64,000 bases of DNA from contig JAKZAN010000005.1 of assembly GCA_023053545.1 (NCBI GenBank), forward strand, positions 7,440,001 to 7,504,000, in the 5' to 3' direction. This document shows positions 1 through 64,000 of this stretch, in pieces. Within the stretch, counting starts at the first letter, position 1. Every line of letters begins with the position of its first letter. Below the pieces are notes generated by a model. The model worked only from the letters and a program-made list of their open reading frames with translations, was not told the origin of the DNA and did not search any database. This DNA comes from Lepidurus packardi. Its lineage: Eukaryota > Arthropoda > Branchiopoda > Notostraca > Triopsidae. A program made the translations under genes and the position numbers.

Positions 1-478
1 CAGGCAACACACTCTTAGCTGTTGTCGCTTGCTGCTTTCTGGCGTCCTCTCTCCAAGATTGCGACTGATGCTGAGAGTTGACTTTCCCTTTCGGAACTGC
101 CGAAGCTCCGCCTACCGCAATGGGAGTATTTTGCTCAGTTCGCTTAAAAGGTATTTCGCTATCGTTTTGGCGCTGTTTTCCTATTGAGGTCGAGCTTGAG
201 GTTTCCACTGTGACTTTTGACGTATCAGCTTGACCTAGTACTGCACTCCCATTGGTTTGACCGTCACTGGCGGAAGATGTACTCGTTTTTTTCTTCCGTG
301 GTTTGCGTTTTTTGAGAGCAGCTCCATTTTTATCATTATTGGCTGTTGCTGTAGCTTGTTTATCTTCTAAGGTATCTACTTTAAATACCAGCTTTTTCAA
401 GTCTGTTTCTAAGCCCCGCAACTGGTCCGTCTTAATCCAAGTACTTGCTATAGTAGTAACTCTTGGCTGTTCTGCCAT
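1..478 (-). CDS. unrecognised protein, N-terminal part (runs off the window)
   Basis: The frame is open from an ATG at 478 to the window edge, 159 codons with no stop. The start begins MAEQPRVTT. A stretch with spaced leucines (about residues 19-45, LRGLETDLKKLVFKVDTLED) could form a coiled coil. It is followed by a basic cluster, KKRKPRKKK, that looks like a nuclear localisation signal, then a Ser/Thr/Gln-rich low-complexity tail. I do not recognise the family. The length of the open frame and its biased but non-random composition argue for a real coding exon. Its C-terminus and any downstream exons lie outside the window. Confidence 0.6.
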   Translation of the reverse strand, partial: MAEQPRVTTIASTWIKTDQLRGLETDLKKLVFKVDTLEDKQATATANNDKNGAALKKRKPRKKKTSTSSASDGQTNGSAVLGQADTSKVTVETSSSTSIGKQRQNDSEIPFKRTEQNTPIAVGGASAVPKGKVNSQHQSQSWREDARKQQATTAKSVLP

Positions 479-1353
479 ATTCACTACAAAGACAACCAAT
501 ATTAACTTGTTCAGCACAGTTAATAAACTTAAATTACCTTATTTAAGTCGAAATCCCAACCCCAAACAAAACCCACGCGCATGGTAAACAAACACGAAAC
601 GAAATGACGCGTTTAGGGATAAGGTTTTCCCTCGTTTTCAACCAGTCCGTGCCGCCACCTATTAAGAAGCTCAACAAGGACTCAAACCTCCTAGTACAGT
701 TAAAAAAAGTAAACGGTTTACAACGCGGATCTTACTTCAGTCGAAAAACTACATAGAATATAAGAGAGAAACGTCGTTTTTCTCTTAGCGAATGCTTTGT
801 TCTAGTTGATTAGGAATGCCTACTTTGCGGGGTGTGCGGGCAAGTCTGTAAATCTATCCCTCCTATATTCCTTCACCACCACAGAACCTACTGAGACCGA
901 GAAAGCGGGTTCAAACCTTTACCTCTAATATATCTGTATTATGCTGGCTAATTTTTATAGGCCTGTTTCTGTAAGGTATACCTTAAAAACAGAGATTTTA
1001 TTTTTAGAGTTCCATTGGATTTGAATAGCGCGCGTCACTGAAAGACGCATGGCCCACTTCGGCCACTATAGGCCTGTAACCGCTTGCAGCTTGTAGCCGC
1101 TTGCAGCCTCGCAGTCGTGCTCACACAGCCGAACCTGTTGGATGTTGAAGATCTGTTGTCGTGACTAATTTTTGGGACAGTTGTGTTTTCAGGGTAAGTT
1201 AATTTTACTGTTGGTTAGTTTTTGCACAATTCTTGTTGTTCCATACGCATTTATTTAGCTTCGTGTGTGGAATTTGGGTGTGGTTTGAGTGCAGTCTGCA
1301 GCTCCTGTTAGCACAGGTCTCATTCACGTTTAACCGCATCACCACTGCCTACA
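479..1353. other. non-coding stretch upstream of the partial gene
   Basis: No convincing coding frame. There is a GC-richer patch at about 1030-1140 with an 11-base direct repeat (ccgcttgcagc) at 1080-1090 and 1097-1107. A consensus-like splice donor (gtaagtt) lies at about 1194 on the plus strand. The stretch could hold a divergent promoter and a 5' non-coding exon for the candidate plus-strand gene that follows. Confidence 0.4.
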
Positions 1354-2899
1354 GGACTGTCGACGATTCCTGAAACTTTGCCTGCTCGTAAACCTTCGAT
1401 CGCAAAACGATTCCGTTCCAAATCCACTTCCCAAGTCCATGACTTGAAAGAAAGCTTTATCAACCCAGCATTTTGTCTTGAAAATCTAGCCTTAAAGAAA
1501 CCTACGTTAGACGATACCCCTGTCATCTATACAATAGACAAATCACCTAGATCGCGGGATCGGCGGACCCTCTTACCTCCACCAATTGACCCTTCATCGG
1601 ACCCTTCCTCTTTATGAAGAGGAGGGTAAAGGTATACGGTTTTATTAGTTCGAAACATGACAAAGGGGTTTGTTCCGGCAAGAACAAAATGCTTAATCTG
1701 AGGTTTAAAGGAGTTTAGTGCATACTTTAGGTTGGAACTGTCTTTGGTATTCTTCTCTCTAGTATTAAGAGTAGTATTGTGTACTTCAGGGTGTTTTGCT
1801 TTGGTCTCACTTTGATTACCACGGATTTTCAGGACCCGTATTTTCTTTTACACAGGGATTAAGCTTTATGTTCATTATAACACCAACTGGTGCTTTCGAT
1901 TTGGGTGAAGGTGCGAAAAGGATCTGTATTACTTCTTTAAAAAAGCGTTGCAAGTCTTTTTATCTGGCTAACTTTTTGCTTCCGATTTAGGCAAGAGGTT
2001 CGTAACTCCCTTGGTAGGTGTACGAGGGTTAAACTATTAAGTTTCGGTTAAAAAGTTACAACTTTGGTTTAAAACTCCCGTATGCCCGTGACTCTTTGAC
2101 ATCAATAAGCTAAGGTATACGGGAGCAGTAAAAAGGGTCTTCTTGCGCGAGGGCTCCCCTTCAGAACATCCGATACCGCGTACACAACCTCTTGCGGAAA
2201 AGTCGAAACACACAAATCTTTAAAAGTTTAAGGGGGGATTAAGGTTTCAAAAAAGCTTAACAATTTTTAACTGAGTGGTCAGGGTGTACGAAGTTAAACA
2301 CGAGTTGCGAACCCCTTGGATTTGGGTTATGGCTACATTTATGTTAAGTTGGACTGCTTTTACTGACAGATTTAGGCATGTAACCAAGAGGGCTCTTGTT
2401 TTTTGCACGATTCTTTGATTTACTGCGCTAGCTTTTTTTGCGCGGTAATTTTAGCAAAGAGCTCGGCTGTAATTTGGTTTGGTTCGTCTTTTTCAACAGC
2501 CGATATTCGTCCTTCGACTCTAACGCCAACAGAAGTGCAATTTCCTTGGAAACGTATGGATGATATGGATAATGCTTCGGTCCCCAACAACAATTTCCTG
2601 CTTGGGTAGAAAATTAAGGAGTACACCGCCTATAATTCGCCAACGAGCACCTATCTTTGTGAGTTGACGTTAAAATCTTCAAGTTAAGAGACTTTATTTT
2701 CGTTTGCTTCTTTGAATTAGGTGGTTTGGAGAAGAGTGCACCCCATCCGTCTGTTATCGGCCTCTTTAAGCGTGAAAATGTGTTGTCACGATTTGCTGCC
2801 AATGAAAATTCTCCGTTCCCTAGTATACCAGAAGAACCTGCGAAAGATCGCGAGAAAGAATCTAACGAAACACCTAGTACTTCGGTCTCACGGGCGTGA
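1354..2899 (+). other. possible unrecognised multi-exon gene (plus strand)
   Basis: Several blocks look like plus-strand exons. At 1354-1617, after an acceptor (gcctacag), an open frame ends in TGA and includes KESFINPAFCLENLALKK. At 1856-1910 there is a strong acceptor (cttttacacag) and a short open block. At 2500-2605 a strong acceptor (ctttttcaacag) opens a frame reading RPSTLTPTEVQFPWKRMDD. At 2721-2899 an acceptor (gaattag) opens a frame containing FKRENVLSRFAANENS and ending at TGA 2897-2899. The phases of all four blocks do not join cleanly, so I cannot give a single model, and I do not recognise the family. It may be a decayed or mis-modelled gene, or chance open frames. Confidence 0.25.
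2071..2128. mobile_element. relic of the TTAA-flanked element family
   Basis: The segment ends in ctcccgtat and atacgggag in inverted orientation. Its right part (gtgactctttgacatcaata, then agctaaggtatacgggag) matches the right end of the full-length element at 20822-21442. The interior has been lost, leaving little more than the two ends. It overlaps the uncertain plus-strand gene region. Confidence 0.5.
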
Positions 2900-4050
2900 A
2901 TAACTTAACAAATATAAACTACACTTACCTCCCCTATAGTCCTTAGGGTGCCGAAAGGAAATCTCTTTGGTTTTACTTGTGTTTTTCTTAGATTTTGTGC
3001 CTTGCCAAACTGTTTTTACTTATAATCCTTAAGAGTGGCGTTACAATGAACGTCGAAGCTGTGGTAACGATGGAGTAGTTTAGGTTCAAGATTTTACTTC
3101 AGAAAATTTAACACATTCATAATTATCTGTTCGTACAAAGTTCTTTGTCCGCATGCAGGGTACCATATTCCATATTATATAAGTTAGGAAAGAAAAGCGC
3201 TGCTTTCACAGCGGCACTACTAATTTTAATACTAACTTTAAATCTGGGAAACTAGTTCAGCAGACCTGATTTAGTGTTGGGTAACTTGCATGTGTATATA
3301 CTGTCGCGGTTCGCCTTTTCCAAATGCTTTATTTCCTTTACTGTCCAAAACTGGACAGCCTTTTCTTTACATTTGCTTGTCTTTTTATATCACTTGGTGA
3401 CCTTTCATTAGTAAATATGCTTCTTTCAACGTTGGTCCTTCATTGACCCTACCTCGCCTTTGCCAAGAATCCCACACTTACTCCCAAACATGCAAATTAA
3501 CCAAGACCAACGTCTTGAAAAGGGTCACTCGCTACAATACCAACTTGCATGTGTATATATACCAACCCCCTTCGAACAACCTAATTCCATTCCCCAACCC
3601 GGTTTAGTTATTTGTAAATTGTACAGAAAATAGAGACGATTTTAATTGAGATCTTTGATCGGTTTTTGGCATCTTCGATTTTTTTTGTTCGGCAAGAAAC
3701 GGTACCGATTGTTGCCCTGTTTTGTTCTAACTTAAGAAGGGTGAAAAACCTGGGTAAGAGTACACTTTTCTAAAGGGTTTGCATAAGGGTCGACTCTGAG
3801 AAAAATCTTTCTTCTTTCCTACCCCTGTTATGTCTCCAGCCGGAGAAAAAGAACACATTTTGGGTCTTTTCAGAAATTGAAGTACATTTCGAGTACTTAT
3901 TATTCTCTGCTTTCGTCTTTGTTGGGCAATTCGAACTTTTTTTTTAAATGGTAGTTTCTTAAGTTTGTGCAGAGAAAGTTTCGCGTATGCTAGCAAAGCG
4001 AAGCTTTTGCTGGAAAAGCGTTTTCAGGGCTTTTCTCCATAAGGAATGAT
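2900..4050. other. intergenic, nothing recognised
   Basis: AT-rich sequence with only short open frames lacking splice context or family similarity. The motif cttgcatgtgtatata occurs twice (about 3287 and 3543), a small dispersed repeat of unknown meaning. Confidence 0.4.
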
Positions 4051-4059
4051 GCTGTATCA

Positions 4060-4335
4060 AGTACCCTTCAAAAATCGTGAAAAAATTATAGCCTCGCCCC
4101 TTTTCCCAACTCCCTGCTCGTTTCCTATCCCCGATATTCGAGCTCGTGATGCCGAAGCTTCACAATTTCGAATATAGGAACCTTGCTGAGAAGGCATGAT
4201 ACAAAGAAAGAGAGCCATTTAATATTTCATTGTTTTTTTACGGAATAAATTGCCTCGAAAGGTTTTCGAACCTAAGACCTTACGATTACAAGGCTTGCGT
4301 CTTATCCACTCGGTCATAAGCTTGTGCTTAAAGTT
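4060..4335 (-). mobile_element. SINE-like element with tRNA-like head, copy 1
   Basis: On the minus strand the 5' part reads like a decayed tRNA. It has a box-A-like TGACCGAGTGG, an anticodon-loop-like CTTGTAA and a box-B-like GGTTCGAAAAC. The acceptor and anticodon stems do not pair well, so this is not a working tRNA gene. The body contains GAAGCTTCGGCAT and CGAATATCGGG and ends in GATTTTTGAAGG. Body and 3' end are shared with copy 2 about 150 bases away in the same orientation. Confidence 0.5.
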
Positions 4336-4489
4336 CGTTAAAACTTCTATAAAAGCAACATGTGAAGTAAGCTGTTGTACAGTGTATCTATATAGTAATC
4401 CATCTTCTGTTCAATTTATGAAAATATGACGGTCCGTCTATAGCTATACCTTGGTTTCCTGTAGAAGTATGCATTATTATACAATATTT

Positions 4490-4682
4490 CCTTCAAAAAT
4501 CGCTAAAAAAAAAAAAAAAAAAAAAATGAGAGCTTCGCCGATTTTCCTGTACCCAACCCGGCTTTTACTATTCCCGATATTCACGTTCGTAATGCCGAAG
4601 CTTTTTCGAATACGGGGTTTCGATTCGAGGCCCTCTCGTTCCCCAGTTTTGCGTTTTATCAATTCTGCCATACGTTTTTTTT
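4490..4682 (-). mobile_element. SINE-like element, copy 2
   Basis: Same body as copy 1: AAGCTTCGGCAT, GAATATCGGG and a terminal GATTTTTGAAGG, all on the minus strand. The head has a weaker tRNA likeness (TGGCAGAATTGATAAA and CGAATCGAAACCCC). A run of 22 A (plus strand, 4505-4526) replaces a shorter A-run found at the same place in copy 1, so it is an expanded homopolymer inside the element and not a terminal tail. Confidence 0.5.
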
Positions 4683-4689
4683 GTTTTTT

Positions 4690-5781
4690 TGTTTTAATTT
4701 ATTTAGGCGTAGGCTTATGCCTATTGCCTTTCTTACAGTATCTACAATCTGGATTTCGATAATCACCATAACATCATGAGTGGGTTTGTGTTCCACTCTT
4801 AACTTGGGTGAACAAACCACGTGTGAGGAAACTCGAGTGAAATGACTAGGGTTGATGGGTGCGAGATAAAAATAACGTAAAAGGGTTTGTGAAACAGGGC
4901 TTAAAATTAGCGTTTGAGTATGAGTATAAACAACTTAACTCATGAGTATAAACATACGTTTATACTCATGAGTTGAGGTTAACCTAACTCACCTGAGATA
5001 TGGAAACGTTGCTCTATCATTACAGGAGCAGTCGAGACGCAACTGCGTAGCCCGCTAGTGGTAGCTATTCAACAGCTTGCAGCATTCTGATCCCTAAACC
5101 CGTCAGTTGAAATCGATAACAAGTGTTAACTACCAATCTACGTTAGGGCGGGAAGTTCGAATCACTTTGAAATTTCAAGGTGTTGCTATGTACCACTGTG
5201 GTACGATAATTTACTGGTAGTGTAACACGCGTAGGAAGTAATAACAAACTTGGCTGTATTGTGAGGCCCTTTACGGTTAAAGCAGGCTACTTTACGCAGG
5301 GGAAAAAAACCTACAGTACGAACAAAGAATCGCACTTACGTAACAAGTTGGCATGGTTGACCTTTCCTATCTTTCTGCAGCTGATAAAATAAAAATAGTT
5401 CACAGCACACAGTCAAAACATGCAAATGAAACTACCTCTATCAAAAATACCAAGTTCACATCATTTTTTTCCAAACGGAACTACAACTGAAAGGGAATAA
5501 GGATAAACCAGCCACACCATAGTGCACCTTGGACCACCTTGCACGGACTGCACTTTTTCAATTCTTACAAGAGAATAGAGCAGGCTAGAATGGCTACTTG
5601 TGGATAAGGCCGAAGGAAAGTCACTCAAAAGGAGTTTAAAGAACATAATTAAGGTTAATCGAACGCGGGTTGAAATTAACCATTGAACGACGGACGTTAT
5701 GGAGATTAAATGAAAGGCCAAAATAAAAGAGAACCTGATCCTCCCTAGGTTGCACCCATTGCTTATAAGTTAAGACCCCAA
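4690..5781. other. intergenic between the SINE-like copies and LNX
   Basis: No supported gene. It contains the perfect palindrome at 4937-4974 and otherwise only short unsupported frames. It includes the 3' flank of LNX. Confidence 0.5.
4937..4974. repeat. perfect 17-bp inverted repeat (hairpin)
   Basis: Arms at 4937-4953 (aactcatgagtataaac) and 4958-4974 (gtttatactcatgagtt) are exact reverse complements separated by four bases (atac). The arm motif gagtataaac also occurs just upstream. Confidence 0.9.
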
Positions 5782-8700
5782 TTATAATTCCGTGCCCGGC
5801 CAAGACAAGGTCGTTAATTTGATGGTATGACCCGTAGCTTTAAGCAAAACCACAGCTTGGCTGTGATCTAATCCTTGGAGATTCTGATTGTCCACAGCCA
5901 AGAGACGATCACCACATCTGAGAGCGCCACTTCGGCCAGCAGGCGAGTCTGGTATAATGAGCAAGACGTGGATAGGCTCTGGCTCATCATTGTCACCATT
6001 TCGAGCGCCACCTACCACACTAAAACCCCAACTACCAGCATCGTCTTCTCGTGCCAATTCGACGTGCTTGGGAAACTGTAGTACATCTGGTAATTGCTGC
6101 CAATACAACCAGGTTGGTGTAAACAACTCCGGTCCGGGTGAGAATTCAGGGGCCGGATAGATACTCAAGCAAAGCTGCGCTTGTCCCAAAGTTGCCTTGA
6201 GCGCGAATACGGCTTGCTGGTGGCTGATACCCACCAAACTTTGACTGCCAACCGCCAACAAGACATCGCCTCTTCTTACAGTACCAGCTCGACTTACGCA
6301 GCCATCAGGATGGAGATTGGAAACGTAAACGCACGTAGCTTGATGCTGGCGCAATCCACCTCCAATACGCAATCCTAAAGTTTCTCCGCATTTCTAAGAG
6401 ATACAAATACGTATTAGAAGCTACAACTAAACCAAGTGCTGCAAGATACCTTAACTATCGTAATTTCCTTCAAGTGCTTCAAAACGACTTCATCACCGGT
6501 GAGATCTACGCCTGGGGGCAAGGAACTGTTGGACGACGTGCCCGAATCATCTAAAGTTTCACAGGATTGGCTTCTGGCATTACTGGCTTCGCCTTTATCT
6601 TCAGGCGTGTAGACGCTTAGCGAGAGTATGCGTTTGGCTAAAATAAACAAGACAATTGCATCAGTCTTGCTCGTAAAGTGATCTTGAATGAAAAAGTACC
6701 TGCGTCCAAGGGAAAACGAATCAAATCCTCTGGAGCAGATTTGGCCCTTGAGTGTGAAACAGATAGATGCTTATGGTGGCGCGGTTTTGGTGGCAGTGGC
6801 AAAGGGGCTGGTGTTGCCGACTCGACACCTTGCGGAGCTAGTGTACGCTTTACTTCCAAAACAACAATTTCACGACTCTACAAAAAAAAAAAAAAAAAAA
6901 AAAGCAAAAACATAATTTAAAATTTTAGTAAACGTTGGACGAAAAAACAAGCTTACTTGGATCAGCTGGGATGCCAACTCGAGATTTTGAGCTCCAGCTT
7001 CTTCTCCATTGATGGTCAGTAGGACATCAGCAGGTTTAAGTCGTCCATCTTGGTCCGCTACGCTGTCTTCAATGACTTCCAATATGCTGACACTATTGGC
7101 AGGTCCTCGAGTGAGTCGAATTCCCAATGCTTGTCCCAAAACTTTACGTAAAGTGACCACCAAACGCTCTAAACACAAAAAAGAAGCAAGAGATAAGACG
7201 TATTGTGCACCAGTTAGTACTTGAACCGCGTTCGTTTTGCACCTTTGACTTAAACTTAGAGTAGCCAAACTTCTTTGACTTGCGTTTATAAGCGTTCATT
7301 TTAGCCTCAACTAAAAAAGTTTACGGAAGTCGACTTGGAAAGTCTTGAGTCCAAAACGAACGTTTATAAGCAAAAGTTTACAATTGCTCCGCGCAATGGT
7401 GGTGCTTGTAGAAAATAAACAAAAGCAATATATGAACTGTTCGATATCGACAAAGGAGATAAATAAACAAGGGGCGGAGTAAAGTTTAAGTTGGGTACAA
7501 GAGTACTCGCTATAGGCTTGACTGACTGTGAGACGAAAACTAAAAGTAAAGTTTCAAAGTCAGAGTGGACTAATTTAAAGAAAACGCTTATAAGTCCGAA
7601 GTTTATGGAAGTCTACCTATCTTGAACGCTTTGAAGCGCAAAATCTTGGCTAGACTTTTAAGTCGGCTTAAACTTTCGTCAAAACGAACCCGGCTTTGAT
7701 ACTAGAAAAAAAGGCTTACCTCCTGGATAAGTTCGTTTACGACTCGTGTCGCGATACACACCCAGATTAATCTTCTGTCCAGCTTTCCTGAGCAAGCTGG
7801 CGAACTGCAGATGCGTCACCGGAGTTAAATCGGTTTGGTCCAAGTATACCAACTGGTCGCCGGGTCGTAAAACTCGGCCGTTAGGATGACCGCACGTTTG
7901 AATGACCAAACAACGCTAAGGTAAACAAGAAAAAACATTAAAAACTGCCTTTTTGGGGGCTTGTAATAATTTAAAAAAATTAGAAATAAAAAAAATTACG
8001 AGAGGAGTATCAGCCCCGCCTACAACCGAAATGCCCCATGCCTGCGTAGGTGAAGGCCTTGAGAGTTCCAGCCATAGTATGTCATGCGGCAATAAAGGTG
8101 TGTTGGTCCGCTCCGAGTTTCCATTAGCCCCAGTTGCCCCTCCTATTCCACCTCCGACCGCTGCGCCGTTGCTGTTATGACTGCCAAATTGACATTCCGT
8201 GGTCTGATGCTTACGAACGGTTCGTACCGGTCCTCGTACTGCACAGCCCAATGGCGCGTGGACGCAATTGATGAAGCATCCTTCACAACGATACTTGAGA
8301 TGATCTTCCAGCTGTCCACGGGGTAAAATAGCTTGGCAAACGGAGTTATACGGGCAGCGCACTGTCAACTTTTCGAGCAGCCTGCCAAACGTAGAATGAA
8401 AACAAAATTCTTAAAAACAAAAAAATAATTTCTAAAAAGCGCCGCCACAACAAAAAGGACGCCTTTCTGTTATTAATAACACTCTGCCTGGCTTGACAAA
8501 GCTAATTATAACTCCCTAACTGAATGGCCTGAGCCAAATGCTAACAATTCGCTGACATACGCAAATTTCTCTGGTGGCCAATCGCCAAAGTACGTCTCCA
8601 TTACGTTTTAAGCTTTTAGATTACAGTACCTGTCGTAGATGCGAATACAAACGAAAGAGCTGTCTCAAGAGTTGGTTGTTTATATTGTTAAAACGCTTTT

Positions 8701-9615
8701 AAGGGTTTCCGCCTGGTTCCTTACAATGTTTGGTAACATTAAAAGAGCTAAATTCGTCACCGGAACAGTCGCCCTGTGCGGCAGCGCCTTCTTTGGGATG
8801 AGTACCAACGAATGTCCCTTGCAATCCGCCCACAAGGTTATTTTTAAAGGCTGCACATTCTTACCTATATCTTCCCTTGACGCCGAAAGTTGAAAAAATG
8901 CTCTTCACGTCTCATGAACCATATTAGGTTTTGGCAAAAGAAAAGCAGAAAAAAGATTCCGAGGGAAACTAGCGACCTCTTAAACGTTCCTTCTCAATTT
9001 TGATTTCCAGCCCGAAATAAATTACTTCCTTAAAGTTGACGAGAATTGAGTTCTACGGGAGTCTGGCACTAGTCCAAAACCTTAATTACCATTTGGAACC
9101 TGTCCATCACAAACCCTAAAGCTTTACCGTCCTACCATTTCTCTTCCAGTATACACTGATGGTTCCAAAATAACAAAACGTGAGAAACAAGGGGCACACA
9201 AAATAGAGAAAAAAATAGTGGAGACTTACTTGCGAAGAACGATGGAGGACGGTAGGCATAATTCCTTGGACAAGGGTTTTCGATCAATGGGACAAAGTTG
9301 CTGTGGATAGGAAGGTACGCCTCCTCTGCTAGAATGATTAGCATTCGGAGTAATGCGAGATTGAGCCTCTAAACAAGTTAAAAGGCAGGCTTGGCAGAAG
9401 GTGTGTCCACAAGGCGTGTCTAGGGGAATGACGAAAGGCTGAAGACAAATATGGCATGTGAGGTCTTCGTCGACTTCGGCGGCATAGTCGTAAACGTGTG
9501 GTTCGTGATGAGGATGTGTTTGGCCGCACGTACGACAAGGCCGAGCGTGGGTGTGAAGATGGTGGGCGTGGCCATGCGAAGGCGGTTCCGAGGTAGGTAC
9601 AGGGTGGTCTAACAT
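5782..9615 (-). CDS. LNX: LNX-type E3 ubiquitin ligase: RING, zinc region, four PDZ domains
   Basis: Minus-strand exons: 9230-9615, 8000-8381, 7720-7915, 6957-7168, 6700-6877, 6450-6637, 5782-6393; 717 aa, all phases consistent. The RING finger lies at about residues 54-112, with CHICLQPF and DTPCGHTFC as in vertebrate LNX1/2. It is followed by a Cys/His-rich block (CVHAPLGC...H...C) resembling a TRAF-type finger. Four PDZ domains follow at about 230-310, 322-410, 505-590 and 630-715, the last ending SWPGTEL against CWPGSLV in LNX. The family ubiquitinates Numb and scaffolds PDZ ligands at membranes. The start is uncertain: the frame stays open upstream of ATG 9615 past a possible acceptor near 9673, so an extra 5' exon may exist. 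The exon at 6700-6877 is preceded (minus strand) by a T-run of about 20 serving as polypyrimidine tract. Confidence 0.93.
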
Positions 9616-9824
9616 AGCTTTCCAAAGGGGATTCAAAAATGGACGGACAAATGATTCAGACACAACTTTTTCTGTGGTAAAAAGGTAGGAGGGATTTTTT
9701 TTCTGTAATCTTCAAATGGGACGAGGTAATTCTGAGTTCTGCTGGCTAATGATGCGGTTTTTAAAACGCAGAAATACGCCGTCCCGGGGCCGTATACAAC
9801 CGATCAGCATCATTATTAATCCAT

Positions 9825-10211
9825 TTATGCCTAAAAAATAGACAAAAAGAAAGAAAAAGATCCTTCTTAGCAACACGCGTTAACCCGTAAGGTAAAATAA
9901 TAGTTATTAATAGAACGACTTGGGGTGGAGTTCCAGGAACACGAGGTGAATTGAAAATAGTACGAATCTCTCGTCTTTTATACCAAAGATTCACACAAGG
10001 TGACATAGTAAAATTGACAGAAATATTTCGGAAGTGTGCTTGAAACGTGAAGTTTGAAAGTTGAGAGAGAAAAACTTACCCCAGTATACAACAGCCACAA
10101 GATACCCAATAACAAGATAATGACAAGATAATTAACCACGAGCGATTTAGCTTCGCGATTTTCCAACGCAGTCACCTGATCCATGATTGACTTTCTCCTG
10201 GAATCAGCCAT
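9825..10211 (-). CDS. putative small single-pass membrane protein, 45 aa
   Basis: Exon 1 (10080-10211) starts MADSRRKSIMDQ, has a short charged N-terminus and one hydrophobic segment (LVVNYLVIILLLGILWLLY, about residues 24-42), and ends at a good donor (GTAAGT). The nearest acceptor (TTTTTTAG) starts exon 2 at 9830, which adds one alanine and a stop at 9825-9827. The result would be a tiny tail-anchored protein. I do not recognise it. A different downstream exon would change the C-terminus, so exon 1 is better supported than the end. Confidence 0.45.
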
Positions 10212-10329
10212 GATTTGAGCAATTTAGAGCAACAAAGTTCACCCCAAAGTTTCAATGAAAAATTTAACGTTTCACGGAGCCGAGCTTGGCGTGAGTGAGA
10301 CGACGACGTTAACGACGCTCGGTTTTTAG
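10212..10329. promoter_or_regulatory. likely divergent promoter
   Basis: Only 118 bases separate the ATG of the small membrane-protein gene (minus, 10211) from the ATG of the candidate plus-strand gene (10330). It is relatively CG-rich (ggagccgagc, gacgacgttaacgacgctcg). No TATA box is obvious. The call is from geometry alone. Confidence 0.35.
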
Positions 10330-11032
10330 ATGCCAAGGCGTTCTAGGCGTCTGGCTGCAGGCCCAGCTTTGAAAGAGGGCCAAGAGAGGAGAGGTGCAAA
10401 GGGGGTAAGAAGACATGTAATTTGCTGGATATGCCCTGTCAGAGTGCAGCGAAGCCGTTTGTTGTGTGTCGTAGCTCAAGAAGCCAGGACACAGACCTAT
10501 TTATACTCGCGAGTTTGGGGCAAAGCAAAAGCCATCAAGTTCATTCGAAGAGAGGCTTTGAGTAGTCATTCATCGTTAAGGATGTAGAACTAATGGCTGC
10601 ATTAAACGAGACTATTAATATGAGAATGAACGTCGGTAGCTATCACAGCTACAGAACGGCCGAGTTGAAAAGCGTGAAAACATCTGGGATTGAAACAAAA
10701 GTCTTTCTTACGACATGCGAAGACGAGCCTTGAGTTTGAACGTGTTGCTGTTGGGTTTTTCAACACAGCTAGGCTAAATATATCTGCTGGTCTAAGGCTG
10801 CTTTGCATGCGTTGCTGTGTTACACCTGTTGGAGGACGAGAGGGAAACGGCTTCTGGTTTACAACATATATAAAAGACTGAAAGAATCGCTTGAAAATCA
10901 ACAAAATAAGAGCATGTGGAAGGTGGGCTTACCACATAGACAATCTCAAGCGAGGAATTTACCCTTTCAGTAGATCCTTGGCAAGAATTCCTGAAAAAGC
11001 GAGCAATTTGCTTGATGGTCAACAACAACTGA
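10330..11032 (+). CDS. candidate small spliced gene, unrecognised
   Basis: ATG 10330 opens a basic N-terminus (MPRRSRRLAAGPALKEGQ) that runs to a donor (gtaaga) after residue 25. The next block, from an acceptor at 10580, starts in phase and reads DVELMAALNETINMRMNVG with normal protein texture. Further blocks look coding: one containing LKESLENQQNKSMWK (about 10875-10922) and one after acceptor ccctttcag at 10970, open in two frames, one ending at TGA 11030-11032. The junctions between the last blocks are not settled. The family is unknown to me. It may be a small nuclear protein judging by the basic start, but that is a guess. Confidence 0.35.
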
Positions 11033-11732
11033 CACGATTCAACGCTTAAAGCTAACTAGATGGTTTTTTGCCATTCTTTTCATGTTGTTGCAAAGCTGTG
11101 AAGGACACACCGACAAGTCTAAACCTGCACGAAACAGGAAACAGGAAAGAAAAAAATCCAATCTCCGATCTCGTATGGTCTGCCTTTCCCAAGCCAAAGC
11201 AAAGCGCAACAAGGGGCAAGGAACCGATATCCAATCCAGTGCAATATTTGCATATCAATTTTAATGACCATGAATGTTAGGAGGTAGGTGATTAAATAAG
11301 TGTGGCTCTTTACCTGGTGGGTACAAGGATGCTTAATCAAGTTAACAGCAAACAAACAATCAAAGTTCACTAATCACAAATCCAAAGTCAAGATCCAGTG
11401 AGTTAAGCCTAACAACCTGCACGCTACCTGTTACAGGTGCGTCAAGACCCTTCTCTCCGGCTTACTTGAATAAAGAGGGAAACTTGAATTACCCTCACTA
11501 AAACGCTAATCCAAACTTCAATATATAATTACATGATTAATTAACATAATTATTTTAATAATATCATTATAGCTGTAATACTAGGAAACTTCAGTTTGTC
11601 TTTTGTGCTTTTATCTTTTTATATTTTCACTTTTCTTCGTGTAAGGCTCGGTTTTCCCCATCCCAGATTCCTTAATAACAAAACCGAGCCACTTTAACAA
11701 AGAATATTGATAAATATCTCGCAAGATTGTAA
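11033..11732. other. 3' flank of valyl-tRNA synthetase, no gene seen
   Basis: AT-rich sequence with short unsupported frames. It presumably contains the 3' untranslated region of the valyl-tRNA synthetase gene, transcribed from the right. Confidence 0.5.
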
Positions 11733-14700
11733 TTATTCCAACGCAGCCAGGGTAGCGATGGCTTCAGTAATTTGCTGAATCTCAGTCTCAAGTTGGATCT
11801 CTTTTGCGCTATCAGCAGTCTGGACTTCTTGGGGCACTTTGGTAGTGTAATTGGGCACTTGCATAGCCGCTTGCAACTTAGTCAACTGGGTTTTTAACGT
11901 ATATTGCTTACTCGATAATTTGGCTGTTTCTTTGCTTACGTCAATCAAACCCTACAAAATCCAAAGCTTATTCCTGAACAAAGAACTAGGAGTAAATTTA
12001 CCTTCAGGACTAAATGGACTTCGCATCGATCTGAGACAGTCACTATGGCGCATCCAATAGGTACGTCATTCGTAATTTTCACAAGGGAACAGTACGCTAG
12101 AGTGGAAATAACGCCGCTAAACTTGCTAAGGAGAGGACCAGCCTCCTCTTTGCACCTCAAATACACTGAAAAGACGCAAAAATAAATAACATAATTATAA
12201 GTACTAATACTTTTACTTACATTCCGTTTTAGTCTTGTTGGGCAAGTTATAACTCGCTCTTGTGGAACGCACAGTATGGATTACGCGTTGAACAAATTCC
12301 CATTCGCTTTCCAGTGTCTCATCTCTCCATGTATACTATAAACGGGACTGAATAGAGGAAAACCCAAAATTTCTTAACCACAGAATTACTTCTGCATCTG
12401 AGGGGTAAGGCGTCACACAAATAGAAGGTGGACAATCGGTTTTTCTCCTTGGCAAACGCTGGTACAATTCCTCGGAAAGGAAAGGCATGAAGGGTGAAAT
12501 TAAACGTAAGGCTGTATCTAAGCAAGCGTATAGCACATGTCTGGCAGTATTAATTGCTGCTTCATCAGTTCCTTGGAATACGGGTTTTAGATATTCCTAA
12601 AGCCGAACCAAATTCATGAACTTTACTCAGTATGAAGTGCAATATGAAATAAACCTACCAAGTAAACGTCGCAAAGATCGTATAACCAGAAATTGTAGCA
12701 AGCAGTAGTAGCTTGAGGGAAATCATACGATTCGAATCCTTTGTTGCACGCCGTTACGGCTAAGGAGAGTTTGCTCAGAATCCACATATCCATCAAACTC
12801 AAGCCAGATGGCCACTGAAATACAATAGCATGTGATAAAGTAAAGTAATTAAATGAAAACAAAGTAAACTAAGTAACAAAGTAAACAATTGAAAGAAAAC
12901 TAAAAAAAATGAAGACAAGCAAACTAGGACTACAAGTTTTCATCCAAAAGTAGGGAAAGCAACTGTTTGGCGAGCAGATGCTTCACCTGTAACGATTGTG
13001 ACTTTTCCACATGATTCCCCTGCAGATTTTCGCCCATTCGACGAGCTATGTGCATACTCCAGCGAGAGATGTGTTGGCATTTCCAAAACTTGGGGTGAAT
13101 TTCGCCATCTCTTGTCACTAACTTTTCATCGAACAACAAATTCCACAGACTGCGATCATGGGAGGCCATAACATAGCCTTGGACGTAGCTATGTTCCTCC
13201 AAGTAGCCATTCAATTGAGTGAAGAATTGAGACGGGTTGGAGTAAAGTAGTTGGGTGTCCAAACACCAGAAAAATTCCGGACGTACAACGGAAGAAACTC
13301 CACTCACCATTCCCATTTGAGACGAAGGAACGAAATCTTGGCCTAAGTACATCATTGCGAAGCGTGTGGCGTTCCACAGTTTGTTGCAGAAGAAACGATA
13401 GCCTTGTACGCGCAGTACATCCAAGTTAATGTCTCGACCTAACAAAAAAAACTAATCAATACATATTAAATTCGTTAAATCCGCTTCGTTAAATATTAAA
13501 ATACCTTGCGCTGTGTACGCGCAAAGAGCAAAACGCAAAGCGTCTGTCCCACACTCAGGTATGCCTTGAGGGTAATCTTCCTTCTGGCCAGCTTTGGCAC
13601 GAGCAACTTCGCTCGGATCCAAATTACTGGAGTCTAATTGTTTATTGAGTTCCTGAAAAACATGAATTGACACTTTGAAACACTAATCTAAAGGAGAATA
13701 GTACCTCAATGGTAATTCCATTGATCACGTCCAAAGGATCGATGACATTTCCCAAAGATTTGCTCATTTTCCTGCCATGGGCGTCACGCACCATTGCGTG
13801 CAAGTATACCTCTCTAAATAATTTTTTTTTAATTGTTATGGGATCTAATTTAAAATAAGTAATTTTAACTTTTTTAAAACTAATTTTAAATAACAATGTT
13901 CAATTTATAAGTATTTTTTATAATTTTATCTAATTTTATTACTTAATCTTGTTTTATTATTTTTATTTAATCATTTAATTACTTAATCTAATTTATTATA
14001 ATTTTTATAACTTTTTTTTTAATTAATTTAAAATAGTTCATCTCACTTGAATGGCAGTTTGCCTAATAATTTTTGCCCAAAAAAGACCATTCTGGCTACC
14101 CAAAAGAACAAGATATCATGCCCCGTCTCCAATAGACTTCCTGGATAAAATGCACGGAGTTCTTCGGTCTACACATCATAACTTCAGTTTTAAGAACGTT
14201 AAGAATGTATGAATAATTTTACGTCCTCTGGCCAGCCAAAGATGGAGAATGGGAAAAGTCCAGAAGAAAACCAAGTATCCAGTACGTCTTCATCTTGCTT
14301 AAGATGAATTACATCAAGGGCTACTCCAAAGCGTTGAGCAGCATTTTGGCGAGCTTCTTCTTCGGTTCGGCCACTCACCCAAAACTTACTATCAGCTTCG
14401 TCTCCCACTGGGGCATTGGGGACATTGATTTTAACGAAATAAGCTGGTATTCTATGACCCCACCACAACTGCCGCGAAATGCACCAATCCCTACAACAGT
14501 CGCAATAAAATTATTAACTCAGAGTGACTTGAATGCTTTAAGTAGAAATTGCCTAATGTTTTCCATCCAATGGAACCAGGTCTTTTTGTGATTTTCCGGA
14601 ATGATCTTAAGCTCCCCAGACTTGACGGCATCGATGGCTTTAGCGGCCATATCATCACATTTGACATACCACTGGGGTTTAATCAAAGGTTCAACGATAT

Positions 14701-16461
14701 CCTTGGATCGCGAACACACAGGAACTACCATAGGATTATCCTTCACTTCGCGGAACAAACCCTTATCTTGCAAAGCTGCCAATACAGCTTTACGTGCGTC
14801 GAAACGCTTCATACCCTACAAAAACAAGCAATTGATTACAGAGCTAATTCGGAGTATGACGGTATGTAGAGTACCGTAAATTGCCCACAGTTTCCGATTA
14901 TAACACCTTCATCACTGAAAATCGTCAAGAAAGGTAAATTGTGGCGTTTGCCCACTTCGTAGTCATTGGGGTCATGGGCAGGGGTAATTTTAACGGCACC
15001 TATACGGGAAATATACAGTTCCATGAGTATAAAGTTGACACACAAAGATACTGTACCTGTTCCGAAGCCTACTTCGACAAATTCATCGCAGACAATTGGA
15101 ATAGTTCTGTCGCAGAAGGGATGAATAACCGTTTTGCCATGCAGGTACTTGTAACGCTCATCATTGGGATGAACAGCAACTGCGGTATCACCGAGCATAG
15201 TTTCTACACGCGTGGTAGCTACCACGATTTCCTCGTCGCTACCTTTCACTTTGTAAGCGAAAGAAACCAAGACGCCAAATTCTACTTTCTCAGAGTAGCC
15301 CGGAACGGAGAGTAGAGTGCGTCCTGTCAATTCGGTTTTGTCGACTTCAATATCCGAAATGGCGGACTTTAAGGAGGTTGACCAGTTTACTAACCGAGTA
15401 CTACGATAAATCACGCCTTCTTGATGCAGTCGCACAAAAGCTTCTGTTACAGCACGACATAGTTTTGGGTCCATGGTGAAACAAGCACGGTCCCAGTCTA
15501 ATGAAGAACCCAAAATCCTCAGCTGCTCATAAATACGGTGTCCTTTCCTGCGAAAAGAAATCACAAATCCAAAATCACGCTAGAACAATTATCGTGGTTT
15601 TACTCGTTTTTCCATTCCCAGATTTTCTCAATGAATTTCTCACGTCCAAAATCGTGTCTACTTTTCTGCTCTTCTCGCCAAACCTTCTTCTCTACCACTA
15701 CTTGCGTAGCGATACCAGCATGGTCGCAGCCAGGATTCCAAATAACTGTTTTTCCATGCATACGATGCCTAGAAAAAATTACAAAAACGTTAGAAAAAAA
15801 TTAAGTAGGGGAAGTAACGTATAATACCATCGAGTTATGGCATCTTCTACCGAATTAGTCAAGGCATGACCCAAATGCAAGGACCCAGTCACATTAGGTG
15901 GAGGAATTACCATAACAAAGTTCCCTTTAGGATTAGCCTCGGAAATACTCTTTCTCTATGAAATATTCAGTTAAATTATAGGTTATCGTTTCTTTAGGGA
16001 GTAAAAATCGATTTAAAATATATTAAATTTACCCCATACTCGGGTTTAAAGAAACCTTGCGTTTCCCACCATGGATACCATCCAGATTCTACGTATTTGG
16101 GATTGTAAGCCTCCGGCATAGATCCGCTAACATCTTTTTTTTCTCCAGGAACAGTATCGGGGATAACTATAGCTACTTCTTTAGCCGTGGACTTCTTCGC
16201 CGGTTTCTCTTTCTCCTTTTTCTAAATACCCGATAGAGATAGTAATTCGCAGATAAAGTAGAGTAGAATTATACTAACCTCCGACGATTTTTCTTTCATG
16301 TGTGCTTGCTTCTCTTGTTTTTGCTTAAGCTTATCCAGCTTAGCTTGTTTCGCAGCCTCTTTTTCAAGCTGTTTGGCCGTTTTCACGGGACCTTCTTGTT
16401 CACCATCTGGCACCGAAGTAGTTACCGGTCCATCTGGGACGTCGCCATTTGCCGAAGACAT
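11733..16461 (-). CDS. VARS1: valine--tRNA ligase, cytosolic
   Basis: Seventeen exons on the minus strand: 16279-16461, 16033-16221, 15828-15955, 15604-15768, 15057-15547, 14875-14999, 14553-14815, 14223-14490, 14047-14168, 13705-13813, 13505-13652, 13308-13438 (or 12987-13438), 12659-12814, 12390-12596, 12221-12335, 12002-12165, 11733-11951. Phases close throughout, giving 1060 aa (1167 with the long exon 12). It charges tRNA-Val with valine. Class I signatures are present: HLGHA in [17 protein letters not shown], and KMSKS at about residue 660. The editing domain ([18 protein letters not shown]), the anticodon-binding domain and a C-terminal coiled coil follow. The N-terminus is a short Lys/Glu-rich extension and lacks the GST-like domain of vertebrate VARS1. 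The intron after exon 7 appears to use a GC donor. An intron at 13814-14046 is extremely AT-rich. Confidence 0.95.
12987..13307 (-). other. optional in-frame GST-C-like segment of valyl-tRNA synthetase
   Basis: Exon 12 has a consensus donor after 13308 (ATG|GTGAGT) that gives ordinary valyl-tRNA synthetase when joined to exon 13. The frame stays open beyond it for 321 bases to a second donor (CAG|GTGAAG) after 12987, also phase 0. The 107-residue segment contains [15 protein letters not shown] and [12 protein letters not shown], closely matching the pattern of GST-C-like domains in eEF1B and AIMP3 (LNxYLxxxSYxxGY, then xxRWxxHI). Without the second donor the frame ends at 12930. Domain identity is my reading of pattern; inclusion in mRNA is inferred. 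Confidence 0.6.
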
Positions 16462-17251
16462 AACTTTCTTTGAATAACTTCCTTTGCACTGCAAGGGTCA
16501 AACAAAACTCCTATTTAAAAACTGGATCAAACGTTTATATATGCGCGTAACGCTAGAAATACGGTAAAAATTTGCGTCAGAAAAACGAAACACCACCTTC
16601 ACGAGGGGAGAAACCGTAGTAAACAAGGTAAGATAGAAACCCGGAACGGCAGTCTTTCCTAAATCATGAAATGCGAACTCGTGAAAGAGCATCAAACGTA
16701 TTACGTGGAGGCGCGAACTTCAAATTCCTCACAGGTTTATTTTCCGTCTAAATTGCAGACCAATCGATGAAAACGCAGAAACATAGGATGAGCATTGCAT
16801 TTACTGCACTGGTTTGAAATATCACAAGGGTACATATCACTTCCCGCGGTCGGTACATAAGCCCCCTATTCATCCCTTTCAACACCTCGTTTCTAATTAA
16901 CAGTCAGATGAAATAAAACTTTTCATCGCAACCAAACTGAGCACCCTGACAAATACCAGCGCCAAATTACTTATTTACAAACGTTCGTTTTACATTTGTA
17001 CTTGTGAAGATTGACAAATAAAATCGACTTAAAATATATCTAAATCTGGATAAAATTCCCAATTCACGATCGCTTTTACGTCCCAGTGAAAAGAAAAAAA
17101 AGACTGAGCAAAATTTTTCAAATTCTATCAAAAGCCTATAATTTTTTCTTTCGCTTTTCTTTATACCTTTTCCCCCCGACAAAAAAAAAAAAGAAAAGCG
17201 GAGGCAGTGCTTTCACGAGCTTTGTCTTTCCAACAAAAAGCCCATCCTGTA
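16462..17251. other. intergenic between valyl-tRNA synthetase and Schnurri
   Basis: No supported gene. It should contain the valyl-tRNA synthetase promoter (right of 16461) and the 3' untranslated region of the Schnurri gene, both on the minus strand. Confidence 0.5.
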
Positions 17252-20200
17252 TCAAGATAATGATTGTCTTTTGTGGAACAAAATATGATTCTCCAATGAC
17301 TGTCTCGTTGTGAAACCCGCGTCGCAAAACTCACACACAAACGGTCGAGGTTGAGCATGAGACGATAAATGCTGCTTTAATTCCATAGAATTCATTCCTT
17401 GCTTCCCACACAAATCACAACTGGCGCTCGCCGCCATTGAAACGCTGGGGAAGCTCTCATTTCTCGTTGCGGTCCCTGCTCTCGAGGCCATATATGCTAA
17501 TATAGTCTGCTTTTCTTTGACCCAGACAGGATTCAATTCCGCGTAGCTCATCTGAGAAGAAACTCGAGGTAAATTCAAACTAAAAGACGTTGGAGTAGGG
17601 AAATCCAAACTTAGGCGAACTTGACTGTTTTCAGGTCGCTGATACGAGGGATACCTGCTGTCCAGAGGTTTGGATGGTTTGTGCGTTAACGGATTCCACA
17701 GTGTCGTTATTGAGGTCGTGGAAGGAGGAGCACAGTTCGCAGAGGATATTAGAGATTGAGGTGCTGACGGAGTATTAGCTTGACTGACGACACTACTGGT
17801 ATTGGTACTATTGGAAGAGCTGCTAGCTACTGCTTGAGGGGGGTGTTTTTGCAACACGTGGGCTCGGAAAGCTTCGTTGTTTGCGCACACTTCTCCACAG
17901 GCTGAACACAGACAAGCCGAGGCTTTGTCCATATCGGGAGGATACTCATACCTCGGTTTGCTGGGCAACTGACGGATTTCCAAGGCACAATGGCTTCGAG
18001 AAGGTTCCTGGTAGTAGTTAGACGGTCCTTCGGCTAATGGACCGCGGATCACACCAGAATTGATCGGAGTCACGCTCACACGTGAACCAGCTGTTCCAGG
18101 TCTCTGTTGCAAGTGATTTTCCACCGTATTACTTCTAACAGAACTACTCGTGGTCACCGCAGTGGAATAGGTAACTGTTGTAACTGACAAAGAACGGGAA
18201 TTCGGGAAGCCGTTGGCGTGGTCCAGTGCATACTGTACAGTTTTACTAGCCAATGTTGTCTTCTTGTCTTCACTTTCGCGTGAAATGCTATGGTTGGGTG
18301 GCCACACTTTGCTACGGTGCTCTAAAGAGCGCTCGATATCCGGACAAGGATCAGGTAAAGGCTCAGGACAGGGTGCACCGTCTGAATCTTCGCCATCTTC
18401 GACTTCAGCGTCAGCGTCCACGTCATCTACTTCGTCCAAATCTTCGGAAGATCCACTGACTGTTCTACTACGCTGGACTTCGGCTTGCCATTGCTGTAGC
18501 TTGCTAGGATCTTGTCTATAGAGCCGTTGAGCCAAGGACTAAATCGCGAAGAAACATGAGAACAGTGGTTTAAGACAAACACTTAAACAAAGCAACAATA
18601 GAAGCAACTGTTAAAAACGCAGTTTACCTGCAGACTTTCCAAAGAATTCTGACAATCGGTGGTGTCTATTTCATTCAGGTTCATGCCTGAGCGCTCCATT
18701 TCCGCATAAGTTCCAAACGGCAACTTGCCCAGGCACTCTAATTTCATGATGTGCATTTTGGACCGTAAATGCTTAGCCAAGTGTCCATGAATCCGAAAAG
18801 CTATTAAACAATCCGAGCATTTGAATGGTCTCGGATTCTCCGTACTGGGCGTCCCAAAGGTCAAATTCATGTTCACCTGAAACCCCAATCGAAAAAAATG
18901 TAAACAAAATTAGGTAAACAACAAAATTTGTTACCTTATTGAAGTGGCTAACAGACCGCTTGTGTTTCTGCAAGTGTCCTTTGGTGCGGAACGAGACTGC
19001 GCAAGCATCACAACGAAAAGGACGCTCGAAATAATGGATATTAATATGAAGTCGCAACTGCGAAGGCTTGGAGAATACTTTGTTGCAAATACTGCACGCA
19101 GTTTTCCCATCATCAGTCACCCTAAACACAAAAATTTGTATTACATTTGAACTTTTTTCTTTAAACATCTCTTCTCAAATGACAATGACGAACCTATAAG
19201 CTGAAGGGGCCATAGCCGCACTAGAAGGCAATAAAAACTCGGCCCGCGGTTTCCCAGACGTCCCTTCGGCAATGACTAAAGGTACAGAAGTCTGCGCTCG
19301 CATCATGTCTGTTGGCACTTGCATTTCTTCACAAACCTCCATCGTATTGCTGCTGAAAGCCTCATTATGCGTAATTTCGACTTTGGGGAAGGGCAGGAGA
19401 ATAGAACTTGCTGTTACCGTACTCGAACTCGAGTTGGGTTTCGACAACGTTACTGACATCACCAAGGAAGGCCCTTTCAGATGTACCGGCGAATGTTCTG
19501 CTACTCCTGGTTGTTCCAAGTTTGTCTCCATTTGTATCAAGGGTTCTTTCCAATGATTGCGCTTAACTTCAACTTCTTTGCACGCCTTTTCAGTCAAATA
19601 CATTTGAAGCATGTCACTCTGACCGGTGGTCGTCAAAGGAATCGTTGTGACCGTCGCAATCACTGCTGGTGCTCCAGTGGACGAGACAATCGATGGTACG
19701 CTCGGAGACGGGAGAGAAGAAGTCATTGCGGTTTCTGAATTGCCTTGGGCCATGGTTGTCACGAGCGTTGTTGTCTCGTCAACGCGCGGCGTTTTGGCCG
19801 GAAAATAGTAGCGCGATATACTCGCACTGGAGCAAACCATGACAGAGTCCTTGGCATGAGAAACCGAGTCTTTGAAGGCTTGCGACAATTCTGGTCCTCC
19901 CACGTAAGGGTACGTATTAGGCTTCATGCTCAGAGGAGCAATTAAGCCAGCATCTGCAGCAGCTTTAGCGTTTCGCAAGGCGTCAGGTACATTACAGGCG
20001 CTCTGCAAATCCAGCAAAGAATGTGCCACTTCCCGCTCGGTTTCATCCGCATCTTCAAACTGGTCTTCTTCCTCGTCATCCTCTTCGTCCTCTTCCTCAT
20101 CTTCATCCTCTTCCTCTTCGTCCATATCCACGTCTGAATCGCCTTCGCCTAACTGGGCTTTTAGCTTCCGTAGACTTTCCTGTTAAAAGCAACCAAAGTT

Positions 20201-23200
20201 TTACTGAAACCCTTGCACTCTCATAGGAAAATGAGTTTTTACCTGTTTAGCAACGCTTTCTTCATCAATGTTGCAATCTTCCACAGCAGTGGGAACAGGG
20301 ACAATCCCCAAGTCAGTGCACTTCTTGTGATGCGCCTTGGATTTCATGTGCTTCGTCAAATTACCCTTGGTTTTGAAGCTGCAATAAGCAAATCAAATAA
20401 ATCTCGCGCTCCTCAAACAAATGTAATATAGATTTTAGACTCAAGTTACCTAAAACAGCACTGTCTGCAAGTGTAAGGCCGCACATCCGTATGAGTTCGG
20501 ATATGCTTTTTGAGCATGGATGGCTTTTTACATCGGATTCCACACTCCTCACAAACATACCGCCCACGTCCTAAACAAAGACAGTGTTAAAAACATCGTC
20601 CCAAAGTCGAGTATATAACAACAACAAACCTCTTCCTCGGACATAAGTATAATCTTCATTGGACTTGAACCCTCCAGCAAAAATACGCACCCGTTTGGGC
20701 AAGACACTTTTACTTTCTCCCTGTGCATAAAACAAAACGCAAAAATTAATTAAATAACATAATAAAAAAATTCAAACGCATAAAAAGAACATATAATTAA
20801 TTAATCTTATGAAGGAATTAAGGCTCCCGTATACCTTAGCTCGGTATAGGCGGTTAGCATGGGGGAAATTCGGAACAACTTTTCGTTAAAACCAGCAAGT
20901 TTCATGAAATACTTCCTTGACAGTAGCTTGGGCATACTAACAGCTAGTGCACAACCAACGCCCATTTCTTTCCAGTGAAAATTAGATTAGCAACATGCAA
21001 ATGAAGTTTGCAACTATGTGAATTACAGGGCTTTTGCAAAACACAACACGTTCTCCGGATTTAGTGACAAACGGGTGTAATGTATGCCAATGTTAAAAAC
21101 GACTGTCACTTTTCGAACAATTAATTTTTTTCAGCTTTTGGAGTGAAAGAAAGTACAAGTTTTAACGATTCTCATCAACGAAAGATGATGAGAATCGCTA
21201 ACCTAAACTAACCTAACCTACGCTAACCTAACCCAATTCATTTCCAATCCAACTACCAATTTTTAACTCAAATGACAGCTGTTTATCACTCTTTTTCCGG
21301 AGAATGTTTTGCAACAATATGAGACAGTAGTGTCGCTTTTGGCCTCCGGGTTTTTAACCGGAGAACCTTTTGGCAAAACAGTAACAAACATTAGTGCCAC
21401 CTGTGACTGTTTCGCATCAATAAACTAAAGTATACGGGAGCCTTAATAGGAAAAATTTGGATATTAGAAACTCATTCTTACAGCATCACCAGGCTTTTCA
21501 TGAGCATCTTCTTCTTTTTTTACAACAGCTTCGACCGAGTTTGTCAAGAGATTGGTCGATAAATCGGCGCTGTTAAACACAGGCACTTCTGAATTCCCTG
21601 CCACCCCCACAATCAAGTTTCTCGTGTCGCCACCGTCTTCGGAAGCGCGACTGGCCCGATCACGGTGCAGCCAATAGGAAGAATGGGTGAGCAACAATGG
21701 CGTCGCGGCATTGCTTTGTGCAACAGTGACACTCCGTGATCTATGCCTCGAATCATACAGCGACATAACTTGTGCTGGTCCTAACCCACATGGACTCGCT
21801 TCGGCCGGGATGGGCCGTGTTTGCCATTGTGAGTACATGGACAGTTTTTGGTCGCAAGACTGCAGCACGTACATCGGCTGCGGCCTCGATAGACAGCAGT
21901 AATACACTCTAGTGGAGCACTTTAACCCCAAGTACGTGTAGGCGTGGCCGTTGAGGTAGGTCTGGCCGTACGACTTCCGGGGACGGGGCGTCTCCGGACT
22001 AACCAGCGTCATTCCCGGCCCGGACAGGTTCGGCGTCCCCAAATGATCCATTCCAGTCATGCTAATCTTTCTGGGTAAAAACGTTCCCGGCTTCAGTGGT
22101 AACGAATTCGGGCGCAGAAACTTGGTACCTGCTTCTGAGAAGGTGTTCGTCGTCGTGCAAGTCGGATGGCTCAACGTCAGGTAAGCAATAGGATCGCGGT
22201 CGTTGGATGAGGTGGCAGGAGGCGGGGACTGAATCGTAATTTCCGGAATGCCAACTTGTGACGCAGGACCAGGAATACCCGGTACCTCAAGCGGAAGCGA
22301 CGCTACTTTGGTCACTGGGATGATGGACAGTGAAGGGTCAAAGCTCGTGGCCGGTAAGAAGAAGTTGCGTGAAGACGCGCTACTGAACGGGGATTTTCCG
22401 ACCGATCCCATGGGTCCCCCGGCTGAGGATCGCACCACCACTTTTTCCTGCACCTGCACAATCCCGCCCCCGCTATTCAACCCGGAATTGGCAATGGACA
22501 CCAACAAAGTCGACGGAGCATCGTACGAAATCCTCATTTCCCCGCTTTTATCGTCTGGCGTCACCCCGGAGGCGTCGATTCGCAAAATCCGCTTCTCGTC
22601 GCCATCGCAGATTTGCACTTGGCCCCCAAAGAGCTGCAAAGAAGACGATTTCGAGGGTAATACCGAATTTAAGGCTTGGCTCTGCTCTTCATGGGCTCTC
22701 AAAGACCAACTTGAACCCAAACTCGCGATCAGATTGCTGTTCCGATGCTCATGCATGGGCACAGGACTCATGTTGTTGTTATGGCCCTGGCCGCTAGCAG
22801 GGAGTGGCGGTAAGGCGGATAATCGACTGATGCTTAAATTCAACGCGCCTCCTTCTGATTCGCTGCCGCTGTTAGTGCTTCGGTAGTACTTTTGGTAATC
22901 TGCGTAGTTAGAAACGGGTGCTGCAGGCGTCACCCGGCTGTTCTGGTCAGGTTCGTCGCGAGATAATCGGCTGGTCCGGTTCATGAGCAGTAAGTCTTTG
23001 ATAATCGAGCCTTGGCTAGGCTTCGGACTGTAAGTCGCTCCAGAAGCCACCATGATGGCACCACTTAAGTCTGCCCCCGGATAGGATTCAGGTCGGTTCT
23101 CGTACCGCGCTGATTTGGCTGGGGAGGCCGACGCACACAACAGCGCATTTTGAGATGCCACAGGCCCTTCCGAATGGCATCGCTTCCGATGCAGGTCTTC

Positions 23201-26200
23201 GGTCACGGAGAGAATATTTACCGAATTCAGTCCATGGGTGACCGGGGCGCTTTTGCCTGAGTACTGAATGACTGGACTGCCCCGTGACTCTTCCAGTCGC
23301 GCGACGGAGAAACTCAAACTGCGTTCGCGCAAATGTTTGGCGCTGTCATTCATTGACATGGACGACGTGGACACCACGGCCGTCGTCGGGATCAGTACCA
23401 AGGCTTTGCTCGAATTCTTATCTTTGCTGGTTTGCCTCATAAACCGCTTAGCCCACAAGGGATCCCTGGTTTCCACAATAGCTTCATTATCGCTGATTAT
23501 TTGACTAATTCTGGCTTGGAGCGAACCGGGACTGGGTAGCGACCTGGCTATTAAGGAAGACGGCGATGCCAAAGCAGCAGAAGGCGTAGCCAGAGAAAGG
23601 GAAGTAGAAAAAGAAGACGAAGGCGTTAGCCCCGCCCAGCTGCCACCTGAAAGGTTGTCTGTGTCATTAGCGGGAACGGTTGAAGGTAACGCTGGGCCAC
23701 ACGTTACCACCGCATTGTCAAGCGTACTATCACTGCCCACTCCCCTAAATTTGGGCTTATAGAGCCTCTTGTCCGGCGTGGGCACTTTGATCAATGAATC
23801 AGGCACAGAATTGGTTCGCAAGTCTTTGGTCGCCGTTTCAGGAGCAGGGTTGGCTTTGGGGGGCGTGGCTTCCGTGGGGTTATTGAGCATGGAAGCTACC
23901 GAGTGCTTGAAAGGGGTGTGTTGGCCTGCATTCTGATTATGGTTCTGACTCTGACTCAGCTGACTGGTACTGGAGGCATCGCTCAACGTCGCCAGATCCT
24001 CACCCATGGAATCTTCTTCGTCACTGGCGCCATCTTCCGGTCCGCTAAAGCAAATATCTGTGGCCGCCGTCCCCGCTTGGCCCAATGACTCAAGTTTGAG
24101 AGCATGGGCTCGGGATTTGCAGTGTTTATACAGATTGCTTTTGGTTTTGAAGGCGAAACCGCAAGAGGTGCACGGATAAGGGCGCTCATTGGTGTGCGCT
24201 CGCAAATGTTTCTCCAGAACACTCGGTTTGGCACAGGCATGTTGGCAAATGGGACACACGTACTTGCCGGTACTTTTCTTGTTCAGGTCACTCTCTTCTT
24301 CTGCAGCAATCACAGGAACGCTCTCTTCCACGCTTCGTTTGCAGGTCTCGCTAACTCCGGATTCTGGCTGGCTCGCCAGTGCGGTACTACTCGCGGCGCT
24401 CGCAGGCCGATCTTCAACGACCGCATCGTTCTGAACTGGCGCAGCCACTTTCTTGAACTTTTTGTGTAAATAACCCGAGGAGTCCCCAGGATCGGACTCC
24501 GAAATTGTCCTGGCAACCATCAAATTCAGGACAGGTACAACAATAGGTGCTTGACAGTTTCCATCAACTCTCGGATCACCAACTAGAATACAGAAAACGA
24601 ATTAGAAACAGAAATGTAAAACTAATTTGCACAATTAAGCCTTAACCAGAATAAATTAATGTATAAACCCAACACGCACAGAGGTCGAAACTAAAAGCGC
24701 CTTCCACTGTCTACACCGGTGCAATATTTTTAGCACTCGGTGTGTCAAACATGTATATGCTTGCACACTGTCTACACACTCGAGTTCCACAAATATTGCA
24801 CCAGTGCAGCCAGTGGAAGGCACTATAACTTGTAAAACTCAAGCTCATAAATGTCTAAAAGTGTACAACTTAAAAGCGACTATAACTATGGAAAAAGTGG
24901 GCAGTAAAAAAGAATTACTGCAACTTACTTGTGCTCGCTTCCATTCGATTTGCTTTGGCATTCAAGGGCGGTCGGCCACGTCTACCTCGGCCACCGCCGC
25001 GTTTTGAAACATCGGATACAGTGTTCGCCGAGGAATTAACTGTAAACCGAGCAGAAATAAATTACACGGAAAACAAACATACAAGAAGCTTCAATGCACC
25101 TTCCCAATCAAGTTTCCCTGCTTATATAATTGCCCCCAAAATATGATAACGTGCATTTACGAACCATTATATTTGTCCCCCTCTTGCAGTTATGTTCAAG
25201 TTCAGTTTCATTGATAATTGCCTGCAAAATTTCAGCTTTTTATCTTACTGCAGGTCACGGCCACGCCTACTACGATACCGTATGGTACGAGGACGGACCC
25301 AAGTTCAACTGCAATAAATATAAGTTTTCCAGACTTTGCGCCGCTGTTATCAAGACCGGAGTCCTAAAATCCTCTGTAATTATTTTTCTAAATCTCGTAA
25401 CAATCTTCTTATCATCGATTCAACGTACAGCCATGTTCAATCTAAACCCATTTATGGCGAACAACCCTACCTAAAATCCCCCACTTCTCTGGGCAATACA
25501 TCCTAAGTCGCTAACCTCTCCGGTATTCCGACCTCCGAATAGTCCCCTCCCATCAACATTCGTAGGGTTTCAAAAGCACCCAAAGATAATGCTTTTCTTG
25601 TCTTGTAGCGTAGGGGAAGCGACAAACGACCCCGGTTTCAGCGAAAAAGTATCGAGTAAGTGAATGAAGCAAAAGCTACGAGAAATGGTGGGCCAATTCT
25701 CAGAAAGCTGTTTTCCTTCATTGTCAAGCTTTCTGGAGACAAGGGTTAGCCTCTCCAAACCACGCCCTCGTTTTTCTTGGCCCTGGGAGTTGGACTGTGT
25801 TCGCTATAGTATTATATAGTAAAGAGCTACGTTTTGTCTGGGGGGTTGAACTGGGGTTAGGAGAGAAAGATTCTGAAGGGCCGCAAAAGGCGTCTGTCCG
25901 GCGCCACTCTGTCCGGGCCAGCAACGTGGAATGCGGGAACAGCTTGCCAACAGGAGGAGCGAACGGGAGAAAACCGGGAAGGGTATGCAAATAAGGCCAC
26001 GAGGAGGGACCAAAAGAGAAGACGTTTTTATTTCCTTAGCGCGCCACCTCCGTTTCTATTGGTTTTGTTTTATTTTGTTGCCGTTTTTCTAGTAATATTA
26101 TGCTGTCTATCTAGCCTAAGTAGCTATCCGTTATCACTTTCTGATAGAATAACGCTTTCATACTCTGCGAGATTTTTCGCTTTTGCTCATTACGCTTTAA

Positions 26201-28559
26201 AAAAACACGCAACTCCTTTTCATACATATGGTTTGCTTCGTTCTTAACGACGTACACACTCCCCAGTTTCACTTGGCTTTAGCTCCAGTCCTTGTCCTTG
26301 TCTTCTTCCATTTCCTTCCTAGCAGTCTTTGTAACTTTAGCTTGTCTTCGACTTGCGAGTCCAACAACCTTCCAGCAAGGTTGTATGCCATGGCATGCTA
26401 TGCTGTCCAAAGGGAAACCACAGCACACAGCGAGGTCCAAGGGATGCCCAACTCACGCGTGCGTGAGCCTCATTTGCATTCGGTAACCTACCCCTGGTCC
26501 TCATTCTCTCTTCATCTCCACTGTTCAACCTAACCCAACCTTCTTGTACCTTCTCAACACAGGGGAAAAAAGAAGGGGAAAATTCGTTTTTACGTCTGAA
26601 GTCCGTTTTCAAGGCTCTCGGAATATCCCCGCCTAAGGCTAATCAATAATCGACACAGTTGAGCTTTGGATGCGAGATTTTTCTGGCTTAGCCCTATCTA
26701 GCCCTATAATGACGACTCTTAATTCCAATTGACGACATTGCAGAGGGGATTTACTCCCTAGCGGGAAATAGGGGCCTCTATCACATGCTTCCTTCCCTCT
26801 TTAGACGGTGCTCCCCTTCAAAGACGCATTCCAAAATGTTACAAATGGGGCCAAAGCTACAAAGCAAAAGAACATAGTCCAATGCAGGGTTTCCTGGTGC
26901 TCCCGCTCCTTCTCAAAAGGAAAGCCCCCTTATCCCATTTCTTCCCCGATGCATCTTCCTTCTTTAACACACATCAAATTATGCGATTTTTGATCTACCA
27001 AAGAAACATGCTTTGCCACCGAAAACTCATCCAGACCACCCTAAGAGCGCTTTTAAACACTTTTAGTACCGCGTTCACTGGCTGCACTGGTGCAATATTT
27101 TTGGCACTCAGTATGTGTATACAGTGTGTACAGATACGCACGTTTGAAACACTTGAGTGCCAAAAATATTGCACTGGTGCAGCCAGTGGAACGCGCTATA
27201 AGAGAAAGGGAGTACAACCAAGTCCTTACATTTGTCTTAAAACGTTCGAAAACCGAACCCAAAGCAGAACTGTTAAATAAAAAAACGTCACGTCCCTTTC
27301 TTTTCTCTCTGTCTATTTTTTCTATTTGTTTTATTTGTGTCGTTCTTTGTCAGTTCCTAATACTGAAAGCCAACGGCCAACCCCGTTCCAGTAACGTTTG
27401 TTCTTTTCGGGCTGGGAAAGACGCAGTCTGGGCCCGAGTCTACCGCGGCGCTGTGCCAACGTTTTTGGCCTTCCCAATCCCAATTATCGTATGCACTCTA
27501 GACCATGCATCTCGTCTCCTCCTGATGGCTTTGCTCGCCACCCACTCGTTTTGATCCTCCCTCCAAACGCACCTCACCCATCCCCCTTTCACCCACCTCC
27601 TACTCATTAAAAGCAAAAGTGGGTGGATGTGCCTAGTGTTATAACGTAGAGGGACTCTCTCTGCCAAATTCCAACGCATCGAATACGAAACGAAGATGGC
27701 AAGCGAGACACGAAACTATCCTCTCTTTTGTTTTTGTTGTTACTTTATCCTGCCCACGAACCAAACAACTCCAAACTTGGAACTCGGAATAGAGATTCCA
27801 GCTATTTTTTTTCATTACATACACTTTTGGTTCGGAAAAGGCTTCGCATATGCTGCTTGCGGATAACCAATTCGGTGAACCGCAACTTTCCAGCGACATC
27901 CCGTTTTTTCTTTCTAAATTAATAACTTCCTAAAAACGACAACGCAATTCTGAAACGTATAAACCACGAACTGTGATCTTTGGATGCTTTTTGATCACAT
28001 ATACTGTACGGAGGGGGAGATTACATTTAAAAAAATATGGTGTTATAATTAAACACGCCGAACAAAAACAATCGTAGCCTAAATAATTAGGGCTAAGTGG
28101 CAAGCAGGCGTATGTACAGCGCGGACAGGAGCCAGCCTGGCTGCAGGAAGTGACGTCACGGACTTTAAAGGCTAGCATCCATCCAATCGTCTAGCCCGGG
28201 CTTCAGAGGGGTTAGAGCAAGGGTATGGTATAACACAGAGGGAAATCCGAGTCCGAGACGTTATAAATAACAAGCTATATGTGCGCAAATCCTTTTCCGC
28301 TCGTTTTTTCCTTTTCTTTTATTTTGTCTCTCCCGTTTCTTGTGCGTAAGACACTATGAGAAAGCTAGCGTTTTGATTCATGGATCCGGTGATTGAAACT
28401 CAGAACCATGTTGGACAAAACTAACAAGTTATTTCTTAGAAACCCAAGCTCAAAGGCACTAGTGGGATTTACAAACACAAATGAGAAAGGAAGACTATAA
28501 TTTTTAGACTTTATCTTACCCGTTTTGCCGACTCTGCCACTGCCGCGTTTCCGGGGCAT
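17252..28559 (-). CDS. shn: Schnurri/HIVEP-type large zinc-finger transcription factor
   Basis: Exons (minus): 28520-28559, 24929-25039, 21482-24582, 20630-20720, 20450-20570, 20243-20378, 19194-20179, 18935-19121, 18628-18876, 17252-18538; 2102 aa. The first ZAS finger pair is at about residues 158-212 ([20 protein letters not shown]). The second is at about 1116-1165 ([20 protein letters not shown]), followed by a long acidic tract (about 1220-1245) as in HIVEP proteins. Further C2H2 fingers follow at about 1530-1590 and 1600-1625 ([19 protein letters not shown]), and another cluster near the C-terminus. Schnurri acts in the nucleus with Mad/Medea in BMP signalling. Exon 1 ([13 protein letters not shown]) and exon 2 (AT-hook-like GRGRRGRPP) join in phase 1; exon 1 is the least certain. 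Introns 1 to 3 carry small mobile elements. Confidence 0.92.
20818..21446. mobile_element. non-autonomous DNA element with TTAA target duplication
   Basis: TTAA at 20818-20821 and 21443-21446 flanks a 621-base element. Its ends are inverted: GGCTCCCGTATACCTTAG against CTAAAGTATACGGGAGCC. TTAA duplication is the hallmark of piggyBac-type transposition. There is no transposase frame. Inside, a hairpin (gattctcatc/gatgagaatc, about 21170-21195) is followed by a CCTAA-rich patch (about 21200-21232). It lies in an intron of the Schnurri gene. A deleted relative is at 2071-2128. Confidence 0.75.
24699..24821. mobile_element. small foldback element (MITE-like), copy 1
   Basis: Ends GCCTTCCACTG (24699-24709) and CAGTGGAAGGC (24811-24821) are perfect inverted repeats. 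Pairing continues inward through GGTGCAATATTT and AAATATTGCACC with mismatches. It sits in Schnurri intron 2 and is related to the copy at 27071-27194. Confidence 0.7.
27071..27194. mobile_element. small foldback element (MITE-like), copy 2
   Basis: Arms at 27071-27110 and 27154-27194 are about 40 bases each and nearly perfect inverted repeats. They contain TGCAATATTTTTGGCACTCA and its complement, around a loop of about 43 bases. It lies in Schnurri intron 1. It has the same family ends as copy 1 at 24699-24821. Confidence 0.75.
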
Positions 28560-30913
28560 TTTCTGAAAGCGCGGGAAATCTCTTACGAGTTGATTAGTGT
28601 CGTATTATTCGCAGTCGGGCCCATAATTAGCACTAACTTTGTGTGAATATCCCAAGAACATCAGTTTCGACGTAAGAGAGTTACATGGTCTTTATCAGTG
28701 CCTCTCGCTCTCTTATAGGATAATCACAAACGTTTCGACTTTCGACCAAAGCTAGTTTTTTCTTCTTTTTTTTTTTAACGCGCCCTATAGCCGGAGGAAT
28801 TCCATTTCTGAATGGCACGTCCCTGTCTTCGTGCGGGATTTTTCTTCTTTTAATAATCTCAGTAAATCAGGGTAGTAAACTTGCTTCCAACATGTCCAAG
28901 TAAAATGGCATTTCCCAAATGTTCGTCCTTTTTTAGCTCCTTTCTGGCACCACTTGGCGGAATTCCCTTATCCGAGTTGCAACATTGTTAATTCTGGTTT
29001 CAGTTCTCATCAGAAAAGCAGCTGTCGGCAACTTGGTGGCACTTTCTGTACGTTTTTATTTCCAAACACCCACCACAGCGAACAACACGGAACCAGTCAA
29101 AAAGCCAGTTCGGTAGGATTGCAAGAATCTAGATCATCACCCGGAATTAGAACAAGTTCACACTTATTTGTAATAGGCAGGTGTTTCCTGAATGCCGGCG
29201 ACCGAAAAGAAGAGGAAGGAAAATATTGGCAAATAAAATCCACGCGAAGGATCGAGGACAAACTGTGTGAAGTTGTCGAGTTGGACGACAGGCGATGCAC
29301 TCGCAATGGACATGGAGAGGGAGTATCGTTTGTGTGGAGTAAAGTGTGAGTGAGTGTGTTGTAGAGTTAAGAGTATCCCCCCGTGTAAAATCGATGGCGT
29401 TTTCCTTCTACGTCAGCGTCCATGAAGTCTCCGTGGCGAAGGCCAGGGACGACTTAGGAGTTAGGAAGAAGGCAAAGAAAGAGGGCGGGAAACACTCACC
29501 ACCTTCTTGCCACCCACTTTCGCCTGGTTCTCCACTCCGGGCCCCATTGAATAGAAGAAAACGGGGCGGCTAAATGGGCAACCCGTAGCCACCAGCGCAG
29601 TCAAAGCAGCCAAAAAGGGGTTCCCCCAATTTTATCCCAGCTCCTAACCTTGTATTCACAGCAAATGGAAGGGAACTTGTCAATTTTCTACCCATGCGAC
29701 TTGACGTAGAAACACCCCAATTTCAACACGTGCACGGGGCAATATAAGTATTCCAAAAGGTATTTTCCACACACACCTGGCTAAAACTGAATAAGCGCGC
29801 AAGTTGAGTGTCAATCACGTAACTGATATTACACCGACTCCAGATTCCGTCCTTGCGTGTCTGTTGGGTCTTTCCCTGCGTCTCCCATACTCTACTACTA
29901 CACTCCTTTCGTTTACGTTTTCCGCCATCAACATTCTTCCAGTGTGGAAACTTGTAGAAAAGAGTGTGGAAAGAAGGGGAGTCGAGAGGTAGGTAAAGGG
30001 GCAAAATGGCGCGGTATGGGACAAGCCGAGCCCAGGGGCAGCGAGGGGCGGGGGTTTAAACAGGGACAAAGAAGGCGGAGTAGCTTGAAACTAAAGACGA
30101 AGCCTTCGAGTTGCCTTGCCATGGGCTGCGAAAGTACGAAGGAAGAGGAAAGCGAGGAGAGAGAAACGAAAAACCGAGTTATCGGTATCGCTTCCCAGAT
30201 TCCCCCTTTCAAATAGCTCAGAGACCCAGTCATTCACGCTACATGAACTTATGAATGGGGCGTGGTTTAATCACATTTTGCTTTTATTTGAATGACACAT
30301 ACCCTTTATTTATATAATCCTCAGGGGAATAAGCCCACAGCGTTAGGACTCTATTCGTGTAAATACTTTAATGGATTCACGTATACAGATGGAGTTTAAT
30401 GATATGGAATCTCGGCGTTAATACGAAGCACGGTCGATGCGTTTATTTACGATGCAAGTCCGGAAAGTCCCCAATAGGTGGCGGAAGGTTACGGATGGTT
30501 TCGAAAAGAGAAGCAGTGATTGGCTCTCGAGGGATGAGCACCGAATTCAAGCCGAGTGACAGTTAAAACTAAGAAGGGCGAAGTGGTGATGATGATTCTA
30601 ATCACGTCCTGGACCTTTATTTTATCTTGAAAAGGTGGGTAAGTATTTATAAGTCATAAAACTTATATCTAGTTGAGATTAATAACACGTTTCCTCAGGG
30701 TTTAATATTGAACTTGTCCAGTTAGGCCGAAGGCCTAGATAGGCTGTGCATGAAAAGTAGGTTATCTAAAGTCCTCCATCACAAGTAGCAGAAGCCCCAC
30801 GCTGGCTCTGTCTTGCATGTTAAACAAGTGTTGAGGGTTTTAAAAAATAATTGCACCTTAATCAATTTGGTCATAACTAATAGAATGCACCATTCTGTTT
30901 TTCAGTCACACAA
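28560..30913. other. divergent intergenic region, Schnurri and EMI1 promoters
   Basis: No supported coding gene. The Schnurri start (minus, 28559) and the EMI1/Rca1 start (plus, 30914) point away from each other. A donor-like gtgggtaagt near 30635 and the acceptor tctgtttttcag at 30904 suggest a 5' non-coding exon for EMI1/Rca1. Tracts such as ttttttttt near 28760 are low complexity. Confidence 0.45.
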
Positions 30914-32064
30914 ATGGCAGATGACCAGCAGGATCTCAGGGAGCACCCAGCACATACTACTAAATCTAACCCTGCACCCAGAATTCCAGATCAGCCATGT
31001 TTCTTAACGAACAACGACATACCTCAGTCCCCTGCTCTGGCAGGCACTTTTGAAAGCCCATCTGCAGGCCTTCACTCTCAGAGGTTATACCAAAGCAGAG
31101 ATTGTAGCCTCCAACCCGACAGTGGCTACAGTTCTGAGCAGTATTCTTCTTCAGCAATATCTTCCTTTCATTCTGTAAGCCATGTCCCAGCCTCAATTGC
31201 GAGCATCACAACCAACTCCTATGAACTGGACCACAAAGTAGACGATTTCCAGCTCTGTATTCAGAGTCCCTCTTCTTCCCCTATACAGACTTCATTTTTC
31301 AATGACACCCCTGGCCGTTTGCAATCCCCATACTCAAAAGTGCGGATAGACTTGATAGACTTCTTAACGAAGAAACATAGTCAAGAAGGTGTCCTCTGCC
31401 ATATTTTGTCCTATTTAAGTGCCAAAGACTTAAGGAATATCACCCAAGTGTCTCGCAGTTGGCGGAGCTTTGTTAAACAGGACACGAAGCTCCGGAAGAG
31501 ATTTCTGTCATTCCAAAGTCATACTCGAGGCGCATATAAGGTTTTTAATTCTTGTTTGAAAGCATTTGATATAAGCTAATCATATTTTCTATTAGGAAAA
31601 TGAAGCGACGGGGTCGAATGGGAAATCAAGCGTCGAACGGACAAGAAGCTTACTAGGCGAAAGCCAGAATCTGCAGACACCCCCTAACCAAGTATCCACA
31701 GCAACAACTCACAACTTTATTGCTCAATCCACGCCTTCCAGAATGGAAGAGGTAAGAAAAGATCCAAAAAAAAAGAATAACTGGGTTACAAAACGGTTGT
31801 TTGTTTCTGAAGGCCAAACGCACCTTACTAACAAGATGTGATCATTTGTTACGACAATGTCCAACGTGCAAATCGCCTGCCCGAGTGGACCCTCGCAACA
31901 ATTTGGGAGAATGCAGTAGCGGCCATTGCCAAACCCGCTTCTGCTCTCGCTGCCTGGGTCCTTACCACGACACCAGTCCTTGCATTACTATCAGCCCACG
32001 CAAACGGAATGCGACTTTGATCGGTAGCAAAAGCAGTAAACGCAACTTGAAGCGATTACTATGA
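30914..32064 (+). CDS. FBXO5: EMI1/Rca1-type F-box protein, APC/C inhibitor
   Basis: Exons 30914-31540, 31596-31751 and 31813-32064; 344 aa, phase 0 at both joins. An acceptor sits nine bases upstream of the ATG, so the start codon is near the beginning of exon 2. A Ser-rich N-terminal half is followed by an F-box (about residues 160-205, CHILSYLSAKDLRNITQVSR). Then comes a C-terminal zinc-binding region with CPTCKSPARVDP, a CxxxxC pair, FCSRCLGPYH and a final Cys. This architecture is that of EMI1/EMI2 (FBXO5/FBXO43) and Drosophila Rca1, which block the anaphase-promoting complex. The protein ends in a basic tail (KSSKRNLKRLL). FBXO5 and FBXO43 cannot be told apart here. Confidence 0.9.
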
Positions 32065-33157
32065 ACGAAAAACGAAAAGAACGCACTAAATTACATACTT
32101 AACGGAAACGGTGATGCCATAATGCTCAAACGAATGCGAACAAACTCCGACGGACAAAAAATGTAGCCCTTTTCGAGGCAAATTCTACAAAGATTGGATT
32201 ATATAGTTTTCATGTTTGAAGCTGAGACATTTGGAATGACTAGCAATTAGTTGCAATTCAATTTGGCAATACCCGGTTTGGATTTCCATGACATTTGGAT
32301 TTGGCTCTCTTTCTTCCCAACACTGTCCCATCATATTCCTTCGTTATACTTTTTAAGGGCCTGGACCTCGTTTTTCGACAACAAATTTGTATCAAATAAT
32401 TGCATGTAAAATTATGTACAATAAAAAGTATTTTACGAGGACAAACATTTTGCTTGCTGCTATAAACGTTCAATTCAACCATACAAAAGAACACTCACCA
32501 AGAACAAACAGAACAGATAGCTTTATTACCTTATGGCAGGTAGAAGATGACTAACTCCATTGCGTAAAAACCGGCCTGGGAAGATTGTACAAACTGGATT
32601 TACAATTTCGTTGCCTACCCGTAAAAAAATGCGGGGAGCTTGGGGAGAGTAAATCCTAATGCTAAGACGGACATCCTGCAATTAAAAATAAGTTATGTTA
32701 ACAAAAACGTCTAATGAACGTCAGTAGGGGAAACATACTAAAGCCAAGGTACTACTTACAATGCTGCATGGTGTGTGCTTAAGCGAAAGTGCGTAATCAA
32801 AAACCCAAACCTTGCCCGGACCAAAAAGCTGGTACACTTTCAACAAAATTACGTAAGCACTTTATTGTTGATATAGGATGGTTAACGCTGTTTCAGACCG
32901 CGGTGTATTTGAAGCCCCTACACCGTTTTTATGGTTTGGTCCACGACTAGTTTAATATAAACTACGAATTGATCAAATGCTGGAATGATTTAGACTTTGC
33001 TAGCTTAAAGAACTGTCCGTTCTAACAGCCAGACAAAGTCTACCGAAAAGGGCTGAGAATATGGCATGTCTTGTAAAAAAGAAAAACATTCTAAATTTTA
33101 AATAGAGCATACGTTTGTACAGAATAAAAATGGTTAAGTTATTATTGTCTTGGATGG
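32065..33157. other. tail-to-tail intergenic region
   Basis: No gene seen. It contains the 3' ends of EMI1/Rca1 (plus) and acid sphingomyelinase (minus), with a candidate poly(A) signal aataaa near 32420. Confidence 0.5.
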
Positions 33158-36050
33158 TTAAAAGTATAAGCCTGGCGTAGTAAACCAAGAACCTGTGGAA
33201 GAGCCCAGCCACCCTAAGCCACCCAAAAAGGTGAAGACAGACGATAAACCTAACCCGTTAAAAAGCCACGTCTTCCATGAACTCCGACTCTTGGCGTCGA
33301 TGCGCTCTTCCAGTTCTTGGCAGGTGGCTTCGCGGTCATTCGAGCGGCCAGACTTGAGGTCACACAATAACCGCTTCTTGCACTCTGCGTCACATTTGGG
33401 TCTCACAGGAGAGGCTTTCCAGTAATTCCTGCCAATTGAAGATATTTAAAAATGAAACAATATTCACCAGTCAATATAACGTTACTTGTAGTAGATTTGA
33501 AACAAGTTATCGTCATAGCTCATGCGATGAACTAGATGGTCCCAGTCTTGAGGTGTCAAAGAAGTCATTTGATAAGCTTCTCTGGCGGTGTACAAAAGAT
33601 ACCACCTTGGTGCTGTCATGGCAAAACGGTTAGCTTCCTGTAAATTCATAACCCATGACTCGTGATCTACGACCATCTATGCGAATCCAAACGATACGGA
33701 AGGAATGAGGTCGTGACTTCAGGATTGTGCATTATTTGTTACCTTAGTTGAGCCAGGGTAATTTCCATCCACGTGATAGATTCTATAACCTGGATTAAGT
33801 CCATAATACGGGGTAACTGAGGGTCCAATATACGCAATATTCGTTGCTCGTCCTCGGTACGTTTCATCATAAAACACTTCGTATTCATCAAAGTGGGTGT
33901 GGCCAAAGAATTGCGCAGCAATCGTTGCTTCATATCTTTAAGATCGATCAGAGATTAAGCTGAATTACAGGCTCTATTAAGAAAGGGTCGCGTTCTTTAC
34001 CTGTTAACAATCCGGTAATAATTATGCGACCAAACTTTGAGACAATCGCTGTGACCTGGCGGGATATGACCTAGGATATGCACCTTCTCTCCTTTAAATT
34101 CTGCGCTTTGCAACTCATAAATCAGCCACTGCAATTCTTGAGCAGGATCTGTACTGTTCAACAATAGCCACCTATAACAAACAAATTTAGTTAAATTCGA
34201 TTACTTTCCAAACATTCATTTAAATGCTGTGGGGTGTACGGGGAAATAATGTTGGCATGAAAAGACCTACCAATTCTTGTTATTGCAATAGTTCATGTTC
34301 AACGAAATAACGCGGAAGCCAGGACTAACCAATATGGAGTAAAAACCGCCTTTACGGACCGTCGCTGACGCGGATTCGGGTAACCACCGTCTCCACTGAA
34401 TATCCAACTCTTTATAGAGCCAGTCCACGGAGTAATAGGGCTCCACAAACGGAGGCGGGAAACTGTAACATTACCACACGCGGAAATGAAGTCATACTGT
34501 ATGCTTTACAAAGTAAACAGGCTCATTATACAACATTATTACCTGTTAACCGGTGCGCTTTCATGGTTGCCTAATGCGGGGAAAATTCTCGTATTGGGGA
34601 AGTAATAGGCCAACTGTTTGACTGTTTCTCGTAAAACGTACAAGTTCTCCTCTTTTGTTTGGTTCCAAACATCATGAGGCGGCAAATCCCCAGTCCAAAT
34701 AATAAAATCCAAGTCCTGAAAGACGAAAGGTTTACTTTTACTTTTCACCTTCATGCGCATAGAAATGTAGTTGTACTTTATGGTAAGCCGCAATGTGAGC
34801 CATCATAGCTTCAATGGTACGTCTTGGAGTATCGCACTTTCGGTAATCTCCCCATCTGCCAGCTCCTGCACTGGGAGTTTGAGCCAAACCGTCGGTTAAC
34901 CGGCAACACAATGGTTCGTTACAATCCGCTAAGGAGCCTTCATGGTAATACGGATCAAAGTGAGTATCTGACAAATGTAAGACTTTCAACACGGGCGCAC
35001 TCTGTAACGACAAAGGAAAAACCAGCAACTTAATTAATAGAACACATGCTAATGGTTGAAGGTGCTTGAACTACGTACCACAGCAGGGAGCGTGAGAGCT
35101 ACTTTAGGTTTAGGTATGGGCGGTATCGCCACATCCCAATCGTGGTAAGGATTGTAGGGAGTCCCACAAACGTCTCCAATGATAAAACCACAAATTTCAT
35201 CGGCTGTTAAAACCAAGCGGGATAACACGTAAATGACCTCATCAGCCATAAGGTGAATAATCCCTTCGCAAACTCTCCTAGATTCAATCTTTAAACTAAT
35301 GCAAAGTTTGGTGGCAGCGTGGACGATCTCATGATTGCTTTTGCCCGAGTCAACGTAATGTTGCAACAACCCAACTCCTGTAAACAAGGAAAAGTAAGTT
35401 AAGATTATGAGCTTTGTGCGTAAGGAAACTTGAGGATACTGATAGTTACCTGCTTTGCAAGCTGAACAAGATACGGAAGTCATTACAGAAGTTTCCAGCT
35501 CCTTCATGACTTCCCGGATGTCTAAAAGCTTGAATGCATTGCCCAAAAATGCTGGTAGACCACGAGACCCGCGTGCTCTTCCCATTCGATCAATCGTCTC
35601 TGGTAATTCGTTGTCAATCTCCCACATTAGGGCTGTATAATTTAAAGAACTCAAATCAAAGCCGGACAACTTCTCTTGCGCAGTTATTAACGCAGGCTCA
35701 ATTAATCTCAACTGCTCCTCCCACGCGGCCCAGTCTTTTCTTTTTCGCAGCTGAGCGATCTGTTCGGGAGTTAAGTTGTACTCTATTGTTCCAGATGTAG
35801 AAGTGGGTGATGTTGTGCCATGAGAATCAAAATCCGAAGCTTTGTCAATCCAGAATTCATCACTAATCTGACGCTCCAATGGTGATGGATGACCTTATCA
35901 ATAAACAAAATGATTATTTAAAGATATCCTAAAATGAGCAGCAAAATTATTACTGTTAAGTAAAGGCAGGAAAAGGGCGAAGAGCACAACCCATGCCTTT
36001 CTCCTTCGCACGAATTTATATGAAGGCGAAGAAGCTTTTGAAGAGTTCAT
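33158..36050 (-). CDS. SMPD1: acid sphingomyelinase (sphingomyelin phosphodiesterase)
   Basis: Ten exons (minus): 35954-36050, 35450-35893, 35079-35377, 34777-35001, 34543-34715, 34271-34462, 34001-34171, 33743-33935, 33486-33676, 33158-33428; 751 aa. It cleaves sphingomyelin to ceramide in lysosomes or outside the cell. The N-terminus has a basic stretch and a hydrophobic core ([11 protein letters not shown]) as signal sequence. A saposin-B domain (about 172-258) begins CSACKAG. The calcineurin-like phosphoesterase core shows the metal motifs [33 protein letters not shown] and [10 protein letters not shown] in order. The C-terminus ends in a hydrophobic Gly-rich stretch. The exact start is uncertain because an upstream acceptor near 36151 implies a 5' non-coding exon. 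Confidence 0.94.
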
Positions 36051-37860
36051 GGTGTCCTTGACTGCAGCGAGCTGGTAAATGGCGAGCCCCAAGATCTTTT
36101 CTCCACTGTTGGAAATGCGGTCAGTGAGTGCAACGCAGAAAATCAATTAACCTACATAAATAAAAAAGAATAAAATAGGCCGAAGAAAAATTCATTAGTA
36201 AATGACCCAAGTCCACTCTCGGATTTCAGGTGAGACTAAGATGCTGCAGTGCGAAGAGAAACTCGCCTTCTCCTCTTTACCATATCACATCATCCTCTAC
36301 TTTTTGTAATGCTCCCAAACTTTCTTCATGTGAAAGCTGCGTTTCTTCCCCTTTTCTCCTCAAAGAAATCTCCTCACACTTGTTCACCCCACGCGCTAAC
36401 CAACTTGAACTCGCTTCTGCCAACTCGTTACAAAGCCCTAATCCGAAAGCTACGGAAGGTTCGGTAATACCTACCTTTTACAATCGTAGCCTAGATTCGT
36501 GAAAACAAGATTTATGAAGCTCCTTTTTCCTGTCAGTACTTATGGTGAATACATACTCAAAATAAATGAAGGGGGGGGGGTCAAAACCCCCGAGAAAAAC
36601 GATCCCCTTTTGTCGCTCAAGTGTGGAGAAAGCAGCTCTAATAGTGCAGCTGGAGGGGAATTCATTCCTTGTTATTAATTTCGTTTCTTTACCGTCTGCC
36701 AGGACATAGACAACCATATACGGCGACCTGATAAAGTTAGAAAGCTAGGCCAAGGAAAAAGGGGAATCAAGGACGAATATTTCTTCGATTCTTCCACAGT
36801 CCTCTAAATAAACGACCTAGACCTTTAGTTTTGTATCGCAGCTTCAGGAAAACACCAAATATTAGCACCCCGTATCCCGTTAGGAATGTCGTCGAACTCT
36901 TTGTGTTTTCGTTTTCGTCTTTTCCTTGCCAACATGGCTTCATCAAGCCTCAGACCACAGTATAGAGGTAAACCTCTATTACTGTGCCTCAGACCTTCAG
37001 TAAAAACTTGCAAAGTTTACGTTTCGTGCATTCGGAACTCACAATGGTGACTATCTATGCAGTGATCTATTTAATCAACTAAGTTAAAGCACCGTAACAT
37101 CGCTTTGTCTATCAATGCAGCGAGTATCTCCACACATGAGTAGGCTACTTTTAATGTGCCCAGGTGGGCAATGCGGAACCAACGACCTCTCCAACAACGG
37201 TTCATGTTTTTTCCAGACATTGTCTTTGCATAACAGAAGAACGCACGGAATTGAGAGAAACTAGAATTCAGTCACTCTGGGTGAAAAGAAAGCATAACAA
37301 TGAACAACTTCGATACCGACGAACGAAGCGCAATTACATTCCAGAAACATCCAAAAGAAGAGGCTTCACGGAACCGTAGTGTTCCTTGGCTTGCCCCAAG
37401 CTTGCCCAGGCATGTTTGCCGTCATTCAACAATGAAAAAATAACAAAAGCACAATCAATAAATCACGCGGGTTTTTTTCTTTGTCCGTTAGTGAACAAGT
37501 AAAATAAAAATCGAATTTAAGTAAACCCGGCAGGGAATTTAGGAAATAGGTTCAATACAAATTACACATTACGTATCCTAGCGTACTTTTTAAAAGATTT
37601 TTTGTCGGATTTGGGACTAGCCAAACAATGTAATGTTTGCTTGCACATGTGACAATCTAGGGCAAGAGGTTGCTAGACATCTTCCTACTGAAACAACAGC
37701 TCCCTGTTGTATGCAGATCGGTATTCGCTAAAGGTTATGAAACCGCTTAAACAGGTTTTCCATGTTAATATTCTCAATCTTACGTCTTAACTAAGATTAA
37801 TGCATACAAAACAGTGTCCAAAACGCTTTAAGTTGGTCCTGTTTACAATATAAATTTAGA

Positions 37861-38010
37861 AGTAGCTCATGAATCTACTTGAACTGAACAATTCCACTGA
37901 TATGCGCTTAATGGCACATACAAACAATCAATTCTTAGGATTCATTCACGAACCTACCTGAACTGAATAACTCCCCTCATTTCGCTTAGTAGCACACAAA
38001 AACAATAATT
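37861..38010 (+). repeat. diverged tandem duplication, about 75 bp unit
   Basis: Two adjacent units share cttgaactgaacaattcc / cctgaactgaataactcc followed by cgcttaatggcacat / cgcttagtagcacac and an aacaat run. They are similar but clearly diverged. Confidence 0.6.
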
Positions 38011-39910
38011 TTGACTGACAGGTGTTCCAAAAATGTCAAACCCTTTATTTTGACGAATGCTTGGCCCCAATTCTGGATTCGCGATCTGAAAAAATTTGCG
38101 GTCTTCCTACAACGTAGATCTCAAAGAATCTTGCTTTATCACGGAACTCGAATGTTGACAACTTTGGTTTCGAAAAGCTAGAGGCACACCACGTTTCCCT
38201 GTGTGTTAAGCAAGTACCAACTTCAAGACTGGTATGAGAAATAACGGGACCTGGACTCGGTCTACGCTGTAAAAGGATACGGTGGTTCAGGGATTGCTAT
38301 GGGATAAGAGGAAGTTTACGGTAACGTAAGGTGTTACGGTAAATGCGTCCGCTTCCGCGTGGCGATTAGCTCAGTAAGTCAATTTTGCATAAAGTGGTAT
38401 AAAAAAGTACGACTTACTGGGTAATAAAGTCTTCGTGGACAATTACAGGATGATGCAATTCAGTCCTCCCATTGAAGAAATATCAAGCTTCCAGGCACAG
38501 ATCAAAATCCCGCTGGAATCCACCAGAGTTCACTGAACTTTTCTTCCAATCAAGCGAAAGGTATTCTTGACTTCACCAGCGATTATTGACAACTGAACTG
38601 AGCACTGTAGGAAGAAAGGAGATTTTACCCATACGAATTGGCAAGTTTTGTTCGAAAAATAATTCAGGGATCAGAGTAAACTATTCGAAGACCTATCGAC
38701 TCGGAAGAACAGGGTCCAACTACTGAAACATATGTATACCTGAACCAGGTGGAGCTCTTGCTGAATAAATGTTCCGCAGCACGTTTCCTGGCTAACGTTC
38801 TTGAGTGTACAGGGGAAGGAAAATGCCCACTCCTGGCTTTATAAGATTGGCCTGGAGCAAGAGCGCACTTGACTTCTCTTGAAACGTTTTTGACTTAATT
38901 AATCGGGATTTGTGACGAGAATAATTGGGCGCGAGACAGGGAGAATAAGAGAACCTGATGGCTGGTGGAATGATAAAGAGCTTTTTCTTATGCAGCATCT
39001 TGTTTATATAAAGGGGAACTTGTTTGGACTTTCTCATCTCTTTTAGACTCGGTAAAACTTATAGTTTCACCTATCACCTTCGGTCACGAAAAAGTTTCGA
39101 TAGCTGATTTTCTCGTTTAACAGTGAAGAATAGCAGGAGGCTGTGGTAAAACCTTCGTTTCTTGGCAGACGATCTGGCTTTTTACGGGCGAACTCGGGAG
39201 GCTGAGAGAAAGGAAACTTCGCTGAGAAGAAAACAGAGCGAAAGGAGATGAACAAGGTGGGATAGAACGGACGGGTCGGGTTGTGCGTTAAGAAAGAAAA
39301 CAACGAATCGTCCTTGCTTTTCTCCGATGCTAACTGGAGAAAGTTCAAATGCAAAAGAAAACGCACAGTAGAGCAATCAGGTTAGCAAAGCTCGACGTCC
39401 TACCTGTCTATTTCACGTCCAAGAAAGCGAAGACGTGGCAAAAAAGAGTTCTGAATACTCGCTCATGGAGAAACTTGTCTGATACAGGATATTGAAGGGG
39501 AAAAAACGGAGTTATATAGTTTTCACCACATTTGCGGTTGCGTACAAACAACAAGCTAAATGCGGTTTATTCCCGTACATTTATAGCAGGAAGGTTATTT
39601 ATCCGGCGTCAAATGCCTAAAGGTGGAGCATTTTTTTAAGACCTTGCATCCAGTCGCACGCATGCGAATTGTGTCGAGGACATGTGTTGCGCAAAAAAAT
39701 AAAGCACTTACCTACGAGAAGAATAAAAGTCGTAGCAACGTCTAAGTGGCTTCCTTAGTGGACGATCTCCATCCGGATTCAATAAATATCTTTACGTATA
39801 GTTTTTATTTTCTGATCTTTCACGTGAAATTCTTCGGCACGGTCAGGAAAATACTTGTACGCAAAAAGAAAAAGTTGTTCACATGTTATTATGTTCAGTT
39901 GTTCACATGT

Positions 39911-39956
39911 TATCTTCCGTTATTTTGATGTTGTCACATCAAAATAACGGAAGATA
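39911..39956. repeat. perfect 21-bp inverted repeat (hairpin)
   Basis: Arms at 39911-39931 and 39936-39956 are exact reverse complements (containing atcttccgttattttgatg) around a four-base loop tgtc. A direct repeat gttcacatgttat stands just upstream, twice. Confidence 0.9.
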
Positions 39957-40137
39957 GGCTTAAGGCTGTAACCGATTGGAAAAGATAATTACCTAGCAAC
40001 TGCTGTGGTAATTGGGAATTCTTGGTATCAAAGAAAATACCCGAGTCATCTGCAGGGAAAACTTAGCACCTTGTGGAGGCTAGAAAAAAATATATTGCCA
40101 AAGGGCAAAGAAAACCTTTCATAATATTGCAGCTACT

Positions 40138-40429
40138 ACTAATTGACGCGTTTCGGAGAAGGTTTCAGGAGCTTCTAGGTAGCTTCCGATATGGGGGCTA
40201 TGCAGGTTGTGTCTCAACTGCGCCGTAAATGACAGTGCAACGTTTCCCTCTCACTTGAGTTAGGTTAAGTTACGTTAGGACTCCCCCTTCCCTCAAAAGC
40301 ATAAATCTTCATCTCCATTCTCGCCCCTTGCTCGAGAAACACATTTTTTTTTAGTAAAGGGTAACTTCGCCAGGTGACAGCGTGTACTGGTTGAAAACGA
40401 GGAAAACCTCCCGAAACGCGTCAATTAGT
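40138..40429. mobile_element. small inverted-repeat element (MITE-like)
   Basis: Perfect 19-base terminal inverted repeats, actaattgacgcgtttcgg (40138-40156) and its complement (40411-40429), with weaker pairing inward. It is 292 bases long and has no coding capacity. It ends 58 bases before the TXNL1 start codon, so it lies within or next to that promoter. No clear target duplication was seen. Confidence 0.65.
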
Positions 40430-40487
40430 TACGTGTTAATATTGCTTGTTTCTAATTTAGTTAATTAGTTCGTGTTACTTTTCGGAA

Positions 40488-41696
40488 ATGGTTCGTGTAA
40501 TTGCTGAAGATTCTCAGTTCCTCCCCGAGTTAAACTCTGCAGGAACGAGCCTAGTTATCGTTGACTTCACTGCAAGTTGGTAAGGGACATTGAATTTTGA
40601 ATTTCATAATATTGAATTATGGCCTAGGTTAAACCTCGTTCTTATTTGTATTTAGGTGCGGTCCATGTCAAAGAATCGCCCCCATTTTTGAGCAACTGGC
40701 CAACAAGTATCCTAGGGCTGTCTTTCTGAAAGTAGACGTGGACCATTGTCCAGAAACTGCTAGTTCTAATAGCGTCACGGCTATGCCTACCTTCATCTTC
40801 TTCCGTAATAAAGTATGTTTTCCATAGAGCAACGCTTGAAAAAAATCACTTAACGTTTGTTTTCCACAGACCAAGATTGATCGCTTGCAAGGAGCTAACG
40901 CAGAGTCATTGGAACAGAAAATCAAGCAACACTACGGCTCCGAAGATGCTGGAGAAGAAGATAGTTCCGTACAAGGCCATGTAAGCCTCTTGTGACATCA
41001 TCTTTTCTTATCATTCTGATCTTCTGACTATATTTGCAGTTGGATCTGTGTACGTTTATCGAAAAGTCTGGCTGTGAATGCCTCAATGAATCGGATGACC
41101 ATACTTTGCCTGGTTGTCTAACTAGTGGTCCGGGCTATTTGGAATCTGACTGCGATGAGCAGGTAATTTACCTTAATTTTTATAAAAAAAAATACAAGAA
41201 CAACAAAGAAGCAGAACTCACAAACATAACAAACACCTTTCTAAAACTTTCCCGTGTTTAGCTTATTATTTCCCTGACCTTCAACCAATCCATCAAGATT
41301 CATTCGTTGAAAATCAAAGCTCCAGCTGATACGGGACCCAAAACGTTGCGTTTGTTCATCAACCAACCCCGAACTTTGGATTTTGATGCTGCAGAAGCAG
41401 CGCAACCTGTTCAAGAACTCATGTAAAAGATAAAAACCTTAGTTCCTTTTTAAATAATTGATTCATTGTATATGAAATTCGTTAGTTTGGAGCCCAAAGA
41501 TCTCGACGGTACTCCCGTTCTGGTCCGCTACGTGAAATTTCAGAACGTGAAAACACTTCTAATTTTCGTTAAGGATAACCAAGGCGGGGGCGAGGTGACT
41601 CGTATTGATCAACTGTCCGTGATTGGATCCCCGTTGTCTACTACCAACATGCAAGACTTTAAGCGCATTGCTGGGAAAAAAGGGGAGAGCCACTAA
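40488..41696 (+). CDS. TXNL1: thioredoxin-like protein 1 (thioredoxin plus PITH domain)
   Basis: Six exons: 40488-40579, 40656-40812, 40870-40980, 41040-41162, 41262-41422, 41486-41696; 284 aa against 289 in human. The N-terminal thioredoxin fold (about 1-108) has the redox motif WCGPC. A PITH domain (about 125-284) follows, the part that binds the proteasome 19S cap in the known family. The order and spacing fit TXNL1 closely. The gene converges on the mitochondrial poly(A) polymerase gene; stop codons are only 95 bases apart, so 3' untranslated regions probably overlap. Confidence 0.95.
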
Positions 41697-41791
41697 AAAC
41701 GGAGAGAAAATTATAAATTTACGCTGTCTTGGCTGGGCACTTGCATGTAATTTGTTATCGGCTCTATAAAACAGTGGGTTGTTTTCCACTA

Positions 41792-44042
41792 TCACCAATA
41801 CTGCCATTCACTCCCTATTTTGGGCCGTGCACTGCGCTTCGTTTTTGCTTGGGTCCGTCTGGGTTTCTTTTCCAGAACTGGGATTCGCAACTCTAAGAGT
41901 TTGGACTCACTAACAGGTATTTTTCGAACCTTGGCTGTTTTCAGTATAGGTACTGGTGATTCTACGTGTCCTAAAGCTTCTTCTCTGCCCACTCTACCTT
42001 CTTCGCCATTGAAAAGGCTCCGGACTTCGAAATTGGCGGCCATGGAACCAACAGGATTGGACGGTTGGCCATAGCCTGCTTGTAGTAAGGTCAAAAGTCC
42101 CCATTCAGGGTTATTTGGAGGCTCGGGATCAGCTTCTAGTCGCCATAGGGCCGATCTGGCTTCACTGACTAGCCGTTCCACTTCTTCCACGCTGACATTT
42201 TTGCTTACATTCAGTTCCCTTTCCAAAGGATTCTGGATATACAGGGGACTGAACTCCGGCTTGGGCAAAGCTTTACCCCAGACTAAAGATATGCCTTTAT
42301 CCCGGAAGTTGAATCCTTCAACAAAGCGAAAGAATTCGTACAACAGCTCCCCACACGTCTCCACATTGGCTGAAATGGGTATTCGTTGTATGTCGCGCAA
42401 AAAGGTGCAGTCAATGCCTTTTGTAACTCTGTGATCTGTCGACCCTATACGGCAAATACAACAAAACAGTTTAAAGAAAGTTTTTGACGTAAATTATTTG
42501 GATTTGCCTGCTTTCTGAATGAGATAATTTAAAGTTGATAAAATGGGCGTTGGGCGACTTTGCAGGAAGTACAAGACTAGTAATGTCAACGAGAAGTTGG
42601 TCACCCAACGTCCCGGGACGGGACTGGTTATTCGTCCCACCTTGGCCCAATGTCGAATGGTGAATACTAACGGTTTTACCCTTGGGTCGCAACAGCCATA
42701 CAAGTAGAGCAGCTCTGACATATACACACCAGTTCTGGATCCAAAAATTATTTGACAAGGATTTTCTAGCGAAAGAATTTAAGAGATTGACTTACAAATT
42801 AGACATGGATAAATCGCATTCTAAGCCAGTAAATTCTTGTTGATATTTAACAATAGGGACGCGGGCTTGCAATATCCTCTTTATCTAGTAGTGTGGGTCG
42901 ATAACATAGAGATCTACTAAAAATTCACGAACCTGTACACAGCCCGGAACAAATCCTTGTAAAATATCTCCTAGCAGTTCCATATGCCTCTGGACTTGCA
43001 AACGACCATTTGCGAACGCCGGCTTGGCTTGAAAAACAAGTCTCGAGGTATCTCGTGCCGAATTATCTTTCAACATAGGCTCCTAAAAAGAACCAGACGT
43101 AAAAGATGTACACTACAGAGAATTTCTACTTTTCGGCCATCAAGACTGAGGACCATATCTAAATCTGCCGAGTTTTTCCCGTATCCGTTTATGGATGAAC
43201 CGAACGGTAGTACTATAGAGTGAGGAAAAATGCCAGCAAGGCAAGTTTCTACTTGGTGGCAAGTCAAAAACCTGAGTCTCCGAGCCAAATCATTCATTTG
43301 AAGGCCTGAGCATAAAATATCCATTTGCTCGTCAATCTATAAACAGGCTTGTAAATAGAGTTCTTGATAGATTAATTGAAAAGGAACTTTACCGATTTGG
43401 CTCCTTGCATCAGTGCTTGAAGTTCGGATTCGTGTTGAATAGGATTAGTGAGCAATTCGGGAAGTTTAAATGACGATTTCTTCGAAGCTGTTTTCTTTTC
43501 TTGGGCTTTAAGCCAAAGGAAAGGAGAGTAAGCTGGGATGACTTCTTGGTCGCCAATATGTTGGGTATGGGAAAGTAGTTTTTTTACCTCTATTTCCGAA
43601 GAGAATTCAAGGAGGAGAAAATTCTGAATTCAATAAGAACCACCAGATTAAATAAGAAGAGGTTAGGTACGTTAGCAAATAAGCTTACTTTCCCCGCAAA
43701 GGAATAGTGAAACATTTTTCTAATGGTGCCGTAATGACTACAAGTGTCAGCAAGGTCTCTGGATGATTGTGTCGAGTTTGTCTGAATAACTACGCTACAC
43801 TTCGCTTGATTTCTGCAGTCCTTTAACAAGGATTCAAAAGATGACACATTTCCCTCTCTTATATAGTTCAACTCAGCCTGGCTGGAATCGGTTTTTTCTG
43901 AGGAAGCCTTTCGTCTAAGCTCAGAGTTGTTATGCAAATACTTTGCAGTACATGTTCTCTGAAACCTGAGCACTGGTCTGGCGAAATAGTTACCCTTATG
44001 TCTCGCGCAAATGCTAGGAAAATATCTACTATAATAAGACAT
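41792..44042 (-). CDS. MTPAP: mitochondrial poly(A) RNA polymerase
   Basis: Exons (minus): 43689-44042, 43393-43623, 43112-43336, 42933-43082, 42796-42884, 42508-42734, 41792-42444; 642 aa. It adds poly(A) tails to mitochondrial mRNAs. The basic, Arg-rich N-terminus suits a mitochondrial presequence. The nucleotidyltransferase motif is FGSSINGYGKNSADLDMVL, with the catalytic DxD at about residue 240. The central domain reads SELLYLYGCCDPRVKPLVF, and the PAP-associated region includes SPLYIQNPLERELNVSKNVS, nearly as in human MTPAP. The donor after exon 6 appears to be GC (CAG|GCAAAT). The donor after exon 3 could instead be 15 bases earlier, also in phase. Confidence 0.93.
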
Positions 44043-46471
44043 GTTGTGTAGTATTTACATACTGCGAAAGCACATGTGAGAAACTGGGGAAGAATAAACA
44101 AGTAGTTCTTTTTTTTACCTACCAGATGGCTTTTAGAGCGGGAAATAATAATGGTGTTTATTTTTTAACAAAATCCCAAAACCCCTTCATGTCGACACAA
44201 AATTTCTCCGTCTATGCGGATGCATGAGCAGGTTATTCAATTAAATGCCCCCTTTACTGGCGAAAACGACAACACCCAAGAAAGTGCTTGGCGACCATGA
44301 ATCAAGAACTTTTTATTTATCAATAGCTTATATGCCCGAGAACTTTCTTTGCTTTGTCCATTTTGCTAGTGAAGAGGCGGGATTAGCTTCGTTACAGAAG
44401 GGCATTTAATTGAATGACCTGCATGTTTAATTGACTTGGAAGTTAACAAGGGTTATCGTGTTGTTAACCCTACGTAAGCATAGTAGAACGACAGAAAGCA
44501 ATTTCATTGGTCAATGTGGAAAGTCCGAATAGCGATCAATAGTTACCGTAGGGTAACGATGGGTCACTACAAGGACTTTGCAAATTGACCAATCACATTA
44601 CTTTTGGCGTTATGTAGACCAATCCTGTCATTTGAAGCATACGTCTACGATTATAGGTAGGGTTCTCAACACGATATCCCTTCTAAACTCCCCAGTCAAT
44701 TACAGGAGCAGGTCATACAATTAAATAACCTGCTCATTTAATTGACTTGGGAATTTAAAAGAAATTTCCTTACCTAAGCGTAGTAGTAGGCTAGAAAGGA
44801 CACGATTGGTCTAAAACAGTAGAAAAGCAATGTGACTGATCAATTTGCGAAGTTCATGTAGCGATCATTAAGTTCGTTACTGTATTGGATTGGTGAAAGT
44901 ACTAGACGAGCCCGTTTGTACTTTTCACAAGATTTGTTACATGACAATTACAAAATCTATTACAATCTAGTAAAATTACGACGTCTCGCTAGCACATAGC
45001 CTCTGAAACCTCGAGATGATTACATTAAAACTATAAAAAAAAGAAAAAGAATTATTCATGAATATTTTTTTATTGATAATGTTCACATACATGTAAGGTT
45101 ATGGAAACGAATACAATTAGCGCCACATTGACGATCACATAGAAGATCAAGGTAAAAAGGTATTATCGTGCGAATAATATTTAATTTCTTGAAAACAACT
45201 GCCTAAGCTTTCATGGGAACAGGCTCGGTTTAGCTAAGTCTGCTAATGAAGATAACAACGTGGCAACAACTCAACATATTGATATTCAGCTGACATACAA
45301 GAATCATAACCTAAACATTGCTAATCTATACGCAACGGTTTTCAATAAGCACGGACATCCAAAGGAGGGCAAAGGAGAGTCAAGGAGCAGGAGATAAATA
45401 GCCTAAAGGAAGTTTAACAGAAACTGTACAGAGAATTAGCCAAGTTTTCTCTAGGTTCCAGCAGCGATAATTCATCGGTTGAAATATATACCGACAGTGC
45501 TTGAGATGAAAGCTTATGCTTTTGTTTGTGATAACTGTAATACAGTATATGATTTCCAGAAACTTTATATAACCTTCAAGTATATATACATAGCACTATA
45601 TGCAATGTAATTTAGGAATACAATTCGGAAAAAATAAAAGGACAACCAGGATCGCTCGCCTGTATATGTACTTACTTGATAGAATACCTGACTATTCCCC
45701 ATATAATTAAAACTGTAAAATGTATAATTGAAGAAGTAATTAAAACAGCAGAGAAGTTAACAATATTGTGCTTACTTAAAATGCGAATTTATACAAGCTA
45801 AATTTTCTCACGACTTGTACGATATACCTTCTTTTGCCCAGCAGGGATCCGTATTCGTTGATCATATAGATGGGTAACGCGCTAAATTGGTACCACAAAA
45901 TAAATGCACATGTTATACCGCTAAGTGGATACGAGGACGACTAAATGCTAAAAATGCACGTAGCTGACAGCACATCAACCGCACCAATTCAAGACAAAAA
46001 AAGAGGGTAAAAATTTATTTTAGAGAATTAATCTGAAGATTGCTCCTTTTGCGTGAATTATCATCGGGTTCAATACTAGAACCAGTTCTTTTCCCACAGT
46101 TTTTAAAATAAGGAAGCCATTGAATAACCGCGGGGGTAACCTGATACAGCATACTTGATATTTGGCTTCACCTTTTTCTTTTTATGTGTGTGAAACCTAA
46201 TATCGGCTTCGACGCAAAGGGATTCAGACAACAGTCTTTTAGTGCAGCACAGTAGTGAAATCCCTCTACGTTTTCTTATCTGCCGATCATTCACTTGTTG
46301 GACTTCGACGTCAAGACAGCGATGGCTAGCCAGTACGCTCTCTAAGCTACTCACACAAAATACGTGCTTCGTTTACCCTAAAGTCTGTCGTGACTTCAAA
46401 GTTCGCGACGAACCTCAAGAAACGTAACGCGCATTTTCCAAGTTTCAATACTTGTTCAACAGCGAAATAGC
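44043..46471. other. gene-poor divergent intergenic stretch
   Basis: No supported gene between the divergent MTPAP and SDR starts. It contains inverted and direct repeats at 44228-44850, and is AT-rich from about 45000 to 46050. One short minus frame near 46103-46354 has no support. Confidence 0.5.
44228..44422. mobile_element. small inverted-repeat element (MITE-like)
   Basis: Ends gcaggttattcaattaaatg (44228 on) and catttaattgaatgacctgc (to 44422) pair with one mismatch over 23 bases, and imperfect pairing continues inward. A similar gagcaggt...acctgctc footprint occurs at 44705-44734. The flank after each (tttaattgacttgg) is repeated, suggesting a duplicated segment. Confidence 0.55.
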
Positions 46472-47600
46472 ATGCCGTTGTTTCAAGGGCCTAGATGTTT
46501 ATCTCGAACGAGATTAGAAGGAAAAGTGGCTGTAATTACTGGAGCCAACACCGGAATTGGCAAAGAAACTGCTCGCGAATTATCCAAGCGAGGTAAAAAT
46601 AAAATCCGAAAAAAAGTATTGACACGTCTCCCAGTTAACTAAAAAAAAATTCAACAGGAGCTCGAGTGATTCTTGCTTGCCGAGACCTAAATAAAGCTCA
46701 AGAAGCGGCAGTGGAAATTCAAAAAGAAAGCGGAAATCAAGTCAATACCTTACAACTGGATTTAGGATGCTTGTCGTCCATTCGTACAGCCGCTGAACAG
46801 CTTCGAAAATCCGAACCTCGAATTCACCTACTCATCAACAATGCCGGTGTAATGATGTGTCCTTCCTGGAAAACACAGGATGGGTTTGAAATGCAGCTAG
46901 GCGTAAATCATTTGGGCCATTTTTTATGGACTCAACTGCTTCTTGATATAGTAAAAGAGTCCGCTCCTTCTCGGATTATCGCTGTTTCTTCCATGGCGCA
47001 TGCACGTAAGAAAAAAAAAATCTTCCGCTATTCAAGTGTTTCCAAACATCTTAGATGGGAAGATTAACTTTGAAGATTTGATGTTGGAAAAGACGTACGA
47101 CGCCCATGTCTCCTACTGCCAAAGCAAACTAGCAAACTTACTATTTGCACGCGAATTAGCTCGCCGATTGGCAGGTACATGATTTTATGATTTAATCAAA
47201 CAACAAATAGGAACCTTGTAAAATCATCCTCCGCTCTAGGTTCGGGAGTTACAGTATACGGTTTGCATCCCGGAGTCGTGAAAACAGAGCTGGGACGTCA
47301 CTTAAACCAATCACTAGGGTCAACACTTACGACTGTTTTCCGCTGGGCATCGAATTACTTCTTTAAAACACCGGAAATGGGGGCCCAGACGACCCTCTAT
47401 TGTGCACTAGAGGAGAAATTGGCCAACGAATCAGGAAAATATTACAGGTACATTAGAACCCTATAAATCGACCCTAATTTTTTAATCCTTCAAGTGACTG
47501 CGCCGAAAAACAACCTTCCCGTCGTGCTCTGGATGACGAAGCTGCGTGGAAGCTTTGGGAAGTTAGTGAAAAATTAGTTGGACTGGGTCAAACACAATAA
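46472..47600 (+). CDS. short-chain dehydrogenase/reductase, retinol dehydrogenase 11-14 type
   Basis: Five exons: 46472-46592, 46658-47005, 47055-47174, 47240-47447, 47495-47600; 300 aa. The Rossmann motif TGANTGIG binds NADP(H). The NNAG motif, the catalytic Ser (VSSMAHA) and YxxSK ([20 protein letters not shown]) are all present. The sequence [13 protein letters not shown] is typical of the RDH11/12/13/14 group that reduces retinal and other aldehydes. The true substrate cannot be read from sequence. Intron 2 is only 49 bases. The stop TAA (47598-47600) overlaps an AATAAA, a possible poly(A) signal. Confidence 0.92.
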
Positions 47601-47989
47601 ACTAACTAACTGAAGACATTCTAAATCACTACTGCTTAGACACAACCCGAAATTTCTGTATAGCTTATAGGTCAGTACTGGTTTTATCTTTTACACAAAA
47701 CGCATTTTTTGGGTTACGCCAAATCCTATCAACCATATTTGGTATGCTTTGATACAATCCAAACTGCTTCCAACGCTGCCGCATCTCCTTACAGAATGTT
47801 TATGCAATAGATATTTTTGCTTCAATGGAATAGCTTTACAAAAGTCAACAAAAGTTTTTACTAAACAAAAAGCAGAGCTTTAGGGTCACATAAAGGGGTT
47901 TGAGACGCAGGCAGCAAGAGAGCTATAATGGCCATAAAAATGGTGCCTGGTCTAGGTTAGCTTTTAAATATCCTTATAGGTCAAAACTT

Positions 47990-49697
47990 CTAACGCGTAT
48001 AATAAACTCTGTAGTAAAGCGTTTTGGATCGCCACAGACTGTACGAGTTGTCGAACTTCAGTAAATAAACACCCCTACCTGGGTAAGGGTGACTACCCGC
48101 GTAAACTTCCTCCTGACAATCCCTTCGATACACAGGAATTATGATGCTGACTGGCGGTCGTGTTGGATCTTCTGCAATGACTTTGGCTAGTGGCCCGCCT
48201 TCTAAGTCCAGTACAGGAATAGCTAAACATAATAACATTATTAATTACTCTAAACAGTTGTGTTTTGGCTTTGATATACCAGTTTCGTCCTCTTCTTCTT
48301 CATCATCGTCTTCGCTTTCCGATATGTGCACGGAAACCTGCTGGTCTTGTGGTTCGCTCCATTCAAAATACAAACCGAAACCGATGTCATAACCGTCCGT
48401 GGCGAATTCCCAGAAGATGCAGGAACCTTCAGGATGAGTGGGTACTCGCACGGTAACAGTTTCCCCGTGTCCTACCCTCAAGACGGCATCTTTGCCTTCT
48501 TGACGTATAGAAGTTTTAAAATCGGCAATATCTTTGCGTGTCCACATGGAAGCTGTAGCTACGGCTACGGAATCTTCTAAACGTACATGATTAGGGATGT
48601 ATGTCATAATTAATTTGGGTTCAACCTTCGTCTTCCTGATCTTCATGCTCTTGTTCTGGAAGTGGAGGCGCTTCCCAGGCTTTCAGCGTCTCAACCTCCC
48701 CACCCAACTGCTGTTGTTGCTGAAGCTGAAGCATATATTGTTTATAGTGTTGTTCTTGCAACTGACGGATTAAAATAGCTTGCTAGGGATACGAAAATAC
48801 ATGTTGTTACTTATAACTCTAAAGTGGTTGAAGGCAATAAACCTCGTCGGGATTTTCTGGGTATTGCTGTTCAGAGTAAGCCTTAAACTGGACGTACGTT
48901 TGTTCATTCAATGCCTCTTTTATTTGCCTGCGCTTCTCTTCTTGCTCCATTAAATCTTTTTCCTCCCTTCTTTTCAATGCATCCAACTCCTTTTGTTTTT
49001 CTTCTTCTTCTTTCCTACAAGTGTTCCACCATTTGGACATAGTAATAAATATAACAATAAATATAGTACGTATAACGGAAGTCTACCTTTTCCTCTCCTT
49101 AATTTCCAGATCTTGCTTATGTGCTTCAATATATGGTCGGAACAATGGGCAGCTGATATCCAAAGTCTCAATGAAGGAAACCATGGCGGATTCCTTAGAC
49201 ATATTTCCTAGCTTCGACCACGCGAGTCTTAGTCAAACAAAATATCCTCTATCGTATATTTGAGCATAGAATCATTAACAAAAAGTACCTCCTATCCCTC
49301 CCAACAACATCTAAAACTCCAACTTCTCCCCCTTTATCAGGAACATAACTTCCATGCGCTGCTTGTTGAGCGTAAGCGATCAGAAGACATTTCTGCTCGT
49401 AATTTAAATGAACAGCTTTACCTTCTTTCTCTAGAATTCGAAAAAACAGACAATGCAAAATAATTTGACATAAGTGCCGAGAACCATTCCTCTAGTCTAT
49501 ACGACAACCAATTTCCTCTATTTTAATGTACCTTTGTAAAACCGTAACGCAAGACGGTACAAGTCAACCAGAGAAAAACCCCACAATTCCAAATACTTGC
49601 TGTTCATTCGAATAAACTCCTGTTCACTCCCGTCTCCATTTAAACTTGTTTCTTGCATTCCGTTTCGAAAAACAACAGTTGACGTATCGACCGCCAT
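47990..49697 (-). CDS. ACBD3: Golgi resident protein GCP60 (ACB and GOLD domains)
   Basis: Exons (minus): 49532-49697, 49289-49430, 49087-49227, 48843-49014, 48626-48782, 48280-48576, 47990-48222; 435 aa. An acyl-CoA-binding domain (about 24-120) is followed by a Lys/Glu-rich coiled coil. Next comes a Gln-rich block ([20 protein letters not shown]) and a C-terminal GOLD domain ([19 protein letters not shown] to the very end, [15 protein letters not shown]). These match human ACBD3 in order and detail. ACBD3 sits on Golgi membranes, binds giantin and recruits PI4KB. It converges with the SDR gene (stops 390 bases apart). Confidence 0.96.
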
Positions 49698-49938
49698 TGT
49701 TAATAATCTTAAGGTAACTAAATGCGAAACTTGTCACTAGATGGGTGCTCTATCACTGGTTTCACATGTTTAATTTATTCATGTTTGCTAATCTTCCAAT
49801 TATATATGCTGTGAGATGTATCTTTCATGCAAATTACCCTAAAAACTGATATATAGCTTGCTAAGACCATTTCCCGAAGCAGGTTAGTGAGACAGACGAT
49901 AACGAAAGATCGCTATAGCTTTGTTAAGCTTTGAGCAT

Positions 49939-51262
<1,324 letters not shown>

Positions 51263-51566
51263 TATCGTTACCTATACAATGAGAGAAAATTAAATAAGAG
51301 TTAATATAACCTTTAATAAAGCTTTTACCTAAGTGATTCTTTCTGAGACCATATGTTAAGAGCGAGATACTCTTAACACGTTTCGAGAACTAAACTTTGG
51401 ACCTTAGAATGTATGCCATCTGGGCGTGACTTCTGACACACTTAGAATCAGAATTCGAATAATCAGGAAAGTTCTATCATTCTATCACAAATTGGTTGGA
51501 GCAATGTATTTGCATACATGACTAGGGCTACCTTATTACATCAAGGATAAGTTCAGTGAGCCTTTT

Positions 51567-52433
51567 TTATTTGTGTTTGAAACCTTCCAGTTGCCACTCT
51601 TCTCGTGTATGGAAATGCACTCCGTCATGGGGTAGAGGCGAGTTACAAAAAGGAAAAAGGGCAGCGAGGAGCCACTTTTCGCCAAACACTTCTTTGAAAT
51701 TCTGATAGGGTCCCAAGTCATAACGAGCAACTTTCTGATTATTTTCATAAGTAGTAATTCCTTTCCACGTTAATTTGATGTGAATATAAAGCAAAGTAGA
51801 AGTAAATAAGAATCCAATAATTGAAACCGTATAAAAGAAAGTGTAGAACTGCGTCGCCGAAAAATCAAAACCCAAGAGAATTACAGCCATTGGCATGACT
51901 AATCGGACGATATGTTTCCACGTAAAAGTGCCAAGCGAATTCATGATGAAACCGTGATTAAAGTACGTGCAATACGCCGTACACAGCCACATATAGAATA
52001 TAAAGCACATAAAATAGCGACGATTTCGGTGACCGACACAGTAACCCGTAAAAGCGCAATGATGCTCTCTGCAAAGAATGCAAGTTTTGCACCGCTCACA
52101 ATGCCAGGAGCGGGGTGGGGTGATAGTTTCACAGTCGGAGCAATATCGCCAGCCTTGGTCTGGGTCAGCCTGACTGGGTGAAAGTATTAAGCCTTTGATG
52201 CTTGTGTCGACCAGAACGACTCCCATTAAATTACCAACAAGATTTATAAGAAGGTAGGTCCCAAATACTGAATGAAAATAGATTAGGAATGGGTTGTCGT
52301 GGTAAATTGTGGGGAAAACGATGCACGTCTCAAACATATAGATGGCAGGGATAATGGCAGAGACGAACAGGAAGGCGATGGAATCTGAACTTGTGCGTGG
52401 CAGCCAAAAACTTCTCCATTTACTGCCCCACAT
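51567..52433 (-). CDS. ZDHHC-type palmitoyltransferase, ZDHHC24-like, with EHHC in place of DHHC
   Basis: Single open exon from ATG 52433 (MWGSKWRSFW) to the stop at 51567; 288 aa. An upstream in-frame stop sits after a possible acceptor near 52545, so the start could lie in another exon. Several hydrophobic segments (about 20-40, 50-75, 140-165, 170-195, 205-235) flank a Cys-rich domain: YCSDCETITPPRSWHCERC, then CREHHCAFTGYCVGHRNRRYF. The usual DHHC is EHHC here, with the catalytic Cys kept. The length and the lack of Pro-Trp after the motif resemble ZDHHC24. Expected activity is protein S-acylation in endomembranes. The orthology is tentative. Confidence 0.85.
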   Translation of the reverse strand: MWGSKWRSFWLPRTSSDSIAFLFVSAIIPAIYMFETCIVFPTIYHDNPFLIYFHSVFGTYLLINLVGNLMGVVLVDTSIKGLILSPSQADPDQGWRYCSDCETITPPRSWHCERCKTCILCREHHCAFTGYCVGHRNRRYFMCFIFYMWLCTAYCTYFNHGFIMNSLGTFTWKHIVRLVMPMAVILLGFDFSATQFYTFFYTVSIIGFLFTSTLLYIHIKLTWKGITTYENNQKVARYDLGPYQNFKEVFGEKWLLAALFPFCNSPLPHDGVHFHTREEWQLEGFKHK

Positions 52434-53472
52434 TTTCAATCTCGGTGAATTTCTTGGGCTTGCTTGCTTTTTCAAATTATTGTTATTATTGGCCCAACTG
52501 AGTTCGCGTCCACACAAAAAGATCGAAAGGAAAGTAGAAAACTAAGCAAGATTATGCTCCAATGAAGCTATCATACTAGAGCCTACATGAACAAATAAAA
52601 ACAGTCTTTACCCAAGCCTGGCCTAATATTAATTAAGAAGTACATTAAGATTTAACCTACCTAACAGCAGGATCTGAGCTGGAAAGTAAACAAAACCGAG
52701 GTAAAACGTTGCTTTCGGCTTCATAGATGTCTCTACGCCAGTTTTAACGCGCGTTTCACTTTTTAAATGCTTTCGAGTTATAAGAATTTTAGTTCATTTT
52801 AACTATCTTTGTCCAACACATTTGTAATCTAACTTTTCCATCTGAAGATATTTTAATATTACACGTAACATAATGAGCGAATGGTTCTGCTCTATTTTAA
52901 GAAATCTGTATATTAGCGAGTATGACATTCGGTAAGCCCAAAACTTTTGAGACAGAAAAGAAAAACGGGCTTGACTTCTAGCCTAAAAGACGGCCAGTAA
53001 AAATCTATCAAATGCTATCGTTTTATATGAAAACATCTATCAAATGCATTCAAGTTGTATCAAAACTGATATCAACTACTATCAAGTTATATCAAACTCG
53101 ATCAAGTGTATCAATTCTATCCAGTTGTATCAAAATTTCTCCGAAATGCGAACTAAAATGCGAACCAAACGCGAAATGCGAAACCTGAGAAAAGGCAAAG
53201 CGAAAAGCGTTGCCTGAACTATCCGAAAAAAATTAACCCTAACCCTACTTGAGTTGTAAACTTGATTCCAACTCGTTACCCCTCGTTTAAAATACTACAC
53301 GTTTTTTAAAGTTACTGCCTTATAAAATCTGCTGTGTTTGTAGTAAAAAAACCAAGTGTCGGGTTGACAAATTTATTACATTTAATGTAGTGCGTAACAC
53401 ATTTGTTCCACTCACCCATCCGAAACGAACAGAACTACAGAAACCAAGATATGGACAAAGCTCTTCCAGAGT
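52434..53472. other. intergenic with a degenerate tandem repeat
   Basis: No gene is supported. The region 53003-53200 is a degenerate tandem array. The ZDHHC promoter and the VPS52 3' flank are expected here. Confidence 0.5.
53003..53200 (+). repeat. degenerate tatcaa tandem array and aaatgcga repeats
   Basis: The hexamer tatcaa recurs about every 10-20 bases (tatcaaatg, gtatcaaaact, tatcaagttatatcaaact). It is followed by four repeats of aaatgcga (gaaatgcgaactaaaatgcg and onwards). It looks like an old mini-satellite. Confidence 0.7.
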
Positions 53473-55943
53473 TCAAAAAGTTGGCTTATATTTTTTCACT
53501 TCTACCATCAACTGGTGAATATTAATGAGATCCGTTCGTGCTGGCAGATTGCGAAATGGATGCTGGGAAAGAATTTTCTGAAAACGATGGTAATATTGCA
53601 CGAATTGGGTAAGAGTAGCTTGGAGAATATTCGTTCCATTTTTAAAATTAGGGAATGAAGACAAAATTTCGCGGTTAATATCATCCAACGATTTCTTCCA
53701 GCCCATGCTAAACGACTGGATCAAAGATTGAGCTTTACCTAAACATAGTATCGTGATTACTATAATGTTACAAGCAAAAGTCTGAGGTTACTGACGCTCG
53801 TCTTTACGTAGACTATCAGCTTGTCCCTTTTCAATTGTATTCTCACATTCCTTCACGAAATGGATAATCCCTCCAAACTGCTGACCCAACATTTCTTCTA
53901 CGTACTCAGCAGTACGCGACGATAGCTGTTCTTTAAAGGTCTCCGATTCCTTGGAGTCGTCTCGGGTTCGTTCCTGTGAGTCAATAAACTTTTTAGCACT
54001 CAGTCCATGCCGAGATTTTCTTACCGAAATAACTCCCAGCATCATGTCGTAATTGTTTATGAGAAAAATTAACTGGTTTTTTCGTTGGGGAAAGACCGCA
54101 GCCATTTTCAGAATAAAATGTTCTACCGCTTCTTGCAATTGCGCCAACAACCGGTTTACTTTCTCGTTAGGAAAGCTTTCGTTGATCCCAACCAACGCCG
54201 CGCTAAATTCAGCATATCTTCTCGTAATGTAGTGCGGTCGCATATCCACTGTCGTAAAGCGCTGAGGATCACACTCATTCACGCTTTGGATATTCAACTG
54301 TAGTATGTGCTCGAATCTAAAACCAAACAATGCGTAAATAAAGTTTAAATAGTCGACGGGCAATAGGATATAAACCTAGGCCATAAAAAGTTCAAGAGGG
54401 TATCCCAATACCCATCCAAAGCTGGTACAGCTCGTTTATGACAAAGAAGCTGGTAACGGAAGATTAAATGTATGGATAAAAAAATGGCAACAGAATCGTA
54501 GCAGTGTTGGACAAACTCCTCCAATTCCCGGACATAAACGTGGAGGGTTTTGCCGAAAACGTTGTTGAACAAATCCTGGGCAGCCGTACCTTGTACCATA
54601 AAAAATTCCGAAAGGAACAAGTATTCTCGGCATGCATTGTCCACTAGGGCAAACTGTTGGCTGCGGAATAGGGCCTCGAAAGGATACTGTACACCATCAT
54701 AAAACAAAAGATTAAAACAAAGACATTTCTAACGTATGTTTTACTTTCGTCTCATTCTTTTGGGCTGCATGAGGGACTAGGATAGGAGCTTCCAAATCGG
54801 TGGTCAGCACGGTTCCTCTGTTCCCCAATGTAAAAACAGTGCTCTTGGCTTTGATATTTGGTTTCGTAAACAAGCCTCTGGTTACGGTATCTTCTACACC
54901 CAATAGATCTTCTTTGGAAGCTGCTTCTTCGTATTGAAGTCTCATAAGGCGAGTAGCATAGGCTTTAAAATATGAATAATAAATCTTGCTTAGTGTGTGC
55001 ACATATTCGTCACGCACTTCTTTGGCTATGCTTCGTTCCTGAGCCACCAGAAACTTATAAAAAAACCTTAGACGAGGAAGACCGTTTTTAGTATCCTTAC
55101 TAACTGGTTTACGTTGTTTTGCCAAGTACTTGTGTTTCAGAAGAGCATTTTGAGGGATTTGATAATTGGTCATAGGTTTGCGCAATTGATATATCCGCTG
55201 GAGAAGGTATTCGCGTATTTTAGCGATACTTTTGATTTTCAACTTCTCTACAACGTCCTGGACATCTTGGGATGACCGGCATTCGCGGAAACTTTGCTCT
55301 TTGACAAAATTAATTTTGTTATCCAGACTGTAAAGCGATTCCATAAAATCTTTCTCGGTGACAGGTGTCTCCAATATATGACTACAACAACGCAGTCGGT
55401 TAAAGAGAAACAACTGCATTGTGTTTTGAGAAAATATACTGAATGAGGGATTCCGGTACAACCATTTCGTCTACGAACTGGTTTAATTCCCCTCGAACTC
55501 CCTGTCTATTCGACAAGCGAATGCTGAGTTCAATGGACTGTTTTTGGAGACTTAGGATTTCAGTGCTAATGTTACCCAAATCGCCCTGGAACCCGAGCAG
55601 CATGCCTTCCAGCTTTTCCAGTATGCCATCGCATGCTGTAATTTGGTCATGCAAGTATGCAATATTTTTGCTTTCTTTAATGTAATCTTGAATCGAAGAT
55701 CTTTCTGCCTAGTCATATAAAATATAATTAACATGTTTTAAGAATACATACTTCTATATTCAAACGAAAAATTAGAGAACCCCCAAGCAAATTTACTTCA
55801 TGCAGCTCTTCCTCGACCTGACGTGAATATTGCCGCAAATCAAGACCAGTTTGCAAAGCTTCCTTAATCACTTCATCTTCCAAATCAACTTGGATTGGTG
55901 CTTCATTCTCTTCACTATCCTCTAGACTGTTCAAAGGAAACAT
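53473..55943 (-). CDS. VPS52: vacuolar protein sorting-associated protein 52 (GARP/EARP tether subunit)
   Basis: Exons (minus): 55797-55943, 55440-55708, 55130-55381, 54745-55066, 54376-54686, 54025-54316, 53796-53973, 53473-53738; 678 aa (human 723). VPS52 is shared by the GARP and EARP complexes, which tether endosome-derived vesicles at the trans-Golgi and recycling endosomes. Matches to human include VKEALKTG-like IKEALQTGLDLRQYS, RKPMTNYQIPQNALLKHK, EAPILVPHAAQ, RPHYITRRYAEFSAALVGIN and LINNYDMMLGV. Two introns (55067-55129, 63 bases; 53974-54024, 51 bases) are stop-free and in frame, so simple translation runs straight through them. Alignment to the family shows they should be removed. 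Confidence 0.96.
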
Positions 55944-56179
55944 TTTTTTATAATAACTCTAACTCATAGGTCATAACAAGTAAGCTTATCAAAACAACCC
56001 GGATTGCCATCTAGGCGAGAAAATAATATTTCTTTAGAATTCCAAACTCCAAAGCGCGGAATTGAAATGTATCATAAAAAAATAAATGTATTGAAATGTA
56101 TTTCTGGGGTACACAAACTTGGATAAAAAAATCTCAACTTTTTTCTTAATTTGTTTAGCGCTCTCACTTGTAATTAATC
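55944..56179. other. short spacer between VPS52 and NSMCE2
   Basis: Both genes are on the minus strand. The 236 bases must hold the VPS52 promoter and the NSMCE2 3' end. Nothing else is visible. Confidence 0.5.
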
Positions 56180-57025
56180 TTAGGTCTTTTTACTCAGTAT
56201 ACGTTTGATCTGACGGAGTAATTCGGGATCATCCACCAGGTCACATTCTCTGATAGGGAACTTGTTAACACAACCCATTTGAGGACACCTAATAAAATTA
56301 GTTTTCAAGCTGTACTGGCTAAAAAAATCAGAACCTTGACTTGTACCTAAACTTGCGGCTCCTTTTTATCATCTCCAAAATCGAGGTTTTCTCATAGACG
56401 TGATTGCAACGAATATTTTTGACAGGGTTCTCCATAACTTTCTTTGTTATTGGGTCAATTGTTTGAATGGATTCCGAAACGGCGGCAATCTCGTCCGAAC
56501 CTTGGCTATCATTAAATTCAACCGGTTGATCAGAATCTGCGCTTGCTTCACCAAGGGTTGTAATGGCTTCTTGGATCTCCCTCTCCAAAAGTTTCCATTT
56601 TTGATGGCTTTGCACGTCAACAGGTTGTCGAGCTTTTTCTTTTTGCAAATTGTTCTTAAATATGTGTTCTAAATCGCCGAAAACCTGGACTTTATCCTCT
56701 TGCGTGCAGAGCCTTCTATCCAGTACCTTTGCACTGCAGTGAGTTTCGTGCTCCAATTCTATGTATACTTTCATGACGTCCTTCAACCTTTTTACGGCGC
56801 ATTTCAGGTCCTCTCCTAAAAAATAAAAAAAGTTAACCAATCTTTGAGCTAAGAATTAGTAAATATTATTTTACCCTTCAGCCTACTTATGATTACATCC
56901 TTGTAATCAAGCAAATTAGCAAGTGAGGCTGCGATAGAATCGCTCATTTTCCGAGTAATGAAGGGCAATAATATAGTATTTACCAGATTCGCCTCGTAGC
57001 GGCAAGAAGGGGCGAAATCCACCAT
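56180..57025 (-). CDS. NSMCE2: E3 SUMO ligase NSE2/MMS21 (SMC5/6 complex)
   Basis: Three exons (minus): 56875-57025, 56347-56815, 56180-56288; 242 aa (human 247). The N-terminal half is helical and should bind SMC5. The C-terminal SP-RING reads IDPITKKVMENPVKNIRCNHVYEK followed by CPQMGCVNKFP, with the Cys-His pattern of SUMO E3 ligases. It sumoylates targets in DNA repair. I chose ATG 57025 (MVDFAPSC); an in-frame ATG at 56947 would shorten it by 26 residues. The inverted repeat that begins 20 bases upstream covers its likely promoter. Confidence 0.92.
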
Positions 57026-57044
57026 TTTGCGTACTAAAGGCGCG

Positions 57045-57370
57045 TAAAGTAAACAAACCAAAACAACAGCAGACAAGTGCCGGTCATTGTCTATTACATT
57101 GTGTTTTCTTATTTCAGATTCTGAAGAATTTGTTTAGTTTAAGTAGCAAAATTTCATGCGGTAACATGTGAAATGAAATCTTCGAACTTTGATCTCTTGT
57201 TTGACCTTCCTGAATGTGCCGTGCAGAAAGGAACACAACATTTTGGCATTTCAGTTCAGATTTTGTTACTTAAACTAAACAGATTCTTCAGAATCTGAAA
57301 AGTAAAACACCAACGCAATAGAAAACGACCGGCACTTGTTTGTTTTTGTTGGTTCGGTTTGTTTACTTTA
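57045..57370. repeat. long inverted repeat beside the NSMCE2 start
   Basis: Arms of about 110 bases (57045-57152 and 57258-57370) are roughly 85 percent identical by eye. Shared blocks include taaagtaaacaaacc, acaagtgccggtc, cagattctgaagaat and tgtttagtttaagta, each met as its complement in the other arm. The spacer is about 105 bases. It could be a foldback element or an inverted duplication of the NSMCE2 promoter. Confidence 0.8.
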
Positions 57371-57591
57371 GCCGCACTTGTACTTCTTCATCTTCTTTGT
57401 GTTGTGAAAGACGACAGGCGAAGTGGCATCGCATCGCCGTCTGCTGCATTCACAATAGGTATCGCTGTCTATTCAACTCCGTTTGACTTTGGGTGGTCCG
57501 AACACGAATTTTCAATATTATATTGGGATAGGCGTGCTTATGAAAGTGCATTTTAAAGGAAGGTGACAGAATTTAGACCTTCATCAAACAT

Positions 57592-58680
57592 TTAAATAAT
57601 ATCGACTAGTCCTGTAACTCTTATGTAATCAACTAAAAATGACTGGGCTAAAAATTGGTTGTATTCTGTAAGATTGCCAAAACCCAGTACGTTATCGAGC
57701 TTAAATTCGATTCCCTCTTTTATCATTTTATTCTTTAGTATTCCCCGTTCAAAGGAGTGGTACGAGCATTCTGTAATCTTGTGTTCCACCGTATCTTCCC
57801 TCTCTCCACACCTATCACACGTGCTATTTCTTTTTAGATTAAATCTGTACATCCATGATCCTGTTTTTCCATGTTCACATCTCAATCGCAAAAGAGCAAC
57901 TGATACTTTTGTTGGGGATTTTTTAAGCGTAGACGTCTTTATTTATAGACATTGTTCGTATCTTTGACGTCATCCTTTTGACCTCGGACTCCTTGCAATG
58001 TTTTGTAAAAGGAGAATGAAACCTATATGCGGACGAAGCTTATAAACGGTTTCACTCGTAATTCCGTGTGAGTGTTTTTTGAACTGTTGACCTGAGTTCA
58101 TGTTTTTAACTCAATACGATTCTATAGCGCCATTTTCTGTGGACTTAACTCTTGTTCTTTCGTATTGGAATAAACTTATTGAAGTGACAATCATCTTCGT
58201 TGAACTTAAACAAACGCAACGCAGGATCTCCACCTCGTTTAAGAAGTCTCAAGTACTTCCTATTTTTAACACCTTTCCTGTTTTTGTGTAATATATTCCC
58301 ATTGCTACATCTACACTAATCCCTGTAACCCATAGCGCAGCATCGTCTGCAGATATCGATATATTTCCGTGTCCTAATTTACTTGACAGGTTTGCCATCA
58401 TCATATTAAATACCCAGGGAGACATTACAGATCCTTGTGGTATTCCTTTTTTCATGGGGATTTGTGTCGACAGGTGGGCACCCACTCTGACTTGAAGGGT
58501 TGTTTCTTTTAAGAAGCTACGTATTACCGCTAAAATATTTCCTCTGATGGCTCCCTCACCTATCTTTCTGAGTAGAACTTCAATCCATACTCGCATCATA
58601 TGCTTGCTGTATGTAAATTAGTACTATCTCCTGATTCGTACGCCGTTTGACAGTCGTTTTTTAGTCTGACTTAGAACTGA
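57592..58680 (-). mobile_element. broken non-LTR (LINE) retrotransposon, 5'-truncated
   Basis: At 58249-58599 (minus) a frame shows reverse-transcriptase motifs: GIPQGSVMSPWVFNM and ISADDAALWV. At 57592-57891 a frame shows the C-terminal Cys-rich block of Jockey/LOA-like elements (CDRCGEREDTVEHKITEC). The two are in different frames with a disrupted stretch between them, and the reading frame also breaks just before the first motif, so it is not functional. The 5' half is missing. Confidence 0.8.
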
Positions 58681-59303
58681 TCTACCGTACTTATCCCTAC
58701 TCTGAACCCCGTCCAACATGGGGACATTATAGCGTTCTTTTCTGTAAATCATGTTAATCTTCTGATTATCTTGTCGTTCTTGCAGAAAAGCCTTCAAGTA
58801 AGTCTTCCTCCGATCAGTCTGAATCCATGGCCTCTACTGACGAAGTCATGGATTCCGTTGTTCCCCCCGATCGAACGAGGATATAACCCCACCACCGTAT
58901 GTTAGGTTACCTGTTGCAAGTGCAAGGAAACAATAATTTGGGATTCGTGCTTTCGGAAACCTTGAGTTTATGCTAGGGGATCTTCCACACAATATTCCGC
59001 TCAACATTCTCGTTCAAACGGTCCGACTGGAATGTACGCGCCTTGTAGAAAACGTACGTAATATGATGGATTTCGCCCATTCTTGCTGCTAGGGAGCGCA
59101 TTGGGTAAAGACTCTGTTGGCGCCTAATTCTTAGAGTTGTAGGGACATTAGAAAAAGCTACTGATGCTGTGCGTGTGAATAGCACTTTTACCTTGGATCA
59201 GAGCGTAACAAACTTTTTGATTGGAAGAAGTAAACAAGGGATGAGTAACGAAGTGGGTTACTTGTGAAAGTTGGAAAAGGGATTTATAAATTTTGAATCA
59301 GAA
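58681..59303. other. flank between the LINE relic and ADAM17
   Basis: No supported gene. Part of 58780-58900 may still be decayed retroelement (minus strand). The ADAM17 promoter should lie at the right end. Confidence 0.4.
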
Positions 59304-62100
59304 ATGGAAAGTTTTACCGTTTGTTTGTTACTTGCTCATCTTTCTATTTTTTTCGGTTTCAGTTATGTAACTGGTAAGAATAATAATAGTGTTAGGGACT
59401 TGTTCAAAATTGACTTTAATTCTCATTTTACGATAAATTAGGTCAGGAGAAACTGCCCAACTTACGTAGATTTGAGCTATTGCATTTGGACGACTTGAGT
59501 CACTCCATCGTTAAACGAGGTGTAAACTATAGTCCTCATCCATTTAATGTCATAAAAGAGGTTTCCTTCAAAACTCTCGGAAGGTAGACACTATATTTTA
59601 TCTGTCTGTTTATGTAAGGCTAGCGTGGTTGTGTTTGTTAATAGGAATTTCCGACTTATCTTGACACCGTCGAAAGACGTCTTTCACTCCAACTTTCAAT
59701 CTTATGAAGTCGATTCAGAAGGAAACGAAAAACCGTCATCCATTGACCATGAATCTTTCTACGAGGGACGGGTTTTTGGTGAAACCAAGTCAAAAGCTAA
59801 TGTGCATCTTGATGATGGACTAATTACTGCCACTATCTATACCGAAGACGAGATCTACCATATCGAAGTAACTTTTGTTATAGTAAGATTCCTTCAGGGG
59901 CAAACTTCTTTGCTTGTAGCCGTCGTGGAGACATTTCAACGATTCTCAGAAGAACATGATCACTTACAAAGCCTCAGATGTTATCACGCCAGAAGCTGAA
60001 AAACATGCAGATAAGTGGATTTTTAGCGACCACCTGCATGACATAAAGGAAAAACGACCGAAAGTCTGTAGCTACATAAGAGAGGAAGGGAACGCAAGCG
60101 GTACAAATTTTGAAAATGTTTCTAGAGTTCGTTTTTCTGAAAATTTGTATAAGTTTAGACAAAGCCGTAGCTGCGGTTGAAATTCCTTTTCAACGAGAAA
60201 AAAGGCAGGCTGACCCTTACAGTTATAGCGCTGCCAAAACTCGCTGTCCTTTACTTCTCGTAGCCGATTATCGTTTTTTTCGTGAGATGGGTGGTTCCAA
60301 TACCAAAACTACCATCAACTACTTAGTAATCTTCCTCGTTATGATTCAAAACACTTGTATTTTGCTATCTTTTAGATTAGTCTAGTGGATCGTGTCCACT
60401 CCATTTACTCTGAAACCATATGGCGAGATTCCCCAGACCAAGACGGAATAACTGGAATGGGATTTGTAATCAAGAAAATTGTGGTTCACAGTGAACCTAC
60501 ACGTGTCCGAGATGGAGAATTACACTACAACATGGAAAGAAGCTCTTGGGATGTTCGAACCTTACTCGAGGTAATATTAGTAATCTATAATCTGTGCATT
60601 ACATATCATATTTTCCTTTTGTCGTAGGTTTTTAGCCGAGAGTACAGTCACAAAGATTACTGCCTTGCCCATTTATTTACGGATATCAAATTCGATGGTG
60701 GCATCTTAGGTTTGGCGTATGTAGGCTCGCCTCGCCGCAATTCTGTGGGTGGCATATGCACGCCAGAGTATTTCAAAAGCGGCTATACTTTATATTTAAA
60801 TTCTGGTTTAAGCTCCTCGCGCAATCATTATGGCCAGCGTGTGATAACCCGCGAGGCTGATTTGGTCACCGCTCATGAATTTGGGCATAATTGGGGATCA
60901 GAACACGATCCGGATTTGGCCGAATGTAGTCCTAGTGCTTCCCAGGGCGGCTCATTTCTTATGTATACCTACTCAGTCAGTGGTTATGATATCAACAACA
61001 AAGTAAATTTCAAATTAGAAACAAGTTCACTTTTTAAACGTTTTGTTTCGTGTCTATCTTAGAGATTCTCACCATGCAGCTTGCGATCGATTCGAGCTGT
61101 TCTACTGGCCAAGTCCAGTCGCTGTTTTGCGGAGCCTGAAGAGTCCTTTTGTGGCAACTTGCGAGTGGAGGGGCGAGAAGAGTGTGATGCTGGTCTCTTA
61201 GGCAGCGAAGATAGCGATCCGTGCTGCGACAAGTTTTGTACTTTGCGTCGGTCTACTGGAGCCATTTGCAGGTAAAAAAGCCTGTTGTCAGATTCAGAGT
61301 CTTAACTTTTTTTTCTTCTAGTGACAAAAATAGCCCGTGCTGCAAAAGTTGTCAGCTTCTGCCTGTAGGTGTAAAATGTCGCGATGCTCAAATGGCTACA
61401 TGTGAGCAAGAGTCGCGCTGCACGGGCGCGTCACCTGATTGTCCCTCATCAGCGCCTATGCCAGATGGGACTGATTGTTTGGAGCGAGGCCAATGCAAGA
61501 ATGGGACGTGCTTACCATTTTGCGAAACGCAAGGGATGCAGAGCTGCATGTGTGACACACGTAAGTGGACGTTCTATCTTGCGTCTTCTAGTCCTAAATC
61601 CACATTTTCCTTTCTAACTTTCTTTAGCTGGGGATGCGTGCAAGAGATGCTGCCGAATGCATTTGAACGACACGTGCTTCGCCATGGATCCTGTGGACGT
61701 TTTGCCTGATGGAACGCCTTGCATTCATGGATTCTGCAATAACGTAAGAAGTATTTATCCATTATTTCTTGAGTAAAAATCCCTAAAATTGCCTGATATC
61801 TTGTAGGGCGTTTGTGAAAAAACCGTTCAAGATGTGGTTGAACGATTTTGGGATATAATCGAAGATATTTCGATCAACAAGGTCTTAAGCGTCCTGAAAG
61901 ACAACATCGTGGGCACAGTGCTTCTCGTTTCGGTTATTTTATGGGTACCTACTGCTTGCTTGATCAGTTTTGTGGACAGACGGGAAAAACGGCGGCTAGA
62001 AAAAGAGAGAGCAGCTAGATTACGTGACTATGCACGAGTTCGTATGCGAGATAGGACCGATATGGAAGGAAGAAATTTTACAAGTGCAGCAGATAGATAG
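59304..62100 (+). CDS. ADAM17: ADAM17/TACE-type metalloprotease
   Basis: Eleven exons: 59304-59373, 59442-59583, 59645-59867, 59920-60100, 60159-60325, 60376-60570, 60628-61002, 61063-61271, 61322-61560, 61628-61743, 61807-62100; 736 aa. It sheds membrane-anchored ligands and receptors. There is a signal peptide (about 1-22) and a prodomain with cysteine switch PKVCSY (about 194). A furin-like site QREKRQ (about 217) precedes the catalytic domain with zinc motif [13 protein letters not shown] (about 409). A disintegrin-like Cys-rich region, a juxtamembrane stalk ([10 protein letters not shown]) and one membrane span (about 672-695) follow. The cytoplasmic tail is only about 40 residues, against about 130 in human ADAM17. 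It converges on SMNDC1, stops 321 bases apart. Confidence 0.95.
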
Positions 62101-62420
62101 ATGTAGTTTTGAATTGTTCTTTACCTGTTTTTTTCTGATTTAAAAAAACCCTTGTATACGTTACCCTGACTTAGCGTAGTAGCAGGATAGGCTTTGAGCT
62201 CATAACATTCCATTGCAAGTATTTGGAACTTGATCTCCTTTCCGGTGCATGTACGAATTTTAATATTTTGGACACATTCTAGTCGATAATATGCCATGCC
62301 TTTTTTGTATGACTAATTTCCGAGAAACTTCAGTTTGTAATAAATTGTCAAGTTTACATAAAAATCAAAGACCGCGAAATGTGAAGTAATAGGCTTGAAC
62401 TTGGAAATAAAGGCCTTTCA

Positions 62421-63435
62421 TCAAATCGCTCCTTTCCTCAGCTTTTCGCCTGCTGAATACTCAGTCATCGGTTTCCCACTTACACCACAGGTTCCCACAC
62501 CTACTCGGCCAGTAATGTGTTCAGTTGTGGCGAAAATACTTTTCTTGACAACTCCTTTTTTCTTCGTTGCCTAAGATTGCAGAAAATGCATACAAATTAC
62601 GTTTACGAAACTCTAAGATATTACTTTATTGGCAAAATTCTGCCATTTGCTCTTTTCCTTTTCACGCTCATCTTCCATAACTTTCATTCGCTGCTGTTTC
62701 TTCTGTTTGCGTTTCTTCAGGTACTCTCTTTGCTGCTGCAAAGCAGCACGTCTATCCAAAGTTGGGATCGTTTACGATTTTTTCATTGGGTTATTTTAGT
62801 TACGTACTTGTTCTTGAGATTTTGGGTCATTTTCTTGGTGTCTAATTCGGCGTTAGACGGTCGATCTTTCAACAGGTTCAACTTGGTTATATCTGTATTG
62901 CCGTATGCGTCAAAGCGAACTGAAACTTCTCCATCTTTAGTAATCTCTTCAATGGTGGCAGGGTAGTACCTTGAAAGTAAAAGTTTCGAAAGATAAATAT
63001 AGCAAAGTCTGTCTAAGAAGAATAGCCTTACTTTGAATCGTTGCTCCACTTTGCCATACATTTCTCACCAACCTTCCAATTCCTCATCGGAACATTCTCT
63101 GCTGCTTCGAAATCAAAGCTAGGTGCTAATTAAATTAAAAACCTATTATGAACTACTGTCCCTCAAAATAGCCATGATACAACCTGAGGTGGGTGCTGCA
63201 TCTTCTCCTTCTTGAGCACGTAGAAGTTCTCGAGTTAGATTAATTACCTCAAGCAAGTCTGTTTTTAACTTCGTAAGCTCCGCATTTGCAGAATCTGTGG
63301 TTAGCGCGGCTTCTACCTAATAGAACAGTATCGTGCGTTGAAAATAAATAAAGTGATAAATTAAAGACGTTTTTCACGAACCTGCTGCAATTGAAGGCGA
63401 TAAGTACTCAAATTTTCTTGCAGGGAATCTGGCAT
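62421..63435 (-). CDS. SMNDC1: survival motor neuron domain-containing protein 1 (SPF30)
   Basis: Six exons (minus): 63382-63435, 63184-63316, 63032-63125, 62808-62969, 62625-62751, 62421-62570; 239 aa (human 238). It is a spliceosome assembly factor whose Tudor domain (about 68-130, including YPATIEEITKDGEVSVRF) binds symmetric dimethylarginine on Sm proteins. The basic coiled region (QQQREYLKKRKQKKQQR) and the conserved C-terminal segment TGRVGVGTCGVSGKPMTEY match the human protein closely. Confidence 0.96.
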
Positions 63436-64000
63436 TTTCTTTTCTTTAAATCAATAAAAACCACTGTGGTTTGTAAAAGTTGAAGTAAACAAAGCACAAG
63501 TAGACAAAAGAAATGATTACTAACGTGAATTCCAGATGGCGTTGTTTTTCGTTCTTGAAAAATACTTTTATGAGCACAAAGTTTGAATTTCTTACATTTT
63601 TCTTACGACCAAGGCAGAGCTTCACTTAATATTACAGATACTTTTAATAAGTCTGGTTTATATAAACAGGAAAATAGAAATTTCTGCATACCAACCATGT
63701 ATTAAAGTAAATAAAAAAATATTTTTATCAAGTTGCACTTCGGCTGCACATCATAAGGTCGCGCTTAGAAACGCCGACACGGGAAATGGAATCGCAACTT
63801 TCTCGTAAAAAATCTCTGGTCATGGCTGTACATATTCTACATGAAAACGAGACTTGAAGATGTAACTTCCTTGGCACCTTCGCAAGCGAAATCTAAGGCT
63901 TCTTTTTGTGTTTTAGTACAATAAAATTAATTTTCAAGTGATATCGCTAGGTAAGTTATCAATCATTTCCAGATTCCCTCTCATTTACCCAACTCGGGAT
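63436..64000. other. upstream flank of SMNDC1, nothing recognised
   Basis: AT-rich sequence with no supported coding frame. The SMNDC1 promoter is expected at its left end. Confidence 0.5.

Follow-up and report, generated by a model that had tools for sequence, protein, structure and literature searches.

In human CARS1 (CysRS), an elongation-factor-associating domain linked to eEF1 gamma is added to the synthetase by alternative splicing (Kim 2000, as cited in excerpts of PMC9166799 and PMC6321835). A table in the latter lists the GST of CysRS as one that 'complexes with eEF1 gamma' and that of ValRS as one that 'complexes with eEF1H', and the accessible part of PMC9166799 states that the human CysRS splice variant inhibits EEF1G. 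Vertebrate VARS1 is a valyl-tRNA synthetase (ValRS) with a GST-like protein-binding domain and a member of the eEF1 complex, which it joins via its N-terminal GST, reportedly with a need for EF1B-beta; the same excerpts of this 2015 review suggest that ValRS may possess a GST-like domain in deuterostomes only (PMC4394549). The N-terminal domain of eEF1Balpha (EEF1B2) is a short GST-C-like domain with the pattern LNxYL...SYxxGY...D...RWxxHI, and the 5DQS crystal, as described in an excerpt of PMC10452860, contains it together with the N-terminal GST-like domain of EEF1G. AIMP3, EPRS, and AIMP2 belong to the same superfamily and use it for protein docking among synthetases.

The window analyzed here, i.e., the whole stretch of 64,000 nucleotides from Lepidurus packardi, carries on its minus strand a ValRS gene with a candidate module of this kind in a different setting. 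The CARS1 domain is human, N-terminal, and part of CysRS, whereas the Lepidurus insert is internal in ValRS and of a type spread over insects and crustaceans. VARS1 has a complete N-terminal GST (in Protopterus, GST_C at residues 101-189), in contrast to the Lepidurus enzyme, in which no GST match was found at that place; in eEF1Balpha the domain forms the N-terminus of a nucleotide exchange factor. The features of the locus, all on the minus strand, are as follows.

16461 (ATG) to 11733 (TAA), minus strand: cytosolic ValRS gene, 17 exons, from splice sites and protein similarity
13308 to 13438, minus strand: exon 12, constitutive part; acceptor ttgttag/GTC, donor ATG/gtgagt
12987 to 13307, minus strand: optional exon 12 extension of exactly 107 codons, encoding a GST-C-like domain of the eEF1B-alpha type
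13017 to 13235, minus strand: core of the GST-C-like domain, insert residues 25-97, from AlphaFold2 helices and an Arc1p_N_like match at 25-88
13302 to 13307, minus strand: first donor GTGAGT (short isoform), read as Val-Ser if retained; from the sequence
12981 to 12986, minus strand: second donor GTGAAG after CAG (long isoform); from the sequence
12930 to 12932, minus strand: TAG stop, met when neither donor is used (ORF 12930-13451)
12659 to 12814, minus strand: exon 13, acceptor tatttcag/TGG common to both isoforms, phase 0

Exon 12 has two in-frame donors with an open frame between them. The exon ends at 13308 with the donor ATG/GTGAGT or at 12987 with CAG/GTGAAG; both donors are in phase 0, and either joins exon 13 at 12814 in frame, giving predicted proteins of 1060 and 1167 residues. 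The original prediction had placed all of these elements correctly, including the end of the frame at 12930 when neither donor is used. Fifteen of the 16 ValRS introns are of the GT-AG class, the other being GC-AG, and 14 are 50-77 bases long; intron 12 measures 493 bases in the short form, being the longest of the gene, and 172 bases in the long one. The sole non-GT intron is intron 7 (14491-14552, minus strand), with the GC donor TAG/GCAATT at 14552 and a normal AG acceptor.

The class I catalytic core, the editing domain, and the anticodon-binding domain of a cytosolic ValRS were found in this order (Pfam tRNA-synt_1 at 109-737, E 2.4e-147; tRNA-synt_1_2; Anticodon_1 at 890-1042, E 3.6e-37), and the protein groups with the Daphnia ValRS. 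Residues 1-108 gave no match to a GST family at E <= 1, so the N-terminal GST of the VARS1 type is missing, as had been claimed.

The GC content of the extension (0.455) equals that of the gene's exons (0.453), while the other introns stand at 0.255 and the rest of intron 12 at 0.308; the compositional shift thus falls at the second donor. A run of 107 stop-free codons arose in a fraction of 5e-5 of 20,000 simulated sequences when the other introns of the gene served as the model, and in 0.9% when the dinucleotides of the insert itself did. By codon log-odds, the insert frame (57.4) scored above the other two forward frames; one reverse frame matched it (58.3), hence codon usage alone is not decisive.

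The kinship of the encoded residues emerged mainly from profiles. The 107 residues alone matched Pfam Arc1p_N_like weakly, with 19.7 bits and E 0.0011, below the curated cut-off of 27 bits; this cut-off was set by Pfam for a related family that takes its name from Arc1p and does not define eEF1Balpha. Searched as a single sequence against PDB, the window ORF had one match only, eEF1B-alpha ('Elongation factor 1-beta', 5dqs_D), at E 1.1. A profile of 45 ValRS inserts, searched against PDB, found the eEF1Balpha N-terminal domain (5dqs_D) first at E 3.1e-19, followed by AIMP3 (1.3e-8), EPRS and AIMP2 (1e-5 to 4e-5), and many GSTs and proteins of synthetase complexes; in AIMP3, EPRS, and AIMP2, which differ from the insert by this weaker match, the domains are terminal parts of their proteins. 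Individually, 39 of the 45 inserts matched Arc1p_N_like at E <= 1 (best 1.5e-6), and at the same threshold the four GST_C families matched 17, 11, 11, and 6 of them. The invariant or near-invariant positions are L36, G44, D51, R82, and W83.

When the profile was built without the Lepidurus row, it ranked the window ORF first among 2804 ORF segments, drawn from the window and from seven loci picked for holding GST-like or eEF1B genes, at E 7e-12, which bears out the GST-C-like kinship originally proposed; second came the eEF1B-alpha exon of the same genome on C6 (E 1e-10). Profiles were also carried across clades. At i-E < 1e-3, that of 49 hexapod inserts found 13 of 15 crustacean inserts (Lepidurus at 9.7e-8) but no short protein out of 57; the crustacean profile without Lepidurus found 43 of 50 inserts, Lepidurus among them. 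A profile of 11 copepod-like inserts recovered only 26 of 53 and missed Lepidurus (E 7.3). Direct protein-database searches returned 42 candidates with none at E <= 1 for the Lepidurus insert region, and only itself, among 42 candidates, for the insert of the Daphnia group.

The structure prediction that had been suggested as a check was likewise in line with the kinship. Taken alone, the 107 residues were modeled by AlphaFold2 as helical (25-38, 49-60, 72-76, and 78-97), with a mean pLDDT of 78.7 and a core above 90. In the full-length model of a long ValRS of the Daphnia group, the insert helices (779-791, 802-815, and 825-837) lie between helices 731-755 and 845-866. The Foldseek search of the predicted domain against PDB gave nothing at E <= 0.001. 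Judging from profile kinship and from the predicted helical GST-C fold devoid of the thioredoxin half, both being features of eEF1Balpha, the extension encodes a GST-C-like domain of the eEF1B-alpha N-terminal type.

We searched the whole genome (108.6 Mb in 344 contigs) for sources of the insert. One match was obtained at E <= 0.001, with two candidates scored, and it was the insert itself; a phmmer comparison with ORFs of 14 loci (L001-L014) showed nothing under E 0.5 apart from the insert. A recent copy of the genome's own eEF1B gene was rejected on these grounds. The eEF1B genes, recognized from their translations and a family search, are separate: eEF1B-gamma lies on C2 and eEF1B-alpha at C6:5,175,691-5,176,827 (limits read by eye). 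In the latter, an intron lying within the Gly codon of SYVQGY divides the domain, and the ValRS insert has no such intron. Another ValRS gene, divergent and made up of several exons with 43-80% identity per piece, was seen at C2:10729116-10730861 and probably encodes the mitochondrial enzyme.

The original prediction named no precedent for the architecture and advised a comparison with related species; the comparison showed that it is shared. We surveyed the best 120 of 7989 scored ValRS homologs, a biased sample in which absence from a group is no proof of loss. In 63 of these 120, an insert of 76-162 residues lies at the same place between two anchors, and in the other 57 the same anchors are 3-16 residues apart. 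A private oddity of Lepidurus was thereby ruled out. In the FastTree tree of the ValRS core, Lepidurus adjoins the Daphnia group. The crustacean carriers among the matches listed were the Daphnia group (P0050), the barnacle Amphibalanus, and a clade of 11 proteins adjoining barnacles, likely copepods; the insect carriers among them belong to Odonata, Orthoptera, Phasmatodea, Blattodea (with roach-like proteins), Psocodea, Thysanoptera, Hemiptera, and Hymenoptera, orders that we presume from the species names. Some listed species of carrier groups, e.g., Diploptera, Lycorma, and Pollicipes, were represented by short forms only. No insert was found in the Diptera, Coleoptera, Neuroptera, centipede, scorpion, Lingula, nemertean, and two vertebrates that rank among these 120, and the set included no Artemia ValRS. 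The simplest history would be one gain in Pancrustacea and a loss in the fly, beetle, and lacewing lineage, the absences being provisional. The two Drosophila ValRS polypeptides that arise by alternative splicing, at a site not given in the excerpt of PMC4826098, may argue against loss in flies.

All members of the 11-protein clade by the barnacles (P0056, P0057, P0069, P0075, P0078, P0079, P0081, P0113, P0114, P0116, and P0117) have the insert. No short partner of theirs occurs among the matches listed, and the insert may be constitutive there. P0056 and P0057 also carry PF00458, which we take to be WHEP.

The presence of the insert is optional in many relatives, as the original prediction had expected for Lepidurus. 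Among 12 same-species isoform pairs compared over their whole length, the insert was the sole difference in ten (Anabrus, Periplaneta, Bacillus, Amphibalanus, Cephus, Neodiprion, Venturia, Athalia, Nasonia, and Chelonus); the pairs from Copidosoma and Phymastichus differed elsewhere too, yet matched exactly around the insert. A second Amphibalanus pair matched around the insert, the only region compared. Public records already contain the carriers, from insects (Anabrus, Periplaneta, Nasonia, and others) and a barnacle, as predicted isoforms of valine--tRNA ligase with the same insert at the same site, the longer form being usually X1 and the insert-free one usually X2. A literature search at the level of titles and displayed abstracts found no internal GST-C domain in arthropod ValRS and no domain or function for the predicted insert-bearing isoforms.

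The contigs behind a 1131-aa long protein of the Daphnia group with the insert are at most 3530 bases, so by size they come from spliced transcripts. Many other long forms derive from contigs of 3.5-4.0 kb that barely exceed the reading frame, which fits spliced transcripts as well; a few are longer. By analogy with these relatives, both donors would be used in Lepidurus.

The traces of a retained donor were looked for in the 23 long proteins, out of 63, that had a short partner at >= 80% core identity. By best gap placement, the insert started with Val-Ser, as a retained GTNAGY donor would be translated, in five of the 23 comparisons, one of which (P0018) is one of five equal placements with a partner from another species. 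An Ala-Ser start, which would fit a GC donor, was found in one, from the Daphnia group. The remaining 17, i.e., all 13 from Hymenoptera, two from barnacle, and two roach-like, had neither start, so an alternative 5' site is not established for all groups; the hymenopteran insert exon may be built otherwise.

Altogether, we propose, with a probability of roughly 0.6, that an alternative 5' splice site, a single pancrustacean gain, and the keeping of an optional module account for a long ValRS that docks to eEF1B. Use of the inner donor would yield the ordinary ValRS, and use of the outer one would add the 107-residue helical GST-C-like domain within the stretch that connects the catalytic core to the anticodon-binding helices. 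This domain would have been acquired once, in an ancestor of Pancrustacea, and retained as an optional module. The long isoform would then dock to the eEF1B complex, the likeliest partner being the GST-like domain of eEF1Bgamma because the insert is kin to eEF1B-alpha; the vertebrate precedent leaves room for other eEF1B subunits. A spliced fraction of ValRS would in this way join the eEF1 complex and the short form would stay free. Both the partner and an effect on the delivery of charged tRNA are what we infer from these likenesses. The wider version, in which an ancient single gain created a splice switch that sets the share of ValRS in the elongation complex, convergent with the N-terminal GST of vertebrate VARS1, lost in the lineage of flies and beetles and for this reason hidden from work on Drosophila, and explaining the association reported for Artemia, seems to us an even bet.

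A real and expressed GST-C-like domain could instead dock ValRS to the multi-synthetase complex through the GST-like domains of AIMP2, AIMP3, EPRS, or MetRS rather than to eEF1B. AIMP3, EPRS, and AIMP2 are indeed among the next PDB matches of the insert profile, AIMP3 came first in Foldseek, the N-domain of a parasite GluRS, AIMP2, EPRS, and AIMP3 stood near the top in VIA-align, and C. elegans ValRS sits in a synthetase complex (PMC4394549, in excerpt). The E-value of the profile match, however, is lower for eEF1Balpha by over ten orders of magnitude, and the excerpted text of the same review, with explicit mention of Arthropoda, states that ValRS has not been reported to associate stably with other synthetase complexes; its arthropod example of known make-up is Drosophila, though, and the matches listed from that group showed no insert. 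We therefore hold multi-synthetase docking to be possible but unlikely. Slightly more doubtful is a local role without a partner, as a spacer or regulatory cap altering tRNA binding or activity. The position of the insert in the model, where it separates the first helix that follows the catalytic core from the next helix of the anticodon domain, and the much varying length of its ends would suit such a role; against it speak the conserved L36, G44, D51, R82, and W83, which fall within the pattern common to eEF1B-alpha and AIMP3, and the analogy with other synthetases, whose modules of this type are protein-binding domains as far as the cited excerpts describe them.

The insert might also be a decaying domain copy in intron 12, with the short isoform alone in use in Lepidurus and the frame a leftover. 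The first donor, GTGAGT, departs little from the general consensus and the frame is not singled out by codon usage, one reverse frame scoring as high, but 107 open codons, exon-like GC, a clear domain signal, and the long-form records of relatives make such decay very improbable. A chance intronic ORF with no GST-C kinship is next to impossible: the stop-free run is not very rare under the insert's own composition, yet the ORF was ranked first among the segments by a profile that excluded Lepidurus and it occupies the same place as the inserts of relatives. Chance, like a dead piece of intron, was rejected on the profile rankings, the cross-clade profiles, and the stop-free and GC analysis.

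To return to the proposed docking of long ValRS to eEF1B, the original prediction had named no precedent for an internal, splice-switched docking module; the principle was already known, since human CARS1, in the accounts excerpted above, uses the same device in another synthetase. New are the enzyme, the position, and the animal group in which a putative elongation-factor-associating domain is inserted by splicing. The results suggest an old switch linking ValRS to the elongation machinery, and the insert in many insects and crustaceans runs counter to the deuterostome-only docking domain considered in the excerpted review (PMC4394549). The title of a 1995 paper, cited in the reference lists of PMC4394549 and PMC2813244, has Artemia ValRS associated with EF-1; if Artemia carries the insert, this association would be explained. 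The arthropod ValRS-EF-1 association and a splicing-tuned channelling of charged tRNA to the elongation factor thus become testable. Conclusions based on Drosophila may mislead here, the listed flies, beetles, and lacewing all being without the insert.

Other observations concerned the neighborhood and the assembly. Upstream of the ValRS gene, at 17252-20182 (minus strand), lies what appears to be a large gene for a C2H2 zinc-finger protein, whose long exons are acidic and serine-rich and which resembles a schnurri/HIVEP-type factor; of three ORFs compared with Pfam, two contained C2H2 fingers, and the acidic ORF matched YL1 weakly. Many COX1-like stretches with in-frame TGA were noticed on large contigs (e.g., C6:697216-698424), and they are therefore probably mitochondrial DNA copied into the nucleus; one nuclear COX1 copy, translated with the invertebrate mitochondrial code, looks arthropod in our judgment. 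The small contigs C277, C268, C208, and C53 carry long ORFs for eEF1B-gamma, eEF1B, and ValRS unlike the animal's own genes and probably stem from other eukaryotes and from bacteria. The ValRS match on C208, with 60% identity, spans two TAA and one TAG codons and could be written in a ciliate-type code.
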